A stretch of 64,000 bases of DNA, taken from NCBI RefSeq assembly GCF_002999235.1, contig NZ_CP027236.1, positions 2,542,001 through 2,606,000 on the forward strand, written 5' to 3'. The DNA comes from Actinomyces sp. oral taxon 897 (lineage in GTDB: Bacteria; Actinomycetota; Actinomycetes; Actinomycetales; Actinomycetaceae). Both the position numbers and the translations under genes were made by a program. The notes beneath the pieces are model-generated. The model was not told the DNA's origin. It worked only from the letters and a program-made list of their open reading frames with translations, and did no database searches. This document shows positions 1 through 64,000 of this stretch, in pieces. Each line of letters begins with the position of its first letter. The first letter of the stretch is position 1.

Positions 1-2
1 CG

Positions 3-161
3 GAGAGCTCCCGGCTGGCGGTACCGAAGAGCTCCCAGGTCAGCTCCTCGCGGTCCGGGGATGTGGTGGCGTCGGTGCTGGTCGGCGTGCTGGCGGTGAC
101 GGTGCTGGTCTGGCTCACTGCGCGTCCTCACATGGCTTGCTGGTACGTGCTCCCATCGTAG
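3..161 (+). CDS. C-terminal end of a membrane protein (partial)
   Basis: An open frame enters from the left edge and ends with TAG at 159-161. It encodes a polar Ser-rich stretch followed by a hydrophobic segment (VASVLVGVLAVTVLVWLTA) that reads as one membrane helix, and a short tail. A terminator-like hairpin lies about 125 bases downstream in the same direction, which supports a gene ending here. The body of the gene is outside the window, so the function cannot be named. Codon third positions are GC-rich, as expected for this genome. Confidence 0.45.
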   Translation, partial: ESSRLAVPKSSQVSSSRSGDVVASVLVGVLAVTVLVWLTARPHMACWYVLPS

Positions 162-285
162 TGCTCCTGATGACCTGGTGGCACATGGGGCGGGTGGGGC
201 AGGTGGGACGGATGAGGCGCCCCGTCCCCGGCCCGGTGCGTCCGGGGGTTGTGCTTATGGCTTCAGGTTGCTATGATGTAGAGGC

Positions 286-326
286 GGACCCGTCCGGCGC
301 ACGCCGGGAAGCGGGTCCAGCTTTTT
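286..326 (+). terminator. Intrinsic terminator
   Basis: A hairpin with arms GGACCCG...CGGGTCC and an inner TCCGGCG/GCCGGGA stem is followed by CTTTTTAG. It lies after the gene ending at 161 and overlaps the stop codon of the convergent DUF3800 gene. The T-tract is on the + side, so it best serves rightward transcription, though the stem could act in both directions. Confidence 0.65.
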
Positions 327-1005
327 AGATCATTACGGTTCCGCCGTAGGCGTCGCGGGCTTTAAGTCGTGGGTACCAGTCCCAGGTAAACTCTTTCGCG
401 GGACTGTGAAGAACGCATTGGTAGGCAGAGTAGGCAATGAGGTCGGCTACCTGTATCCATTGGCTGGTATGCGAATTGATAAAAAATGGATCTTCGATGA
501 TGTTACGAGTTTTGAGATTCAGTGATCGATGTGCCGTGGTGTATCTACGGTCGCTGCCGTCTCCGTCCATAATGATTATGCCTACTGCGCCTCGAGCGTC
601 TAGCCAGGAGTCTAGCATGTTAATGAGCTCACCGTATGCACGGAGCTTTTCGTGCTGGTAGTGACGACGGGTGCCGTACACGCTTGAGGCTATTGACCCA
701 ATAGTCATCCAGGGCGACCCAGAAATAACTTCGATCATCTCGTCGACAACAAGGCGCCGATTGCGTTTTACGCGATTCCAAGAGACGTCGAGTGATGGAT
801 TGCCTCGGCCGCCGACAAACTTAGTTGCGTGGAGCTCGTATCGTTTTGGAATCGCATATGCCTCTTCAAGGTGTTGACGTAGGGCCAGGAGGTCGCCGAG
901 GGCCTCGTTCCAATGATAGGTTGGTACGGTGGTCCAACCGTATACGACAAGACCTGTGCTCTTTGCGCCCGAATCGTCGATGTAGATAAGTTCGGTCGTG
1001 GTCAT
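325..1005 (-). CDS. DUF3800 domain-containing protein
   Basis: A 226-aa soluble protein. The N-terminal strand YIDDSG, the ELHATKF motif near residue 55, the IIIMDGDG strand near 145 and the C-terminal QVADLIAYSAYQ match the acidic-residue pattern of DUF3800, a family usually treated as RNase H-fold-like and common on phages and mobile elements. I chose ATG at 1005 because AAAGGTGG sits 5 bases upstream; a GTG three codons earlier overlaps that Shine-Dalgarno. The coding sequence is much less GC-rich than the genome average, which suggests acquisition by transfer. It faces away from the decayed gene at 1131-1775, with divergent transcription from the shared space. The biochemical role of the family is not established, so no substrate is proposed. 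Confidence 0.75.
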   Translation of the reverse strand: MTTTELIYIDDSGAKSTGLVVYGWTTVPTYHWNEALGDLLALRQHLEEAYAIPKRYELHATKFVGGRGNPSLDVSWNRVKRNRRLVVDEMIEVISGSPWMTIGSIASSVYGTRRHYQHEKLRAYGELINMLDSWLDARGAVGIIIMDGDGSDRRYTTAHRSLNLKTRNIIEDPFFINSHTSQWIQVADLIAYSAYQCVLHSPAKEFTWDWYPRLKARDAYGGTVMI

Positions 1006-1130
1006 GGTGTCCACCTTTCTATACGGGGTGCGCTACACTGCGGTGGTGCGGGCTGAAGCGGTTAACCTCCGTCCCGTGTGAGTAGGGGTGAGTGTGCTCG
1101 GCCTGCTTGGTGGGTTGTTCTGGAAGTATC

Positions 1131-1775
1131 ATGAGTAAGACTCAGTATAGCTTCATGACGAGTGCGCCTGCTTCCTCATCTCGACTCGTTGGCAAGTTTC
1201 GAGAAGGATTAGGTGACGGCGTGGGGAATATGGGACTTAGGTCCGATGCACTTGAGGCCTTACGGGTCCAATCCCGTAGGTCGAGACGAAAGGAGGCGGT
1301 GCAGGCGCCGCGTGCGCTTGTGCGTCAGGGCATAGCTAGGGGAGCTTGTCCTCGCGTTGTCAGGGTGCTGACTACTGGGAGAGATGTCGAGGCCCTGCTC
1401 AAGGTGTATCTTCTGCTGTGCCTGCGCGCCACGGCTTCACCGTGTACGGTGAAGTTCTCTGCCCGTGTTGCGGCGAAAGCTCTTGGATTAAGAGAAGAGG
1501 ACAGTAGGCGGCATTGGGTAGTCAGTGCGTATGAGCGTCTTGCAAGGTCTGGACCTGATCGAGAGGAAAGTGCGATCAGGAAAAGTCGGTGAAACCCTGA
1601 TGCAGGACCCTGAGATGGACGGGTCGTGGAAGGAGCCCCTCGCAGAACTATGTTTCCTTGCCGATTGAGTTCTATGCTGATTGAGTTCTATGGGCTCGGA
1701 AAGGTTGTCGTTCTGCCAGCGAGCTGGATCGCAGTCTACCCGGCGCGCCTAGAGTTGAGGGGCAGCGTCGAGTGA
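1131..1775 (+). pseudogene. Decayed winged-helix-like gene, two frame disruptions
   Basis: Translation from ATG 1131 (GGAAG 5 bases upstream) runs in one frame to a stop at 1590-1592 and ends in a helix-turn-helix-like stretch (VAAKALGL...VVSAYERLAR). The sense continues in the next frame from about 1548 (LDLIERKVRSGKVGETL), which fits a one-base insertion near 1548. That frame stops at 1666-1668 inside a 16-bp tandem duplication. Skipping one repeat unit gives a further sensible stretch (LPIEFYGLGKVVVLPASW) to a stop at 1773-1775. The combined protein would be about 205 aa. The winged-helix assignment is inference from the helix pattern; the frame breaks are read directly. It shares the low-GC islet with the DUF3800 gene. 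Confidence 0.5.
1663..1692. repeat. 16-bp tandem duplication inside the decayed gene
   Basis: GATTGAGTTCTATGCT is followed at once by GATTGAGTTCTATG. Sixteen is not a multiple of three, so the duplication shifts the frame. Removing one unit restores a plausible C-terminal reading. Confidence 0.8.
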
Positions 1776-2056
1776 GGTGGTACTTGTCCGTGTTACGGGC
1801 CTGCAGTCGTCTAGGACGGGAGTGGCGTGGTCCGGTACCGCACCCGGGTTGACGGGTCCCGTCGTCCAAGGCCACCGTTGCGAGCTGCGCTCGGGTGCGC
1901 GACATGGACATGCAGGGGCTACCGTCCTTGCCTTTGGAGGCTCAGGAGCTCTCCCACGTCAGCGTGCCCCCGGGCCCGCTTAGGTGGGAGTGCGGGCTCT
2001 AGCTGGACGCGGTGGTGGTGCCGGGCGAGTTTATTCACGGCGGGTGCCCGGGTTCG

Positions 2057-2189
2057 TGTCGCAATCTGAGGATCAGGGCCGGTCCCACGCCGTCTCGGGC
2101 TCGGATGGCCCGGTGTATGCGCAGGTCGGGGGCCTGGAGCCCGATGGGGCTGAAAGTGCCCTCCGTTCTGATCCTCGGATTGCGACAGA
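2057..2189. mobile_element. MITE-like element, copy 1
   Basis: 133 bp bounded by inverted repeats. The left end is TGTCGCAATCTGAGGATCAG; the right end is its reverse complement with one mismatch. A related 131-bp element occurs at 55534-55664, and the interiors share the GTGCCCTCCG segment and similar central blocks. There is no coding capacity. The size, inverted ends and dispersed copies fit a non-autonomous transposable element; no clear target duplication is visible. Confidence 0.65.
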
Positions 2190-2264
2190 ACCAGGTGCCG
2201 GGGGTGGCGAGCAGTGCGTAGTGGGCGAGAGTTCATGCGACGAACCGCATAGACCGCATGGATT

Positions 2265-2456
2265 CTCCCGGCACCTTCGGTCAAAGTGACCAGCCGGATC
2301 GGCGGGGCGGCCCCCGGGGGGTTCTCCCGGCACCTTGGGGCGGGGCCTGTTTGGGGCTGGTACGGGTAGGCTGGCCCTGAGGCCCTCCCGGCACCTTTGC
2401 GAGGCCGACCCGCTCAGCGTCCTGCTCTTCCTCGCCAGGGATCCTCCCGGTGCCAG
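2265..2456. repeat. Four short direct repeats with about 60-bp spacing
   Basis: The core CTCCCGGCACCTT begins at 2265, 2324 and 2385, with a degenerate copy (CTCCCGGTGCCAG) at 2444. Intervals are 59, 61 and 59 bp. The intervening sequences do not resemble one another. No cas-like gene is nearby. Confidence 0.6.
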
Positions 2457-2484
2457 CGGGTACGATGGACGCCCTGGGCGCTGT

Positions 2485-2540
2485 CCGTTCTCACGAGCAA
2501 TAAGTACCGTTCTCGCGGCGAATAAGTACCGTTCTCGCGG
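2485..2540. repeat. 22-bp tandem array A
   Basis: About two and a half units of a 22-bp repeat with core CCGTTCTCGCG and AATAAGTA, starting at 2485, 2507 and 2529. It lies just past the 3' end of the leftward transporter gene. The same unit occurs at 40385 (inverted) and 55787. Confidence 0.85.
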
Positions 2541-2574
2541 GCAGGGGGGCGTGTGGGGTGGGGCGGTTACCGGC

Positions 2575-4161
2575 CTACACTGCCACGAGCACCTGCACCA
2601 TAATGATCTTGACCACGATCGCCAGGGCGAAGAGGGTGGCGTACCCGGCCTCCACCCGCTCGTCGTCGCACCTGGACAGGGCGAAGGCCAGGATGGCGGG
2701 CTGCCCCACGAGCCCGGCCAGGCCCCCGGCTGCCCGGGGCGCGCTCACCCCGGCCCAGCGCGCCCCCGCCAGCAGGACCACCGCGTTGACCCCCACGATG
2801 AGGGCCGCCAGCGCACCCACCGCCACCCCGGTGAGGGAGAAGGCCGACGCCGCGAAGTCCGGCCCGCTGGCCAGGCCGATGGCGGCCAGGAAGAACAGCA
2901 GCCCCAGCTGCCGGATGGTGGTGTTGGCCGCGTGGGGCAGACCCCACACGAAGGGCCCGGTGCGCCCCACCCGTCCCAGGACCATGCCCACCACCAGGGG
3001 GCCGGCGGCCACCCCCAGCCGTAGCGTGATCCCGCCGGGCAGGGGGACGGGCACCAGCCCCGCCAGGACCCCCAGGGCCATCCCCACGCCCACGCTGAAG
3101 GCGTCGATCTGGGCGATGGAGCGCTCCGAGTCCCCGAAGTAGTCGGCGGCCTCCTCCAGCCTGTCCGAGGGGACCACCGCCAGGACCCGGTCGCCCAGCT
3201 CCAGGACCAGGTCCTCACGGGCCAGCAGGTCCAGGTCACCACGGCGCACGCGCGTGGCGACCCCCTGGAAGCGTCCGGGCATGTCCACCTCGCCCACGGT
3301 CCGCCCCGCCACACGCAGGCTGGAGACGGTCAGGCGACGGTAGTCCACCTGCGTGCGGTCCTTGGCCAGGCAGGAGTCCAGCCCCGAGCCCAGCTCCTGG
3401 ACGGCGTCGGCCACCGCCTGCGGCGCCCCCACCACCACGACCTTGTCCCCGGGCAGCAGCTCCTCACCGGGGTGGGCCACCCGGGTGACGCCGTCGCGCT
3501 CCAGGTAGGAGATGCGGATACGCGCCCGCTGGAAGGCCTCCATCTGGTCGAGCCTGACCCGGGTCAGCAGCAGCACGCTCGTGGCCGTGATGCCGTCGGC
3601 GCTGGCCGGGCGCGGGTCGCGGCGCGCCGGCCAGGAGCGCCCCACCACCACGGCCACCACCAGGATCGCCACCGCCACCCCCACCGGGTAGGCCAGGGCG
3701 TAGCCGACGGCGGGCTCCTGGTTGCCGGCCGCCTCAATGGCCGCGTCCAGGACCGGGGAGGTCAGGGCCCCGGCGTAGGCGCCCGCATCGGTGGCCGGGG
3801 TCAGGCCGGTCAGGCGGGAGAAGCCGGCTCCGGCCAGGCCCGCGGCCACCAGCGCCACCACGCACAGGCTCATGAGGGGCAGCTGGCGGCGCAGGTCGCG
3901 GAAGAAGGTATTGCCTGCCCCGACGCCCACCGTGTAGCAGAACAGCCCCAGCCCCAGACTGCGCAGGAGCCCCAGGTCCGCGCCGAGCCGGGGGTCCAGG
4001 GCGCCGACGGCCAGGCCCACGAACAGCGCCCCGGCCGCACCGAAGCGGATGGGGCCGAAGGGGATCTGGCCCAGCGCGGTGCCCAGCCCGATGACCAGGA
4101 AGACGGTCAGGACGGGCGCCTGGACCAGGACGTCGACGACAGGTGTCAGGAGCTCGGGCAC
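2575..4161 (-). CDS. AspT/YidE-family membrane transporter
   Basis: A 528-aa protein with the duplicated architecture of the aspartate:alanine exchanger / YidE-YbjL family. The N-terminal membrane half has about five helices, including LGLGLFCYTVGVGAGNTFF. Two cytosolic TrkA_C/RCK_C-like domains lie near residues 190-330 (PGEELLPGDKVVVVG and LVLELGDRVLAVVP), and a second membrane half follows (GLPHAANTTIRQLGLLFF). Such proteins exchange or export small anions; the substrate here is unknown. I start at GTG 4161, where the hydrophobic N-terminus begins. The upstream open frame has no ribosome site and its codons look non-coding. The gene appears to stand alone. Confidence 0.85.
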   Translation of the reverse strand: MPELLTPVVDVLVQAPVLTVFLVIGLGTALGQIPFGPIRFGAAGALFVGLAVGALDPRLGADLGLLRSLGLGLFCYTVGVGAGNTFFRDLRRQLPLMSLCVVALVAAGLAGAGFSRLTGLTPATDAGAYAGALTSPVLDAAIEAAGNQEPAVGYALAYPVGVAVAILVVAVVVGRSWPARRDPRPASADGITATSVLLLTRVRLDQMEAFQRARIRISYLERDGVTRVAHPGEELLPGDKVVVVGAPQAVADAVQELGSGLDSCLAKDRTQVDYRRLTVSSLRVAGRTVGEVDMPGRFQGVATRVRRGDLDLLAREDLVLELGDRVLAVVPSDRLEEAADYFGDSERSIAQIDAFSVGVGMALGVLAGLVPVPLPGGITLRLGVAAGPLVVGMVLGRVGRTGPFVWGLPHAANTTIRQLGLLFFLAAIGLASGPDFAASAFSLTGVAVGALAALIVGVNAVVLLAGARWAGVSAPRAAGGLAGLVGQPAILAFALSRCDDERVEAGYATLFALAIVVKIIMVQVLVAV

Positions 4162-4611
4162 GTCACCAGGGTAGCCGCCTACCGCCCCGGGGCGCAGACA
4201 GCTCGTGCTGCGCCACCTGGCCGCCATGCGCGTAGCCGCCTCCCGCCCCGGGGTGCGCTGGCCCGGGGCGTCTACCGGCGGGCCCTGGACGTAGTCACCT
4301 GCTCCAGGGCGCAGGTGGTGCCAGCTCTGCGGCGCCAGGTGGACGTGTACGATCCCGGCCTGGGCGGCCCCTGTGGCGGCCCCGCACCGCCGTGACCTGC
4401 TGGCCCCGTACGATCCCGGCCTGGGCGCCCTGGTCCCCGGCGCCTGCCGGACCGTGGGCGCGCTCACACCCTGGAGCGGCCCGCCCGTGAACCGCTGGGC
4501 CCTGGGCGGCTACGAACCGGGTAGCAGGACGTGCCTGCGGCCGGCGGCCACCGCCGTCGCCCAGGAACGGCCACCACCGTTGCCCGGAAACAGGGAAGGA
4601 GCCGCGTCTCG
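4162..4611. other. Intergenic region with about 60-bp-phased repeats
   Basis: Nothing gene-like. GTAGCCGCCTNCCGCCCCGG occurs at 4171 and 4232 (61 bp apart), a weaker relative begins at 4291, and GTACGATCCCGGCCTGGGCG occurs at 4347 and 4408 (61 bp apart). Sequences between copies are unrelated. The promoter of the sigma-factor gene must lie at the right end but I cannot place it. Confidence 0.55.
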
Positions 4612-5172
4612 GTGAGCCCCGAGGTGGAGACCATGCCTGACGCCGCGCTCCTGGCGGCCGTCGGTCAGGGCGACGAGCGCGCCCTGGCCGAGCTGCACCG
4701 GCGCTACGCGGCGACCGTGTTCGCCTTCGTGACCACCCGGGTCACGGACCGGGGGACGGCCGAGGAAGTCAGTGCCGACGTGTGGCTCGGCTGCTGGAGG
4801 TCGGCCCGTGCCTTCCGGGGGGACAGCCGGGTCCTGACCTGGCTGCTGGGGATCGCCAAGCGTCAGGCCTGGTCACGGGGCCGTCGCCGGGTGCTGCCCG
4901 CCGTGCCGCTGGACACCCAGGTCGAGGGCCTCGTGGACGATACCGTCGGCCCGGACGACCAGGTCCTGGAGACGGCCGGTGTCGAGGAGCTCCTGGAGGC
5001 GCTCAGGTCCCTGCCCCCGGACCTGGTCGAGGTGGTCAGCCTGGCCTGGCTGCACGAGCTGCCCTACAGCGAGATCGCCCAGGCCCTGGGGGTCCCGGTG
5101 GGGACCGTCAAGAGCCGGGTGTCGCGGGCACGACGGCTGCTCAAGGACGTACTGAGGAGGGACAGTGCCTGA
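4612..5172 (+). CDS. ECF-type RNA polymerase sigma factor
   Basis: A 186-aa sigma-70-family protein. Region 2 spans about residues 12-80 (ALAELHRRYAATVFAFV, then GTAEEVSADVWLGCWRSA). Region 4 spans about 125-182, with the helix-turn-helix YSEIAQALGVPVGTVKSRVS. The length is typical of ECF sigma factors. I favour GTG 4612, which has GGAAGGAG about 10 bases upstream; ATG 4633 is a close alternative. The stop overlaps the start of the next gene, so the two are probably translationally coupled. The usual anti-sigma zinc-finger (HxxxCxxC) gene is absent next door; the partner is instead a multi-pass membrane protein. It likely controls itself and the ABC-type cluster downstream, by inference from position. 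Confidence 0.9.
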   Translation: MSPEVETMPDAALLAAVGQGDERALAELHRRYAATVFAFVTTRVTDRGTAEEVSADVWLGCWRSARAFRGDSRVLTWLLGIAKRQAWSRGRRRVLPAVPLDTQVEGLVDDTVGPDDQVLETAGVEELLEALRSLPPDLVEVVSLAWLHELPYSEIAQALGVPVGTVKSRVSRARRLLKDVLRRDSA

Positions 5173-5968
5173 CAACGGTATGGACCGGGGCGTGGGGCGC
5201 CCCGGGAACGAGGCCCTGCGGGAGGCCCTGCTCCGGTGGGAGAACGAGCTCGGCGGCCAGGGGCCGGACCTTGAGACGGTGCGCCGTCGGCTGACCGCCG
5301 CACCCACCCTGGACGCCCGCCGCTGGACGGCTCGACGCAGCCTCGCTCTGGCCTGGGCCCTGGCACGGGCCCAGCTCAGGGTCGTCCCCTGGCTGGTGGT
5401 GCCGCTGGCGCTCCTGACGGCGTCGGCGGCAGCGCTCCTGGCGCGCCTGTGCGCCGTGGGCGTGGGGGCCGACGTCGCGGTGGCGGGGTTCTCCACCCTC
5501 ATGCTCCACGGGGTCACCCTGACGGTGACGACGGCGCTGTCACGGGTGCGTGAGGACGCCGTGTGCCTGGCCACCCCCCTGGGGCCGCAGGCCGTGGTGC
5601 TCGCCCGGGTGGCGGCGGTGCTCGCCCTCGACGCGGCCACCGGGGTGGTGGCCAGCGCGGTGGTGTCCGTGTGGGCACCGGTCGGACCGGTGGGCGCGCT
5701 GCTCACAGGTTGGCTGGTCCCCATGACGTGCGTGGCCGGGGTGGTGGCCTTCCTGGCCATCTGGACGGCTCCCTGGGTGGGGGTGGTGGTGGGGCTGGTC
5801 CTGGCCCCCATCGCCGGGCCGGCGGTCTCAGTGGTACGGCTGGGGGCCCTCGCCGAGGTCCTGCACCAGGCCCTCACCCTGTCGGGGGCACCGGTCCTGG
5901 GCCTGGGCCTGGTCCTGGCTGTCTCCCTCTCAGCGCGCCACGCGCTCACCGCCCGTGCGCCCCGGTGA
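5165..5968 (+). CDS. Multi-pass membrane protein coupled to sigma factor
   Basis: A 267-aa protein starting at GTG 5165, overlapping the sigma-factor stop by 8 bases. The first 60 residues are cytosolic and polar (ENELGGQGPDLETVRRRLT). They are followed by about six hydrophobic segments (VVPWLVVPLALLTASAAALL; CVAGVVAFLAIWTAPWVGVV; VLGLGLVLAVSLSA). It has no zinc-finger anti-sigma motif. The N-terminal cytosolic segment plus coupling could make it a membrane-bound regulator of the sigma factor, or it may be a permease-like partner of the ABC genes downstream. I do not recognise a named family. Confidence 0.75.
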   Translation: MPDNGMDRGVGRPGNEALREALLRWENELGGQGPDLETVRRRLTAAPTLDARRWTARRSLALAWALARAQLRVVPWLVVPLALLTASAAALLARLCAVGVGADVAVAGFSTLMLHGVTLTVTTALSRVREDAVCLATPLGPQAVVLARVAAVLALDAATGVVASAVVSVWAPVGPVGALLTGWLVPMTCVAGVVAFLAIWTAPWVGVVVGLVLAPIAGPAVSVVRLGALAEVLHQALTLSGAPVLGLGLVLAVSLSARHALTARAPR

Positions 5969-6287
5969 GCCCGCGCACTAAACCGCGCACCGGGAGCCGC
6001 TCACTGGGCCGCGCCGCACTGGGCCGCACCCCGGTGACACGCCGCGCCGTGCAGCACCGCACTGAGCCGCGCCGCGCCGCGTACCGAACCGCGCACCCGT
6101 GCTGCGTGCCTGCCAGCAGCCGTAGGCACGACCTGCGTCGGGCGTCCCCAGGAGCACTCCGGGCGCGCCCAGGTCCGTGGACGCGGCTACCGAGCACGCT
6201 GGAAGTGGCCTTCGCCACAGTAGCTGTGTGAACCGGAGAGGGCCCACCGGCTACCTACAGGGTGACACCAACCCATCAGGAGGCACC
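5969..6287. other. Intergenic region, GC-rich simple repeats
   Basis: About 320 bp with repeated CCGCGC/ACTGGGCCGC blocks (CACTGNGCCGCGCCGC at 6002 and 6060, 58 bp apart). No gene is seen. A promoter for the permease-ABC genes may lie in the right half, but none is obvious. Confidence 0.5.
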
Positions 6288-6911
6288 GTGACGCTCCCGC
6301 TCATAATGGCGCAGCTGCGCCAGACCGGCGTAGCCCTGGTCGTCCCGCTCACAGCGGGCGCCGTCGGGGCGGCCTCAGGCAGGTGGGCGGCGGCCGCCTG
6401 GTCACCCAGCCAGGCCGTGCTCCTGGTCATGGGCCTGGAGCAGGTCCTCGTGCTGTGCTCGGGCGCCGCGCTGGCGGCCGCGCTCACTGGCGACCCGCTG
6501 GTGGAGCTGCACGAGTCGACGCCGACGACGTTCCGCCTGGTCCAGGTGGTCCGTGCCGCCCTGGTCACCACCTCCGGAGCGGTTGGCGCCCTGGTCATGT
6601 TCGCGCCCCTGCACCTGGCCGGGATCTGGCCCCATGACGAGGGGTGGGTCACCCTGGTCGTCCCGGTCGGTGCGGTGCTCGTCCTGGCTTCCGTGGCCCT
6701 CGCCGCGGCGGCTGGCGGCACGGCGTCGTCCACTGTGATTACAGTCATAAGCGCGTGGCTCCTGGTCCTGGTGTGGGACTCCTACGTCCAGCCGCTGCCC
6801 ATGCGACGCGGGCTGCCGCTGGTGGGCGCAGTGGCGCTCGCGGTGGTCGCCTGGCGACGGCTCGGCGACGCCGGGCACAGCATCGGGGCCGCCGAGGCGG
6901 GGGCGTCATGA
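6288..6911 (+). CDS. Membrane protein of ABC-2-like cluster
   Basis: A 207-aa, almost wholly hydrophobic protein with about six membrane segments (VALVVPLTAGAVGAAS; AVLLVMGLEQVLVLCSGAAL; LVVPVGAVLVLASVALAAA). GTG 6288 is chosen because AGGAGG lies 5 bases upstream. It overlaps the next gene by four bases (ATGA). With its neighbour it probably forms the membrane part of an ABC transporter driven by the ATPase at 7894. No substrate can be read from the sequence. Confidence 0.8.
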   Translation: MTLPLIMAQLRQTGVALVVPLTAGAVGAASGRWAAAAWSPSQAVLLVMGLEQVLVLCSGAALAAALTGDPLVELHESTPTTFRLVQVVRAALVTTSGAVGALVMFAPLHLAGIWPHDEGWVTLVVPVGAVLVLASVALAAAAGGTASSTVITVISAWLLVLVWDSYVQPLPMRRGLPLVGAVALAVVAWRRLGDAGHSIGAAEAGAS

Positions 6912-7687
6912 GCGTGAGGTACTCAGGGGCCGTGCGGTTCGGGGAGCTCGTGCGCGTCCACGCCCGGACCGCCCGTCGGCAGAGGTCGCTGTGGTACGCC
7001 ACCGTGCCCCTGACCCTGCTCGCCGTCCTGCTGAGCGTGGACGCGCCCGCCGCGCCGGGCACCGGGGGCATAGATGACCTGGTCTTTGTGGCGCGAGTCA
7101 TGGGAACCCTCATCGGTATTGCCTACGCGGCGGCCTTCACCGGGCTCCTGGTGGCACCCGCCCGCCTGGGGGTGGACGAGCTGGAGCTCTCCACCCCGGT
7201 GGGGACCACGACGCTGGGGGCGGCGCGGGTGCTGGGGACCTTTGCCGTGGTCATGGTCCCGCCCCTGGTGGTCCTGGTGGGCGTGGGGCTGGTGCAGACG
7301 GTCGGCGGCAGCTGGACGGGCCTGCCGGCCGCCCTCCTGGTGGCGGTGGCCATGGAGGTGCCGACGGTGCTGTGCGCCCTGGCGGTCTCCGCCCTGGCTG
7401 GCTCCGTGCTGCCGCAGGCGCTCGCCCGGGTGGTCGCCGTCCTGACCTGGCTCTACCTGACCATGACGACCCCGACCATACCGGTTCCCGGCGTCACGGG
7501 CACCGTCCTGGGGGTCGTCGGAGAGGGCTTCGCCTCCCTGGTCTCACCCCGCTTCTTCTGGGTTAACGGGCCGCTGGCCACCGCCCCGGGGCCGGTCGTG
7601 GCCGCCGTGTCCCTGCTGTGGCAGCTCGCCCTGGTCCTTACCTGCCTGGTGGTCGGCTCGCGGCTGGCCGGGCGCTCACGCCGCTGA
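6908..7687 (+). CDS. ABC-2-type permease-like membrane protein
   Basis: A 259-aa protein beginning in an ATGA overlap with the gene before it. A short basic cytosolic N-terminus (VRVHARTARRQRSLWYA) precedes about six hydrophobic segments. The conserved-looking loop LELSTPVGTTTLGAARVLG after the second segment resembles the layout of ABC-2 permeases. Likely the second membrane subunit with the 6288 gene. The sequence is too hydrophobic and biased to place in a named subfamily by eye. Confidence 0.75.
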   Translation: MSVRYSGAVRFGELVRVHARTARRQRSLWYATVPLTLLAVLLSVDAPAAPGTGGIDDLVFVARVMGTLIGIAYAAAFTGLLVAPARLGVDELELSTPVGTTTLGAARVLGTFAVVMVPPLVVLVGVGLVQTVGGSWTGLPAALLVAVAMEVPTVLCALAVSALAGSVLPQALARVVAVLTWLYLTMTTPTIPVPGVTGTVLGVVGEGFASLVSPRFFWVNGPLATAPGPVVAAVSLLWQLALVLTCLVVGSRLAGRSRR

Positions 7688-7893
7688 GGGACCCGGGGCC
7701 AGGGGTCCGAGGGCCAGGGCCCGGACGGCCCTGACCTCCTCCACCAGACGCGGCCGGAGGGCCCCGGAGCCAGGGGCCCGGCCCGGTCCACTACCACCAT
7801 CTTGTCTGAGAGCGACCCGGGTGAGGGCCCAGGCCCGGCTGGGGCTCCGGACCCGCCCACCAGACCACACGAGCAACTGAGAGGAAGCCTTTC

Positions 7894-8766
7894 GTGTACA
7901 TCTCCATCAGCCACGTCACCAAGGACTTCCGGGGGAGGCCGGCAGCCCTGGACGACGTCACCATTGACCTGCCCACCGGGATGATCGGGCTGCTCGGATC
8001 CAACGGCGCCGGCAAGACCACGCTCATGCGCATTCTGTGCGGCATTATCCAGCCCACCCGCGGCTCAGTGCACATTGACGGCCAGGACCTGGCCGACCCC
8101 GCGGGTCGCCGGGCGGTCAAGCGGGTGCTCGGCTACCTCCCGCAGCATATTGAGCCCTACCCCAGCCTCACGCCCCTGGAGTTCCTCGACTACGTGGGCG
8201 TCCTCAAGGGGCTGGACAGCCGGGCCGAGCGCCGTCGGCAGGCCGGCGAGCTGGTGGCCCGGGTGGGCCTGGCCGAGGTCAGGGACCGGCGCATTGGCGG
8301 GTTCTCGGGCGGGATGCGCCGTCGGGTGGGGATAGCCCAGGCCCTCATGGGCGATCCCCGGCTGGTGGTCGTCGATGAGCCCACGGCCGGCCTCGACCCG
8401 GAGGAGCGCATGCGATTCCGCTCCCTTCTGGCGGGGCTGGGCGCGGACCGCACCGTGGTCCTGTCCACGCACATCCTCGACGACGTGGCCCAGACCTGCC
8501 CCTACGTCTTCGTGCTGGGGCACGGGCGCACCCGGTACGACGGGCCGACCAGCGGCCTCATTGACGTCGCCCGGGGACGGACCTGGCTGACCGGCCCGCT
8601 GGGCACCATGCCGTCGGGCGACCTGGTGGTGGTCAACGCGACATCCACCCCCGAGGGCACCCGCTACCGGCTCGTCTCCGACGTCCCGCCCGACGGCGCG
8701 CAGCCGGTCGAGCCCAGCCTCGAGGACGGCTACATGGCCCTGACAGTCAACAAGGAGAGATCATGA
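7894..8766 (+). CDS. ABC transporter ATP-binding protein
   Basis: A 290-aa ATPase with all nucleotide-binding motifs: Walker A GSNGAGKTTL (about residues 34-43), Q-loop in GYLPQHIEPYPSL, signature FSGGMRRRVGIAQ, Walker B LVVVDEPTAGLDP and switch histidine in STHILDD. About 60 residues after the ATPase core form a C-terminal extension of unknown role, as in ABC-2 multidrug/bacteriocin-type ATPases. The start is GTG 7894 after GAGAGGAAG. It overlaps the following exported protein gene by ATGA. With the membrane proteins at 6288 and 6908 it forms a complete export-type system. Confidence 0.93.
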   Translation: MYISISHVTKDFRGRPAALDDVTIDLPTGMIGLLGSNGAGKTTLMRILCGIIQPTRGSVHIDGQDLADPAGRRAVKRVLGYLPQHIEPYPSLTPLEFLDYVGVLKGLDSRAERRRQAGELVARVGLAEVRDRRIGGFSGGMRRRVGIAQALMGDPRLVVVDEPTAGLDPEERMRFRSLLAGLGADRTVVLSTHILDDVAQTCPYVFVLGHGRTRYDGPTSGLIDVARGRTWLTGPLGTMPSGDLVVVNATSTPEGTRYRLVSDVPPDGAQPVEPSLEDGYMALTVNKERS

Positions 8767-9149
8767 TCAGCAGACCAGCACGAACCCGGATCGCCCTCGG
8801 CGTCGGGGGGATCGTCATTGTCAGCGGCGTACTGGGGTGCATGCACATGCGCTCCCAGCAGTACCCCGCCAGCGGACCCACCTTCAGCGTCACCCCGACC
8901 TCCAACCCCGCCTCGGTCACGGCCGCCGACTTCGGCCACACCTGGACCCTGAACGTGGACCACGGCACTATTGGCTGCACCAAGGACGCCGACGGTGACC
9001 CCACCCTGTTCTTTACCGCCCCGGACGGGACCGAGTACGCGCTCAACGGCGTCACCGGGAACAAGGACCGCCCGGACATTGAGGACATTGCCAACGGCTC
9101 CGTGGGGCCGCTGCGCTCCTTCGCCTTCGGCGTCTGCGACGTCCCGTGA
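8763..9149 (+). CDS. Small exported protein, DUF2511/YebY-like
   Basis: A 128-aa protein with a signal-anchor or signal peptide (IALGVGGIVIVSGVLGCMHM); the VLGC could also be read as a weak lipobox. The mature part has the pattern DFGHTWTLNVDHGTIGC ... LFFTAPDGTEYALNG ... FGVCD, with two cysteines that could pair. This order resembles the YebY/DUF2511 family, whose role is uncertain; the assignment is from memory of the motif. It is translationally coupled to the ABC ATPase, so it may be a sensor, substrate-binding partner or cargo of that transporter. Confidence 0.7.
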   Translation: MISRPARTRIALGVGGIVIVSGVLGCMHMRSQQYPASGPTFSVTPTSNPASVTAADFGHTWTLNVDHGTIGCTKDADGDPTLFFTAPDGTEYALNGVTGNKDRPDIEDIANGSVGPLRSFAFGVCDVP

Positions 9150-11280
<2,131 letters not shown>

Positions 11281-11393
11281 GAGCCCCTGGGGCTGGTGGG
11301 GCCAGCTGGTAGGGTCGGTGAGCTGGTGGGAGCCCCTGAGGCCGGGGCGGGCGGCTTGGGGCTGGCCGGAGCCGGGGTTGCCTGGGGCCGGCC

Positions 11394-12083
11394 TCAGGCG
11401 GCCCAGACAATGCCCTTGAGGAAGTCCTTGAACTCGTCCTCGCTCAGGGTCGGCTGGGCGGTCTTGCCCATGGCCAGGGCGGCCACGAGGAAGGTCTGCC
11501 CGTTGTGGGTGACGACGGCGCCCCGCTCGGCAATGTACCCGCTGCCGTCAGGTAGGGCAGATGCGCCCGCGTAGGTCTGCGCGGTCTCACCGTCAATGGT
11601 CGCCTCTCCCGTGGTGGTGAAGACGTCGGTGCTCAGCTCGTACCTGGCCGCCTCCTGCGCGATGGCTTCCGCGGCGGTGGTGATCGTGCTCTCCAGGAGG
11701 ATGGTGTACCCGGTGACGGACTCGACGGAATCGAAGGCCTCACGGTCGGTAACGGTCGCAAATGACAGGCGGTCGGTCTTTGTGTTCGATGCGTAGGAGC
11801 AGCCTGCGGGGATGTGGGTGACTGTGAGGAGCTGGGCGACCTGGTTGTCCGCCGGGGCGTCGTAGGCCGCGGTAGGGGGAGCTGCGGGGGTGGTCGGGGG
11901 CGCGCTCGTCGTGGTGGCGCCGGGGCCCGTGGTCTCGGAGGTCGTGGTCTCGGAGGCTGTGGTCTCGGAGGCCGTGGTCGCGCCTGAGGGCGTGCTCGTG
12001 GTCGTGTCCGAGGAGCAGGCGAGAAGGGAGGTGGCAAGCAGTAGTGCCGAGCCGGCAGTGGCAATGAGACGACGGGTATTCAT
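11394..12083 (-). CDS. Secreted lipoprotein, Thr/Ser-rich linker
   Basis: A 229-aa protein with a lipoprotein signal peptide: basic MNTRR, hydrophobic LIATAGSALLLATS and lipobox LLAC (acylated Cys about 23). A low-complexity Thr/Ser/Ala linker spans residues 25-75 with ETTASETTTSETT repeats. The folded domain (about 80-229) contains AGCSYASNTKT and ends FLKGIVWAA. I do not recognise the domain. The general design (lipobox, STP linker, small domain) is shared with the lipoprotein at 35389-35994. An AAAGG ribosome site precedes the ATG. Confidence 0.85.
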   Translation of the reverse strand: MNTRRLIATAGSALLLATSLLACSSDTTTSTPSGATTASETTASETTTSETTGPGATTTSAPPTTPAAPPTAAYDAPADNQVAQLLTVTHIPAGCSYASNTKTDRLSFATVTDREAFDSVESVTGYTILLESTITTAAEAIAQEAARYELSTDVFTTTGEATIDGETAQTYAGASALPDGSGYIAERGAVVTHNGQTFLVAALAMGKTAQPTLSEDEFKDFLKGIVWAA

Positions 12084-12320
12084 AAGGGGACCTTTCTGGT
12101 GGGTGGGTTGTCCAAGGACCTGTGGAACACGGTGTCTGCGCAGGTCAGGATTGGTTGATGTGGCTCATGGTTCTAGGGTGCACCTCACATCCTAGCGAAT
12201 GGCGGGGTCGCTATCCATGGTTTGCCCGGGGCCTTCCTGACTGGTGTCTTGCGGTGCTGCTGGGGCTGGCGCCGCGCGGTGCTGCTGGGGGGCTGGTCGC
12301 GTGGACGAGAGCCAGGCAGA

Positions 12321-12469
12321 GTGACCCTCTCCCTGCCCGGGGCCCAGTCGCCGCGACCGCGTTGCTGGTGTTTGTGGCGGAGTGACTCTCTCCCTGCCCG
12401 GGGTCCAGGCTGACAGGGCGGCGGCTACCGTGGGAGCGTTGTGTGGCCCTCTCCCTGCCCGGGGCCCAG
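12321..12469. repeat. Three 27-bp repeats at exact 61-bp period
   Basis: Copies at 12321-12347, 12382-12408 and 12443-12469 share GTG, CTCTCCCTGCCCGGGG and CCAG, differing at about four positions in all. The two 34-base interveners are unrelated. The geometry matches a type I-E CRISPR period, but the repeat lacks the usual strong palindrome and no cas gene is present. A degenerate array or another kind of spaced repeat are both possible. Confidence 0.65.
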
Positions 12470-12520
12470 GACTCCTGGCCGTGCGGGCGAGGGGGTGTAC
12501 GGGAACGTTTTGTGCAGGGC

Positions 12521-12615
12521 GGAACATTTTGTGCACAGGGTGACGTTTTGCGCAGAAGGTAACCAATCCAGGTCGCTTTCTGTGCAATCGGTTACCCTGT
12601 GCACAAAATGTTTCC
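12521..12615. repeat. 95-bp imperfect palindrome
   Basis: The left arm 12521-12564 and right arm 12571-12615 are imperfect reverse complements, with a 6-base centre AATCCA. The outer part (ACATTTTGTGCACAGGGT) is perfect. TTTTGTGCA-like cores recur about every 20 bases across 12505-12555. It is AT-richer than its surroundings. Confidence 0.75.
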
Positions 12616-13084
12616 CTAGATACCTTTCCGGTGCCGGCTTTGGACGAGACCATGCGGGAAAGTGGCGGTCAGACGGGGTGTCCCGCACCACGGCGGTGGT
12701 GACGAAGTCATGAACTCGGCTGGCTTCAAGCCCGCGGGCACCCGGCCGACGCCTGCCCGGCTAGCCGGGCGCTCTCCGGTCCCGGCAGGGCCCCGCACGC
12801 TGGCTAATGTGCGCTGTTGAGTTCGTGGCGGACGTCCCCCGCACGCCCCTACCTGGTCGGGGTGTTGCGACTCCGGTCCCGGCTGCCCCCGGTCGTTCCG
12901 GTACGGCGACGGCCGGTGTCCTGGGGTCCTTCGGGCCGGTCCCGGGCCCTGCCCAAGGCCTCGTCCGTCCCTGCCGACCCGCCGTCGTCCGAGGCCGTGG
13001 GCGCCGCCTGCCCGGAACCTGTAGCGCTGGCCCGCCCGGGATCTCTGGCCCACCCGGGCAGCGTGCCTGTGAGAGAATAGTGTC

Positions 13085-13906
13085 ATGCGTGATATCTCCA
13101 AGGACACTCGCCTGTGTATCTCCCTCTCGGCCCGCCCCACCAATATCGGTACCCGTTTCCACAACCACCTCTATGAGGTCCTGGGGCTCGACTTCGTCTA
13201 CAAGGCGTTCACCACGACTGACATTGTCGCGGCCATCGGGGGCGTGCGTGCCCTGGGTATTCGTGGCTGCGGCGTGTCCATGCCCTGGAAGGAGGACGTT
13301 ATTGCGCTCGTGGACGAGATGACGCCGTCGGCCAGCGCCATTAGCTCGGTGAATACGATCGTCAATGACGACGGGCGCCTCGTGGCCTACAACACCGACT
13401 TTATTGCCATCCGCACCCTGCTGGACACCCACCAGGTGGCACGCACCTCCTGCGCGGTGCTCGGTGCGGGCGGTATGGCCAAGGCCTGCGTGGCGGCCCT
13501 GACCGACGCCGGGTTCGGCCCGGGGACGGTGGTGGCCCGCAACCCGGTCACCGGCCCGGCCCTGGCTGAGCGGTACGGATGGTCCTGGACGGCCTCACCT
13601 GCGGATCTGTCTGACGACGAGGTGGGGCTTGTGCTCAACGCCACCCCGGTGGGCATGGCCGGGGGTCCGGCTGAGCACGACCTGCCTGTGGGGGAGGAGC
13701 TGGTGGAGGCTGCCGGGACGGTGTTCGACGTCGTGGCCTTCCCGGCGTGCACGCCCCTGATCAGGGCTGCCCAGGCGGCCGGGAAGCCGGTGGTGCGCGG
13801 TTCGGAGGTCATTGCCCTCCAGGCCGCCGAGCAGTTCGCCCTCTACACCGGTATCCGTCCCACCCCTGAGCAGGTGGAGGAGGCCTCCCGCGTCTCACGC
13901 GCCTAG
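13085..13906 (+). CDS. aroE: Shikimate 5-dehydrogenase family protein
   Basis: A 273-aa AroE/YdiB-family oxidoreductase. The N-terminal substrate domain has the catalytic lysine in GVSMPWKED (K69), N90 in SSVNT and D105 in AYNTD. The NAD(P) domain begins with the glycine loop VLGAGGMAKA, followed by NATPVGM, and the end of the fold is GSEVIALQAAEQF. The usual shikimate-binding serine motif near the N-terminus is altered (SLSARPTNIGTRFHN), so the natural substrate may be quinate or another cyclitol rather than shikimate. It stands alone, with no aro genes beside it. Confidence 0.82.
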   Translation: MRDISKDTRLCISLSARPTNIGTRFHNHLYEVLGLDFVYKAFTTTDIVAAIGGVRALGIRGCGVSMPWKEDVIALVDEMTPSASAISSVNTIVNDDGRLVAYNTDFIAIRTLLDTHQVARTSCAVLGAGGMAKACVAALTDAGFGPGTVVARNPVTGPALAERYGWSWTASPADLSDDEVGLVLNATPVGMAGGPAEHDLPVGEELVEAAGTVFDVVAFPACTPLIRAAQAAGKPVVRGSEVIALQAAEQFALYTGIRPTPEQVEEASRVSRA

Positions 13907-13998
13907 GATGTCGCTGTCGTCCTGCCGACGCCGTTCCCCATATTCTGTGTGGGAAGATAAGACGGATAGTCTTTGCTCAACCAGAACCAGGAGGGGCC

Positions 13999-14871
13999 GT
14001 GGCATCGTTTGAGGACGTACTCGGCAGTGACAACAAGCTGGCCAAACGGCTGGCGTCGACGAGCTGGCCCGACAGCCGCGCCAAGGCGGACCGGCTGCTG
14101 CCACTGGTCACGGCGGCGAACACGGACCTGGTCCGTGACGCGGTGCAGGCGGCGCGGAATGAGGAGATATCCTGGCGGGGGTGGTACCTGGGAAACCCCC
14201 TGGCGAACGCCCTGGTAATGCTGGTGTACGCGGCCGGTGACGGCGACGAGGAGGCCGCTGCGACCCTGCTCCAGGTGGCGAAGCGGCTACGCAATGAACC
14301 AGTGCTGCTCGAGCATCGCTCGGCCTTCTGGGAGCTATTCGGCATGTTCCGGGATATTCCTGCCGGAGACGACGCCTTTGAGACTCTTGACGCGGTCTAC
14401 CAGGGCCTGCCCCCTACCCCGGCCGCTCAGTGGGCCGCCGAGATCGGGCTGGCGGCGCCTACCGACTGTCGCTGGTACCTTCAGGTCGTCGTCACCTCGC
14501 GTGAGGCCCCGACCGTGGACGTCGACGTCAGGGTGCGCTGGTCGCCGGACCTGGTCTCTGAGTTCCACGAGGCGCGGATGGCGAAGGAGTTCTGGTCAGG
14601 AGGTGACGAGGTCCGGCTCTACGGGCCGCGGGTCCCGGTTGCCGGGCCGCTTTCGTACCAGCTCCCCCTCAGCGATGAGGGTGTCAACCGCACCCTGACC
14701 GGTGCCATTGACCCGGCCCCGGCTGATATCCGTGACCTGCCCCGGATCCTGAGGACGGTCGAGGAGCAGAACGGGATCACCTTTGACCGGGCCAAGGCCC
14801 AGGTGTCCGGGGCGAAGCGCCCAATGCGCCCGATCAAGCCGGTACGGGCCTGGCTGCGGGCGAACGCCTAG
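13999..14871 (+). CDS. Hypothetical protein
   Basis: A 290-aa soluble protein with no signal peptide or membrane segment. Residues 1-150 look helical (LLPLVTAANTDLVRDAVQAA; EEAAATLLQVAKRLRNEP). The second half has strand-rich stretches (WYLQVVVTSREAPTVDVDVRVRW) and ends in a basic tail (KRPMRPIKPVRAWLRANA). The start is GTG 13999 after GGAGG 6 bases upstream. Codon use is typical of the genome. It sits next to the possible toxin/immunity scar, and strand-rich proteins of this kind are common near such loci, but I have no specific assignment. Confidence 0.75.
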   Translation: MASFEDVLGSDNKLAKRLASTSWPDSRAKADRLLPLVTAANTDLVRDAVQAARNEEISWRGWYLGNPLANALVMLVYAAGDGDEEAAATLLQVAKRLRNEPVLLEHRSAFWELFGMFRDIPAGDDAFETLDAVYQGLPPTPAAQWAAEIGLAAPTDCRWYLQVVVTSREAPTVDVDVRVRWSPDLVSEFHEARMAKEFWSGGDEVRLYGPRVPVAGPLSYQLPLSDEGVNRTLTGAIDPAPADIRDLPRILRTVEEQNGITFDRAKAQVSGAKRPMRPIKPVRAWLRANA

Positions 14872-14899
14872 CTGCTGAGCCGGTACCGTTATCGTGGTC

Positions 14900-15010
14900 T
14901 TACCACCACTTGATTTCCTTGTCGTAATCAATGAGAACGCCTGTTACTATCGCTACCGCGACGACCTGGTCGTCTTCCCGGAGAACCATCTGGCGCCCCT
15001 TGTGTCTGCA
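14900..15010 (-). pseudogene. Duplicated 3' tail of the neighbouring immunity-like gene
   Basis: Immediately after the stop of the 15011-15379 gene, and in the same frame, 36 codons encode a diverged copy of that gene's last 36 residues. Conserved positions include C, KGRQ, VLRE, VAVA, T and VL (KGRQMVLREDDQVVAVAIVT against KGRQLVLREGYHIVAVAMIT). It ends at TAA 14902-14900. It has no start of its own, so it is a relic or an unused alternative end. Confidence 0.65.
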
Positions 15011-15379
15011 CTATTCTCGTCTGGGATCCCTGACCTTGGTGACGAGGACGTCGGTGATCATCGCGACAGCGACGATATGGTAACCTTCTCGGAGGACCAG
15101 CTGCCGTCCCTTCCACAGACAGGGCAGGACGGCCTCCCGTGCGATGTAGTCCACCTTGACCTTCCAGACGGTGATTGAGATGAGCTCGATCGGCTCGATC
15201 AATATGGACACCGTGAACTCAGGAAACTCCTTGTGGCCGGGATGGCGGGTCATGTTCTCCTCAAGGAATTCGCAGATCGTGGCGTAGGGCCACGAGGGAG
15301 GGCCGTTAGGCCGTCCCCCAGCCGGAGAAGAAATCCATTCTACCACCGCCAAGGCCATGGGGTTGTCGATCGGCATCAT
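15011..15379 (-). CDS. Hypothetical protein, immunity-like
   Basis: A 122-aa acidic/hydrophobic-mixed protein with a good ribosome site (AAGGAG, 8 bases before ATG 15379). It has no signal peptide. The second half is strand-rich (FTVSILIEPIELISITVWKV; REGYHIVAVAMITDVLVTKV). GC content is lower than the flanks. It follows a broken gene on the same strand after 23 bases, the arrangement of a toxin fragment followed by its immunity gene, and its 3' tail is duplicated downstream. The role as immunity protein is inference from size, position and base composition only. Confidence 0.6.
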   Translation of the reverse strand: MMPIDNPMALAVVEWISSPAGGRPNGPPSWPYATICEFLEENMTRHPGHKEFPEFTVSILIEPIELISITVWKVKVDYIAREAVLPCLWKGRQLVLREGYHIVAVAMITDVLVTKVRDPRRE

Positions 15380-15402
15380 CGGCCGTACTCCTTAACTTGT
15401 GG

Positions 15403-15671
15403 TTACGGTTTCCAGATTCTTGTTCCGTCCATTACTTGATTCAGTAGGTCAGGCCGCTCTCCTTCTTCTGCGTAGTAGGCGGGTCCTGCTCCGTCCAATT
15501 TAGCTCTACTTTCCCTGAACAGCCTGTTTATCGTTGACGAAGGCGCATAAGCCCTGCAGTCACGCCACCGATACCAACACCTGCCAGGCCCGCTGAGACG
15601 AAAGCTCTGAATGTAGCTCGTTCGCCGTAAACGAACTGTTCGTATCTCGGGTGCAGGCACAGGCTATCCAT
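15403..15671 (-). pseudogene. Broken small gene, possible toxin C-terminal remnant
   Basis: ATG 15671 (GGAG 5 bases upstream) opens a 47-codon frame with a hydrophobic helix (FVSAGLAGVGIGGVTAGLM) that ends at TAA 15530-15528. A second frame, overlapping by a few codons, continues with sensible residues (LFRESRAKLDGAGPAYYAEE ... MDGTRIWKP) to TAA at 15405-15403. A one- or two-base slip near 15545 would join them into an about 89-aa protein. Alternatively these are two tiny genes. Composition is low-GC like the next gene downstream. Confidence 0.45.
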
Positions 15672-15734
15672 ATGGGCTCCGACGTGCAGGAACCACTTTC
15701 CTGCTGGGTCTTCTGAGGAGCCCGCTCAGGACGC

Positions 15735-17108
15735 TCAGGAGGCGTCGCGCGGGTTGGGCGGCCTCGGGGCGGGCACCCCCAGGCCAGGCAGATCCAGGAC
15801 CAGCAGGGCACTGACCACCACCAGACCCGCCCCCGCGCACCCCAGGCTCACCAGGGGGCCGGGCGCTGGCACGGACAGCAGGCTGGTGGACAGCAGCGGC
15901 GCCCCCAGGGCCAGGACGGCCACCGCGTACGCCCAGGCCCGCAGCCTCCCCAGGGCGGCGGGACGCCAGGGGAGCCTTACGGGTCGGGGCGGGGTCTGGT
16001 TGCCGGAGAGCCGAGGGAGTCCGGGTCGGGGCGGGGCCGCCTGGTTGCGGGGCTGCCGGGTCTCCTGGGACCCCGTGCTGGCAGCAGCCTGAGATGCCTG
16101 GGACCCCGTGCTGGCAGCAGCCTGAGATGCCTGGAACCCCGTGCTGGCAGCAGCCCTGGTCCGGGGCCCTGCAGCGGCCTGGGATGCCAGGGCCCCCGCT
16201 TGACCCGGCTGGCCTGGCTGGCCCAGCCCCGCCCCGTCCGGCCGCACTGCCCGGCCCAGGAGCGCCTCGACCAGGCCGCACACGCACAGGGCGGCCACGA
16301 CGTCGGGCAGGACGTGGGCGCGCGAGACCACCACCGCGCCCGCCGCACCCGCCAGGACCGCCGTCTCCGCCACGCGCAGCCACCTCCAGCGGGGCAGCAC
16401 CAGCGCCCAGGCCAGTACCAGCGACGCCGCCACCGTGGCGTGGCCCGAGGGCATGGAGTTGCTCGACGGGTAGACCCCGTAGGCAGGTCGGGGCAGGAGG
16501 TGGACCAGGACCTCGGTGACGGCAATGGGTACGCACAGGAGCACGACCACGCCCGGCAGCACCGACCACCGCCTTCGCACGGCCGCTACCACCACCCCGA
16601 CCAGCAGGCAGCCTGCCGCGCAGGCCGCCACCGGTGCCGGGACCAGGACCTCCATGACCCGCGCGGCCGCCGTGCCCAGCCAGTCGGGGGAGCTCAGCGT
16701 GGCCCCCATGACCAGGCCGCCGGCCAGCTGCCCGGGGCGGGTCAGGACGAACACCACCCAGGTCGCCAGCAGGGCGAGCCCCCACCCCCGGGCGCGTCCC
16801 GCCCACGTCGTCCGCCCGACGCGCCAGCCCCCGGCGACCTGCTCGTCGCTCCGACCCGCAGCGGGTACCCCGTTAAAGGCCGGGCCGGGCGTCCCTGCCG
16901 CATCGTGGGCCCTGCCCGTCCCGTCCCGCTCGGCCTGCCCGGGGCCGAGCTGGCCGTGGGAGCCAGGTTGGCCGGCCAAGCCAGACCGGCCGGGCAAGCC
17001 GGGGCGTCCGGGCAGGTCCGGCGCGCCCGCTCCAGCCGCCCCGACAGCCTCAGCCGCCCCAGTCGCCCCGACTGCCCCGTGCGCCCCGTCCGTGTCCTGC
17101 GGGACCAC
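15735..17108 (-). CDS. PAP2-superfamily membrane phosphatase
   Basis: A 457-aa membrane protein. Phosphatase motifs SMPSGHATVAASL and SRAHVLPDVVAAL carry the catalytic histidines of the PAP2/bcrC-type family. They are flanked by membrane helices (LALLATWVVFVLTRPGQLA; VVVLLCVPIAVTEVLVHLL). The N-terminal 100 residues are Gly/Pro/Ala-rich. A Gln/Ala/Ser/Thr-rich linker made by an 11-residue repeat (QAAASTGSQAS) leads to three more C-terminal helices. It is the last gene of the glycan operon, starting at GTG 17108 two bases past the preceding stop. It probably dephosphorylates a polyprenyl diphosphate carrier released during polymer assembly. Confidence 0.85.
   Translation of the reverse strand: MVPQDTDGAHGAVGATGAAEAVGAAGAGAPDLPGRPGLPGRSGLAGQPGSHGQLGPGQAERDGTGRAHDAAGTPGPAFNGVPAAGRSDEQVAGGWRVGRTTWAGRARGWGLALLATWVVFVLTRPGQLAGGLVMGATLSSPDWLGTAAARVMEVLVPAPVAACAAGCLLVGVVVAAVRRRWSVLPGVVVLLCVPIAVTEVLVHLLPRPAYGVYPSSNSMPSGHATVAASLVLAWALVLPRWRWLRVAETAVLAGAAGAVVVSRAHVLPDVVAALCVCGLVEALLGRAVRPDGAGLGQPGQPGQAGALASQAAAGPRTRAAASTGFQASQAAASTGSQASQAAASTGSQETRQPRNQAAPPRPGLPRLSGNQTPPRPVRLPWRPAALGRLRAWAYAVAVLALGAPLLSTSLLSVPAPGPLVSLGCAGAGLVVVSALLVLDLPGLGVPAPRPPNPRDAS
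16062..16167. repeat. 33-bp in-frame tandem repeat in the PAP2 gene
   Basis: Three near-identical 33-base units (shared CCCCGTGCTGGCAGCAGCC, starting at 16071, 16104 and 16137) encode an 11-residue linker repeat. Being in frame, copy number can change without breaking the protein. Confidence 0.85.
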
Positions 17109-17110
17109 GC

Positions 17111-18523
17111 TCAGTACGCCCCCCGGGAGGCCACGACGGCGTGGATGGTGCGGGCCAGGATGGCCAGGTCCTGGAGCGGGGACCAGTTGTCGATGTAGTA
17201 CAGGTCCAGGCGCACCGTCTCCTCCCAGGACAGGTTGGAGCGCCCCGAGACCTGCCACAGGCCCGTGAGCCCGGGTCGGACCCGCAGCCGGCGCATCTCC
17301 TCCTCGGAGTAGCGCTCCACCTCCCGGGGCAGGGGCGGGCGCGGCCCGATCAGGCTCATGTCCCCCTTGATAATGTTGATCAGCTGGGGGAGCTCGTCAA
17401 TGGAGTAGCGGCGGATGAGGCCGCCTACCCGCGTGACCCGGGGATCCTTCTTGAGCTTGAACATGACGGTGTTGGTGGTGTTACCGCCCTGGAGCTCCTT
17501 GAGGCGGCTCTCGGCGTCGAGCACCATGGAGCGGAACTTCAGCATGGTGAACGTCCTGCCGTCGCGTCCCACCCGGGTCTGGCGGAACAGGACCGGGCCG
17601 CGGTCGGTCAGGTACACCGCCACCGCGGTGATCAGCAGCACGGGTGAGGTGGCCACCAGCCCTATGACGGAGGCCAGGACGTCGAACACCCGCTTGCTGC
17701 TGGACAGGGCCCGCCCGGTGTGCGGCTCCTCCACGTAGACAATGGGCAGGCCGGCCACCGGGCGGGTGCGTATCCGGTCGGCCGCGACGTCGGCCAGGGA
17801 GGGCACGACGGCGAGCTGGGTGTGGTGCCCCTCGAACTGCCACACGTAGCGGCGGAAGTCCGTGGAGGAGGGCACCGCCCCGGCGGCGAACAGGACCAGG
17901 TCCACCCGGTTGTCGCGGGCCACGGAGAAGAGCCTGTCGGTGTGGTCCAGGGGCCCGGTGTGGGCCTGGCCCGGGCTGGGCTGGGGCAGCATGACCGTGG
18001 CCACCGGGTGCAGCCCCAGCCACGTCACCCGTCCCAGCAGGACCCGCAGCTCGGCCACCTGCTCGGGGGAGCCCACCAGCAGGACCCGGTAGAGGCCGTG
18101 CCCGTGGCGGTAGAACAGGTGCAGCAGGCGGCGTACCACCAGGCGCTCCGCCAGCAGCAGGGGGACGCCTATGACGAACAGCAGGATGAAGAAGGCCCGC
18201 GACAGGGGCGTGCGGGTCAGGAACAGGGTGGCCGCCATCCCCGCCAGCACCATGAGCGAGGCGTTGAGGACCCGACGGTAGGGCACCGTGCCCGCGCCGT
18301 ACTCCCGGCTGTCGTAGCCGCCCCGGGCCGCGATCGCCGCCACCCACAGCGCCGTGGCCAGGGGCATGATCTGGAGCAGCAGCTGGTTGAGGGTGGCCGG
18401 GTCGTTCAGGCGCCCCAGGGACGCCCGCAGGTGGTAGGCCAGCAGGAAGGTCTGCATAATGACGCAGCTGTCCAGCACGAAGACGGCCAGCCGCAGCAAG
18501 CGGTCGAAGCGCCTCCTGCTCAT
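17111..18523 (-). CDS. Polyprenyl-phosphate sugar phosphotransferase (priming glycosyltransferase)
   Basis: A 470-aa protein of the WbaP/CpsE/ExoY class that transfers a sugar 1-phosphate from a nucleotide sugar to undecaprenyl phosphate. Four N-terminal membrane helices lie within residues 8-130. A Rossmann-like cytosolic domain follows (YRVLLVGSPEQVAELR), then a fifth helix (FDVLASVIGLVATSPVLLI) and the catalytic domain: PVLFRQTRVGRDG, FTMLKFRSM, SIDELPQLINIIKGDMSLIG and LRVRPGLTGLWQVSGRS. Length and layout are standard. It would start each repeat unit of the polymer encoded here. Confidence 0.94.
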   Translation of the reverse strand: MSRRRFDRLLRLAVFVLDSCVIMQTFLLAYHLRASLGRLNDPATLNQLLLQIMPLATALWVAAIAARGGYDSREYGAGTVPYRRVLNASLMVLAGMAATLFLTRTPLSRAFFILLFVIGVPLLLAERLVVRRLLHLFYRHGHGLYRVLLVGSPEQVAELRVLLGRVTWLGLHPVATVMLPQPSPGQAHTGPLDHTDRLFSVARDNRVDLVLFAAGAVPSSTDFRRYVWQFEGHHTQLAVVPSLADVAADRIRTRPVAGLPIVYVEEPHTGRALSSSKRVFDVLASVIGLVATSPVLLITAVAVYLTDRGPVLFRQTRVGRDGRTFTMLKFRSMVLDAESRLKELQGGNTTNTVMFKLKKDPRVTRVGGLIRRYSIDELPQLINIIKGDMSLIGPRPPLPREVERYSEEEMRRLRVRPGLTGLWQVSGRSNLSWEETVRLDLYYIDNWSPLQDLAILARTIHAVVASRGAY

Positions 18524-19657
18524 CTAGGCCTCCGGGGAGGCAGGACGCAGCAGGGAGATCTCGTCACGGAGCGCCTGGGCGAAGCGGGACTCGCTGAAGG
18601 CGGCCCCGTGGGTGGTAATCGCCTCCCGGTCCCAGGACACGCGCTGGCCGCGGTGGACGGCGTCGGCAATGGCCGACGGCGTGGGCTCGGAGAAGAACAG
18701 GCCGGTGTCCCCGTCGCGCACCGTGTCCAGGTAGCCGCCCCCGCGCAGGGCCAGGACCGGCTTGCCGAAGGAGTAGGCCTCCAGGGGGGTCAGCCCGAAG
18801 TCCTCGAAGGAGGGCGCCAGCAGGGCCGTGGCGTGGGCGTAGGCCCACCGCATCTGGGAGTCCTCCAGCCCCTCCAGGAACCGGACGTTGGGCGGGGCCG
18901 TGCCCACCAGGTGGTCCTTGAGGGGGCCGCGCCCGATGACCACGAGCCGCTCGTCCTCCAGGGCCGCGAAGGCCCCCAGGGCGGCGTCAATGTTCTTGTA
19001 GGGCATGAGCCGGGAGACCAGGAGGTGGTAGCCGGACGCGGCCCAGTCCTCGACCTGGGGTACCGCCTGCTGCCCGGCCAGGGGGTCCATCCCCCCGGGC
19101 GGGAAGAGGATGCGCGCCTCGATGCCGTAGGCCCGGGCGATCCGCTCGGCCACGATGGTGGAGTTGGCCAGGTAGCGGTCAGCCCTCCGGGCCGCCCGGC
19201 GGTCCCAGCGCAGCAGCCCCGGACGCAGGGCGCCCAGGACCAGGGCCTGGGGGCTCAGGCGTGAGCCCTGTCCCAGGTACTGGCGGCGCAGGTAGAGGAA
19301 CCGGGCCGGGGAGTGGCAGTACACCAGGGTCCGTCCCGTGGTGCGGAAGCCGTGCGCCCACCCCGTGGAGGACACCAGGGTGACCTCGGCGTCCACGCGC
19401 ATGGCGCTGGCGGCGGGCGCCAGCAGGGGCAGGGCCGCCCGGTGGTTGCGACGCAGGGGGCCCACGTGGTTGAGGGGGCTGACGCGCACGTCGGCGTCGA
19501 CGAACTCCGGGAAGGTCCCCTCAGGGTGGTAGAGGGTGGTGTAGATCGGGGCCTGTGGGAAGGCCCGGTGCATGGCCAGGACGACGCGCTCGGCCCCGCC
19601 GCGCACTGTGAGGTAGTCGTGGGCGATCGCCAGGGGGACCCGTGACGGCGTGCTCAT
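18524..19657 (-). CDS. GT4-family glycosyltransferase
   Basis: A 377-aa GT-B enzyme. The N-terminal domain begins AIAHDYLTVRGGAERVVLAM. The C-terminal nucleotide-sugar site has PSFEDFGLTPLEAYSFGKPV, the usual E-x7-E pattern of GT4. HSPARFLYLRRQYLG is typical of mannosyl/rhamnosyl-type WbaZ-like enzymes, but the sugar cannot be told by eye. ATG 19657 overlaps the preceding stop (ATGA), and the next gene follows with no gap, so it is part of the tightly packed leftward operon. Confidence 0.9.
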   Translation of the reverse strand: MSTPSRVPLAIAHDYLTVRGGAERVVLAMHRAFPQAPIYTTLYHPEGTFPEFVDADVRVSPLNHVGPLRRNHRAALPLLAPAASAMRVDAEVTLVSSTGWAHGFRTTGRTLVYCHSPARFLYLRRQYLGQGSRLSPQALVLGALRPGLLRWDRRAARRADRYLANSTIVAERIARAYGIEARILFPPGGMDPLAGQQAVPQVEDWAASGYHLLVSRLMPYKNIDAALGAFAALEDERLVVIGRGPLKDHLVGTAPPNVRFLEGLEDSQMRWAYAHATALLAPSFEDFGLTPLEAYSFGKPVLALRGGGYLDTVRDGDTGLFFSEPTPSAIADAVHRGQRVSWDREAITTHGAAFSESRFAQALRDEISLLRPASPEA

Positions 19658-20703
19658 GCCTGCTCCTTGAGGGCCACAGGGAGGATGTCGGTCAGGAGGA
19701 AGCGCAGGTGGCGCCGTCCGGCCTGCGCGGAGAAGTGCTGCTCCCAGCGTCGGCGGGACTCGGCCGCGACGGCGCGGCGGGTCTGCTCGGGGGCGGCCAG
19801 GGCCGCGGAGACCACCTGGGCCAGGTGGGAGGCCGAGCCCGACCGGGCGGTCCACGGGTAGCGCTCCCCGGCGACCTCGGGCAGGGCCCCGGCGTCGGAG
19901 ACCACGAAGGGCACGCCCGCGCTCATGGCCTCGGCGGCCGTCAGCCCGAAGGGCTCGGCCCACACCGAGGGCAGGACCGCCAGGTCGACGGCGGAGAAGA
20001 AGTCCTCCCGCCTGGCCCAGCCCACCCGGTCCACCAGGTGGGACACCGGGGCCAGGGCCGCCTCGACGACCTGCTGCTCGTGGTCGCCCACGAAGCGGGG
20101 CTCACCGGCCAGCAGCAGGCGGAAGCGCCCGGGGGCCGCGGCGTCGAGCTCGGCCAGGGCCCGGGCCAGGACCACGACGCCCTTGTCCGGGCTGGGCCGT
20201 CCCAGGAAGCCCAGGACCACGTGCTCCGGGTCCAGGACGTGGGGCTCCACCCGGATGTCGTCGGTCCAGTTGGGCAGGATCTGGGCGTCGGGGAAACGGG
20301 TCTGGGTGGAGCGCGAGGGCACCAGCGTCACCAGGGCCCCGTAGCCGGCCAGGCGCCCGGCCACCACGTGCGCCACCGAGGGCGCCTGGTGGAGGTGGAC
20401 CACCCGGTCACGGTGCCCGGCGGTGGCCAGGGCGGGGACGTGCCCGTTGCACCACAGGACGCCCTGGCGCCGGCTGGCGTCCCAGCGCCGCAGCCCGCGC
20501 ATGTACTCCCGTCGCCCCGAGGCCAGGATGGCGGTGGTGGGGAAGCCCTGGCGGGCGGCCTCGGCGCCCACGCCGTCCTCCGCGGCCGGGGCCACCACGC
20601 TGACCGTATGCCCCAGGTCACGTAGGGCGTGGCCAATAGCCAGGAGCATGACCTCACCCCCGCCGGTCTGGGCGTTGTTGGCGGCCATGGTGAAGTGGGT
20701 CAT
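19654..20703 (-). CDS. GT4-family glycosyltransferase
   Basis: A 349-aa GT-B enzyme. The N-terminus has the QTGGGEVMLLAIGHALRDLG loop. The C-terminal domain has LGFLGRPSPDKGVVVLARAL and PSVWAEPFGLTAAEAMSAG with the two catalytic-site glutamates. It overlaps both neighbours by ATGA. Soluble and cytosolic, it adds one sugar to the lipid-linked intermediate; the donor is unknown. Confidence 0.9.
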   Translation of the reverse strand: MTHFTMAANNAQTGGGEVMLLAIGHALRDLGHTVSVVAPAAEDGVGAEAARQGFPTTAILASGRREYMRGLRRWDASRRQGVLWCNGHVPALATAGHRDRVVHLHQAPSVAHVVAGRLAGYGALVTLVPSRSTQTRFPDAQILPNWTDDIRVEPHVLDPEHVVLGFLGRPSPDKGVVVLARALAELDAAAPGRFRLLLAGEPRFVGDHEQQVVEAALAPVSHLVDRVGWARREDFFSAVDLAVLPSVWAEPFGLTAAEAMSAGVPFVVSDAGALPEVAGERYPWTARSGSASHLAQVVSAALAAPEQTRRAVAAESRRRWEQHFSAQAGRRHLRFLLTDILPVALKEQA

Positions 20704-21923
20704 ACGGCTGCCCTCCTTCCCTGGGAGACGGGGACCAGGCTGGTCGGTGCGGGGATCTGGCGCATGCGGCCCGGTGGGTCGTCTGCCTGCCCGTCCCGGG
20801 GCGCCCCGGCCCACCACAGGGCCGCCCCCAGGGCCACGGCCACCGGGAAGTCCAGGAACACGTTGCCCAGGTTGAGGGCGCAGATGAGAGGCACCAGCAG
20901 GGCGGCCTCCAGCACCTTGTTGCGTATCCCCGAGGCCGGCCGGGCGAGCCTGAGGGCGACGACGAGCATGGTGGCCAGCATGAGGGTGAACAGGATCCAG
21001 CCCCCCTCGGCCCGCAGCAGCAGGTAGCTGGAGTGGAAGAAGAAGCTCTGCTGCTCCAGCTGGATGGTCAGCGTGCCCGGGCCGTGGCCGGTGAGGGGGT
21101 TGGAGGACACGATCTGCTGCTCCAGGGGGTAGATGAGCTCCCGCAGGTTGTCCGAGCCCTGCCGGTCGGCGAAGACGCCCTGGTTCTTCATGGACTCCGC
21201 GACCGTGGTGACCTGGGTGAACAGGACCGCCGTGATGGAGCCCTTGACGGCCACGGGCACGCGCGGGGGCATGAGGATCCACAGGGCGGCCATCCCGGCG
21301 GCCAGGAAGGTCGTGCGCGAGAAGGTGCCGACGATCCCCACGGCGGTGGCCAGGCCCACCACCAGGCGCCTGCCCCGGCGGGTCTCCAGGCCCAGGTAGA
21401 CCAGGCCCAGGGTGATGAGCACGTACCCCGCCCCGTTGGGGTCCCCCAGGCTGCCCGTCATGCGCCCGGGGTAGTCCGAGCCGAAGGTGGCGTAGCCGTA
21501 GACGGTGCCGATCACCAGGCCCACGCCAATGCCCGAGGCCGCGGCCACGACGTCAATGCGCCCGCAGGCCATGAACAGGATGACCGCGCAGTACAGGGCC
21601 ATGTGGCCGATACGGAACGGGGGGATCTGGTGGTTGATGACGCCCGACAGCAGGAACCACCCGCCCAGGGCCGTCACCAGCAGCGCCGGTGCGCCAATGC
21701 GCGACCAGCCGCGCTCGGCCCGGCGGGCCAGGGACAGCAGCACCAGCGGGATCGCCGCGACCTCCCCGATGGTGGTCCCCAGCCCCGGGAACTCGAAGTC
21801 GTTGTTGGTGATACAGACGAACAGCAGGAAGTCGGGGATCCGCCCCGAGCGGCTCAGGCGCGCGGGCAGGCCGACCACCGGCTCGGTCAGGTCGGCCCAG
21901 GCGGCGCTCGTGGCCCCCCTCAC
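20700..21923 (-). CDS. O-antigen ligase/polymerase-like membrane protein
   Basis: A 407-aa protein with about ten hydrophobic segments and a large polar loop between residues 265 and 320 (LRELIYPLEQQIVSSNPLTG HGPG), the layout of the Wzy/WaaL O-antigen ligase family. GSLGDPNGAGYVLITLGLVY is a second recognisable block. GTG 21923 is the start because it overlaps the preceding stop (GTGA) and follows the operon rule of four-base overlaps; the longer upstream frame lies inside the neighbouring gene. Likely polymerises or ligates the surface glycan on the outer face of the membrane. Confidence 0.85.
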   Translation of the reverse strand: MRGATSAAWADLTEPVVGLPARLSRSGRIPDFLLFVCITNNDFEFPGLGTTIGEVAAIPLVLLSLARRAERGWSRIGAPALLVTALGGWFLLSGVINHQIPPFRIGHMALYCAVILFMACGRIDVVAAASGIGVGLVIGTVYGYATFGSDYPGRMTGSLGDPNGAGYVLITLGLVYLGLETRRGRRLVVGLATAVGIVGTFSRTTFLAAGMAALWILMPPRVPVAVKGSITAVLFTQVTTVAESMKNQGVFADRQGSDNLRELIYPLEQQIVSSNPLTGHGPGTLTIQLEQQSFFFHSSYLLLRAEGGWILFTLMLATMLVVALRLARPASGIRNKVLEAALLVPLICALNLGNVFLDFPVAVALGAALWWAGAPRDGQADDPPGRMRQIPAPTSLVPVSQGRRAAV

Positions 21924-23050
21924 GCCTGCCACCTCCCGCTCCAGGCGTCCCGGTAGACGCCCACCACGGCGGCGGCCGTCTCGGCCCGGCCCGGCCAGTC
22001 CGCGGGCAGGTGGGGGCGCTCGTCCAGGCTCGTGCCCTGGGTGTGCAGGGCGGCGGCGACCCGCCGGACGTCGTCGGCCTCCACCAGGCAGCGCGCGGGC
22101 AGGATCTCGGGGTTGCCGCCCACCGGGGTGGCCACCACCCCCAGCCCGGCGGCCAGGGCGTCCAGCAGGGCGTAGGAGCAGTTCTCCCACACCGAGAGCT
22201 GGGCCAGGACGTCGTGGCCGGCCAGGGCGGTGGCGGCGTCCAGGTAGCCGGGGAAGGTCACGGCCTCCTCCAGGCCCAGGGAGCGCGCCGCCCGGTGCAG
22301 GGCCGCCTCCTGGGGGCCGGTGCCGGCCACGGTGAGCGTGGCCCGCGGGTGGTCACGGTGCAGCACGGAGAAGCCGGCCAGCAGCTCGGTGACCCGCTTC
22401 TCGGGGGCCAGGCGGGCCAGGGACAGGACGCGCAGGCCCGGTACGCGCCCCGGCACGCGTGCGTCGGGTCCCGGGGCGTCCACCCCGTTGGGGACCACCA
22501 CCACGGGACGGCGGGGGTGCCAGGTGTCCCGCACGGCCTGGGCGGTGGCCCGGGAGACCGCGATGAGGGCGTCGTAGCGTCGACATCGCGCGGCGTGCGC
22601 GGCCGCCATGAGACGGCTGACCGCCCGCCCCCGCGCTCCCGTGCCGTGGTAGACGGCGTCGTGGCCCGGGGCGGCGATACCGTGCTCGGTGGACACCAGG
22701 CGCACCGGCCAGGTGGGCGGCACCGCCAGGGCCGCCACCAGGTCGGCGTAGGCCAGGTGGGTGTGGACCACCGCCGGGCGCAGGGTCGCCACCGCGTGGC
22801 GCAGGGCGGCCACGGAGGCCGCCAGACCGTGCTCCGGGCCGAGGTCCTCCACCAGGACCGCCGCCCCCGCCCGGCGCAGGCGCTCGGCCAGCGGCCCGGG
22901 GGGGCAGAGCACCACCAGGCGGGTGCGGGGCAGCCCGACGGCGGCCACGTCCAGCACGTGGCGGGCCACCCCGCCCAGGTCCGCCACGGGCACCACCCAC
23001 AGGGCCGTAGGCGCCCCCCCGGGCACGCCCCGGTAGGACATCCCCCTCAC
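21920..23050 (-). CDS. GT4-family glycosyltransferase
   Basis: A 376-aa GT-B enzyme. The N-terminal domain has VADLGGVARHVLDVAAVGL and TLRPAVVHTHLAYADLVAAL; the C-terminal domain has LSLARLAPEKRVTELLAGF and LSVWENCSYALLDALAAGLG in the sugar-nucleotide site, where E-x7-E is slightly altered (ENCSYALLDA). Start GTG 23050 overlaps the stop of the NeuB fusion. Typical length for the family. Confidence 0.9.
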   Translation of the reverse strand: MRGMSYRGVPGGAPTALWVVPVADLGGVARHVLDVAAVGLPRTRLVVLCPPGPLAERLRRAGAAVLVEDLGPEHGLAASVAALRHAVATLRPAVVHTHLAYADLVAALAVPPTWPVRLVSTEHGIAAPGHDAVYHGTGARGRAVSRLMAAAHAARCRRYDALIAVSRATAQAVRDTWHPRRPVVVVPNGVDAPGPDARVPGRVPGLRVLSLARLAPEKRVTELLAGFSVLHRDHPRATLTVAGTGPQEAALHRAARSLGLEEAVTFPGYLDAATALAGHDVLAQLSVWENCSYALLDALAAGLGVVATPVGGNPEILPARCLVEADDVRRVAAALHTQGTSLDERPHLPADWPGRAETAAAVVGVYRDAWSGRWQA

Positions 23051-25305
23051 AGGTACGCCTCCAGACGGTCCAGCGCCACCCAGAAGCCCTCACCGTTGTT
23101 CACGTGTCCCATCCAGATCTCCGGGATGAAGGAGACCCCGGGGGCCAGGCGGTCCAGCTGGCCGGCCAGCTCGGGCCAGTCCACGTCCCCCTCCCCGATC
23201 TGGACGCCCTCGCCGTCCACGCCCTTGCCGTCCACCACGTGCAGGTGGGCGGCCAGGGGCGCGAGGATCTCGGTGTACTCGCGCAGGGGGCGGTGGGCGT
23301 AGTTGGCCGAGAGCATGGAGTGGGAGATGTCGTAGGTGATCTGCAGGCCGCTGCGCCGGGAGAAGTCGCGCAGCGCCTCGGGGGCCATGAACAGGTTGTG
23401 GTACTGCTGCCCGCCCAGCAGCCAGGGGAAGGGCGGCAGCGTCTGGGGGGCCAGACGCACCCCGGAGTGGTCCACCCGCTCCAGGCCCTCGATAATGCGG
23501 TCGTACATGGCCGGGATCCTCTCGGCCGGGGCCGGGCCCTCCTTGGTGAAGCCGCCCAGGGTGGCGATAAAGACCGGGTCCTGCTCCTGGCGGAAGTAGG
23601 GCCGCAGGGAGCGGGCGATGTCAATGGTGCGTTGGAGCTCGCGGATGGAGCGCTCCCAGACGGCGTCGTCGAAGGAGGCCAGGTCCAGGATGAAGTCACC
23701 GCTGAACAGGTCCGGCAGGTGGCAGGTGTAGCCCATGGGCAGGGGGGTCTGCCGGTAGTCCGCGAAGACCTCCTCCACGTCCTCCTCCAGGTCCTTGTAG
23801 GAGTAGTGGAACTCCAGGAAGTCCGGCTGGGCGCCCGCGTCCAGGATGGCCTGGAAGTCGTGGTAGCGCACCGGCACCCCCCAGGGGCGGCGGAAGGAGT
23901 AGGGGCGGGGGCGGGCCGGGTGGTCGGAGACGTCACCGGGGTAGAAGAAGTCCCCCGCGGCGATGTCGCGGCTGGCGACCCGGCCCACGAGCTGGGGGCG
24001 GGCGTTGGGCTGCAGCCCGCGGCCCGGGGACTTGACCTCCACGTCCTGCTCGGTAATGCGCTGGCCCTTGACCAGGGGGCGGGCGGCCACCAGGGACTTG
24101 GCCAGGTTGGCGCGGTTCATGAACTCCCCGGGCTGGACGGTGCGCGGCCTGGTGGATCCCAGGGCGGCCTCCACCTCACGGATCTGGCGGACCATGGTGG
24201 CCATCTCCCCGGGCAGGAGCGAGACCTTGTGGTCGTTGCCCTCCAGGGAGCGGTCGACCGTGAAGTGCTTCTCGATAATGCTGGCGCCCAGGGCGACGGC
24301 GGCCAGGGGCACGTGGTAGCCCCGCTCGTGGCCCGAGTATCCCACCGGGCAGTCCCCGATCTCCGCCAGGCGCCGCATGTAGCGCAGGTTGAGGTCCTTG
24401 AAGGGCGCCGGGTAGGCGGACTGGCACTGGAGCAGCGCGTAGGGGGCGCCGTAGCGGTGGATGAGGGAGACCGACTCCTGGATCTCCGCCTCGGTGCTCA
24501 TGCCCGTGGACACCACCAGGGGCAGGCCCTCGCGGGCGGCGGCGCGCAGCAGGTCGTGGTTGGTCAGGTCCGCCGAGGCGATCTTGATCCCGTCCACCCC
24601 GTACTCCAGGAGCACGTCCAGGCTGGGCAGGTCCCAGGGGGTGCACATGACGTCGATGCCGCGCTCGCGGCAGTGGTCGAAGACCCTGACCATGGAGTCG
24701 GCCGGCAGGGAGAAGCGGGTGAGCAGGTCCAGGGTGTACTGGGCGCCCAGGTCCTCCCCGGCGGTAATGGTCCCGGCCGCGCCGCGGTAGAGGGCGTCCA
24801 GGTCCCGCAGCTGGAACTTCACGCAGTCCGCCCCGGCCTCCACGGCCAGGTCCACCAGGCGCAGGGCCAGGTCCACCTGCCCCTGGTGGTTGTTGCCGAT
24901 CTCGGCGATGACCATGACCGGCTCGTCCGGGCCCACCCGGTGGGTGCCGATGGTGAAGGAGTCGTTGCCGGGCCAGGCCACCGCCACCACGCGCCCGCGC
25001 TCGTCCAGGACCGGGACCAGGGTGACGCCGTCGCGGAAGAGCCAGTCGATCTCGTCAATGAGGGTGCCCTCGGTCACGGACCGGGGGGAGTGGTTGGCCA
25101 CCGTCGAGGCGGGGACCTCCAGGTCGGTGTGGCCGGCGGCCAGGTAGCGGCGTACGTCGCCGTCGGTCAGGGAGCCGGTCAGGGTGCCGTGCTCGTCCAC
25201 CAGGAAGATGGTGCGCGACTTGTTGGCGGTGATCTTGGCCAGGGCCGTCAGGAGCGGGTCCTCGGCGAAGACGATGTAGGGGGTGAAGGAGCGCTCAATG
25301 CTCAT
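23047..25305 (-). CDS. CBS / NeuB-type nonulosonate synthase / SAF / TIM-barrel fusion
   Basis: A 752-aa four-part protein. Residues 1-110 are a CBS-pair module (TIFLVDEHGTLTGSLTDGDV; LVPVLDERGRVVAVAW). Residues 115-385 are a NeuB-type synthase that condenses phosphoenolpyruvate with an amino-hexose: AEIGNNHQGQVDLALRL, CVKFQLRD, YSGHERGYHVPLAAVALGA, and EKHFTVDRSLEGNDHKVSL with active-site acidic/His residues. Residues 398-460 are the SAF antifreeze-like cap. Residues 470-752 are a sugar-phosphate isomerase/AP-endonuclease-2-like TIM barrel with EFHYSY, ISHSML, HVVDGKG and the metal-site-like EIWMGHVNNGEGFW. NeuB alone is about 350 aa. Each domain boundary is continuous in one frame. Confidence 0.9.
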   Translation of the reverse strand: MSIERSFTPYIVFAEDPLLTALAKITANKSRTIFLVDEHGTLTGSLTDGDVRRYLAAGHTDLEVPASTVANHSPRSVTEGTLIDEIDWLFRDGVTLVPVLDERGRVVAVAWPGNDSFTIGTHRVGPDEPVMVIAEIGNNHQGQVDLALRLVDLAVEAGADCVKFQLRDLDALYRGAAGTITAGEDLGAQYTLDLLTRFSLPADSMVRVFDHCRERGIDVMCTPWDLPSLDVLLEYGVDGIKIASADLTNHDLLRAAAREGLPLVVSTGMSTEAEIQESVSLIHRYGAPYALLQCQSAYPAPFKDLNLRYMRRLAEIGDCPVGYSGHERGYHVPLAAVALGASIIEKHFTVDRSLEGNDHKVSLLPGEMATMVRQIREVEAALGSTRPRTVQPGEFMNRANLAKSLVAARPLVKGQRITEQDVEVKSPGRGLQPNARPQLVGRVASRDIAAGDFFYPGDVSDHPARPRPYSFRRPWGVPVRYHDFQAILDAGAQPDFLEFHYSYKDLEEDVEEVFADYRQTPLPMGYTCHLPDLFSGDFILDLASFDDAVWERSIRELQRTIDIARSLRPYFRQEQDPVFIATLGGFTKEGPAPAERIPAMYDRIIEGLERVDHSGVRLAPQTLPPFPWLLGGQQYHNLFMAPEALRDFSRRSGLQITYDISHSMLSANYAHRPLREYTEILAPLAAHLHVVDGKGVDGEGVQIGEGDVDWPELAGQLDRLAPGVSFIPEIWMGHVNNGEGFWVALDRLEAYL

Positions 25306-25311
25306 CGGCTC

Positions 25312-26007
25312 TCACATGCCTTCCTGCTGCATCTGGGCCAGGGTCCTGCCCGCCAGGGCCAGGTCCAGGGGTCCGTCAATGTCCACGCCCTCGACCTCGT
25401 CCATGACGAACAGCCCGATGCGCCCGCCAATACGGTTGTTCCGCTGCCGGTACACCCAGGGCCGGGTGACGTAGAGGGATCCGGTCTCCCGGTAGCGCAT
25501 CTGGTCGGCGGTCAGCTCCTGGCGGCGGGGGCGGTGGTCGACGTCGAAGTCCGCCGTCGGGCCGTGCCCGTCACGGGCCGTCCACCACAGGAAGGGCGTC
25601 TGGGGGACGACGCCGACCAGGGAGTCCACGCCGGTGTCCCGGGCCTGGGCCACGGCCCGGGCGATGGTGCCCGGGCGGCGTACCGGGCTGGTGGCCTGGA
25701 GCAGGACCACGTGCTCGGGCTCGTAGCCCTGGGCGGCCAGGACGTCCATGGCGTGGAGGATGACCGGCTCGGTGGGCGTGGTGTCCTGGGCCAGCTCGAC
25801 GGGGCGGTCGATGACCTCGGCCCCGGCCCCGGCCGCGACCCGGGCGAGCTCGGGGTCCTCGGTGGAGACGACCACCCGGGCGCCGTCCACGGCCAGGGCC
25901 TGCTCGATGGTCCACACCACCAGGGGCTTGCCGCCGACGTCGCGGAGGTTCTTGCGAGGGACGCCTTTGGAGCCTCCACGGACGGGGATGACGATGAGCG
26001 TGCTCAT
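25312..26007 (-). CDS. CMP-nonulosonate cytidylyltransferase (NeuA-like)
   Basis: A 231-aa nucleotidyltransferase with the signature VIPVRGGSKGVPRKNLRDV at the N-terminus, typical of acylneuraminate cytidylyltransferases. LLQATSPVRRPGTIARAV and GSLYVTRPWVY follow, with the metal-site acidic motif DEVEGVDIDGPLDL. It would activate the product of the downstream NeuB fusion with CTP. ATG 26007 has AAGGA 4 bases upstream. It is 6 bases ahead of the synthase start, so they are co-transcribed. Confidence 0.92.
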   Translation of the reverse strand: MSTLIVIPVRGGSKGVPRKNLRDVGGKPLVVWTIEQALAVDGARVVVSTEDPELARVAAGAGAEVIDRPVELAQDTTPTEPVILHAMDVLAAQGYEPEHVVLLQATSPVRRPGTIARAVAQARDTGVDSLVGVVPQTPFLWWTARDGHGPTADFDVDHRPRRQELTADQMRYRETGSLYVTRPWVYRQRNNRIGGRIGLFVMDEVEGVDIDGPLDLALAGRTLAQMQQEGM

Positions 26008-26032
26008 GGGATCCTTCAATCTGCCGGTGCGT

Positions 26033-27262
26033 TCAGTGGCGTGTGAGAGCCAGGGCGACGGTCCGGGCGGGTTCCTGCCCGGTGGCGGGTGGCGGGGGGG
26101 TGGGGGACGCGCCCCAGGGGGACATGCTATAGCGGGCGTGGAGGGCGCTGAGCCAGTCCGGCGCCCCCGGGGCGTGGACCCACGCCGCCAGGCCCCGTGC
26201 CGCCGCCTCCAGCACGCCGGTGGAGAAGACCGACACCACGGGAGAGCGGGTCTCCACCAGGGGGGTCCCGGAGCGGTCGATGGTCATGCCCTCCCGCTCC
26301 CAGGCCGCGTGCGTCCAGCGCGACAGGCGGTCCCTCTCTGCGGGGTGGGGCCGGTAGAGGGCGCCCGTGGCCCGGCAGAAGTCGTGGCTGGTAGCGGTCA
26401 TGTAGGCCCGGCCCAGCTCGACGCCGTGGAGCTGGCCCAGGAAGGTCGGCGCGGCGTCGGACCCGGCGTCAGCAGGGGGCTCCTGGGCGGCGCGCCACAG
26501 CAGCTGGGAGGCCACCACCTCGTGGCTGACGTCACGGCGGCCCGAGGCCCAGAAGGCGGCGTCGGCCTCGCTCCAGGCCAGCAGGTGCGCGCCCACCGGC
26601 AGCGGGGCCATAAAGGGGGTGAGGATCCCGTGCTGGACCACCACGAACCGGGCCCCGTGGGACTGGGCCCACCGGTAGGCGCCCGCGCCCAGGGGCAGGT
26701 AGTGGCCCACGGCCAGGACGTCGGTCACGCTGTCGAGGCGCTCGGCCACACCGGCCGCGCTCAGGGGCACCACGTCCCAGCCCGGGGCGGTGGAGGCGGT
26801 CCCGGGGGCGCCGTCTGTCTCCGGGGCGGCTGCCGCCCCGCTCGCCTCCGGGGTGCCGCCCCCCGGGGTACCGGTGGCGGGTCCGGTGCCCCCCCGGGCG
26901 CCGTCGGGCCCGTCCAGGAGCGCCAGCACCTCGGGCGGGCAGACCACCACGACGTCGCGCAGGTGGGCCAGGGGGGCGATAAGGGCCGCCTGCTGGGAGG
27001 AGGTGGGGGCGTCCACCACCACGGCCACGCGCGGCGCCCCGCCCCGGCTGGCAATGACCGCCTCCGGCCCCCCGGCCCCGCCGTGCAGCACACGGCCCGA
27101 GGCCAGGGCCACGGCGGCCCGGGCCCGGCGCAGGCGGTGGTGGGAGCCCTCCCAGGCGCGCCAGGGCGCCAGGCGCTGGGGGAAGAGCAGGTGGTCGGCG
27201 GGGGCCTGCGGGGCCGGGGCGTGGCCCACCAGGAGGGGGACGGCCAGGTCGGTCAGTGTCAT
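26033..27262 (-). CDS. Unknown 409-aa protein in glycan operon, possible GT-B transferase
   Basis: A soluble protein I do not recognise by name. The C-terminal half has a nucleotide-sugar-transferase flavour: VLAVGHYLPLGAGAYRWAQS, RFVVVQHGILTPFMAPLP, RPHPAERDRL and PVVSVFSTGVLEAAARGL, resembling the VQHG, HP and F-ST blocks of polysialyltransferase/CDP-glycerol-transferase-type enzymes. A disordered Gly/Pro/Ala insertion spans about residues 120-150. It lies between the GT1-like gene (ATGA overlap) and the CMP-sugar synthetase, so it is the best candidate in the locus to use the CMP-activated sugar. Function is inference. Confidence 0.75.
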   Translation of the reverse strand: MTLTDLAVPLLVGHAPAPQAPADHLLFPQRLAPWRAWEGSHHRLRRARAAVALASGRVLHGGAGGPEAVIASRGGAPRVAVVVDAPTSSQQAALIAPLAHLRDVVVVCPPEVLALLDGPDGARGGTGPATGTPGGGTPEASGAAAAPETDGAPGTASTAPGWDVVPLSAAGVAERLDSVTDVLAVGHYLPLGAGAYRWAQSHGARFVVVQHGILTPFMAPLPVGAHLLAWSEADAAFWASGRRDVSHEVVASQLLWRAAQEPPADAGSDAAPTFLGQLHGVELGRAYMTATSHDFCRATGALYRPHPAERDRLSRWTHAAWEREGMTIDRSGTPLVETRSPVVSVFSTGVLEAAARGLAAWVHAPGAPDWLSALHARYSMSPWGASPTPPPPATGQEPARTVALALTRH

Positions 27263-28269
27263 GCCCACAGCGCCTCCAGCTCGGCGGCCCGGTGGTCGAT
27301 GGTGTGCTCGGCCAGGGTGCGGCGTCGGCCCGCCTCGCGCACGCCCTGGGCCCAGGCGGTGTCCGTGGCGGCCCGGCGGCACAGGTCCACCAGCTCCTCG
27401 GGGGAGTGGAAGACCAGGACCTCCCTGCCCGGCTCGTAGAGGTCGGCGACGTCGTCGCGGTCAATGAGCTCCAGCCCGCCGACGCCGGGGATCTCGTAGG
27501 TGCGCATGGTGAAGCCGTCCTGGCGGTCGTGGATATTGAGGCTGGCCACCGCGCCCGCCTGGATCCCGTAGGCCACCTGGCGGGGTACGTCCCGGTGGGA
27601 GGGGACCGGCGGGCGCCGGGCCAGCCAGGTGCGCGCCAGGTCCACCGGGTGGTGGGAGAAGGAGCGTCCGTAGGCCCGCACCGCCACCCCGGAGCGGTCC
27701 AGGTGGGCCAGCAGGGCGCCGCGCTGGCCGTAGTTGGCGCCGATGAACACCACCTCGTCGCTGGACCGGGGACGGTAGGGCAGGTGGGAGTCGTAGCCGT
27801 CGCGTACGTGGACGACGTGGGCGCCGCGCGCGGCCAGGGCGGCCGTGTCATGGGCGGAGTAGGAGGCCACCGGCCCGTGGGCCATGACCGCCTCGTAGCT
27901 GGTGCTCATCCGCTCGATCTCGTCGTAGACGAGGGTGACGGGGCGGGCCCCGACGTCGGCCACCGCCTCCCAGAAGTCCTCCTGCAGGACGTCGCCGCGG
28001 ATGACCAGCACCCGCTCGGGGCGGCTGGAGCGCACCGCCCGGGCCGCCCGGGCGCTGACCTGACGGGCCCAGCGCGCCTGTCCGTCCCCGCCCAGCCGGT
28101 CCACCAGCTCCACCCGGGCCTTGTGGCCCAGGCGGGCCAGGACGCCGCCCAGCTCGTCGTAGCGCAGGGTGCGGGTGGGGTGCCCCAGACGCCGGAACGC
28201 GCCCTCGTAGGCCTGCCAGTACCCGTGGAAGGACGGGGAGATAATGAGGAGGCGCGGGCTTGACAGCAT
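27259..28269 (-). CDS. CgeB-like GT1-type glycosyltransferase
   Basis: A 336-aa protein of the DUF3880/Glyco_trans_1_2 (CgeB-like) layout. The N-terminal strand LLIISPSFHGYWQAYEGAFR is followed by DVLQEDFWEAV and VTLVYDEIERM. The later half has VVFIGANYGQRGALL, ASLNIHDRQDGFTMRTYEIPG and VLVFHSPEELVDLC. First gene of the leftward operon. ATG 28269 and GTG 28272 are both possible starts; neither has a strong ribosome site. A clear promoter lies about 150 bases upstream. Confidence 0.82.
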   Translation of the reverse strand: MLSSPRLLIISPSFHGYWQAYEGAFRRLGHPTRTLRYDELGGVLARLGHKARVELVDRLGGDGQARWARQVSARAARAVRSSRPERVLVIRGDVLQEDFWEAVADVGARPVTLVYDEIERMSTSYEAVMAHGPVASYSAHDTAALAARGAHVVHVRDGYDSHLPYRPRSSDEVVFIGANYGQRGALLAHLDRSGVAVRAYGRSFSHHPVDLARTWLARRPPVPSHRDVPRQVAYGIQAGAVASLNIHDRQDGFTMRTYEIPGVGGLELIDRDDVADLYEPGREVLVFHSPEELVDLCRRAATDTAWAQGVREAGRRRTLAEHTIDHRAAELEALWA

Positions 28270-28416
28270 CACATCATCGTAACGGGTCCCCGGGCCTCCT
28301 ATGAACAGGCTGTGGACCCCGGCGACCCCTTCCGCGCTGGTGGAGGGCCCGGCGCTGACCAGGTTGGGGAGCGAGTGAGACCCCCGGCCGGACCAGGAGG
28401 AGGCAGGGCAAGACCG

Positions 28417-28453
28417 CTATGCGTATTATAACACATGAATATGGTGTAGATCT
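28417..28453 (-). promoter_or_regulatory. Promoter of the leftward glycan operon
   Basis: On the minus strand a perfect TATAAT (28430-28425) is preceded by TGT, an extended -10. The -35 region is poor. The surrounding 80 bases are strikingly AT-rich. This gives a leader of about 150 bases before the 28269 start, driving genes down to 15735. Confidence 0.65.
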
Positions 28454-28559
28454 CTCGCGGGATAAAGGCGATATCCTGTTCGTATCGTGACATTCTGCGC
28501 GCAGAGACGTGTTCCGTGCGAAGCGGGGATATTCACGCACAAGGTCGTGCCTGTGGGCC

Positions 28560-29522
28560 CTACCGGCGGGCCGGGGCGCGGTTGGCCGCCGGGACCCACC
28601 GCTCGGGGTGGGTCAGGAGGTGGTACTCCTCACGGGCCACCTCCACCGGACGCACCGGTGAGCCCGCCAGGCGGCGGGCCGTGTTCCACACCAGGTTGAC
28701 CGCGGTGGCGGCCGCCAGCCCGGCCTGGAGCCGCCACACACCGGCCTGCCCCTCCCACTTGCGCGCGTACCGCAGCCTGCCGTCCACCAGCCAGCCCCGA
28801 CGCCGTTCCGGGGCCGAGGAGGCACCCCCCTCGTGCCCCACCGACAGGCCGCCGAGCAGCACCGAGGGGACGCACAGCTCCCTCAGGCGCCGCTGGAGGT
28901 CCACCTCCTCGCAGTTCATGTAGAAGGACTCGTCCAGGCCGCCCACCGCGCGCCAGACGGCGGCAGGCACCAGCATGAGGGCCCCGATGACCCAGTCCAC
29001 CGCGGTGTCCCGCCCCGAGGCCGTGCGCGTGTCGTGCCCCACCGCCTCGTGCAGGGCCGGCAGGTGGCGCCACCGGGCCAGGGGGACCAGCCACTCGGTG
29101 ACCTGGTGGGCGGTGGTGGGGAAGTGGCGGCCCGGCCAGGAGGTCCGTCCTCCCGGGGCCAGCACGTCACAGGACACCAGCGCCGGCATCCAGGGGGCCG
29201 CGGCCGCCACCAGGCGGTCCAGCAGGTCCGGGGCGACCTCCAGGTCGGAGTTGAGCACCAGCAGCAGCTCCCCGGTGGCGGCGGCCGCGCCGGAGTTCAC
29301 GGCGGCCGCGAAGCCCCCGTTGCGCTCGCGGCGCACCACCCGCACGCCCTCGGTGGCGGGGAAGGGGGTGGGGGAGTGGTCGTCGGAGACAATGACCTCG
29401 TGCAGGTGGGGGGAGGCGCTGGCGCGCAGCGAGGTGACCAGGTCCTGCGCGGGGCCGGGATCCCCGTAGAAGGGGATGACGACGCTGACGGTCGGTGCGG
29501 TCCTCGTGCGGTGCTCAGGCAT
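28560..29522 (-). CDS. GT2-family glycosyltransferase
   Basis: A 320-aa GT-A enzyme. VSVVIPFYGDPGPAQDLVTS opens the fold, VIVSDDHSP follows, and LLLVLNSDLEVAPDLLDRL carries the DxD-like metal motif. NCEEVDLQRRLRE is the ED-type catalytic block of rhamnosyltransferase-like GT2 enzymes. A C-terminal amphipathic region (WRLQAGLAAATAVNLVWNT) may touch the membrane. It is separated from the operon to its left by the AT-rich promoter region and has its own start at ATG 29522. Confidence 0.88.
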   Translation of the reverse strand: MPEHRTRTAPTVSVVIPFYGDPGPAQDLVTSLRASASPHLHEVIVSDDHSPTPFPATEGVRVVRRERNGGFAAAVNSGAAAATGELLLVLNSDLEVAPDLLDRLVAAAAPWMPALVSCDVLAPGGRTSWPGRHFPTTAHQVTEWLVPLARWRHLPALHEAVGHDTRTASGRDTAVDWVIGALMLVPAAVWRAVGGLDESFYMNCEEVDLQRRLRELCVPSVLLGGLSVGHEGGASSAPERRRGWLVDGRLRYARKWEGQAGVWRLQAGLAAATAVNLVWNTARRLAGSPVRPVEVAREEYHLLTHPERWVPAANRAPARR

Positions 29523-29627
29523 TGCCGCATCGTATCGTGGAGGCGGCCTCCCGCCGCGGCAGCGCCCGGCACGGGCTGACCGGCCCCGCGGCGGCCGAAA
29601 GAGCAGGATGGAGCAGGAGGACGAGTG

Positions 29628-30596
29628 ATGGAGCCCCGACCCGTGAGACGTCGGCTGGGTGCCAGGGCCCAGGTCGGCCAGTTCAACTGGTACCGCAGGC
29701 AGGTGGCCGAGACGCGGATGCGCCCGGAGATGCGCCAGGTGGCGCGCGGCATGCGCCTGCCCCGCCTGCGCCTACGCCGTCGCGTCACCGGATCCGTGTG
29801 GGCGGTCACTATGGTGCGTGATGAGAAGGACATCCTGCCGAGCGTGATCACCCACCTGCTGGACCAGGGGGTGGACCACGTCCTGGTCGCCGACAACCTC
29901 TCCCAGGACGGGACCTACGAGTACCTGCGCGACCTGGCCCGCCGGGACCCCCGGGTGCACGTGGGGCGCGACACCACGGTCGCCTACTACCAGAGCGCCA
30001 AGATGTCCTACCTGGCCCGGGCCGCCTGGCGCGCGGGTGCCGACTGGGTGGTCCCCTTTGACGCCGACGAGCTGTGGTTCGCCCGTGAGGGGTCGCTGAC
30101 TCACTACCTGAGGGGTCTGGACGCCGACGTCGTGGGCGCGGACTGGTACGACATGGTCCTCCTGGACGATGGGCCGGTCGGTCCCACCTCCTCCTTCCTC
30201 CTGGACACCACCCCCAACCCCCTGGGCAAGGTCGCCTTCCGCTCCCACCCCCTGGCCCTGCTGGAGATCGGCAACCACGGCGTGGCCCGCGTGGGCACCT
30301 GGGCCCAGGACGGCCTGGCCGTGGCCCACGCCCGCTACCGCTCCCAGGAGCAGGTGGCCCGTAAGTTCCGCCAGGGGGCGCAGGCCCTGGCCGCCACTGG
30401 CCTGGACTCGCACTACGGGGGGCACTGGCGCCAGGGGGCGCAGGCCTCCGACGAGGAGCTGGCGCGCATGTGGGAGGGGATGCGCCGTGGTGAGCCCGAG
30501 CCGCGCGTCCACTGGTTCGCCACCGGGCCCATGGTGCGTGTCCGGCCGGTGTCCTGGTCCTGCTGGGAGCTGGAGGCGGCCGCGCCCCGGTCCTGA
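29628..30596 (+). CDS. GT2-like glycosyltransferase (Glyco_tranf_2_4 type)
   Basis: A 322-aa enzyme. The core WAVTMVRDEKDILPSVITHL, VLVADNLSQDGTYEYL and WVVPFDADELWF (metal-binding DADE) is typical of the family that includes DUF4422/GT92-like transferases. LGKVAFRSHPLALLEIGNHG follows, and HARYRSQEQVARKFRQGAQ lies near the C-terminus. ATG 29628 has AGGAGG 7 bases upstream. It is divergent from the GT2 gene on its left. Confidence 0.87.
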   Translation: MEPRPVRRRLGARAQVGQFNWYRRQVAETRMRPEMRQVARGMRLPRLRLRRRVTGSVWAVTMVRDEKDILPSVITHLLDQGVDHVLVADNLSQDGTYEYLRDLARRDPRVHVGRDTTVAYYQSAKMSYLARAAWRAGADWVVPFDADELWFAREGSLTHYLRGLDADVVGADWYDMVLLDDGPVGPTSSFLLDTTPNPLGKVAFRSHPLALLEIGNHGVARVGTWAQDGLAVAHARYRSQEQVARKFRQGAQALAATGLDSHYGGHWRQGAQASDEELARMWEGMRRGEPEPRVHWFATGPMVRVRPVSWSCWELEAAAPRS

Positions 30597-30683
30597 CCGG
30601 CGCGTCTACCCAGGCAGGCGCTCCTGGCGTCACGCGCCCCGGCCCCACGTGCGCGTGCCCGGGCCTTTAGCGCCCCTGAGTAC

Positions 30684-31547
30684 CTACCTCGCGTCGGCCT
30701 CGGGCGCGGGCGCCGGGGGCTGCCAGCCTCCCGGGACGTCGCGTACGTAGCTCCAGGCGGGGTCGTGGAACCAGGGCTCCCGCTGCCCGAAGGCACGCTG
30801 GTGGAAGTAGGGGGCGACGACGTCGGCGGGGTCGGTGCCCAGGACCGTGGCCAGGTAGCCGCCCCAGTAGGAGAAGGTGGAGTTGGCCAGGACCAGGCGC
30901 CGTGAGACGGCCAGGGCGGCGATGTCGTCGAACATGTTCGTGCCGGGACGGGTGAAGGAGGCCGAGGTGACCCCGGCCTCGTCCAGGGTGGGTGCGAGGT
31001 TGGCCTGGCACCAGGGCAGGTCGTCGGAGACCACCTGGACGTGGCCCAGGGGGGCCCGGGCGGCCTGGAGGGCGAGCGCGGCGGCCACGTAGGGCACGAT
31101 CCGTATCCCGAACTCCGCCTCGTGCACCGTGCCGTAGTAGTCCCCGCGGCGGACGTTGACCGTCAGCGTCCCCGGCGTGACCACCTCGCGCGCCGCGGCC
31201 AGGCGGTCGGTGAAGGACGGGGAGGACAGCAGCCGGGCGCGGGTGAAGTCGGTCAGGTCGGAGCGGGTGAAGTCGGAGTCGAAGCCCGCCCCCAGGCGGG
31301 CTATCCGGCGGTCGGTGACGTGCATGCGCCCGGGCAGACACAGCTCGGCCAGGGCCGGGAACTCGGCGACCCACGGCGCCTGGCTGGGAACCACCTGGAC
31401 GTAGGTCTGGGGGTTGCCCCGCCGCAGCGTGTGGGCCAGCATCCACAGGTACAGGTGGTTGCCGCCGTTGGTGGCCGCGTGGGCGTAGAGGACGTCGCGC
31501 GGACCCCGGCGCACCAGGCGGCGCAGCCGCCCCCGCAGATCGCTCAT
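30684..31547 (-). CDS. GT11-like alpha-1,2-fucosyltransferase
   Basis: A 287-aa protein. The nucleotide-binding block VNVRRGDYYG matches the HxRRGDY-type motif of GT11/GT23 fucosyltransferases. GHVQVVSDDLPWCQANL, MFDDIAALAVSRRLVLANST and FSYWGGYLA match the later GT11 motifs. The N-terminus (HAATNGGNHLYLWMLAHTL) fits the GNQxFxY-like start, altered here. ATG 31547 has AGGGAGG upstream; the longer upstream frame is not coding-like. GDP-fucose is the expected donor. It is convergent with the 29628 gene. Confidence 0.85.
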   Translation of the reverse strand: MSDLRGRLRRLVRRGPRDVLYAHAATNGGNHLYLWMLAHTLRRGNPQTYVQVVPSQAPWVAEFPALAELCLPGRMHVTDRRIARLGAGFDSDFTRSDLTDFTRARLLSSPSFTDRLAAAREVVTPGTLTVNVRRGDYYGTVHEAEFGIRIVPYVAAALALQAARAPLGHVQVVSDDLPWCQANLAPTLDEAGVTSASFTRPGTNMFDDIAALAVSRRLVLANSTFSYWGGYLATVLGTDPADVVAPYFHQRAFGQREPWFHDPAWSYVRDVPGGWQPPAPAPEADAR

Positions 31548-31863
31548 GTGGTCCCTCCCTGCCGTGTGCCGCTCCCGGCGCGCCCGGGGCGCTCGTGGGT
31601 CTGACGGTGGCATCCTTTCACAGCGGCCGGGTCCCCGGAGGTGCCCGGCCTCAGCTGTCTGGTCACCGGAGATGCGTCCCACAGTGGGACCGCCCGGACG
31701 GCGTCGGACCTGGCGCCTCAGACCTGGGGCGTCGGACCTGGCGCGCCCTGGCCCTTGCCCCCGCGCCCGCTGTGACCTATTCCTGTCGCGGCGTCGGTAA
31801 CCCAGCCGATACTCTTCACCCCGGACCACACAGGGCCGCGACGGCGGCCGGGAAAGGAGCGTC

Positions 31864-33864
31864 GTGAGGACACTCGGGGCGTACCGCCACTACATGGGGG
31901 TGCTCTTCAGGCGCGGTGAGCGCTGGCGCCTGGCCGTCTCGGTGGCGGGCAGTATCGGGATCGCCCTGCTTGACACGCTGTCGGTCCTGCTCGTCTCGCC
32001 CCTGATCCAGGCCATGGGCGACAGCTGGCGGCAGGGCACCGCCGGGACCGTGGCCCGGATGCTGGGGCTGACCACCCAGACGAGCCTGGTCGCCTCCCTG
32101 CTGGCCATGGTCATCGGCGGCTTCGTCCTCAAGGACCTGGCGGCCGTCGCCTTCAACTGGTGGTCCCTGGGGTTCACCGCGAGCGTGCGCACCAGGGCCC
32201 AGGTGGAGATGACCGAGTACTACATGCGTCTGCCCTACTACCACCACGCCCACCTGGGCCTGGCGGTGATCCTGCGCAAGACCATGGTGACGGTGGCCCA
32301 GGCCTACGGCGCCTTTGCCAACTCGGTCATCGGGATATTCGTCCAGATATTCTCGGTGGCACTCATGGTGACGGCGCTGCTGGTCTCCTCCCCGCTGATC
32401 ACCCTGACCCTCCTGGCGTTCCTGGGGGTCGCCGGGGTCGTCTTCCTGCGGATTATTAAGCCGGTCAACCAGCGGCTGGGGCGTGAGCAGGTCGAGCTCA
32501 GTGAGAAGAGCTACGGCCTGGCGATCGACGCCTTCGGTGCCATTAAGGAGACCCAGCTGCGCAACTCCTACGAGTACTTTATGCGCAGCATGACCGGGCC
32601 CATCCGTCGGGGCGCGCAGATCGAGCGGGTGTCGGGGTTCGTCTCCGCCCTGCCCAAGCAGACCATGGAGATCCTGTTCATGCTGGGGCTGGGGGTCGTC
32701 TTCGCGGTCTCCGCGGGCGACGGGGTGTCCTCGGACATGCTCGCCACCATTGCCCTCCTGGTGGCGGCGGCCTTCCGCCTGCTGCCCACGGTGGCCGGGC
32801 TCATGGGCTCCGTCGCCAATATCCGCCACGCCGAGGCCGGTACCAGGGAGTACGTGGAGTCCAGGCTCGCCTCCCTGCGCCCGGGGGCGGTGCCCGCGCC
32901 CGTGTCCAACGAGGGCGTGGTCCCCATGGCGCTGACCAGCGAGCTGGTGGTCGACGGCGTCCACTTCTCCTACTCCCCCCAGGGCCCCGAGATCCTCACC
33001 GGTATCAACCTGCGTGTTCCCGTCGGCAGCACGGTGGCGTTCGTCGGCTCCTCGGGCGCGGGAAAGTCCACGCTCCTGGACGTCATTATGGGGCTCCAGA
33101 CCCCCACCCAGGGTCGTCTGCTGGCCGACGGCGTCGACGTGTCCACGAATATGCTGGGGTGGCAGCGCAATATCGGCGTGGTCCCCCAGGAGGTGTTCCT
33201 CACCGGTCGTACCATCGCGGAGAACGTGGCCTTTGACGAGGAGATGGAGGATATTGACGAGCAGCGGGTGCTGCGGGCCCTGAAGCGGGCCGATATCCTG
33301 GACTTCGTCCAGGACCAGCCCGAGGGTATCTGGTCCCGTTTCGGTGAGGGGGGGCGGCGCCTGTCCGGCGGCCAGCGCCAGCGGGTGGGGATCGCTCGGG
33401 CACTGTACCGCGAGCCCAGGATCCTGGTCCTGGACGAGGCCACCAGCGCCCTGGACAATGAGACCGAGGCCCGCATTGCCAGCACTATTGCTGAGCTGGG
33501 TGATGACATTACCGTCATTATCGTGGCCCACCGCCTGTCCACCGTGAAGGACGCCGACATGATCGCCTTCCTGGCCGACGGGCGGGTGGACGCCGTCGGC
33601 ACCTTTGCCGAGCTCCTGGATATCTCCGAGGGGTTCAGGACCCTGGCCGAGCTGGGCGACCTGGGCCAGACGGTGTCCGCCGCCCGGCAGGCCGCCGGTC
33701 AGGTTGCGCAGGGCCCGGCCGCACAGGGGGTTACCAAGAGTCCGGCTGCCGCCGGTCAGGCCGTGAGCCCGGTTGCCGTGAGCCCGGCGCCCGTCCAGGC
33801 GGACGCCCCTAGCGGGGCGGCACCGGTAGACTCCGACACGGTTCCTGCCACGACGCAGGCCTGA
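31864..33864 (+). CDS. ABC exporter, probable lipid-linked oligosaccharide flippase
   Basis: A 666-aa half-transporter: six membrane helices in residues 15-320, then an ATPase domain with Walker A GSSGAGKSTLLDVIMG, signature RLSGGQRQRVGIARAL, Walker B ILVLDEATSALDN and H-loop VAHRLSTVKDADM. It resembles PglK/MsbA-type exporters. A 60-residue Ala/Val/Gln-rich disordered tail follows. GTG 31864 is preceded by GGAAAGGAG. In a locus with no Wzx-type flippase this is the likely translocator of the finished lipid-linked unit. A GT2 gene follows after 23 bases. Confidence 0.9.
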   Translation: MRTLGAYRHYMGVLFRRGERWRLAVSVAGSIGIALLDTLSVLLVSPLIQAMGDSWRQGTAGTVARMLGLTTQTSLVASLLAMVIGGFVLKDLAAVAFNWWSLGFTASVRTRAQVEMTEYYMRLPYYHHAHLGLAVILRKTMVTVAQAYGAFANSVIGIFVQIFSVALMVTALLVSSPLITLTLLAFLGVAGVVFLRIIKPVNQRLGREQVELSEKSYGLAIDAFGAIKETQLRNSYEYFMRSMTGPIRRGAQIERVSGFVSALPKQTMEILFMLGLGVVFAVSAGDGVSSDMLATIALLVAAAFRLLPTVAGLMGSVANIRHAEAGTREYVESRLASLRPGAVPAPVSNEGVVPMALTSELVVDGVHFSYSPQGPEILTGINLRVPVGSTVAFVGSSGAGKSTLLDVIMGLQTPTQGRLLADGVDVSTNMLGWQRNIGVVPQEVFLTGRTIAENVAFDEEMEDIDEQRVLRALKRADILDFVQDQPEGIWSRFGEGGRRLSGGQRQRVGIARALYREPRILVLDEATSALDNETEARIASTIAELGDDITVIIVAHRLSTVKDADMIAFLADGRVDAVGTFAELLDISEGFRTLAELGDLGQTVSAARQAAGQVAQGPAAQGVTKSPAAAGQAVSPVAVSPAPVQADAPSGAAPVDSDTVPATTQA

Positions 33865-33887
33865 GCTTGAGGAAGAGGGAGAAACGG

Positions 33888-34871
33888 ATGGGGTCAGGGC
33901 AGGACACGGGGCGCGCAGACGACCAGAAGGCGCCCGAGGTCAGCGTGGTCATCCCGGCCCGTAACGCCCAGGGGATGATCAAGGACCAGCTGGAGGCGCT
34001 TACGCTCCAGCAGACCGACCGGCCCTTTGAGGTCATTGTGGTGGTCAACGGCTGTACGGACCGCACCGAGGAGGAGGCCCGCTCCTTCTCCGGGCGCCTG
34101 AACCTGCGCGTCATCCACTCCGAGCCCGGCTACTCCAGCTCACGCAACGCCGGTGCGCTGGCTGCCCGCTCCCACGTCGTGCTCTTCTGCGACGCCGACG
34201 ACGCCGCCACCCCCACCTGGGTGGAGGCCCTGTCCTCCGCCGTCGAGAGGCGTCACGGGATCGTGGGAGGGTTCTTCGGCTACAGGCGCTTTAACACCCC
34301 CGGCGCGTGCCGGGCCTACGGGTTCGACCCCGCCTCCCCCGACGGCCCGGAGGCGCTCATGGGGGAGGACGAGTTCAAGGACGCCCGCTCGGTCTCCGGG
34401 GGGAACTTCGGGGTGTGGCGGGAGGACTACCTGCGTGTGGGGGGTCTGGACAACTCCTACCGCGGCGGCCTGGAGGAGACGGACTTCTGCCACCGCGCCC
34501 GTCAGCAGGGGATCCCCGTCGTCTTCTGCCAGGACGCGCGCATTGAGGTGCGCCTGCGCTCGGTGGCCTCACGCGCCTTCTGGCAGCAGCGGGGCTACGC
34601 CGTCAACAAGATCCTGTTCGTCGCCCGCACCGACCGCGAGAAGGGCCCCTTCGCCCACGACGTGCCCCGCAAGTTCAATGTCTCCTTCAAGTGGTCCCTC
34701 AAGGCGCTGGCGCGCAGCGGTGCCGCCGCACTGGCCTACCCGGTGGCGGACCCGGGGCGGCGCATAAAGATCCTTCACGACCTGGGCGGACACCTGGGGA
34801 GCGTGGAGGGGCACCTGAAGTACCGGGTCCTGGGACGCGTCCCACCTCGTCGGCTCCTGCGTCGGCGCTGA
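33888..34871 (+). CDS. GT2-family glycosyltransferase
   Basis: A 327-aa GT-A enzyme. VSVVIPARNAQGMIKDQLEA and VIVVVNGCTDRTEEEA open the fold, and HVVLFCDADDAATPTWVEAL carries the DxD. GGNFGVWREDYLRVGGLD and EETDFCHRARQQG form the acceptor/catalytic block. The C-terminus is basic (PPRRLLRRR) and may bind the membrane. ATG 33888 has GGAG 6 bases upstream. Co-transcribed with the flippase-type ABC gene before it. Confidence 0.9.
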   Translation: MGSGQDTGRADDQKAPEVSVVIPARNAQGMIKDQLEALTLQQTDRPFEVIVVVNGCTDRTEEEARSFSGRLNLRVIHSEPGYSSSRNAGALAARSHVVLFCDADDAATPTWVEALSSAVERRHGIVGGFFGYRRFNTPGACRAYGFDPASPDGPEALMGEDEFKDARSVSGGNFGVWREDYLRVGGLDNSYRGGLEETDFCHRARQQGIPVVFCQDARIEVRLRSVASRAFWQQRGYAVNKILFVARTDREKGPFAHDVPRKFNVSFKWSLKALARSGAAALAYPVADPGRRIKILHDLGGHLGSVEGHLKYRVLGRVPPRRLLRRR

Positions 34872-34979
34872 GGCCGGGTGCCGGGCTCGGACCCTGCTGA
34901 GGACAGGCGCGTTCAGTTCCCGGGACACTGACCCCTGGGTCCGCACGGATTGGTCGTACGGAATGGTTTGTGGCGCAAA

Positions 34980-35075
34980 GTTGCACATTCATCTTGGGGG
35001 CGCTGTCGGGGTGCTGGCGGTATTCCAACGGTTTCCCGGTCTGGGAGGCGGCCGGGACAAGGATGAATGTGCAAC
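34980..35075. mobile_element. 96-bp inverted-repeat element X
   Basis: Begins GTTGCACATTC and ends GAATGTGCAAC (perfect 11-bp inverted ends, extended by ATC/GAT). Exactly 96 bp, like its tandem neighbour at 35085-35180. The interiors share ATTCC..CGGTTT. No coding capacity. Confidence 0.7.
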
Positions 35076-35106
35076 GGCGTCCTCGTTGCACATTCATCCC
35101 TGTTTT
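35061..35106 (+). terminator. Hairpin formed by abutting repeat ends, followed by T-run
   Basis: GGATGAATGTGCAAC and its exact reverse complement are separated by 9 bases, and are followed by CCTGTTTTT. This is a canonical intrinsic-terminator layout for rightward transcription from the GT2 gene. It is made by the facing ends of the two 96-bp elements. Confidence 0.55.
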
Positions 35107-35180
35107 TGGCCCCTGCTCGGTTGGCGGATCCGCGTGATTCCGCCGGTTTTTGATCGGTGATTGTAGAAAGAATGTGCAAC
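35085..35180. mobile_element. 96-bp inverted-repeat element Y
   Basis: Second copy, also 96 bp, with the same GTTGCACATTC/GAATGTGCAAC ends, starting 9 bases after element X. The interior is diverged from X apart from a short shared block. Confidence 0.7.
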
Positions 35181-35388
35181 TCGACCGTGGCGCGTCGCTC
35201 GCGAGGTTAACCAGCGGCGCAAGCCCGACGTCAAGAGGTACGCCGGATCATCCCCGCGGCCGGGGCCTGCGGCAATCTGCCGACGCCCACCCTGAGACGT
35301 CCGCGTCCTGCTCCTGCGGCCGCGTCCTGCTCCTGCGGCCGGGGCCTGTGCGCGGTCCGGGCAGGTGCCTGGTCCTGATTCGCCTCCG

Positions 35389-35994
35389 TCACGCGGTTCC
35401 CAGGAGCGTGGTGAGCTCGTTGGCGAAGGAGACGATCTCCTCCTGAGTCACCTTGGTGCTGTCCGCAGTCGCCTGGACCAGGCCGTCCTCGGTCTTGAGG
35501 AAGCAGACGATCGAGTTCTTGGAGGCGGAGGGGGTGCCGCACTTGCCGGTACCCGCGGGGACGGCGTCGCTCAGATCCGCCACGCGCTGGTCGTAGACGG
35601 AGGAGGTACGGAACTCCACCCCCATCTTGCGTCCCGCGCTGCTGTAGGTGTGGATACTGCTGTCGCTCTGCTTGTCGAGGGTCCAGCCGTTGACCTCCTG
35701 GGGGAAGTCGCGACCGTTCATAGCCGCGATGACGGTGCCCTCGGCAGCGGGAGTGGCCGTGGAGGCCGCCGGCTTGGAGCTGGTGGAGGCGGACGGCGCC
35801 GAGGAGGCAGGGTGCGACGGCGTCGGGCTGGCAGCGGGAGCGGCGCTTGTTGCGACCGTAGAGGCCGAGGAGGAGTCTGGAGAGGAGGGGGAAGGGCTGG
35901 CGGTGGTCTCGCCTGAGGAACCGCAGGCGGCCAGGGGCAGAGCCAGGGCTGAGACGGCGAGAAAAGTAGTGAACTTAGGAGTACGCATGTGCAT
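35389..35994 (-). CDS. Secreted lipoprotein, Ser/Pro/Ala-rich linker
   Basis: A 201-aa protein with signal peptide FLAVSALALPLAAC (lipobox LAAC). A Ser/Pro/Ala linker spans residues 28-90. The C-terminal domain (about 95-201) contains FPQEVNGWTLDKQ, two cysteines (GKCGTPSASKNSIVCFL) that may pair, and a closing helix VTQEEIVSFANELTTLLG. I do not recognise the domain. ATG 35994 or the ATG two codons later could be the start. Confidence 0.82.
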   Translation of the reverse strand: MHMRTPKFTTFLAVSALALPLAACGSSGETTASPSPSSPDSSSASTVATSAAPAASPTPSHPASSAPSASTSSKPAASTATPAAEGTVIAAMNGRDFPQEVNGWTLDKQSDSSIHTYSSAGRKMGVEFRTSSVYDQRVADLSDAVPAGTGKCGTPSASKNSIVCFLKTEDGLVQATADSTKVTQEEIVSFANELTTLLGTA

Positions 35995-36401
35995 AAGTAT
36001 ATAGGAGGCGACTGATGATGTGGGGATGCGTAGTGCCTGGGCGATTCGTGCGCTCTAGTGGGATGTATACCGCACTCTTGGTCGGGTGAGGGCCTAAGGG
36101 CGGTCGGGCGAGGGGTGGCCAGGCTGCGTGCGCTGGTGGTCGCTGAGGGGGGCCCGAGGGGCGGTCGGGTGAGGGCCCGAGGCGTCAGAGCGCGGTCCCG
36201 CTACCAGCACTGGCAGCCACGGGCTCGGGCGGATGAGGTAACGACGGGCCTCGCGCCAGAGCAGTCGGTGGCTGTCCCACAGGGCGCAGAAAGGGAGGTA
36301 TTGGCCGCGCCCACCCGCTCGGGGCAACGGGAGGAGCCCTGCCCCGGAAGGGCGTGCGGGTGCCGCGCCCACCCGCTCGGGGCCACCGGTAGCCTGGGTG
36401 C
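35995..36401. other. Intergenic region with short spaced repeats
   Basis: No gene seen. GCGGTCGGGYGAGGG occurs at 36100 and 36161 (61 bp apart), and CCGCGCCCACCCGCTCGGGG at 36305 and 36363 (58 bp apart). The left edge (ATAAGTATATAGG) is AT-rich and may hold the lipoprotein promoter on the minus strand. Confidence 0.5.
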
Positions 36402-37127
36402 GTGAGACCCTTCCTCCTCCTGGCGACCCGCGCCGACGACGAACCCGCAGACGCCGAGTACGAGGCCTTCCTGTTGCGTACCGGCCTGGACGCCTCCGAG
36501 CTCGTCCGCTGTCGGCTGGAGGCCGGGCCCATGCCCCGCATTGACCTGGAGGACTACTCGGGGATCCTGGTGGGCGGCTCGCCGTTCAACACCACCACGG
36601 TGCACAAGTCGGCGACCCAGCAGCGTGTGGAGGCCGAGTTCGACGCCCTCCTGGATCGTGTGGTGGCTGAGGACTTCCCCTTCCTGGGCGCCTGCTACGG
36701 GATCGGTACCCTGGCCCGCCACCAGGGCGCCCACATTGACTCAACCTACGCCGAGGAGGTCGGCGCGCCTGAGATCACGCTCACCCCCCAGGGTCTGGCC
36801 GACCCGCTCTGTGCCGGGATGGCCCCCGCCTTCCGCGCCTTCGTGGCCCACAATGACGCCATTACCGTGGCGCCACCCCACATGGTGGTCCTGGCCACCA
36901 GCCCCAGCTGCCCGGTGCAGATGATGCGCGTCAAGGACAACCTCTACGCCACCCAGTTCCACCCTGAGCTCGACGGCGAGTTCTTCGCCCACCGTCAGGG
37001 GTTCTACGCCGACCACGGCTACTTCGACCCCGATGCGCTGCCCGAGATCCAGGCCTGGACCCGGGCCCAGGACGTCTCCGGCTCCTGGCACGTGCTGCGC
37101 AACTTCGTGGAGCGCTACGCCCGTTAG
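36402..37127 (+). CDS. Class I glutamine amidotransferase
   Basis: A 241-aa stand-alone GATase-1 domain. The nucleophile is C98 in FLGACYGIGTLA, and the catalytic dyad H187/E189 is in TQFHPELD. The oxyanion strand is ILVGGSPFN. It resembles GMP-synthase-like amidotransferases that are not fused to a synthetase, whose acceptor is usually unknown. GTG 36402 is the start, just before MRPFLLLATRADD. It precedes topA on the same strand with a 174-base gap. Confidence 0.87.
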   Translation: MRPFLLLATRADDEPADAEYEAFLLRTGLDASELVRCRLEAGPMPRIDLEDYSGILVGGSPFNTTTVHKSATQQRVEAEFDALLDRVVAEDFPFLGACYGIGTLARHQGAHIDSTYAEEVGAPEITLTPQGLADPLCAGMAPAFRAFVAHNDAITVAPPHMVVLATSPSCPVQMMRVKDNLYATQFHPELDGEFFAHRQGFYADHGYFDPDALPEIQAWTRAQDVSGSWHVLRNFVERYAR

Positions 37128-37301
37128 GCCCCGTCACCCCGCCGGCCGTGCCCGGGATCCGCCGCCACGCGCCCCTCGGTCTCGGGCACGGGCTCTGGGT
37201 GTCGTGTCCGGGCGTGCGTTACAGTCAAGCCGTCCGTGCCCCGCCCGACGGCCCCGACGGCGGAGCGGGGGCGCACCCAGGACGTTCCCAGGAGGGTTAC
37301 C

Positions 37302-40300
37302 GTGTCCCACAAGCTTGTCATCGTCGAGTCCCCCAACAAGGTCCGCTCGATCGCCGGCTACCTGGGGGACGACTACGAGGTCGCCGCCTCCGTGGGGCAC
37401 ATCCGCGACCTCGCCCAGCCCTCCGAGCTGCCTGCGGACATGAAGAAGGGTCCCTACGGCAGGTTCGCCGTGGACGTGGAGGACGGGTTCGTCCCCTACT
37501 ACGTGGTCAACCCCGACAAGCGCAAGACCGTCGCCGCCCTGCGTAAGGCTCTCAAGGGTGCCGACGAGCTCTACCTGGCCACCGACGACGACCGTGAGGG
37601 AGAGGCCATTGCCTGGCACCTTCTCCAGGTCCTCAAGCCCAAGGTCCCCGTCAAGCGCATGACCTTCACGGAGATCACCCGCGAGGCCGTCACCCGGGCC
37701 CTAGCCAACACCCGCGACCTGGACACCCACCGCGTGGACGCCCAGGAGACCCGCCGCATCCTGGACCGGCTCGTGGGCTACGAGGTCTCCCCGGTCCTGT
37801 GGCGCAAGATCCGTGCCGGGCTGTCCGCCGGGCGCGTCCAGTCCGTGGCCACCCGCCTGGTGGTCGAGCGCGAGCGCGAGCGCATGGCCTTCACCTCCGC
37901 GGGCTACTGGGGCGTGGAGGCCCGCCTGTCCGCCCACCAGGGTGCCGGGACCACGGGCGCCGCGCCCGGGGCCGACGTCGGACCCGGGACTGCGTCTGGG
38001 GCCGCGCCCGCGCCCGGGGCTGTGCCGGGCGCCCCCGAGACGGAGGACTCCGCCTTCACCGCCCGCCTGAGCGCCCTGGACGGTCACCGGGTGGCCACCG
38101 GACGCGACTTTGACGACACCGGCCAGCTGCGTCCCGCGGCCCGCAGGGCCGGGACGGTCCACCTGCACCAGGACGCCGCCGTCGCCGTCGCCGAGGCCGT
38201 GCGCCGCTCCACCCCCCGCGTGGCCGAGGTGGAGGACAAGCCCTACAAGCGTCGTCCGGCCGCCCCCTTCACCACCTCCACCCTCCAGCAGGAGGCGTCC
38301 CGCAAGCTGCGTATGAACCCGCGCGAGACCATGCGTGTGGCGCAGGGCCTGTACGAGAACGGCTTTATCACCTACATGCGCACCGACTCCACGGTCCTGT
38401 CCTCCCAGGCGGTGGCGGCGGCCCGCGCCCAGGTGGCCGAGCTCTACGGGGCCGAGTACGTGCCCGCCCGCCCCCGCGTCTACGCCACCCGGGCCAAGGG
38501 CGCCCAGGAGGCGCACGAGGCCATCCGCCCTGCCGGGGACCACTTCCGCACCCCCGCCCAGGTCGCCAACGAGCTCAGCGGCGCCCAGTTCCGCCTCTAC
38601 GAGCTCATCTGGAAGCGCACCGTGGCCTCCCAGATGGCCGACGCCGTCGGCTCCACCGCCACCGTGCGTGTGGAGGTGCCCCTGGCCGGTGCCAAGGGCA
38701 CCAGGAGCGACGGCGGACTGACCTTCACCACCGCCTCCTTCACGGCGTCGGGCACGGTCATTACCTTCCGTGGCTTCCTGGCCGCCTACGAGGAGGGGCG
38801 CGACGCCGAGCGCTACGAGTCGGAGTCGGGCGGCAGGACCGGCACCAAGGGCGGCAGGGACGTGCGCCTGCCGGCAATGAGCGTGGGCCAGGAGCTGACC
38901 GCCCTGGGCAGCCAGGCGGCCGGTCACGAGACCACTCCGCCGCCGCGCTACACCGAGGCCTCCCTGGTCAAGGCCCTGGAGGAGCGGGAGATCGGTCGGC
39001 CCTCGACCTACGCGGCCACCATGTCCACCATCTCCGACCGCGGTTACGTGGACCACCGCGGCCAGGCCCTGGTACCCACCTGGCTGGCCTTCGCGGTGAC
39101 CCGCCTGCTGGAGGAGAACTTCGCCGAGCTGGTCGACTACGACTTCACCGCCTCCATGGAGGCCGACCTGGACCGTATTGCCGCTGGCCAGGAGGACCGG
39201 GTGGGGTGGCTCACCCGTTTCTACTACGGGGAGGGCGCCGGCGACGCCGCTGCGGGCGCCAGCCCGGCCGGGGCTGCGGGCGCCGGGGGTAATGCCGCTG
39301 CGGGCGCTGACGCCGCCCCGGCCGGGTCCGGGAAGGGCCCCGGCACGGGTCCTGTCCACGGTGCGGAGCAGGGGCTGAGGTCCATGGTGGACAACCTCGG
39401 TGAGATCGATGCGCGGGCTGTGAACTCCATTGAGATCGGTGAGGGCATGACCCTGCGCGTGGGCCGCTACGGTCCCTACCTGGAGGACGCCGAGGGCAGG
39501 CGCGCCAACGTGCCCGCCGACGTCGCCCCCGACGAGCTGACCGTGGACAGGGCGCGTGAGCTCTTTGCCCGCGCTGCTGACGACGGGCGCGAGCTCGGTG
39601 TGGACCCGGCCACCGGGCACATGATTATCGCCAAGGACGGGCGCTACGGCCCCTACGTCACCGAGGTCCTGCCCGAGGAGGAGGCCCCGGAGGCCTCCGG
39701 GGCGGCGCCCGAGACGGCCGAGGGCGCTGGCGGGGCTGAGACCGCCGGGGCGACGTCGGGCGGCAGGACGACCAGGGCGAGGACGACGCGGGCCAGGACC
39801 AAGAAGCCCAAGCCGCGCACGGCGAGCCTGCTGAAGTCCATGGACCTGGGTACCGTCACCCTGGAGCAGGCCCTGGACCTGCTCAGCCTGCCGCGGGTGG
39901 TGGGCCAGGACGCCGAGGGCGTGGACATTACCGCCCAGAACGGCCGTTACGGCCCCTACCTCAAGAAGGGCACGGACTCACGTTCCCTGGAGAGCGAGGA
40001 GGAGATCTTCACGGTCACCCTGGAGCAGGCCCTGGAGCTCTTCGCCCAGCCCAAGCGTCGCCGGGGCCAGGCGGCGCCGCGCGGACCGCTGCGTGAGCTG
40101 GGGGAGGACCCGGCTACCGGCAGGCCCGTGGTCATTAAGGACGGGCGGTTCGGCCCCTACTTCACTGACGGGGAGACGAACGTGACCTTGCGCCGGGGCG
40201 ACGACCCCGCCACCGTCACCCCTGAGCGGGCCTACGAGCTGCTCGCGGAGAAGCGCGCCAAGGGGCCTGTCAAGAAGCGCACGACCCGTAGGACGTCGGC

Positions 40301-40376
40301 TAAGAAGACTACTAAGAAGACTGCTTCGTCGGGGACGTCCACCAAGAAGGCGTCCACTAAGAAGGCCTCCTCATAG
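37302..40376 (+). CDS. topA: DNA topoisomerase I (type IA)
   Basis: A 1024-aa type IA topoisomerase that relaxes negative supercoils. The TOPRIM domain begins VIVESPNKV (E9) with the acidic triad in ATDDDREGEAIAW. The active-site tyrosine is Y358 in GFITYMRTDST. AAR-binding blocks TSTLQQEASRKL and RPSTYAATMSTI are present. The C-terminus has three or four topoisomerase repeats (DGRYGPYVTE; NGRYGPYLKKG; DGRFGPYFTDG) and a Lys-rich tail typical of actinobacterial TopA. Two Ala/Gly/Pro-rich insertions (about residues 210-245 and 645-690) are lineage additions. GTG 37302 is preceded by AGGAGG. Confidence 0.96.
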   Translation: MSHKLVIVESPNKVRSIAGYLGDDYEVAASVGHIRDLAQPSELPADMKKGPYGRFAVDVEDGFVPYYVVNPDKRKTVAALRKALKGADELYLATDDDREGEAIAWHLLQVLKPKVPVKRMTFTEITREAVTRALANTRDLDTHRVDAQETRRILDRLVGYEVSPVLWRKIRAGLSAGRVQSVATRLVVERERERMAFTSAGYWGVEARLSAHQGAGTTGAAPGADVGPGTASGAAPAPGAVPGAPETEDSAFTARLSALDGHRVATGRDFDDTGQLRPAARRAGTVHLHQDAAVAVAEAVRRSTPRVAEVEDKPYKRRPAAPFTTSTLQQEASRKLRMNPRETMRVAQGLYENGFITYMRTDSTVLSSQAVAAARAQVAELYGAEYVPARPRVYATRAKGAQEAHEAIRPAGDHFRTPAQVANELSGAQFRLYELIWKRTVASQMADAVGSTATVRVEVPLAGAKGTRSDGGLTFTTASFTASGTVITFRGFLAAYEEGRDAERYESESGGRTGTKGGRDVRLPAMSVGQELTALGSQAAGHETTPPPRYTEASLVKALEEREIGRPSTYAATMSTISDRGYVDHRGQALVPTWLAFAVTRLLEENFAELVDYDFTASMEADLDRIAAGQEDRVGWLTRFYYGEGAGDAAAGASPAGAAGAGGNAAAGADAAPAGSGKGPGTGPVHGAEQGLRSMVDNLGEIDARAVNSIEIGEGMTLRVGRYGPYLEDAEGRRANVPADVAPDELTVDRARELFARAADDGRELGVDPATGHMIIAKDGRYGPYVTEVLPEEEAPEASGAAPETAEGAGGAETAGATSGGRTTRARTTRARTKKPKPRTASLLKSMDLGTVTLEQALDLLSLPRVVGQDAEGVDITAQNGRYGPYLKKGTDSRSLESEEEIFTVTLEQALELFAQPKRRRGQAAPRGPLRELGEDPATGRPVVIKDGRFGPYFTDGETNVTLRRGDDPATVTPERAYELLAEKRAKGPVKKRTTRRTSAKKTTKKTASSGTSTKKASTKKASS

Positions 40377-40682
40377 CCCCCTCCCGCGAGAACGGTACTT
40401 ATTCCTCGCGAGAACGGTACTTGTTTCCCGTGAGAACGGTACTTGTTTGCTGCGCTGGGAGAAGGTACTCGTGCGGTCGGGTAGTGGAGTGGATGGTTAA
40501 GCGTCCTGTGTGACTGGGTGTCCGCGCGGCTGGCGTCGGTCGATCGCGTGCTGGACGTGGGCGACCAGGAACTCGCGTGGACGGTTGGTAGCGGGCCAGG
40601 CCCGTCCCGGCGGGGATGAGGGGCGACCAGGCACTCGCGTGGACGGTTGGGTGTGGGCGCCCGACGGGGCGCCGTGGTGGTC
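40377..40682. other. Convergent intergenic region after topA
   Basis: Holds the 22-bp array listed below and a duplicated GACCAGGNACTCGCGTGGACGG (40563 and 40627). No gene. Confidence 0.6.
40385..40450. repeat. 22-bp tandem array B
   Basis: Three units with core CGCGAGAACGGTACTT starting at 40385, 40407 and 40429, with a weaker fourth at about 40453. This is the reverse complement of arrays A and C. It begins 9 bases after the topA stop. Confidence 0.87.
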
Positions 40683-41453
40683 CTACGCGGTGCGGTGCTG
40701 GTGCATGCGCGTGCCCGGGCCTATCTGGCCGGTGGGGGACAGGGAGGCAATGACCTCGGCCCGGCCCACCTCGGGGTCCGGGACGTACCCGGTCACGGTG
40801 TCCACCCCCAGCTCCAGCAGGAGCGGGTGCATGGGCGTGGACGGGCCCACGAGTACCGTGTGCGCCCCACCGCCCACCGCCAGGTCGATCAGGCGGGGAG
40901 CTGTCTTGTTGACAAAGCTCGACGATGAGATGAACACGTAGTCGGCCTGGGGCAGCAGGTACTCGCAGGCCGTGTCCGGGTAGTCGCCCGGCTCGGGGTA
41001 GCGCTCCAGGATCTGCAGGTCGGCGGCCTTGTGCAGGGCGGCACGGGCAAAGGGGAAGTGCCCGATAATCGCGACGACCCGCCCGGTGACGGCGTCGGCG
41101 TAAGGGTCGAAGACCTGACGCCAGGTCAGTCCCGCGCCGGTGGGGACGAAGCCGTTCCGGGCGGCGACCTCGGCCCGGGAGTACCAGGAGTTGATCGCGG
41201 CCTGCCCGACGCTCGCCTCGGCCAGGTTCCAGCTGCGTACCAGGGCGGCGACGTCGCGGATAGGACGGCCCGCGTCCGGGGTGCCGACGGAGATTGCCGG
41301 GCGGCTGGTGTCCTTCATGGACCAGGCTGAGCCGACGCCGTCGGCGGAGTTGACGACCCGGGTCCACCGGGTGCCGCGGTCGGAGAGGACGACGGTCACG
41401 TCCTGGGGCAGGTCGTCAATGAGGGCGTCGTAGACGTCCCAGGGGCTGGACAT
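40683..41453 (-). CDS. DUF364/DUF4213 putative heavy-metal chelation protein
   Basis: A 256-aa soluble protein. The N-terminal DUF4213-like part is WDVYDALIDDLPQDVTVVL. The C-terminal Rossmann-like DUF364 part has VVAIIGHFPF, ADYVFISSSSFVNKTAPRLI and HTVLVGPSTPMHPLLLELG. These Pfam families are described as putative heavy-metal chelation domains. A 16-bp palindrome resembling an iron-dependent repressor site lies 43 bases upstream of the ATG at 41453, consistent with metal-responsive control. The tail is His-containing (TRMHQHRTA). Confidence 0.85.
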   Translation of the reverse strand: MSSPWDVYDALIDDLPQDVTVVLSDRGTRWTRVVNSADGVGSAWSMKDTSRPAISVGTPDAGRPIRDVAALVRSWNLAEASVGQAAINSWYSRAEVAARNGFVPTGAGLTWRQVFDPYADAVTGRVVAIIGHFPFARAALHKAADLQILERYPEPGDYPDTACEYLLPQADYVFISSSSFVNKTAPRLIDLAVGGGAHTVLVGPSTPMHPLLLELGVDTVTGYVPDPEVGRAEVIASLSPTGQIGPGTRMHQHRTA

Positions 41454-41885
41454 GAGCGGGCTCCTTGTGTGGTCGGCAGCTTCTGGCCTTCGTTGGGTAA
41501 GGCGGACCTTACTGTATTCGCGTGGCAGTGGGGCGCGGACACGCTGGTCCCCGCCTACGGCAGCGGGTCCTTAAGGGGCTCGCCCGACGCCCACGAGCAG
41601 CAGGCGGGGACACCCTGAGCAGCAGGCATGAGGGCAGGGACGGGAGCGCTCAAGGCTGCTGGCGGCCTCGGCGAGCCTGAGCAGGCAGGTGTGGGCAGGG
41701 GGTGGGAATCTCGCAGGACGGGTACCGGACCGTCACGCCGGAGCAGGCAGGTGAGGGCAGGGAGGTGGGAGCCTGGCCAGCTCGCTCCCCGGCAGGAGAC
41801 CGGCGTGGCATAGGCGGCGTCAGGAGACGGAGCCGTATGCTGTAGTGCACCCCATGTACCTCCCTTGCAGAACTGAGAATAGGTT
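41454..41885. other. Intergenic region with spaced GCAGGC repeats
   Basis: GAGCAGGCAGGTG.GGGCAGG occurs at 41679 and 41741 (62 bp), with a weaker copy about 59 bp earlier. A related block (ACGCCCACGAGCAGCAGGC) recurs at 44100. Apart from the operator listed separately no gene or signal is seen. Confidence 0.5.
41497..41512. promoter_or_regulatory. DtxR/IdeR-like palindromic operator candidate
   Basis: GTAAGGCGGACCTTAC has perfect 6-base arms with a 4-base centre. TNAGG...CCTNA spacing recalls DtxR/IdeR iron boxes. It sits just upstream of the DUF364 gene, where a repressor would block its promoter. The regulator gene is not in the window. Confidence 0.5.
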
Positions 41886-43979
41886 ATGACTGACATCTCC
41901 AATTTTTCTCCCCAGCAGGCCGCTGACCCTCAGACGTCCATGCAGGACATGGCACGGATTGCTGCTGAGCGACCTGACCTGTGGGTGTCTCTCGCGGCAA
42001 ACCCGTCTCTCTACCCGGATCTGAGGGAGTGGCTGGGGAAGGTTGACGACCCGGCGGTCAAGGAGGCCCTCAGGGCCTCGGAGCAGCAGGCCTCGCCCGT
42101 CCCGGCTCCTGCCGCCGTGGACGCGCCCCCACCACCCCCGCCGCCCCCGGCGTCGGCACCGCCCCCACCGCCTCCGGCGTCGGCACCCGGTTCGGCCTCC
42201 GCTCCTGTCGCAGCTGACGCGGTCCACGCCCTCACGCCTGCGCCAGCGACCCCGTCACCCGCTACGGGTGCGCCGCTGGGACCGGAGCTGGCTGGCACGG
42301 TGGCTCCTGCGCCGTCTCCGTCGGCTGCGGCGATGGCGCCCACCGCTGTGGTCTCGCCGCAGCCGTCCGTCGCGGCGGGGCCTGCCCCGGCCCCAACCGG
42401 TGGAAGGCGACGTCGGCGTGGGTGGGTTATCGCTGCCGTACTCGTTCTTGTGCTCGCGGTCTCAGGCAGCGCGTTCGCCATCTACTCCTACTTCTTCCAG
42501 CGTGGGGCCTCCTCCCCGGATGGGGTCATGGACTCCATTGCGGAGGCGATCCCGGGCAAGGACATCCTCTCCTTGGGCAAGATGATCTCGCCGGAGGAGA
42601 TCGATACCGTCACGAAGTCCGCTGACGTGATTAAGGACGGCGGTTCCGGGTCGGGTGAGAGGAGCTCCAAGGGGGATCCTGGGAGCCTCTTCTCTGAGGA
42701 CGCGGTCGACAGCTACCTGGAGTCGGTTACCGTCAGCTCCTCGGAGATTCGGTACTCCGTTGACCAGAAGTCGGATGACCTGGCTATCGCCACCATATCC
42801 TCCTGGCGTCTTAACGCCAGGGTTGACCAGAGCCTGGCGGGCACGCTGCGCACGCGCTACGAGTCGGCAAAGGGCTCCAGCCTGAACCGGAAGGAGAAGG
42901 ACTTCTTTGACGACCTTGACTTCTCGGACGCCACCTACAACGACGACGTCTCGAGGGACTTCTTCTCGGGTGATATCCCGCTTGAGCTGGTCCTGGTCCG
43001 GGAGGACGGGCGCTGGTACGTCTCCCCTATGATGACCTGGGCCCAGTGGGAGTACCAGAAGGCGGCGTCCAGGGATGACGACGTCAAGACCCCCGACTAC
43101 CGGGCCGATTTTGAGGCCGAGGGGGCGCATTCACCTGAGGAGGCGGTCAGGAACCTGACCCAGTCGGTCCTCGACGCCCGTCGTCCCAGTGATCTGTTCG
43201 ATAAGGACGTGACCGGTCTGCTCTCTTTGCCGGAACGTCGCCTGGCCAGGGTGTACGGGCCTGTCACGGTCGGTGACGACCGTAAGTACTCGTCGCGTCT
43301 CTCGGAGCACGCGCAGATTGACTGGGACCTGAGCTCAACTGATATCGGAGACGGCCGGGCCGTGGTCCGCCCCGGGAAGTCAAGGATCACCGTGTTCCCC
43401 GGTGAGGAGAACAAGGAGTTCACCCTGTCATTCGACGGCGACACCATGAACGTGAAGACCTCCGCCTCCAGGGACAACACGGCGTCGGTCAATATTTCAC
43501 GACAGCTCGCTAATCCCGAACGGCTCGGGGTGGTGGTGGAGAACAGGCACGGAGGCTGGCACGTGTCCACCTCCGGGACAATTGTCAACGTCTTCAGCCT
43601 GCAGCCCTCGGAGCGTGCTCTCGACGACCTCTCCAGAATCCTGGAGGACGCGGGGATGAGTCCCAAGGACGCCAGCGACCTCGCTGACGCGGTCACCAGG
43701 TCCAGCGCCGTTGCCACCCCGGTCCTCGTGGCTGCCGATATTATTGGGCAGCTCAAGGACGTGGAGTGGCGTGGTCACAGCTACTCGGATCGTGATTCCG
43801 GTTCCACGGGCGGTAGCTACTACTACGGACAGTGCTCCCGGGGGGATATGGTGGCCTGCGACCTCCTCTATGCTACGGCCTCTAGCGATGAGAGGTCCTA
43901 CGGTCGGTCCTGCGGGGGAAGGAACTACTCCCTGAAATACGGCGGGCAGTGCGAGGCGCTATACGGAAAGCACTACTGA
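41886..43979 (+). CDS. Single-pass membrane protein with LRV-like N-terminus and Pro-rich linker
   Basis: A 697-aa protein. Residues 20-60 (RPDLWVSLAANPSLYPDLRE WLG) look like the variant leucine-rich-repeat-type domain frequent in Actinomyces. Residues 70-170 are Pro/Ala-rich with runs of proline. GGRRRRRG precedes one membrane helix (WVIAAVLVLVLAVSGSAFAI, about 178-198). The 500-residue extracytoplasmic part has two similar blocks (ESVTVSSSEIRYSV...; SSRLSEHAQIDWDL...), suggesting repeated domains, and ends in a Cys-rich motif (CSRGDMVACDLLY...SCGGRNY...GQC). I cannot name the function. It heads the rightward side of the type VII-like region. Confidence 0.82.
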   Translation: MTDISNFSPQQAADPQTSMQDMARIAAERPDLWVSLAANPSLYPDLREWLGKVDDPAVKEALRASEQQASPVPAPAAVDAPPPPPPPPASAPPPPPPASAPGSASAPVAADAVHALTPAPATPSPATGAPLGPELAGTVAPAPSPSAAAMAPTAVVSPQPSVAAGPAPAPTGGRRRRRGWVIAAVLVLVLAVSGSAFAIYSYFFQRGASSPDGVMDSIAEAIPGKDILSLGKMISPEEIDTVTKSADVIKDGGSGSGERSSKGDPGSLFSEDAVDSYLESVTVSSSEIRYSVDQKSDDLAIATISSWRLNARVDQSLAGTLRTRYESAKGSSLNRKEKDFFDDLDFSDATYNDDVSRDFFSGDIPLELVLVREDGRWYVSPMMTWAQWEYQKAASRDDDVKTPDYRADFEAEGAHSPEEAVRNLTQSVLDARRPSDLFDKDVTGLLSLPERRLARVYGPVTVGDDRKYSSRLSEHAQIDWDLSSTDIGDGRAVVRPGKSRITVFPGEENKEFTLSFDGDTMNVKTSASRDNTASVNISRQLANPERLGVVVENRHGGWHVSTSGTIVNVFSLQPSERALDDLSRILEDAGMSPKDASDLADAVTRSSAVATPVLVAADIIGQLKDVEWRGHSYSDRDSGSTGGSYYYGQCSRGDMVACDLLYATASSDERSYGRSCGGRNYSLKYGGQCEALYGKHY

Positions 43980-44187
43980 GCCCACCACCGTCCTTCTGCC
44001 GGACTCGGCGTTCCCCGGTCGCTTAGGTGCCGTCGTCAGGCTTGGCCGCGAACGTCGAGTCCGGCAGGTGAGGGCGGAAGGCCGCCTCGGGGAGCGGACG
44101 ACGCCCACGAGCAGCAGGCAGGTGAGGGCGGGCACATAATGTTAGTATATTCCACGTGTCATTAACGACTTGTTGGAGGTGGTACGG

Positions 44188-44676
44188 GTGACGCAGGACG
44201 GATGGCCCAGGGCGTGGGCCGCACAGGAGCGCCTGGAGCGTGGAGCTGAGCGGTTACGCAGCGCATCCGGGCAGGCCGAGGACGAGGCGGCTCGGGTCCC
44301 TGGCCTGACCACACGCCTGAAGGAGGTGAGTGGGAGTGGCTGGACGCCTGACCGCGCTGTGGTCGTGACGGTGGACGTGGCTGGTCGGCTGACCGGTCTG
44401 GAGCTGGGGTCCCGGGCGTACCTCATGGATCCGCCTGCTCTGGCTGACGTTATTCTCAGGTGCGTGAGCCAGGCCCAGGACGAGGTGGCGGAGGAGGTCT
44501 CGCAGATAGCGTCCCGGACCTGGGGAGAGGACTCTCAGCTGACCCGCCAGATAGTCCGGGCAGTGTCCGTCCGCCCGGCCGACGCCGCCCGGGAGCGGGA
44601 GAATTACAGGAGGAGCCCGCGACGTGAGCGTCTTGGAATGATTGACCCTGACGGCATTATTCGCCTGAGACGGTAG
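44188..44676 (+). CDS. YbaB/EbfC-like protein
   Basis: A 162-aa protein. A helical N-terminus (AWAAQERLERGAERLRSASG) is followed by a strand pair (VVVTVDVAGRLTGLELGSRA) and a long helix (PALADVILRCVSQAQDEVAE), the helix-strand-helix pattern of YbaB-fold proteins often encoded in actinobacterial type VII/WXG100 operons. GTG 44188 has GGAGG 8 bases upstream. The stop touches the start of the next gene, so they are co-translated. An AT-rich stretch at 44137-44160 probably holds its promoter. Confidence 0.72.
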   Translation: MTQDGWPRAWAAQERLERGAERLRSASGQAEDEAARVPGLTTRLKEVSGSGWTPDRAVVVTVDVAGRLTGLELGSRAYLMDPPALADVILRCVSQAQDEVAEEVSQIASRTWGEDSQLTRQIVRAVSVRPADAARERENYRRSPRRERLGMIDPDGIIRLRR

Positions 44677-45156
44677 GTGATTCGCGTGTCTGGTGGGCGT
44701 CGTGGGTTGTCGCGTCTGGTGGTGGCGCTTCTTGTCGTGGTGGGCCTGGTGGGTGCGGGGGCGGGTTACCTGTGGTGGGTGCGCCCGCCGGTGCGCCGCG
44801 CCCCCCTGCCCCCAGGGATAGAGAAGGGTGAGGACCTGGTACTAGGACCGTCGATCCGGCTTGAGTTCATGTCGACCGGCGATCTCGACTTCTCCTCTCT
44901 TGGCACCCAGCGGCACGAGTGGGTCGCCTTCGTCACCTGGGCCACCAAGGACCCCACCACCAGCAGCAGGAACATAGAGCTGCGTCTGGGCCAGCCCGTC
45001 CACGTCCAGGACCTGGGAACCCTCACCCTGACCTGGGTCAGACCCGCCCCACCACCATGGGACCTGTCCGACGGCTCAGGCCCACGCCTAGGAGTAAACC
45101 TCAACCCCGACCCAGGCGTCACCCGGTGCGCGCGCACCGACGACTGCAACGAGTAG
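44677..45156 (+). CDS. Single-pass membrane protein, family member A (candidate immunity protein)
   Basis: A 159-aa protein with a signal anchor (LVVALLVVVGLVGAGAGYLWWV) and an outside beta-rich domain. Family marks are LPPGIEKGEDLVLGP, HEWVAFVTWATKD, ELRLGQPVHVQDLGTLTLTWVRP and VNLNPDPGV. Cys pair CARTDDC ends it. Nearly identical to 46511-47038 and to the 3' part of the pseudogene 47151-47653. It directly follows the YbaB-like gene. Role as extracytoplasmic immunity or adaptor is inference from neighbouring effector genes. Confidence 0.75.
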   Translation: MIRVSGGRRGLSRLVVALLVVVGLVGAGAGYLWWVRPPVRRAPLPPGIEKGEDLVLGPSIRLEFMSTGDLDFSSLGTQRHEWVAFVTWATKDPTTSSRNIELRLGQPVHVQDLGTLTLTWVRPAPPPWDLSDGSGPRLGVNLNPDPGVTRCARTDDCNE

Positions 45157-45300
45157 GCGCAGAATGTCAATCCATGCGGACACGCCCGCACCAGAAGACG
45201 GGCCCATAAGGACTAAGCGTTCTGACCGCGGGAAGTACTTCACTCGAACCACTATAGGCGAGAAACCTCCGAAACATCTAAGGTACAGGCACTGGTGGTC

Positions 45301-45804
45301 ATGATCAAGTTGTCGCGAAGGAAGATGCCTCACGAACCCAGGCCTCACAGGCACAGGGCGTCCCGTGGCGTGCTGGTCCTGGTCGTCCTGGTAGCCCTGG
45401 GCTGCTCGGTGGTGGGTGGGCGTCTGCTGTATGTATGGTGGCAGCGTCCTTCCACTGAATGGGTTCCCCTGCCCCCAGGTATTGAGGAGGGTGAGACGCT
45501 GACCCTGGGCCCGGGCATACCTCCGGAGCGGACTAACTATGGTTACCTGAAGTACCGGGCGGCGCGCATTGAGAATCGTGAGTGGGTGGTGGATGTTAAG
45601 TGGCTGCGTACTGACGGCGGTGCCGACGAGGAGAAGGAGCTGCGACTGGGGGAAAGCGTCTACCTTGAGGGGCTCGGAACGATCACGCTTACGGCAGTAA
45701 GACCAAGACCAGTATTCACCTTCCCGTGGGAGGAGACCCCCTGGAACGACTACATGAAAGCTATCTTCAACCTCGAACTCGAACCCGGAATCATACTGCT
45801 GTAG
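45301..45804 (+). CDS. Single-pass membrane protein, family member B
   Basis: A 167-aa protein starting MIKLSRRK, with signal anchor GVLVLVVLVALGCSVVGG. The outside domain shows the same order of marks as member A: PLPPGIEEGETLTLGPGI, ENREWVVDVKWLR, ELRLGESVYLEGLGTITLT and LELEPGIILL. It lacks the C-terminal Cys pair. ATG 45301 matches the start of its inverted partner at 46483. Related to A at about family level, not recent copy level. Confidence 0.72.
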   Translation: MIKLSRRKMPHEPRPHRHRASRGVLVLVVLVALGCSVVGGRLLYVWWQRPSTEWVPLPPGIEEGETLTLGPGIPPERTNYGYLKYRAARIENREWVVDVKWLRTDGGADEEKELRLGESVYLEGLGTITLTAVRPRPVFTFPWEETPWNDYMKAIFNLELEPGIILL

Positions 45805-45815
45805 CCTACGTAGAC

Positions 45816-45833
45816 CAAAAAGCAGTCTTTTTG
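45816..45833. terminator. AT-rich hairpin at the inversion axis
   Basis: CAAAAAG and CTTTTTG flank a 4-base loop. It sits between the convergent ends of B and B' and could terminate both, since each strand reads a T-run in the second arm. Confidence 0.45.
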
Positions 45834-45877
45834 CTCATGTCGGTATCCGATCCATGTTTAATAGGTGCCTGTCTGAG

Positions 45878-46483
45878 TTAGGGTGTGGGGGTTGTGGTAG
45901 GCTGCTGGGTCGACTCGTTGCAGAGGTTGTCGCCCACTGTGCACAGGACGACTCCGGGGTCGAGGGTGAGGTTGAGCATGATATAGTCGTAGCCACCGTC
46001 TATTATTTTGGGGGGTTCCCATGGGAATCGGAAGTCGTCTGGTGGGGCTGGTGATGGTAGGGTGACGCTGAGGAGGGTGATGGTGCCCAGTCCGGTGAGG
46101 TGCGCGCTCTCGCCCAGGTGGAGTGTGGGATGCTCGTCGTCGGCGTCGTGGAGCTCCCAGTCCAGGGTCACGACCCACTGGCGGTTCTCTATCCGGCAGC
46201 TTCCCACGTAGAGTTCTCCGGCCTTTGTGTTGGTGAGGTTGTTGGCGGTCCCGCCGAGGCTTATTGTCTGTCCTGCCTCCACGTCCGGGGGCAGGGCGAC
46301 GCTGTTGACGGTGGGCCACTGAATTGCGTGAGCCTCGCGCTGCCGCTGCGCCTGCCACATCCTCCAACCCACCACCGAGCAGCCCAGGGCTATCAGGGCG
46401 ACCAGGACCAGCACGCCACGGGATGCCCCGTACCTGTGACGCCTGGGTCCGTGAGACATCTTCCTTCGCGACAACTTGATCAT
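45878..46483 (-). CDS. Single-pass membrane protein, family member B'
   Basis: A 201-aa protein. The first 35 codons match member B closely (MIKLSRRKM, SRGVLVLVALIALGCSVVG). The outside domain is diverged: VALPPDVEAGQTISLGG, CRIENRQWVVTLDWELHD, TLHLGESAHLTGLGTITLL and LNLTLDPGVVLC. It ends in CNESTQQPTTTPTP, a tail shared with the pseudogene at 47151 rather than with B, so the gene is a mosaic. Confidence 0.75.
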   Translation of the reverse strand: MIKLSRRKMSHGPRRHRYGASRGVLVLVALIALGCSVVGWRMWQAQRQREAHAIQWPTVNSVALPPDVEAGQTISLGGTANNLTNTKAGELYVGSCRIENRQWVVTLDWELHDADDEHPTLHLGESAHLTGLGTITLLSVTLPSPAPPDDFRFPWEPPKIIDGGYDYIMLNLTLDPGVVLCTVGDNLCNESTQQPTTTPTP

Positions 46484-46510
46484 GTGGATTGGCGTTTTCT
46501 AATAGTGTAT

Positions 46511-47038
46511 CTACTCGTTGCAGTCGTCGGTGCGCGCGCACCGGGTGACGCCTGGGTCGGGGTTGAGGTTTACTCCTAGGCGTGGGCCTGAGCCGTCGGA
46601 CAGGTCCCATGGTGGTGGGGCGGGTCTGACCCAGGTCAGGGTGAGGGTTCCCAGGTCCTGGACGTGGACGGGCTGGCCCAGACGCAGTTCTATGTTCCTG
46701 CTGCTGGTGGTGGGGTCCTTGGTGGCCCAGGTGACGAAGGCGACCCACTCGTGCCGCTGGGTGCCAAGAGAGGAGAAGTCGAGATCGCCGGTCGACATGA
46801 ACTCAAGCCGGATCGACGGTCCTAGTACCAGGTCCTCACCCTTCTCTATCTCTGGGGGCAGGGGGGCGCGGCGCACCGGTGGGCGTACCCACCACAGGTA
46901 ACCCGCCCCCGCACCCACCAGGCCCACCACGACAAGAAGCACCACCACCAGACGCGACAACCCACGACGCCCACCAGGCACGGGTCCTGGTCCTCCTTGT
47001 CTTAGTGCGGGGTCGTGTGGGGTACCAGTCCTGTTCAT
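46511..47038 (-). CDS. Single-pass membrane protein, family member A'
   Basis: A 175-aa near-copy of member A with a longer cytosolic N-terminus (MNRTGTPHDPALRQGG). From GGRRGLSRL to the C-terminal TDDCNE the two proteins differ at only two or so residues. It lies in the leftward operon below the calpain-like protease, after the broken copy A''. Confidence 0.77.
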   Translation of the reverse strand: MNRTGTPHDPALRQGGPGPVPGGRRGLSRLVVVLLVVVGLVGAGAGYLWWVRPPVRRAPLPPEIEKGEDLVLGPSIRLEFMSTGDLDFSSLGTQRHEWVAFVTWATKDPTTSSRNIELRLGQPVHVQDLGTLTLTWVRPAPPPWDLSDGSGPRLGVNLNPDPGVTRCARTDDCNE

Positions 47039-47150
47039 GTCGTCTTCTTGGGGATGGTCCTGTCCTTGAGCGCTTGCGGGGGCCTAACTCTCTCGGAGCC
47101 TGGTAGCGCATCCTGATAGTTGTGACAGCACAGGATAACGCCTGCCTGAG

Positions 47151-47653
47151 TTAAGGTGTGGGGGTGGCGGTAGGCTGCTGAGTCGACTCGTTGCAGTCGT
47201 TGGCGTACATGCACATGGTGACGCCTGGGTCGGGGTTGAGGTTTACTCCTAGGCGTGGGCCTGAGCCGTCGGACAGGTCCCATGGTGGTGGGGCGGGTCT
47301 GACCCAGGTCAGGGTGAGGGTTCCCAGGTCCTGGACGTGGACGGGCTGGCCCAGACGCAGCTCTATGTTCCTGCTGCTGGTGGTGGGGTCCTTGGTGGCC
47401 CAGGTGACGAAGGCGACCCACTCGTGCCGCTGGGTGCCAAGGGAAAAGAAGCTGAGGGTACCGGTGGAAGTGCCCGCGGGTGGTATCGGGGGCTGAGGAG
47501 CAGGTCCTCACCCTTCTCTATCCCTGGGGGCAGGGGGGCGCGGCGCACCGGTGGGCGCACCCACCACAGGTAACCCGCCCCCGCACCCACCAGGCCCACC
47601 ACGACAAGAAGCGCCACCACCAGACGCGACAACCCACGACGCCCACCAGACAC
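47151..47653 (-). pseudogene. Frameshifted family member A''
   Basis: GTG 47653 has AGGAG upstream and the first 50 codons match member A (GGRRGLSRLVVALLVVVG ... GIEKGEDL). Near 47497-47503, in a run of C, the frame is lost. The next frame carries the rest of the family domain (IPPAGTSTGTLSFFSLGTQR, then the A-identical HEWVAFVTWATKD) to CNESTQQPTATPTP and TAA at 47153-47151. A one-base change would restore an about 167-aa protein. It is the first gene after the protease, the usual position for a cognate immunity gene. Confidence 0.75.
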
Positions 47654-47702
47654 GGCTCCATCTCCTCTCGCTTACAACACGGCCTCACAGGATTGACGGC
47701 GC

Positions 47703-49028
47703 CTATGAGATCTGACCAATATGGGTCTCATTAAAGTATGTCTGGTAGTCGTTTCGTGTGATCCGGATTTTACCTCCGTGAATACGGTCTCCGGACGAGT
47801 CTTTGTTTTCGCCCCATGGATTGTATAAAGTGACGTACTGGTCATCAATGTCGATGACGGCATACGTATGCCCATCTACGATCTGGTACCTCCCCTCGGC
47901 GTCGGTGTCGTCTACATTCCCGTCACCATTTGTGTCGACCCTCGCAGTGATGGTCTTGCCGCCATCGCTCGAGGCGGTGACCGGCTGATGACTATCAACC
48001 GCCTCCTCGATCTGCTTCCACTGGCCGTCGGTGTACTTGTCGTCGTCCCACCACGGCCATCCCAGGAACCCTGAGCCCCCGAAGGTGTTGAGATTCTTTG
48101 CCTTTTTCCCTGACAGGTCCTGCATCGCGTCCTCTGAGTGTCCGTCAGGAAGGTCGTCGTTCCCTATGAGCTTCCCGTAGGCGCGCTCGTACACGTTGAA
48201 AAGATCAGGGGTGCCACTGCCGTTCCCCTCGGTGTAGTAGTCGTTGACCTCGATCTCCTTCTTCTCCCCGTCCTTGTAGAAAGTCACAATGAAGGCCTTT
48301 TTGCTCTCGTCCCACCTGACGTTGTCGCGCAGCATCTTGCGGCCCGCGTCGGTCCAGGCGTAGGCCGCCAGGGAGGCCAGGAAGTAGCAGTCACCGATCC
48401 GGCCCTGATCAACTCCTGGTAGTTCCTGAGTACCATTTATCTGCGCCCGGATCCTCGCTATATCTGATTTCTTCAGCGGAGCTCGCGCGCAGGTGTGATC
48501 ATCTTCGTCGCACTCAGTATCATCACTTGAGCTCGACCTGCTCGCACTACTTATGCCACTGGTGCTGAGTGCTGCGGCGGCGGTGCTGGCGGCGTGGGTG
48601 ACCTCTGTCTGGATGGTGGCGGCCGCCTTGGCGATGGTGGTCAGGGCGGCCATGGCGGCCAGGGCCTTGACGGGGTCGCCCAGGGCGTCCAGGAGGAGGC
48701 TGGAGGCCTGGGCGCGCAAGGTGGCAGCGGCGTCCTGGGCCGCCCGGAGGACGCCAGCGTAGGACTCCAGCACCCCGGCGCTCCCCTGGTAGGTGGTCTG
48801 GAGGGATCCCAGGTCGGTCTCGAGACCGCCGGTGCTCTCCTGGAAGGCGGAGGCGGCCTCGCCCTGCCAGGAGGGCGTACCGGCCGCGGCCTGGCCCACC
48901 AGGCCTGCCGCACCACCCACACGCCCCCCGGCTTGCCGCCAGGAGTCGGCCACCTCCAGCACCCCGCCTGGACTACCCAGGATCTCAGGAACCAGGCCTC
49001 CCGCCAGATCCCACGCACTCGTGCTCAT
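47703..49028 (-). CDS. Calpain-like (C2) cysteine protease with WXG-like N-terminus
   Basis: A 441-aa protein. Residues 1-150 are helical with a W-x-G motif at 54-56 region (TPSWQGEAASAFQ), like WXG100/LXG export domains. A Ser/Asp-rich linker (about 160-180) follows. The protease domain has all three calpain catalytic blocks: C214 in QGRIGDCYFLASLAA, H387 in VDGHTYAVIDI and N403 in LYNPWGENKD. An EF-hand-like loop (DTNGDGNVDDTD, residues 365-376) lies between the Cys and His blocks and could bind calcium. It overlaps the preceding WXG-type gene by ATGA. Probably a type VII-secreted effector; secretion genes themselves are not in the window. Confidence 0.85.
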   Translation of the reverse strand: MSTSAWDLAGGLVPEILGSPGGVLEVADSWRQAGGRVGGAAGLVGQAAAGTPSWQGEAASAFQESTGGLETDLGSLQTTYQGSAGVLESYAGVLRAAQDAAATLRAQASSLLLDALGDPVKALAAMAALTTIAKAAATIQTEVTHAASTAAAALSTSGISSASRSSSSDDTECDEDDHTCARAPLKKSDIARIRAQINGTQELPGVDQGRIGDCYFLASLAAYAWTDAGRKMLRDNVRWDESKKAFIVTFYKDGEKKEIEVNDYYTEGNGSGTPDLFNVYERAYGKLIGNDDLPDGHSEDAMQDLSGKKAKNLNTFGGSGFLGWPWWDDDKYTDGQWKQIEEAVDSHQPVTASSDGGKTITARVDTNGDGNVDDTDAEGRYQIVDGHTYAVIDIDDQYVTLYNPWGENKDSSGDRIHGGKIRITRNDYQTYFNETHIGQIS

Positions 49029-49573
49029 CGCAACCCCTCCACGTCAGGCTCGGCCGGCTGGTCGCCGCGTAGGCGTTTGGCCAGGCGCTGGTATATCTCC
49101 TCCCGGGTCTGAGGGCTGGGCGCCTGCTGACGGTGGGGCAAGTCCGCGCCCTCGGCCGGCTGGTCACCACGCAGGCGCTTGGCCAGGCGCTGGTATATCT
49201 CCTCCCGGGTCTGGGGGCTGGGCCCCTGCTGACGGTAAGGCGAGTCCGCACCCCAGCCGATCCCGGGGGCCACGGTCCCCAGACCCCCGGCCAGGGCGCC
49301 GACCTGCGTCTCTACCTCCTGGTCGGCCCGCGCGTAGTCGGCCGCCGCGGCCCCCAGCGCCTCGGCGGTCTGCTCGGCCCGGGCCGCGTGCCCACGCACC
49401 ACGTCCTCGAGCTCCAGGCAGAAGGCCTGCGCCGCACTGGCCAGGACCGGACTGCCGAACGTGGCCTCACTGCCGGTGCTCGGCACGTACGCCACGCCTT
49501 CCAGGGAGTCGGCGGCCTCGAACGCCAGGGACCGCGCCCTCGTCAGCTCGCCGAGCACGACCTCCAGGGACAC
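49025..49573 (-). CDS. WXG-type helical secretion-associated protein with C-terminal repeats
   Basis: A 182-aa protein. The helical N-terminus (VVLGELTRARSLAFEAADSL; AAQAFCLELEDVVRGHAARA; AAADYARADQEVETQVGAL) resembles partner proteins of the ESX/WXG100 class. The C-terminal third is two copies of a 35-residue repeat (RQQGPSPQTREEIYQRLAKR LRGDQPAE). GTG 49573 has GGAGG 6 bases upstream. First gene of the leftward operon with the calpain-like protease; it may be its export partner or chaperone. Confidence 0.75.
   Translation of the reverse strand: MSLEVVLGELTRARSLAFEAADSLEGVAYVPSTGSEATFGSPVLASAAQAFCLELEDVVRGHAARAEQTAEALGAAAADYARADQEVETQVGALAGGLGTVAPGIGWGADSPYRQQGPSPQTREEIYQRLAKRLRGDQPAEGADLPHRQQAPSPQTREEIYQRLAKRLRGDQPAEPDVEGLR
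49045..49254. repeat. 105-bp in-frame tandem duplication
   Basis: Two adjacent 105-base units sharing GGCCAGGCGCTGGTATATCT encode the repeated C-terminal block of the WXG-type protein. A few substitutions separate the units. Confidence 0.8.
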
Positions 49574-50107
49574 CGCACACCTCCACGCACACGCCTGTCT
49601 TTAGGATCCTCATTGTGAGAACTGCCACTACCCTAGTCCGGGTCATGTACAGGCAACAGCCCCCGTCCCAGTATCCGGACGCCTTCGCCCCGTCCCAGAG
49701 CCATAACCCGTATTAACCAAGGACTAACGGCCTACTAGCCTACGTCTGTACCGCCCCTGTCCCCACCGGGTGCCACGAGGCGGCGGCCAGGTGGACCGGT
49801 CGTCCCCCGTATTGTTCCTGTCCCCACCGGGTGCCATGGTGTGCCGGGCGCGGGCCAGCGGTGCCTGGCGGTCTGCGCCTGGCGGTCGATACGTTCCCAA
49901 GGTGCCGGGCGCGGGCCAGCGGCACCTGGGCCACTGCCCCCGCCTCCCACTAGCCCCCACTAGGCGGAGCCCCGAACAGCGCCAGGGCGAGCCTGGTGTG
50001 CTCCTCAGTGCCCCCGCCAGGCGGAGCCCCCGCCGTCGTGTCTCCCCGGGGCGGAAACCGGCCGCGCCTGTCCGGTTTGGGCGAGGGCGGCCGGTACGTT
50101 ATGTGGC
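49574..50107. other. Divergent intergenic region with 61-bp-phased repeats
   Basis: Between the leftward effector operon and the rightward helicase-like gene. CCTGTCCCCACCGGGTGCCA occurs at 49756 and 49817 (61 bp), and GTGCCGGGCGCGGGCCAGCG at 49841 and 49902 (61 bp). GCCCCCNCNAGGCGGAGCC occurs at 49952 and 50009 (57 bp). A weak leftward promoter (TTGCCT and TAGGGT) may lie near 49630-49655. No gene. Confidence 0.55.
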
Positions 50108-53100
50108 ATGACGCCCTTGCTCTCCTTCTTCGGCCGCTTTCGGCGCCGCTCGGCGGATCGCGCACCCGTCCACGAGCCAGCCGTCTCCTGGGCCGCCGAC
50201 CCGGAGAGCCCGGACGTCCCCGTCGAGCCGCGTGAGCCGTCCCCCGCCGAGGTCACGCCGGCCCACGGCGTCCCGGCCCCTCCGCCGCCCGTCATGCCCC
50301 CCCTGGGGGATCCCGTGCGTCTGGCCCGCGTGGACGCGGCCCTGACCTCGTGGCGCAGCGAGCTGGTGGACCTGGGGGGCGTCGCCAGCCTGGACGACAT
50401 TACCGTCATCGACGGCGTCGTGGACCTCACCGCGGCCCACCCCTCCGGCCTGGCCCAGCTCTACGCGGGCCGACCCACCCACCTGACCAACCTCATCCGT
50501 GAGCACTCCGCCCTGAGCGTGGCCCGCCAGTGCCTGCGCGAGGTCGCCTCCCGCACCGAGAGCCTGGCCCGGCAGTTCGGCGTCGCCCCCGTCTATCTGG
50601 CCATTGGCGTGGCCACCTGGAACGAGACCGTCACCCGCCCCAAGGACGAGGACGACGCCGAGAACGGTGACCAGGACCCCGAGGACAAGAAGCCCGGACT
50701 GACCCCTCTGGAACGCACCACCCCCGTACGCTCCACCAGGACCGTCAACGCCCCCGTCCTGCTGCGGCCCGTGCGCCTGACCGGCCCCAACGCGGAGGCC
50801 GCCATCACCCTGGAGCCCACCATTGAGGTCAACCCCGTCCTCGTGCGCGCCCTGCGCCGCTACGGCGCCGCGGAGAACGTGGAGGCCATCGCCCGGGCCT
50901 CCCTGTCCCGGGAGGGCTTCACCCCCCGCTCGGCCCTGGCCCGTATCGGTGCGCTGGGACGTGAGTACCTGCCTGCCTTCGACGTCCACGAGCGCCTGGT
51001 CATGGGGGCCTTCGTCCACCCCGGGCAGGCCCTGGTAGAGGACTTCGACGCCGTGGAGGAGCGCGCCCGCGCCTCCGCCCTGGTAGCTGCCCTGGCCGGT
51101 GACGAGCAGGCCCGTGCCGCCCTGGACGTGACGCTGCCCGAGCCGGTGCGCACCGACCGCGCCCCCAGCGCCGAGCGGGGTATCGGCGACCTCGACCCCG
51201 CCCAGCTCGACGCCGTCGAGGCCGTCAGCTCGGGCGCCTCCCTCCTGCTCGACGCGCCCCCCGGCTCCGACGTCGCCGACACCCTGGCCGCCATCCTGGC
51301 CGACGCCGCCGCCTCCGGGCGCACCGTGCTGCACGTGCCCGCCTCCAACGCCGACGGGCACGCCGTGGCCCAGGTCCTGCGCGAGGCCGGGCTGGGAAGC
51401 ATGGTCGCCGACCTCACCGAGGACCCCGACTGGCGCCGTCACGCCGCCGAGACGGTCCGCACCGCCCTGGGGGTGCAGGTCCCCGACCTGGACACCGAGT
51501 CCATTAGCCTCCAGCGCCAGCGCCTGGTGGCCGTGCGCAGACGCCTGGGCCGCTACATCGAGGCCCTCCACCGTGAGCGTGACCCGTGGGGCGTGTCCGC
51601 CTACGACGCCCTCCAGGAGCTCGCCGAGCTCACCAGCGGCCGCGCCCGGGCCCGCACCACCGCCCGGATCGCCCCCGAGCACATGGGCCGCATAGGCGCC
51701 GAGGACCTGGACCGGGCCATCTGGCTGCTGCACCGTGCCCACACCCTGGGGATCCTCAGTCCCCGGCTCTCCGCCTCGGCCTGGCGGAGCCTGGACGTCA
51801 CGGACATTGACGAGGTCACCGACACCCTGGCCCGCCTGGCCCGCCTGGCCGAGGAGCTTCTGCCCACCCTCACTGAGCAGGTGCGGTCCGTCAGCGACTT
51901 CACCGGCCTGAAGCCCGCCGCCACCCTGAGCCAGTGGGACGAGCAGATGGAGGTGCTCGACGGCGTGCGTGAGTCCCTGGACGTCTTCCTGCCCGAGGTC
52001 TTCGAGCGCTCGGCCGCGGACCTGGTCATCGCCACCGCCACCCGCCGGTGGCGTGAGGAGCGCTCCATCGAGATGAAGCGCTCCACCCGGCGCCGCTTCA
52101 TTAAGCAGGCCAAGGACCTGGTGCGCCCGGGCCGCAACGTCAGCGACCTGCACGGTGAGCTGGTCAAGGTGCAGCGGCGGCGGGAGACCTGGCGCCGCTA
52201 CGACCCCGACAACGGCTGGCCGCGCCTGCCCCGGGGGCTGGACGACATGCAGCGCACCGCCGTGGCCACCAACGAGGTCGTGGCCGCCCTCCAGCCCGTC
52301 CTGGGGCGCGCCGAGGACGCCCCGGTCCTGGTCGACATGCCCCTGGACCAGCTGACCGAGCGTGTACGCACCCTCCTGGACGACGCCGCCAGCGCCGAGA
52401 GGATGCCCGAGGCCAACCAGGTCCTGGACGAGCTCACCGAGCTGGGGCTGGGGCCCCTGGTCAAGGACCTGGCCGCCCGGGAGGTGCCCGACAGCCGTAT
52501 CGAGGACGAGCTCACCTACTGCTGGTGGATCTCCATCCTGTCCTACGCCCTGCGCCAGGACCCGGACATGGGGGGCCTGGACGCCGACGCGCTGACCGCC
52601 CTGGCCGCCTCCCTGCGTCGGCTCGACACCGCCCAGTCCGCCTCACTGGCCGGGCCGGTCCTGGCCGCCTACGCCTCCCGGGTGCGTGCCAGCGTCGACG
52701 CCGACAAGGACACCGCCCGCGCCCTCTACCTGGCCCTGTGCCGGGAGGACAAGCTGCCCCTGCGTGACATCCTGCGGGTCTTCCCCCTGGCCCTGACCGC
52801 CACCCCGGTGTGGATCGTGCCGCCCACCCTCGTGCCGCAGGTCTTCACCCCCGACGCCGTGGTGGACCTGGCGGTCCTGGACGCCTCCGCGCAGATGCCC
52901 GTGGCCCAGGTCCTGCCGGCCTTCGTCCGCGCCGAGCAGGTGCTGGTGGTCGGCGACCCGCGCCGGGACACCTTCGGCCTGGCCGCCGAGCTCGGCTCCC
53001 TCCTGCCACGGGTGACCCTGCCCCTGGGACGTCACGCGCTGGACGCGGAGATCGCCGTCTTCCTGGCCGCCAACGGCTACGACAACGTCATTGACGCCGT

Positions 53101-54712
53101 CCCCGCCCCGCCGGGCGCCTGGCAGCTCAGCCTGGACCTGGTCGAGGGACGCGGCATGCCCGCCCCGGGCCAGGCCGCCGTGGAGTCCGTCCCCGCCGAG
53201 GTGGAGCGGGTGGTGGACCTGGTCATTGAGCACGCCCTGACCACCCCTGAGCGCAGCCTGGCGGTCATCGCCCTCAACGCCCGGCACGCCGAGGAGGTCC
53301 AGCGGGCCATTAACGCGGCCACCACCGGATCGCCCTCCCTGGAGGCGTTCTTCTCGGAGGACGTCGGTGAGCCCTTCGCGGTGGTGGACCTGACCCAGGT
53401 GCGCTCCCTGCGCCGGGACAACGTCATCCTCTCGGTGGGCTACGCCAAGACGCCCCACGGGCGCACCATCCACTCCTTCGGCGCGGTCTCCACGCACGGG
53501 GGCATGGTGGGGCTGGTGGAGGCCCTGGCCGTCTCCCGGGGCACCACCCAGGTGGTCTCCTGCCTGGCCGCCGAGGACATTGACCCCAACCGCCTCCAGG
53601 CGGCCGGGCCGCGCCTGCTGCGCCAGGTCCTGGCGCGTGCGGGCGGGGAGCCGGCCCAGAGCGTGGCCGAGTCCACGGCCCCCGACCGCCTCCTGGTGGA
53701 CCTGGCCGAGCACCTGTGGCGCAAGGGCCTGACGGTGGTGCCGCGCTACGGGGTGCGCGGGGGGGTGCGCATCCCCCTGGCGATCGGGCACCCTGACTGC
53801 CCCGGCGAGCTGCTGGTGGCGGTCCTCACTGACGACGCCGCCTACGTGGCCGAGCCGAGCCTGCGCCGTCGTGACCGCCACTGGGTGGAGCGCCTGGAGA
53901 GGCGTGGCTGGCACGTCTACATGGCCTACTCCGCGGGGGTGTTCGTGGATCCTGAGCGTGAGGCCCAGGCGGTGGAGAGCATTGTGCTGGACATCCTCAC
54001 CCAGCGGCAGGCCGTCCGGGAGGGGCGGGTCCACCAGGTCGTGCCCGTGCGCGTGGAGGACGTGCCCGAGGTCCTGGAGGGGGTGCCCCAGGGGCAGTCG
54101 GTGACCGAGCCTGACGGCGCCCTGCACGGTGCCGAGGGGGTCCTTATCGCGGGGAGCTCCCTGGGTGCTGGTAGCGCGTCGAGCCCGGGGGGCTGGGGTG
54201 CGGGCAGCACACCAGGCCCTGGTAGCGCGTCAGACCTGAGGGGCCGGGGTGCGGAAGGCGTGCCGGGTGGTGGAGGTGAGCCTGCAGGCAGCGCTGCTGG
54301 TAGCGCGTCGAGTGCCGAGGCCGCGGGGATCCAGTGGCGTGGGACAGGGGCGTCGGGTGCGTCCGCGACGTCAACGATCTTTGGCAGGTCGGCGGTCTCG
54401 GCCGTCTCGGGGGTGTCCGCGACCTCGGCCGTCTCGGGGGCCTCAGCCGTGTCCGCGGTCTCGGCGGCGTCGGCGGCGTCGGACCTGGAGACCGTGCGTG
54501 AGCGCGGACCGCGGCCGCGCTTCGCCCAGGGGCTCCCCCTGCAGCACTACTCCGACGACGCGCTTGACGAGCTCATGGCCTGGATCCGTTCCGACGGCGT
54601 CCAGCGTGAGGACTTTGAGGAGGTTGAGGAGCTGCGGGTCACCCTGGGGCTGCAACGCCGCGGCTCCGCGGTCGACAACATCCTGAAAGGCGTGGTGCGG
54701 CGTGGCCGCTGA
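50108..54712 (+). CDS. Degenerate SF1-helicase/nuclease-like protein
   Basis: A 1534-aa protein with the layout of large DUF4011-type SF1 helicases. The region before motif I (LDPAQLDAVEAVSSGASLLL, about 365-384) is recognisable, but Walker A reads DAPPGSDVADT instead of GPPGTGKT. Motif II reads LAVLDASAQMPVAQVLPAF (about 920) where DEAS is expected, and the next block is VLVVGDPRRDTF. Helicase domain 2 traces remain (VVDLTQVRSLRRDNVILSVG). A Vsr/DUF559-like C-terminal domain (about 1195-1290; RIPLAIGHPDCPGELLVAV, RRRDRHWVERLERRGW) lacks the RxD and ExD/DG catalytic residues. A Ser/Ala/Val low-complexity stretch and a small helical end follow. No stops or frameshifts, so it is maintained. Confidence 0.82.
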   Translation: MTPLLSFFGRFRRRSADRAPVHEPAVSWAADPESPDVPVEPREPSPAEVTPAHGVPAPPPPVMPPLGDPVRLARVDAALTSWRSELVDLGGVASLDDITVIDGVVDLTAAHPSGLAQLYAGRPTHLTNLIREHSALSVARQCLREVASRTESLARQFGVAPVYLAIGVATWNETVTRPKDEDDAENGDQDPEDKKPGLTPLERTTPVRSTRTVNAPVLLRPVRLTGPNAEAAITLEPTIEVNPVLVRALRRYGAAENVEAIARASLSREGFTPRSALARIGALGREYLPAFDVHERLVMGAFVHPGQALVEDFDAVEERARASALVAALAGDEQARAALDVTLPEPVRTDRAPSAERGIGDLDPAQLDAVEAVSSGASLLLDAPPGSDVADTLAAILADAAASGRTVLHVPASNADGHAVAQVLREAGLGSMVADLTEDPDWRRHAAETVRTALGVQVPDLDTESISLQRQRLVAVRRRLGRYIEALHRERDPWGVSAYDALQELAELTSGRARARTTARIAPEHMGRIGAEDLDRAIWLLHRAHTLGILSPRLSASAWRSLDVTDIDEVTDTLARLARLAEELLPTLTEQVRSVSDFTGLKPAATLSQWDEQMEVLDGVRESLDVFLPEVFERSAADLVIATATRRWREERSIEMKRSTRRRFIKQAKDLVRPGRNVSDLHGELVKVQRRRETWRRYDPDNGWPRLPRGLDDMQRTAVATNEVVAALQPVLGRAEDAPVLVDMPLDQLTERVRTLLDDAASAERMPEANQVLDELTELGLGPLVKDLAAREVPDSRIEDELTYCWWISILSYALRQDPDMGGLDADALTALAASLRRLDTAQSASLAGPVLAAYASRVRASVDADKDTARALYLALCREDKLPLRDILRVFPLALTATPVWIVPPTLVPQVFTPDAVVDLAVLDASAQMPVAQVLPAFVRAEQVLVVGDPRRDTFGLAAELGSLLPRVTLPLGRHALDAEIAVFLAANGYDNVIDAVPAPPGAWQLSLDLVEGRGMPAPGQAAVESVPAEVERVVDLVIEHALTTPERSLAVIALNARHAEEVQRAINAATTGSPSLEAFFSEDVGEPFAVVDLTQVRSLRRDNVILSVGYAKTPHGRTIHSFGAVSTHGGMVGLVEALAVSRGTTQVVSCLAAEDIDPNRLQAAGPRLLRQVLARAGGEPAQSVAESTAPDRLLVDLAEHLWRKGLTVVPRYGVRGGVRIPLAIGHPDCPGELLVAVLTDDAAYVAEPSLRRRDRHWVERLERRGWHVYMAYSAGVFVDPEREAQAVESIVLDILTQRQAVREGRVHQVVPVRVEDVPEVLEGVPQGQSVTEPDGALHGAEGVLIAGSSLGAGSASSPGGWGAGSTPGPGSASDLRGRGAEGVPGGGGEPAGSAAGSASSAEAAGIQWRGTGASGASATSTIFGRSAVSAVSGVSATSAVSGASAVSAVSAASAASDLETVRERGPRPRFAQGLPLQHYSDDALDELMAWIRSDGVQREDFEEVEELRVTLGLQRRGSAVDNILKGVVRRGR

Positions 54713-55265
54713 GCCCGGGGGAGAGGCGGACGCGGCAGGTGGTGACCGGGGGTGCGCCCGCCCTTCCCCTGGGGCGGGGGTCCCGGGGTTGGTGGTCGGT
54801 GCACCCGCGACAGGACCGAGTCCTGCCCCTGGGGCGGGGCCAGGTGGGCTCGGCCGCTGGACCGGGGCGGCTGCTCCTGAGGTGGGAGGGCCCGTTGCTG
54901 CCCGGTCCGCCGACTCCGAGTCCGCCCCTGGCTGGACGGGTGAGGTGGCTGGCGTGGCGGGGGCAGACCGGCCTGGTGTGGCCGGTGGCCTGGCACCGGG
55001 CCCGGTGCCCGCAGGCGGTGCCAGTGGTACTGGTGGTACTGCTGGTGGGCGTGCGCGGCGTCGCGTGGTGGCGCTCTGCGCTGCCGACCTGGCGCGGATC
55101 GCACGCGGTGAGCTGCCGGCCCAGCAGGCTGAGGAGGAGCGCCGCCGGAGTGTGGACGCCCTGACGGATGCGTGCGGGCGGAGCGGTCCCCTGGGCCGTA
55201 CCGGCACGACGGGGGACGCTAATGACGCCCGGCTCCTGGCCGAGGTCCCACCCCACTGGCAGTAA
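54702..55265 (+). CDS. Small protein coupled to the helicase-like gene
   Basis: A 187-aa protein starting at GTG 54702, overlapping the helicase-like stop. The first 115 residues are Gly/Ala/Pro-rich and probably disordered. The last 70 look folded: RRRVVALCAADLARIARGEL, EEERRRSVDALTDACG and NDARLLAEVPPHWQ. I do not recognise the family. Coupling suggests it works with the preceding protein. The biased N-terminus lowers certainty about the exact start. Confidence 0.6.
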   Translation: MAAEPGGEADAAGGDRGCARPSPGAGVPGLVVGAPATGPSPAPGAGPGGLGRWTGAAAPEVGGPVAARSADSESAPGWTGEVAGVAGADRPGVAGGLAPGPVPAGGASGTGGTAGGRARRRVVALCAADLARIARGELPAQQAEEERRRSVDALTDACGRSGPLGRTGTTGDANDARLLAEVPPHWQ

Positions 55266-55533
55266 CCCGGGGGACGGAGCCAAAAACAGGTCACGACGGC
55301 CACGCCCCCGCTCCTGCCTCACTCCACCTCGGCCCCTTCTCCTCCCACCTCGGCTCCGCTCCCACCTCGGCTCCGCTCCTGCCTTGGGCGTGCTGCTCGA
55401 CCGACGTCATCGGCCGGGGAGGACGGGCGGCTCGGCTCCTGCCTTGCAGGCCGCTTAACCGCACCATTCCTGGGCTGGTTCGTGCCGAGAGCAGGGATCT
55501 ATGCGCGGCCTGCGTAGTGTGGGGCGACTGTTC

Positions 55534-55664
55534 TGTCGCAATCTGAGGATCAGAGCCGACCCCACCCCGCCCCCGTCTTTATGCGCTCAATGTCCACGCA
55601 GGTCAGGGGCCTGGGCTCTGGTACGGCCAGGAGTGCCCTCCGCCCTGATCCTCAGATTGCGACA
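55534..55664. mobile_element. MITE-like element, copy 2
   Basis: 131 bp with perfect 20-bp inverted ends (TGTCGCAATCTGAGGATCAG). Related over its length to the 133-bp element at 2057-2189. No open frame. Confidence 0.7.
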
Positions 55665-55786
55665 CGCACAGGAGCACAGAGCGGCGGACGGCTGGTAGGA
55701 CATCCAGAGTATTGCGTAACCTGCCTAGGTTTACGCCAGGAGACACGTGCCCCTATCAGAGGACGCGACGGGCCTCCCGGACCCAC

Positions 55787-55864
55787 CCGTTCTCACGACG
55801 AACAAGTACCGTTCTCGCGAGCAACAAGTACCGTTCTCGCGACGAATAAGTACCGTTCTCACGG
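55787..55864. repeat. 22-bp tandem array C
   Basis: Four units with core CCGTTCTCNCG and AANAAGTA beginning at 55787, 55809, 55831 and 55853. Same orientation as array A. It lies past the 3' end of the leftward mscL gene. Confidence 0.88.
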
Positions 55865-55927
55865 AGGGAGGGGTGTGGTTGGCCTAGGGGTGGGCGGGTG
55901 CTCGTGGCCCTGCTGCCCCGTTATATG

Positions 55928-55961
55928 ACGAGGGGTCGGCTCTACTGAGCCGACCCCTCGT
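55928..55961. terminator. Perfect 14-bp stem-loop after mscL
   Basis: ACGAGGGGTCGGCT and its reverse complement flank CTACTG. No T-run. It sits 100 bases past the mscL stop and probably ends its transcript. Confidence 0.55.
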
Positions 55962-56060
55962 GCGTCGTAGGCCAGTACCGAGGCCGTTGACCGGGCTGGC
56001 GGCGAGGTCGCGCCAAACCCTCGCGTAGTCCAGTGCCGCTGCGGGCGGCCCTTGGCGTCC

Positions 56061-56450
56061 TCAGCCCCGCCGGGTGGCGAGCAGGTCGCGGATCTCGGTG
56101 AGGAGCTCGGCCTCGGTGGGCTTGGCGGGAGCGGCCTCCTCCTCCTTCTTGCGGGTGGCGGCGAGCTTGTTCATGGGAACCACCACGAAGAAGTACACGG
56201 CGGCCGCCACGATCAGGAAGTTGATAACGGCGGTGAGGATGGTACCGGGCTGGATGTAGTCCGACTTCTCCCCGATCTTGAACTGTGCCACGGAGTCAAA
56301 GTTCGGGGAGCCCACGAGGGCGCCGATAATGTTCAGGATGAACTTGGTGACGCTGTCGACGATCGGCTTGAAGGCGTTACCGATAATAACGGCGACGGCG
56401 AGCTCGATCACGTTGCCCTGGGAGATGAACTCCTTGAAGCCCTTGAGCAT
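56061..56450 (-). CDS. mscL: Large-conductance mechanosensitive channel
   Basis: A 129-aa channel subunit. The N-terminal amphipathic helix MLKGFKEFISQGNVIELAVA, TM1 with the GNAF constriction (VAVIIGNAFKPIVDSVT), the periplasmic loop, TM2 (FLIVAAAVYFFVVVPMNKL) and the charged C-terminal helix (EAELLTEIRDLLATRR) are all in place. Length is standard. It releases solutes on osmotic downshift. Confidence 0.97.
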   Translation of the reverse strand: MLKGFKEFISQGNVIELAVAVIIGNAFKPIVDSVTKFILNIIGALVGSPNFDSVAQFKIGEKSDYIQPGTILTAVINFLIVAAAVYFFVVVPMNKLAATRKKEEEAAPAKPTEAELLTEIRDLLATRRG

Positions 56451-56556
56451 GGAGGGAGGTACCTTTCGACGGGGCGCTGCCGGGCACGTACGTGCTCCGG
56501 GACACCATTGACGTGTGAAGACAGCAGTGCGTGAGGCGCTGCACTGCCTGACGGCG

Positions 56557-57312
56557 TCACGGGCTCAGCACGATGCCGAGCGCTCCATGTGTAGCCGCGC
56601 TAACGACCACGCTAGCGCTATTCCCGGAAACAGCAAGTGTTACATATGTAACATTCTTATTACCTGACCACAGGCCCGGCTCCTCCGGGACCTCGACCTG
56701 GAGCACCCTGGCGCCTGTGCAGAGTACTGCCGACGACTGCGTGTCAGCCTCGTCGGCCTGCCGGGAGGAGCTCGTTGTGTTCTCCCCGATGACGTCTACC
56801 CGGCTCCCGGGCTGGGCCAGGGCCGCGCCGATATCCACCGGAATCTGGACCACCCGTTCACTGGGGGCCAGCCCTGCAGCGAGCTGACCGCTCACCAGCG
56901 AGGGCGTCAGGATCGTGCCTGCCGGGAGGGCCACGGCCGCCCGCGACCCCGCGACCTCCGGCCCGGCCAGCTCCCCGGAGGGCAGCGCCTCCTCTGGTAG
57001 CGAACGCTCCTCCAGATCCTGTTCGGTAATGAGCGTCCCGGCCACGACGTCGTGCTCCAGGACCCAGACGATACGCCCCTGCACCGGCTGCGGGCGCAGC
57101 ACGGACAGGGTCACCAGGACGGCCCCGGCCACGCAGGTGGCGACCACCAGGTGCCTCCAGCGCCAGAGCACGGTGGAGGGCCGGGGCCGACGGCGTCGGG
57201 TAGCCGGTTGCGGGACGTCAGGGAGCTGGTGACGTCGGGAGACGGGCTGCGGGGCGTCGGGCCGGCCCCGGGAGGGGGGCCGTGGGCGGGAGGAGCGTCG
57301 TCGCAGGAACAT
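56557..57312 (-). CDS. CpaB/RcpC-like SAF-domain protein
   Basis: A 251-aa protein. A basic disordered N-terminus precedes one membrane helix (LVVATCVAGAVLVTLSVL, about 53-70). The SAF domain follows (VVAGTLITEQDLEERSLP; VALPAGTILTPSLVSG; VVQIPVDIGAALAQPGSRVD VIG), and a C-terminal domain ends in VVSAATHGALGIVLSP. This is the layout of Flp-pilus assembly protein CpaB/RcpC. No other pilus genes are in the window. ATG 57312 is chosen as the start; upstream frames are arginine-rich and doubtful. Confidence 0.82.
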   Translation of the reverse strand: MFLRRRSSRPRPPSRGRPDAPQPVSRRHQLPDVPQPATRRRRPRPSTVLWRWRHLVVATCVAGAVLVTLSVLRPQPVQGRIVWVLEHDVVAGTLITEQDLEERSLPEEALPSGELAGPEVAGSRAAVALPAGTILTPSLVSGQLAAGLAPSERVVQIPVDIGAALAQPGSRVDVIGENTTSSSRQADEADTQSSAVLCTGARVLQVEVPEEPGLWSGNKNVTYVTLAVSGNSASVVVSAATHGALGIVLSP

Positions 57313-57734
57313 GCCTCCAGCGTGGGTTGAGACGGCCCCCTCAGGCCAGCGGGGGCGCCGGGCCCTGTGGACAAAGAGTTTTCCACAGGCCCGGACCACC
57401 GGATGACGCCGCGAGATTCCGCGGAAAGTACCTCAGGCGCCTGGGAGCCTCCTTATTTCCGGGGGGTGCGGGGCAGGTCACGGAAAGTACCTCAGGCGCC
57501 TGGGAGCCTCCTGCTGACGGCAGCCGCGTGGCCCGCCCTTCGGGATGCCCGAGCGCTGCGCGAGCGCGTCCGCCCCGACCGCGTCACCCGCGGCGTCGCG
57601 GTGCCCTCGTGACGCCCGCTCCAGCCGCGCCGCCAGGGCCTCCTTACCGGCCTACTGGCGGCAGCCGCGTGGCCCGCCGACCGCGTCACCCGCCCTCGGC
57701 CGCGCCGCCAGGCCTCGCCCCGTGGCCCCGGCGG
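57313..57734. other. Intergenic region with direct repeats
   Basis: A 32-bp repeat beginning CGGAAAGTACCTCAGG occurs at 57422 and 57481 (59 bp apart), and GGCAGCCGCGTGGCCCGCC occurs at 57519 and 57660. No gene. The palindrome AGGCGCCT lies inside the first repeat. Confidence 0.55.
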
Positions 57735-58382
57735 CTACCGGCCGGAGAAGGCGGATCCCTGGAGGAGGAACCACTCGGTGGGGGTGATGACGGCGTCCAC
57801 GGGCACGTCGTGAGGCTCTGTCGGCAGGGGCCTGGTGACGAGCTCGTCGCCGTAGACCAGGGCGAACACCGGTGCCTGGGGGCGGCGCAGCGGCAGCACG
57901 CGGTCGTACCACCCACCGCCCTGCCCCAGGCGCCGACCCGCCCGGTCCACCGCCAGCGCCGGGACGAGCACGGCCTCGACCTGCCCGATCTCCTCGGGCG
58001 GCAGCGGCTGCCCGCTCGGCTCCGGCGGACGCCCCGGAGCGCGCTCGGCCAGGTCGTCGCTGCCGGCGAAGTACCTCCACGAGCGCGACAGGCGCGGTCC
58101 CAGCACCGGCAGGAGCACACGCACCCCCTGTGATCGCAGCTCCTCCAGGAGCAGGCGGGTGCAGGGCTCGTAGCCCACCGACACGTAGGCGGCCACCGCG
58201 CCCATGCCCGCGACCGCCTGGAGGGCGTGCTCGGTCAGGGCCTCGCAGGTGGGGTCGTGGTGGCCGACAGGGTGGCGGTGACGGTGACGCCGCTGCTCAC
58301 GCAGGGTGACCCGGAGCGCGTCCTTCGCGTCGCTGACCTCCAGGAAGGCGACGTCGGGAAGGACGGGGGCAGGGGTGCTCAT
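57735..58382 (-). CDS. 5-formyltetrahydrofolate cyclo-ligase
   Basis: A 215-aa enzyme of the MTHFS/YgfA family, which converts 5-formyl-THF to 5,10-methenyl-THF using ATP. It has the N-terminal basic substrate block (KDALRVTLREQRRHRHR), YVSVGYEPCTRLLLEELRSQ GVRVLLP, and the ATP-site motif GRRLGQGGGWYDRVLP. PVDAVITPTEWF closes the fold. ATG 58382 begins MSTPAPV. It is divergent from moeA across a 195-base gap. Confidence 0.92.
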   Translation of the reverse strand: MSTPAPVLPDVAFLEVSDAKDALRVTLREQRRHRHRHPVGHHDPTCEALTEHALQAVAGMGAVAAYVSVGYEPCTRLLLEELRSQGVRVLLPVLGPRLSRSWRYFAGSDDLAERAPGRPPEPSGQPLPPEEIGQVEAVLVPALAVDRAGRRLGQGGGWYDRVLPLRRPQAPVFALVYGDELVTRPLPTEPHDVPVDAVITPTEWFLLQGSAFSGR

Positions 58383-58577
58383 GGGGGCAATCCTCCCAGG
58401 CCCCGAGCGGGGCGCCGGCAGGCACAGAGGTTCTGCGCTTGCGGCGAAGCCCCCTGGTCGCGGGCGTCCTGACGCGGTAGCGCCCCCGGGCTGAGACCGC
58501 TGCGAGACCTTCCGGGCCGGTGGGGACGGTAGGCTCGCGCTGGTAACCGGACACACGCCGGAACGTGAGGACACCTG

Positions 58578-59789
58578 ATGATAACCGTCGCCAAGCACCT
58601 GGCCGCCTGCCTTGAGATCGCCCACGCCGCCGCACCGCTGGACGTGGTCCTTCCCGACGCCGTCGGCTGCGTCCTGGCTGAGGACGTGGTGGCCGACATG
58701 GACCTGCCGGTGGCGGATCTCGCAGGGTGCGACGGCTACGCCGTCACCGCCGCCGAGGTGGCCGGGGCCGGCTCAGGCGGTTCCGTCCGCCTGGACGTCA
58801 TGGACGCCGTGCGTGCGGGGGACGCCCGCGCCATGCGGCTGGTGCGTGGTGCCTGCGTCCTGATCGACTCCGGTGCGCCCATGCCCCGGGGGGCCGACGC
58901 CGTCGTGTCCTGGAGGGACACCGACCGGGGCACCTCGCAGGTGGTGGTGCGCCGCGCCGTGGTGGCCGGGCAGAACGTGCGCCGCCGGGCCGAGGAGGTC
59001 GAGGCCGGGGTCAAGGTCCTCACCGAGGGGAGCCGCGTCTCCGCCCGGCAGGTCGGGCTGCTGGCCGGCCTGGGCCGCCACCGGGTCAAGGTCCACCCCG
59101 CACCCCGTGTGGTGATTGTCTCCATTGGCGACGAGCTGGTGGAGCCGGGTAACCGGTGCGGGCTCGGTGAGGTCTACGACGCCAACGGCCACGCCCTGGC
59201 GTCGGCGGTGACCGAGGCCGGGGGGCAGGCCTTCCGGGTGGCGGCGGTCCCCGACGAGGTGCGTCCCCTGACGGAGACCATTGAGGACCAGCTCGTGCGC
59301 GCTGACGTCCTGATCACCACCGGGGGGATGTCCCTGGGGCAGGGGGACACGGTCAAGGACGTCCTGGCCCCGCTGGGCTCGGTGCGGTTCGACGCCGTCG
59401 CCATGAGCCCCGGCCACCAGTTCGGCCTGGGCACGGTGCGTGACACCCCGATCTTCTGCCTGCCGGGCGACCCGGTGAGCGCCCAGATCGCCTTCGAGAC
59501 CTTTGTGCGTCCTGTCCTGCGGCAGATCGGGGGCTGGTCCACGCTCCACCGCCTGAGCCTGCCGGCCACGGTCACCCACGGCTGGGACTCCCCGGTGGGC
59601 AGGCGCGAGTTCGTCCCGGTCCACCTGACGGGCTCACCCGCCCAGGGCTACCGGGCCGAGCCGACCAGCGAGCCGGGGCGCACCAGTCTGCTGGGCCTGG
59701 CCTGGGCGAACGCGATCGCCGTGGTGCCCGAGGACACGGGGCTGGTCGCGGCCGGGAGCTCCCTGCACTGCCTCCTCCTGGAGTCGTGA
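58578..59789 (+). CDS. glp: Molybdopterin molybdotransferase / gephyrin-like Glp
   Basis: A 403-aa MoeA/gephyrin-family protein. It has domain I/II (EDVVADMDLPVADLAGCDGY), the molybdopterin-binding domain III with VIVSIGDELVEPG, TTGGMSLGQGDTVKDVL and PGHQFGLGTV ... FCLPGDPVSAQIAFETFV, and a C-terminal beta domain. In Corynebacterium the homologue next to glpR (Glp) has a cell-division role rather than only cofactor synthesis. The neighbour at 60052 looks like that receptor, so I favour the Glp name over moeA; the sequence alone does not decide. Confidence 0.9.
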   Translation: MITVAKHLAACLEIAHAAAPLDVVLPDAVGCVLAEDVVADMDLPVADLAGCDGYAVTAAEVAGAGSGGSVRLDVMDAVRAGDARAMRLVRGACVLIDSGAPMPRGADAVVSWRDTDRGTSQVVVRRAVVAGQNVRRRAEEVEAGVKVLTEGSRVSARQVGLLAGLGRHRVKVHPAPRVVIVSIGDELVEPGNRCGLGEVYDANGHALASAVTEAGGQAFRVAAVPDEVRPLTETIEDQLVRADVLITTGGMSLGQGDTVKDVLAPLGSVRFDAVAMSPGHQFGLGTVRDTPIFCLPGDPVSAQIAFETFVRPVLRQIGGWSTLHRLSLPATVTHGWDSPVGRREFVPVHLTGSPAQGYRAEPTSEPGRTSLLGLAWANAIAVVPEDTGLVAAGSSLHCLLLES

Positions 59790-60051
59790 GGTGCGCGGTG
59801 TGGGGTGCGTGGCGCCGCGACGCTCTTGTAGGACCTTGGACCTGTTTTCTGCGGTCCGCCCAGGTCGGGCAGGGGGAGCACGAGGTGGGGCTCCTGTGAC
59901 TGCCGAGGACCCCAGGAACCGTGTGACTGCTGAGGAATCTGTGGTCCGCGACGTGTCCAATATCCTGGTCGGGTGGGACCGCGAGCTGTTCAACACGCCA
60001 GGTCGCCTACGTCCCCGCCGCCTGTCGGGCGAATACCGTTGAGGTGTGGGG

Positions 60052-61647
60052 ATGGAGATCTGGGCGCTGGTCGCACTCGTTGTCATCCTTGCCGTGTACC
60101 TCCTGCCGTACCTGGTCGGACGCCGTGAGGTGATGGGGCAGTCCAATTCCGAGGACCGCTACTCCGCGGAGCTGCGGGTCCTGGAGACCAGCGACGAGCC
60201 CTCCGCCGCTGACGAGGCCTGTACTCGCAGCGGTCATGCCACGATCTTTCGCCGCCCACCGGAGGTCAGAGCCATGAACAGACCCACCGTGAGGAACGTC
60301 CGCTCCGTGAGGACCGAACGTGAGCTGGCACAGGCCAGGCGCGCCCGCAACGAGGCCCGCGAGGCCCGTCGCGCGGCCGCCGGTCGCCGCGCCGCCGTCT
60401 TCGCGGTCCTGGTGGCGGTCTCCGCGAGCCTGTGGATCGTGGGCCTGGCGACCCCGGTGCCCTGGTGGCCCGCCCTCATCCCGACCGCGCTGCTGGGCGT
60501 CTCCCTCATGGCGGGACGTCGGGCGGCCATTGCCGCGGCCGCTGCCGAGGGCCGTGAGCGGCGTCGTATCGCCGCCCTGGAGCGTGAGCTCCTCCTGCTC
60601 ACCGGCAGGCACCCGGAGGGTGACGAGGCGGCCGACGACGAGGGCGGCCTGACCGCGGCCGACCGGGTACGTCCGACTGGCGTGCCCGGCGCCCCCCGCA
60701 GGACCGCCCCTCACCGCGACCAGGGCGGCTCCCGTCCCGAGCGGCCCGTCCAGGACCAGAGGACCGCGCCGTCGGCGGGCCCCGCAGGAGGTCCCGTCCT
60801 GCGTCCGGTGCCTGCTCCCGGGCCGGTCGGCAGGCCGGATCCGGTCGCGGGCCCGACTGGTCGGCCGGTGTTCGTCCCCGTGGACTCCGTCGAGGAGACG
60901 GAGGGGCCCGTGGCGGCAGGCCTGGAGGCGGACCCCGTGCCGGGGCCGTCAGGCCCCGAGGCCAGGCCGGTGGCGGAGTCCCTGGCCGGGTCCCGGCCTG
61001 GCGGGGACGCCGTGGACCTCCCGCTCTCCCCGACGTCGCCCGCCTCCGTGGAGCCGGCCGCCCAGGACGAGCCGGACGCCCAGGAGGAGGGGGGCCCCGC
61101 CGCTGGCCCCGCCCAGCCCCCCGCGCCGCCTGCTGGCGGGCCCGAGACGGTTCGCCCCGAGACGACGGGCCCGGACCTGACCCGGCTCCCGGGCGTCGTC
61201 AGCCCGACGTCGGGCAGGCCGGTCACGGCCAGGCCGGCTGTGGGCCGGTTCAGCGCCAGCAGGCCCGCGCCCGAGCCCGTCGGGTACGACGGGCCGTTCC
61301 TGCCCTCCATGCCGCCGCTGACCGGTGACGACCCCGACGCGGCGCTGACCGGGGAGGACCCCGGTGCCGCACTGGCCGCCCGGGCCAGGCGGATGCCCGC
61401 CCCGGCCACGCCGCCCCAGGGCTGGCGTCCGGTGCACGTCCCGGCCCCCACCTACACGCTCGCCGCGCGCGCCCCGCGTCGCATGATCGAGGACCTCGAC
61501 ACCGGCGAGCACGAGGTCGTCGCCTCCCCGGTCCGGCCGGTCAACGCCCAGGTGCCCGTCCCGCCCGAGGAGGAGATGGAGGAGCGCGAGTTCCACCCCA
61601 TCGACCTGGAGGCCGTCCTCAGGCGTCGTCGCGCCGCCGGGGAGTAG
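60052..61647 (+). CDS. glpR: GlpR-like membrane receptor protein
   Basis: A 531-aa protein. N-terminal membrane helix (IWALVALVVILAVYLLPYLV), then a conserved-looking cytosolic block (RREVMGQSNSEDRYSAELRV LE). Then a two-helix hairpin (AVFAVLVAVSASLWIVGLAT; WPALIPTALLGVSLMAG). A long Pro/Gly/Ala-rich disordered region and a short C-terminal conserved part (PQGWRPVHVPAPTYTLAARAP; FHPIDLEAVLRRRRAAGE) complete it. The layout and position after glp match actinobacterial GlpR (SepX-like) divisome receptors. ATG 60052 has GAGGTG 5 bases upstream. Confidence 0.8.
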   Translation: MEIWALVALVVILAVYLLPYLVGRREVMGQSNSEDRYSAELRVLETSDEPSAADEACTRSGHATIFRRPPEVRAMNRPTVRNVRSVRTERELAQARRARNEAREARRAAAGRRAAVFAVLVAVSASLWIVGLATPVPWWPALIPTALLGVSLMAGRRAAIAAAAAEGRERRRIAALERELLLLTGRHPEGDEAADDEGGLTAADRVRPTGVPGAPRRTAPHRDQGGSRPERPVQDQRTAPSAGPAGGPVLRPVPAPGPVGRPDPVAGPTGRPVFVPVDSVEETEGPVAAGLEADPVPGPSGPEARPVAESLAGSRPGGDAVDLPLSPTSPASVEPAAQDEPDAQEEGGPAAGPAQPPAPPAGGPETVRPETTGPDLTRLPGVVSPTSGRPVTARPAVGRFSASRPAPEPVGYDGPFLPSMPPLTGDDPDAALTGEDPGAALAARARRMPAPATPPQGWRPVHVPAPTYTLAARAPRRMIEDLDTGEHEVVASPVRPVNAQVPVPPEEEMEEREFHPIDLEAVLRRRRAAGE

Positions 61648-61819
61648 GGCAGCGTTCCTGCTGTCCGGCACGGCACGCGCTCCTGCTAGCCCCTGGCACG
61701 GCTGCTGGCCCGGCACGGCTGGGGCGCGCAGCCGTGAGCCCAGGATCCGGGGTGGGGCGGGTCACGGGGCGGCGACTTGCCGGAGGCGGGAGGGCAGGTG
61801 CTACCATCTCTGCGTACCC

Positions 61820-61892
61820 GGGGCTATGGCGCAGCTGGTAGCGCGTCTCGTTCGCAATGAGAAGGTCGGGGGTTCGAGTCCCCCTAGCTCCA
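61820..61892 (+). tRNA. tRNA-Ala (anticodon CGC)
   Basis: A 73-base cloverleaf. Acceptor stem GGGGCTA/TAGCTCC includes the G3:U70 pair that marks alanine tRNAs. D-arm GCGC...GCGC, anticodon stem TCTCG/TGAGA with loop TTCGCAA (anticodon CGC), variable AGGTC and T-arm GGGGG-TTCGAGT-CCCCC. The CCA end is not encoded. Confidence 0.96.
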
Positions 61893-62065
61893 CCCAGTAG
61901 GTTCGCGTACTGTCGCGGCACCTGTGCCCTGAGCTTCTCTCCTACGTCCCTGACGCCCCACAGCCGCGTCCTTCCTGAGAGCCGGAAGCGGAAGAGTTCC
62001 TCCGGTTCCCCCGCACCCTCGGCACGGAAGTACTCCTCGATCCTCTCCCTGGCGTCCTTGGACAA
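61893..62065 (-). pseudogene. Possible gene remnant abutting tRNA-Ala
   Basis: On the minus strand, from a TTG at 62065, about 58 codons read sensibly (LSKDARERIEEYFRAEGAG ... LFRFRLSGRTRLWGVRDVG) before running into the antisense of the tRNA. The LSGRTRLWG block resembles short proteins frequent in actinobacterial mobile elements, by recollection only. No ribosome site is visible. Read as a truncated remnant at an integration-prone site; chance is possible. Confidence 0.35.
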
Positions 62066-62252
62066 ATTCGCGACTTACCCATTTCAATGGGCTCACTGGC
62101 ACTATCCAGGGCCCAGGACCTCTGTCAGCCGATGGGGGTGTGAACTGTCCTGCCGCCTTGCCAGTGGCCCGCGCGTCGGGCGGGTCCTTGCCGGTCGGCG
62201 CGCTCGGCGACGATCTGGCGGCCCGCGCTCCGGGGTGCCGTGGTGCCGGACC

Positions 62253-64000
62253 TCAGGAGCCCGGCGCTGTGGGCAGGGTGACCGTGAAGGTGGTGCCGTG
62301 CCCCTCTTCCGGCTCGCGCACGGAGTCCACGGTCAGGCTCCCCCCGTGGGAGGCGACGATCGCCAGGGCGATGGACATGCCCAGGCCCGTCGACCCCGTG
62401 CGCCGCTCCCGGGAGGAGTCGCCCCGGGCGAAGCGCTCAAAGAGCCGCTCACGCACCGCTGGGTCGATCCCGGGCCCGTCGTCGGCCACCGTGAGGACCA
62501 GGGAGCCACCACGCCGCTCCAGGCGGGTGACCACGCGCGTCCCGGCGGAGGTGTGGACGCGGGCGTTGGCCAGCAGGTTGACCAGCACCTGACGCAGCCT
62601 CGCCTCGTCACCGGCCACCAGGGGCGGGTCGGTGTCAAAGTCCGGCTCGGAGCCGTCCTCACCCTCAGGATCCAGCACGGCCAGGTCGATCTCCCACAGG
62701 TGCTCCGGTCCGGCTGCCCGCGCGTCCTCCACCGTGTCCAGGACGACGCCCACCAGGTCCACCTCGTCGTGGGCCAGCTCCCGCCCGGCGTCGAGCCGCG
62801 CCAGCAGGAGGAGGTCCTCCACCAGGGCGGTCATGCGCACGGACTCGGAGTGCACCCGCGCCAGGGCGCGCATCGCCTCCTGGGGCAGGTCGGCGTCGGC
62901 CCCCTGGCGCGCGATGAGCTCGGTGTAGCCGCGGATCGAGGCCAGGGGGGTGCGCAGCTCGTGGGAGGCGTCGGCGACGAACTGGCGTACCTGCGTCTCG
63001 GAGCGCTGCCGGGCGGCCAGGGCCTCCTCCACGTGGTCCAGCAGGGTGTTGAGGGCTCCCCCCACCTGCCCCACCTCCGGGGAGGAGGCCAGGTCGCAGG
63101 GGGTCACCCGCTCGGCGATACGCACGTCGCCCGAGCGCAGCTGGAGGCGGGCGACCCTGCGGGCCGTAGAGGCCACCCGTCCCAGGGGGACCAGCGAGCG
63201 GTGCACCATGGCGGAGCCCAGGACGACGGCGATGACCGCGCCCACCAGGGCCATGACCGCCTCGATGGCGAGCTGGTGGCCGATGAGCGCGTTGTCTGCG
63301 GCCATGGACAGGCCGGTGACGACGGTGTCGCCGGTGACCTCGTCGGTGCTCACCAGGACCCGGTACTCCCCCAGGGAGCCGACGCTGACGGTGACCGGGG
63401 CGGCGGCCGGGGCCAGGCCCAGCAGTATGGCCTGAGTCTCCTCCGGGAGCGTGCAGTAGTTGCCGGAGGGGTCAATGTACCCCCCGAACCGTGACCGTCC
63501 GTCCGCGGTGCGCACCAGGGTCAGGGTCCCGGCGGACTGGCCCGGGGCGTCCAGGCCGGGTGGTACCCGTGGGGCGGTGGTGTCTGCGGGTGCCGAGGGC
63601 GGGGCGGTGGCGCCCTGGGGATCCCCTGAGGAGCTCGGGGACCCGGCCTGCGGGTCCGACTTGGCGGCGGACTTCCTGGCGGCCTTGCGGTCGGTACCGC
63701 CGTCGGACTGGTCCAGCGTCAGGTGCCTCTTGGAGGCGGCGCGCTGGGAGGCCTGGACCACCTGCTCGTCCAGGCGCTCCAGGAGCGCGTGGCGCAGGGT
63801 GAGGGTGGAGAAGGTGCTGATGGCGGCGGCCATGAGCAGGACGACCGCCATGACCGCGGCGGCCAGGCGGGTACGCAGCCGCCACCGGCTGGGTCGCCAG
63901 CGTCCGGGCCCGGGGGCCCCGCGCTCCGGCCCAGGGGTCTCGGCCGGTTCAGGGGAGGGGGCGGTGGGCGGCGTCCGGGCGGCCTGGGTGCCCGCGGCAG
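62253..64000 (-). CDS. Two-component sensor histidine kinase (5' end outside window)
   Basis: At least 582 aa, continuing past the right edge. A proline-rich cytosolic N-terminus leads to membrane helix 1 (RLAAAVMAVVLLMAAAIST). A 180-residue extracytoplasmic domain with a disordered Ser/Pro part follows, then helix 2 (LAIEAVMALVGAVIAVVLG) and a HAMP domain. The H-box is DASHELRTPLASIRGY (His codon at 62963-62961). The ATPase has N-box NLLANARVHT, G1 VADDGPGIDP, F-box LFERFARGD and G2 TGLGMSIALAIV. Resembles MprB/TcrY-type OmpR-class kinases. The response regulator should lie just outside the window. Confidence 0.93.
   Translation of the reverse strand, partial: AAGTQAARTPPTAPSPEPAETPGPERGAPGPGRWRPSRWRLRTRLAAAVMAVVLLMAAAISTFSTLTLRHALLERLDEQVVQASQRAASKRHLTLDQSDGGTDRKAARKSAAKSDPQAGSPSSSGDPQGATAPPSAPADTTAPRVPPGLDAPGQSAGTLTLVRTADGRSRFGGYIDPSGNYCTLPEETQAILLGLAPAAAPVTVSVGSLGEYRVLVSTDEVTGDTVVTGLSMAADNALIGHQLAIEAVMALVGAVIAVVLGSAMVHRSLVPLGRVASTARRVARLQLRSGDVRIAERVTPCDLASSPEVGQVGGALNTLLDHVEEALAARQRSETQVRQFVADASHELRTPLASIRGYTELIARQGADADLPQEAMRALARVHSESVRMTALVEDLLLLARLDAGRELAHDEVDLVGVVLDTVEDARAAGPEHLWEIDLAVLDPEGEDGSEPDFDTDPPLVAGDEARLRQVLVNLLANARVHTSAGTRVVTRLERRGGSLVLTVADDGPGIDPAVRERLFERFARGDSSRERRTGSTGLGMSIALAIVASHGGSLTVDSVREPEEGHGTTFTVTLPTAPGS

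Follow-up and report, generated by a model that had tools for sequence, protein, structure and literature searches.

What purpose is served by a set of related membrane-protein genes, some of them inverted copies of others, beside a gene for a calpain-type protease? The question is raised by a locus in a 64-kb stretch of DNA (64,000 nucleotides in full, hereafter "the window") from Actinomyces sp. oral taxon 897, for which a preliminary description had proposed an extracytoplasmic immunity set, serving the neighbouring exported protease and diversifying by exchange between its copies.

Layout of the locus and its inverted arms

Read from left to right, a YbaB-like gene, A and B on the plus strand face B', A' and the broken A'' on the minus strand, followed on that same strand by the protease gene T and its small partner N. 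The open reading frames bear out this facing arrangement, which had been described from the sequence at the outset. The features are as follows.

44170..44676, plus strand: Y, a YbaB/EbfC-like gene ahead of A (PF02575, E=5.5e-8, over the cut-off)
44677..45156, plus strand: A, membrane protein and immunity candidate (open reading frame; hydrophobic helix and basic start)
44685..45156, no strand: left inverted arm, in A (472 nt, 6 mismatches against 46511-46982)
45295..45804, plus strand: B, diverged family member (open reading frame; 42% identity to A')
45878..46483, minus strand: B', diverged family member with an A''-like tail (open reading frame; tail match D4)
46511..47038, minus strand: A', membrane protein and immunity candidate (open reading frame; AlphaFold2 model)
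46511..46982, no strand: right inverted arm, in A', pairing with the arm in A
about 47178 to 47653/47654, minus strand: A'', broken copy adjoining the protease (two homology blocks mutually out of frame through a frameshift)
47703..49028, minus strand: T, WXG-like N-terminus and calpain-type (C2) cysteine protease domain, toxin candidate (PF00648)
49025..49573, minus strand: N, small WXG-like partner with a YARAD motif (family of 19 in the fetched loci)

The near-identity of A and A' in inverted orientation was confirmed, with arms that are 99% alike (6 mismatches in 472 nt) and 1354 nt between them. A'' matches A, again inverted, over 291 nt with 21 mismatches (93%) and over 159 nt with 3 (98%), and differs from it in one short block between these two matching blocks and by a frameshift; intact relatives with a variable block like that of A'' exist (e.g., P0041). 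For B and B' a good match is limited to 147 nt at their 5' end, with 21 mismatches, and the tail of B' does resemble that of A'', as had been noticed (66 nt, 88%; repeat family D4). What was duplicated in inverted orientation is a two-gene A–B unit (A B / B' A'); A'' is additional to it and stands beside the protease. As A and A' are 99% alike and B and B' are alike only at their start, homogenisation of A and A' after the duplication is suggested. A chance origin of the repeats is not plausible, because all four inverted repeats of at least 80 nt reported by a scan of the 64-kb window fall at this locus.

Two of the initial claims stood in part. The "five-member family" does comprise five copies, but four are intact and one, A'', is broken. 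Likewise, A'' directly follows the protease, ending up 49 nt from the end of T, but A and B lie on the other strand, facing T, behind the YbaB-like gene—a type of gene that also stands beside such modules in L056, L063 and L066.

Could the inverted duplication be an assembly artefact of near-identical genes? Long near-identical repeats assemble poorly, and one copy here is broken; yet the 3.25-Mb genome stands in two contigs with an estimated completeness of 100%, A and A' differ at six places and in their start regions, and relatives with the A start and with the A' start are both known from other contigs. We consider an artefact very improbable.

Elsewhere in the window, a protein of 697 aa whose start is of the leucine-rich-repeat-variant type (PF25591) is encoded just upstream of the locus (41886-43979), and a 153-nt direct repeat (71% identity) occupies 2057-2209 and 55534-55686.

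Protease, partner and membrane proteins across the genus

T scores 53.7 bits against PF00648 (cut-off 23.8), and its relatives keep the catalytic residues (Cys in 37/37, His in 37/37, Asn in 36/37); the retained triad and the profile match over the cut-off place it in calpain family C2. When a profile of the 37 relatives was compared with solved structures, calpain-3 (E=1.2e-8) and EsxA (E=0.009) were found, each in the expected half of the protein. T carries WQG at residue 54, and as a single protein it matches WXG100 weakly, below the curated cut-off. Given this WXG-like (type VII) N-terminus, T is probably exported by a route other than a classical signal peptide, and the window genome holds an EccB gene and two EccC-like genes, all over the cut-off. 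The catalytic domain also contains an EF-hand-like loop, DTNGDGNVDDTD, a short distance ahead of the His. Its first Asp is kept in 34/37 relatives, its last Asp in 37/37 and the strict loop pattern in 26/37, which suggests that T may bind and depend on calcium. Apart from the window itself, 396 genomes drawn from the phylum gave a single match to the T profile, a partial one in G244, which belongs to a different genus.

The gene for N overlaps that for T by 4 nt. ESX partner proteins bear a YxxxD/E motif, and at its place the window's N has YARAD; among 19 N proteins the Tyr is present in 6 and the Asp in all 19. Near its 3' end, N also contains a 102-nt in-frame tandem repeat (49049-49252; two copies, 90%) that is missing from the other 18 aligned N proteins.

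For the A/B proteins we predict one membrane helix followed by a beta domain outside the membrane: A has a basic start and then a single hydrophobic helix, and an AlphaFold2 model of A' (pLDDT 80) places a helix at residues 24-51 and a beta domain at 68-160. This predicted topology agrees with the single anchor and beta-rich outside domain first proposed. No Pfam domain exceeded its cut-off for A, B, B' or A', nor did any NCBIfam model for these four, the L056 member or one L084 member; DUF2749 and TrbK were rejected as identities, their matches being weak, below the cut-off and confined to the membrane helix. No sequence relation to solved chains was found for the family. Named close protein relatives carry Actinomyces names, including a protein of Actinomyces sp. 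HMT897 that is 98% identical to A', and in 213 genomes of the taxonomic family, where the best 16 or fewer candidates per listed genome were scored, profile matches occurred in 15 genomes and in one of 36 genera, that of the window.

Within that genus the three components occur together. Among 49 genomes, the family is present in 15, T in 16 and both in 14 (p=2.5e-9); EccB is present in 13, 12 of which also have the family (p=5.9e-8), and T and EccB likewise co-occur (p=2.3e-7). G005 and G033 have T and no family match, and an iterated profile found divergent family-like genes adjoining T in both (weakly in G005, E=1e-8; clearly in G033). These two genomes and the drafts G013 and G029 (~100 contigs each) have T and no EccB match, and G032 has EccB with neither family nor T. 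G030 has two family genes (L080, L081) and no match to T or EccB, and these may be orphan immunity genes.

Gene neighbourhoods were taken from 31 stretches covering the matches. Of 30 T-like ORFs of at least 240 aa (shorter pieces were dropped) one, L060, is a long ORF over a toxin remnant, leaving 29 T genes; family matches with E above 1e-15 were dropped from the counts, so that neither A'' nor the divergent L085 is included. A family gene lies 3' of T in 29/29 cases. In 27 it is within 400 nt, on the same strand in 11 and facing in 16; the other two are the window (same strand, first copy broken) and L062 (facing, T split into two pieces), for totals of 12 on the same strand and 17 facing. 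On the 5' side, by comparison, a family gene lies within 400 nt in only 1/29, and that one is a fragment. The 30 loci with family genes hold 65 of them, 59 in loci with a counted T, and 6/30 loci have both orientations. Five of the 30 lack a counted T, two of these (L071, L072) at contig ends.

Divergence of the toxin-proximal family member tracks the catalytic domain of T, not its export domain. Specifically, the two sets of distances are correlated over 25 pairs that leave out the window, G033 and L062 (Mantel r=0.84, p=1e-4), as they are over all 28 (r=0.85). For the 19 pairs in which the N-terminal part of T could be used, the partial correlation of the family with the catalytic domain given the N-terminal domain is 0.71 (p=1e-4), and that with the N-terminal domain given the catalytic domain is 0.07 (p=0.26). 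Such distance tests do not fully remove shared ancestry, and in 16 arrays the second gene also correlates with T (0.72, vs. 0.84 for the proximal gene, with no significance attached to the difference), so shared ancestry contributes to the correlation.

Mosaic alleles, proposed immunity and changes of orientation

Our searches found 118 protein clusters, metagenomic alleles included, of which 72 are close alleles of A (P0030 and P0078 were left out of this set). Among these 72 there are three starts (that of A, that of A' and a short one resembling A''; seven alleles are truncated) and three tails, and residues 71-89 come in four versions and residues 103-115 in two. Every start is seen with every tail, some combinations once. 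In the 15 alleles with a contig >5 kb in their cluster, two tails are seen with the A-type start and two with the A''-like start. Variation is densest at 71-89, 103-115 and 165-174, is scattered elsewhere (e.g., 57, 63, 128 and 138) and is almost absent from residues 90-102 and most of 116-137. While some mosaic alleles may be assembly chimeras, the mosaics read as marks of recombination or conversion between paralogues, and the mixing of starts, loops and tails supports the idea that the set diversifies by exchange between copies. T varies by domain as well: P0130, P0132 and P0133 are 95–96% identical to it over residues 1-170 and 72, 50 and 41% identical over 171-441. T thus has the constant trafficking domain and exchangeable toxin domain of a polymorphic toxin, and an immunity-type gene follows at the toxin 3' end, though facing it in 17/29 cases.

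We consider it likely that the locus encodes a polymorphic type VII (ESX-type) protease toxin together with a recombining extracytoplasmic immunity array, much as first proposed for the set. N and T would pair through their WXG-like helices and be exported together. In sister cells the calpain-like domain of T would act on the outer side of the membrane or in the wall zone, perhaps using the calcium available there. The A/B proteins, anchored in the membrane with the beta domain outside, would bind the protease domain made by their own strain or by rivals and so block it. Recombination between copies would keep the frame alike and exchange two loops, the tail and the start, and the copies would be kept as a repertoire against rival toxin variants. 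Counted in favour are the co-occurrence, the 3' linkage in 29/29, the co-divergence, the catalytic residues, the exchange of the T catalytic domain, the mosaics, the predicted topology and EccB/EccC. Counted against are the broken state of A'', the window's toxin-proximal copy; WXG matches below curated cut-offs and YxxxD at the expected place in only 6/19 N proteins; the five of 30 family loci without a counted T, and G030 without T or EccB; T without an EccB match in G013, G029, G005 and G033; and, for the two sequence comparisons, the correlation of the second array gene with T and the perhaps partly chimeric mosaics.

Alternatively, the A/B proteins could be accessories that keep the protease at the producer's own envelope or activate it there, for example as surface anchors, receptors or chaperones. 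Any dedicated binding partner would likewise stay strictly linked to T and diverge along with its catalytic domain, and some copies adjoin facing T genes. However, four observations fit a set used in antagonism better than a single-partner accessory: one toxin is accompanied by multiple non-identical copies, G030 carries copies but neither toxin nor EccB, the loops vary among the mosaic alleles, and the catalytic domain of T is exchangeable. An accessory role is, in our estimation, unlikely, and we retain the toxin–immunity reading.

The mixture of facing and same-strand genes bears on a further suggestion of the preliminary description, that the inverted arms could flip the segment between them. 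On a tree of 28 toxin domains (the L075 piece without a Cys motif was left out), the orientation of the proximal gene changes five times (4–6 in bootstraps), and well-supported branches force at least two changes. In L061, L074, L077 and L079, N is followed by family genes on its own strand and T faces them from the far side, cut off by that position from its usual partner gene N. This order is the inversion of that in L062, L075 and L078, which belong to another toxin clade and have N, T and a facing family gene. No inverted repeats of at least 24 nt were found around the cassette in the former four loci. Together, the changes on the tree and this repeat-free order indicate, from sequence comparison, that orientation changes occur on an evolutionary scale in the genus.

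Do the arms also work as a switch within a population? Inverted repeats of 472 nt with 6 mismatches are able to recombine, and a flip of the middle segment by A/A' recombination is possible on geometric grounds. In some cells homologous recombination would then invert the B–B' segment, so that either B or B' would belong to the transcript on the toxin side, with its counterpart downstream of the YbaB-like gene, and the choice of immunity proteins made with the toxin would change; this would add to the toxin–immunity explanation and not replace it. Besides the arms with their 1354-nt spacing, three observations are consistent with a switch. P0047 and P0052 join the A start to the A' body type, the product expected of a crossover within the arms; a different species of the genus has a nested inverted array of its own (L075, 2683-10394), with arms of 482 nt (85%) and a toxin fragment between them; and the proximal gene has changed orientation roughly five times. 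Gene conversion, however, accounts for the same P0047 and P0052 alleles, and the four loci with facing T lack inverted repeats around the cassette. We therefore regard a working switch as doubtful. The same low odds attach to the fuller idea of an antidote repertoire whose inverted copies flip and convert, swap specificity loops and move antidotes between toxin-linked and independent transcripts; if it were true, sister cells of one strain would differ in the calpain-like toxin variants that they resist.

Comparison with type VII toxin–immunity systems

Described systems offer close parallels. In the passages on streptococcal TelC (type VIIb) in PMC5555719 and PMC6193138, the toxin is exported, acts outside the membrane and is calcium-dependent; its immunity protein TipC combines a transmembrane segment at the N-terminus with a domain on the outside, and several tipC paralogues may share a locus, only the toxin-proximal one being active in the cases tested. 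The present locus resembles this system in a toxin that would act outside, a putative immunity protein predicted to be anchored with its domain outside, and paralogues, but TelC is a lipid II phosphatase and T a protease, and TelC/TipC belongs to a Bacillota type VIIb system. Similarly, the passages on TslA/TilA of Staphylococcus aureus in PMC10730906 describe an outside-acting type VII toxin and extracellular, membrane-bound immunity in multiple non-identical copies, proposed to guard against toxin variants of other strains. The candidate module here shares these features and differs in that TslA is a lipase with reversed domain order and TilA a lipoprotein. According to the parts of PMC9484751 that treat them, EsaG/TipC arrays are, like the A/B set, strings of non-identical genes with mosaics at high-similarity blocks and broken copies, and a repertoire against rival variants has been proposed there for EsaG. 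Those arrays are tandem and of Bacillota, whereas in the A/B set inverted copies take part; the words "inverted" and "orientation" are absent from the text of PMC9484751 searched.

The protease, too, has precedent. Rawlings 2015 (PMC4631099), in its passages on such fusions, reports calpain–WXG100 proteins in Herpetosiphon and Segniliparus that resemble T in joining a calpain domain to a WXG-type part, and a published reviewer comment considers them likely type VII toxins. In the part of that article covered, Actinomyces has 0 occurrences, and the passages on the fusions name no immunity gene. Bacterial calpains are there described as without EF-hand domains, whereas T has its EF-hand-like loop in the catalytic domain.

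On this reading the locus follows the logic of known type VII immunity arrays, but its toxin is of the calpain type, its inhibitors form a family of their own and some of the copies are inverted. If the proposed reading is true, it would give the ESX-type type VII system of Actinomyces-type bacteria a testable antibacterial role. It would also define a genus-restricted family of outside-anchored inhibitors of calpain-fold proteases, with no model in the Pfam and NCBIfam sets searched, whose genes would diversify by loop exchange between paralogues, inverted copies included. Structurally, too, a natural protein that inhibits a calpain-type protease of bacteria would be of interest.
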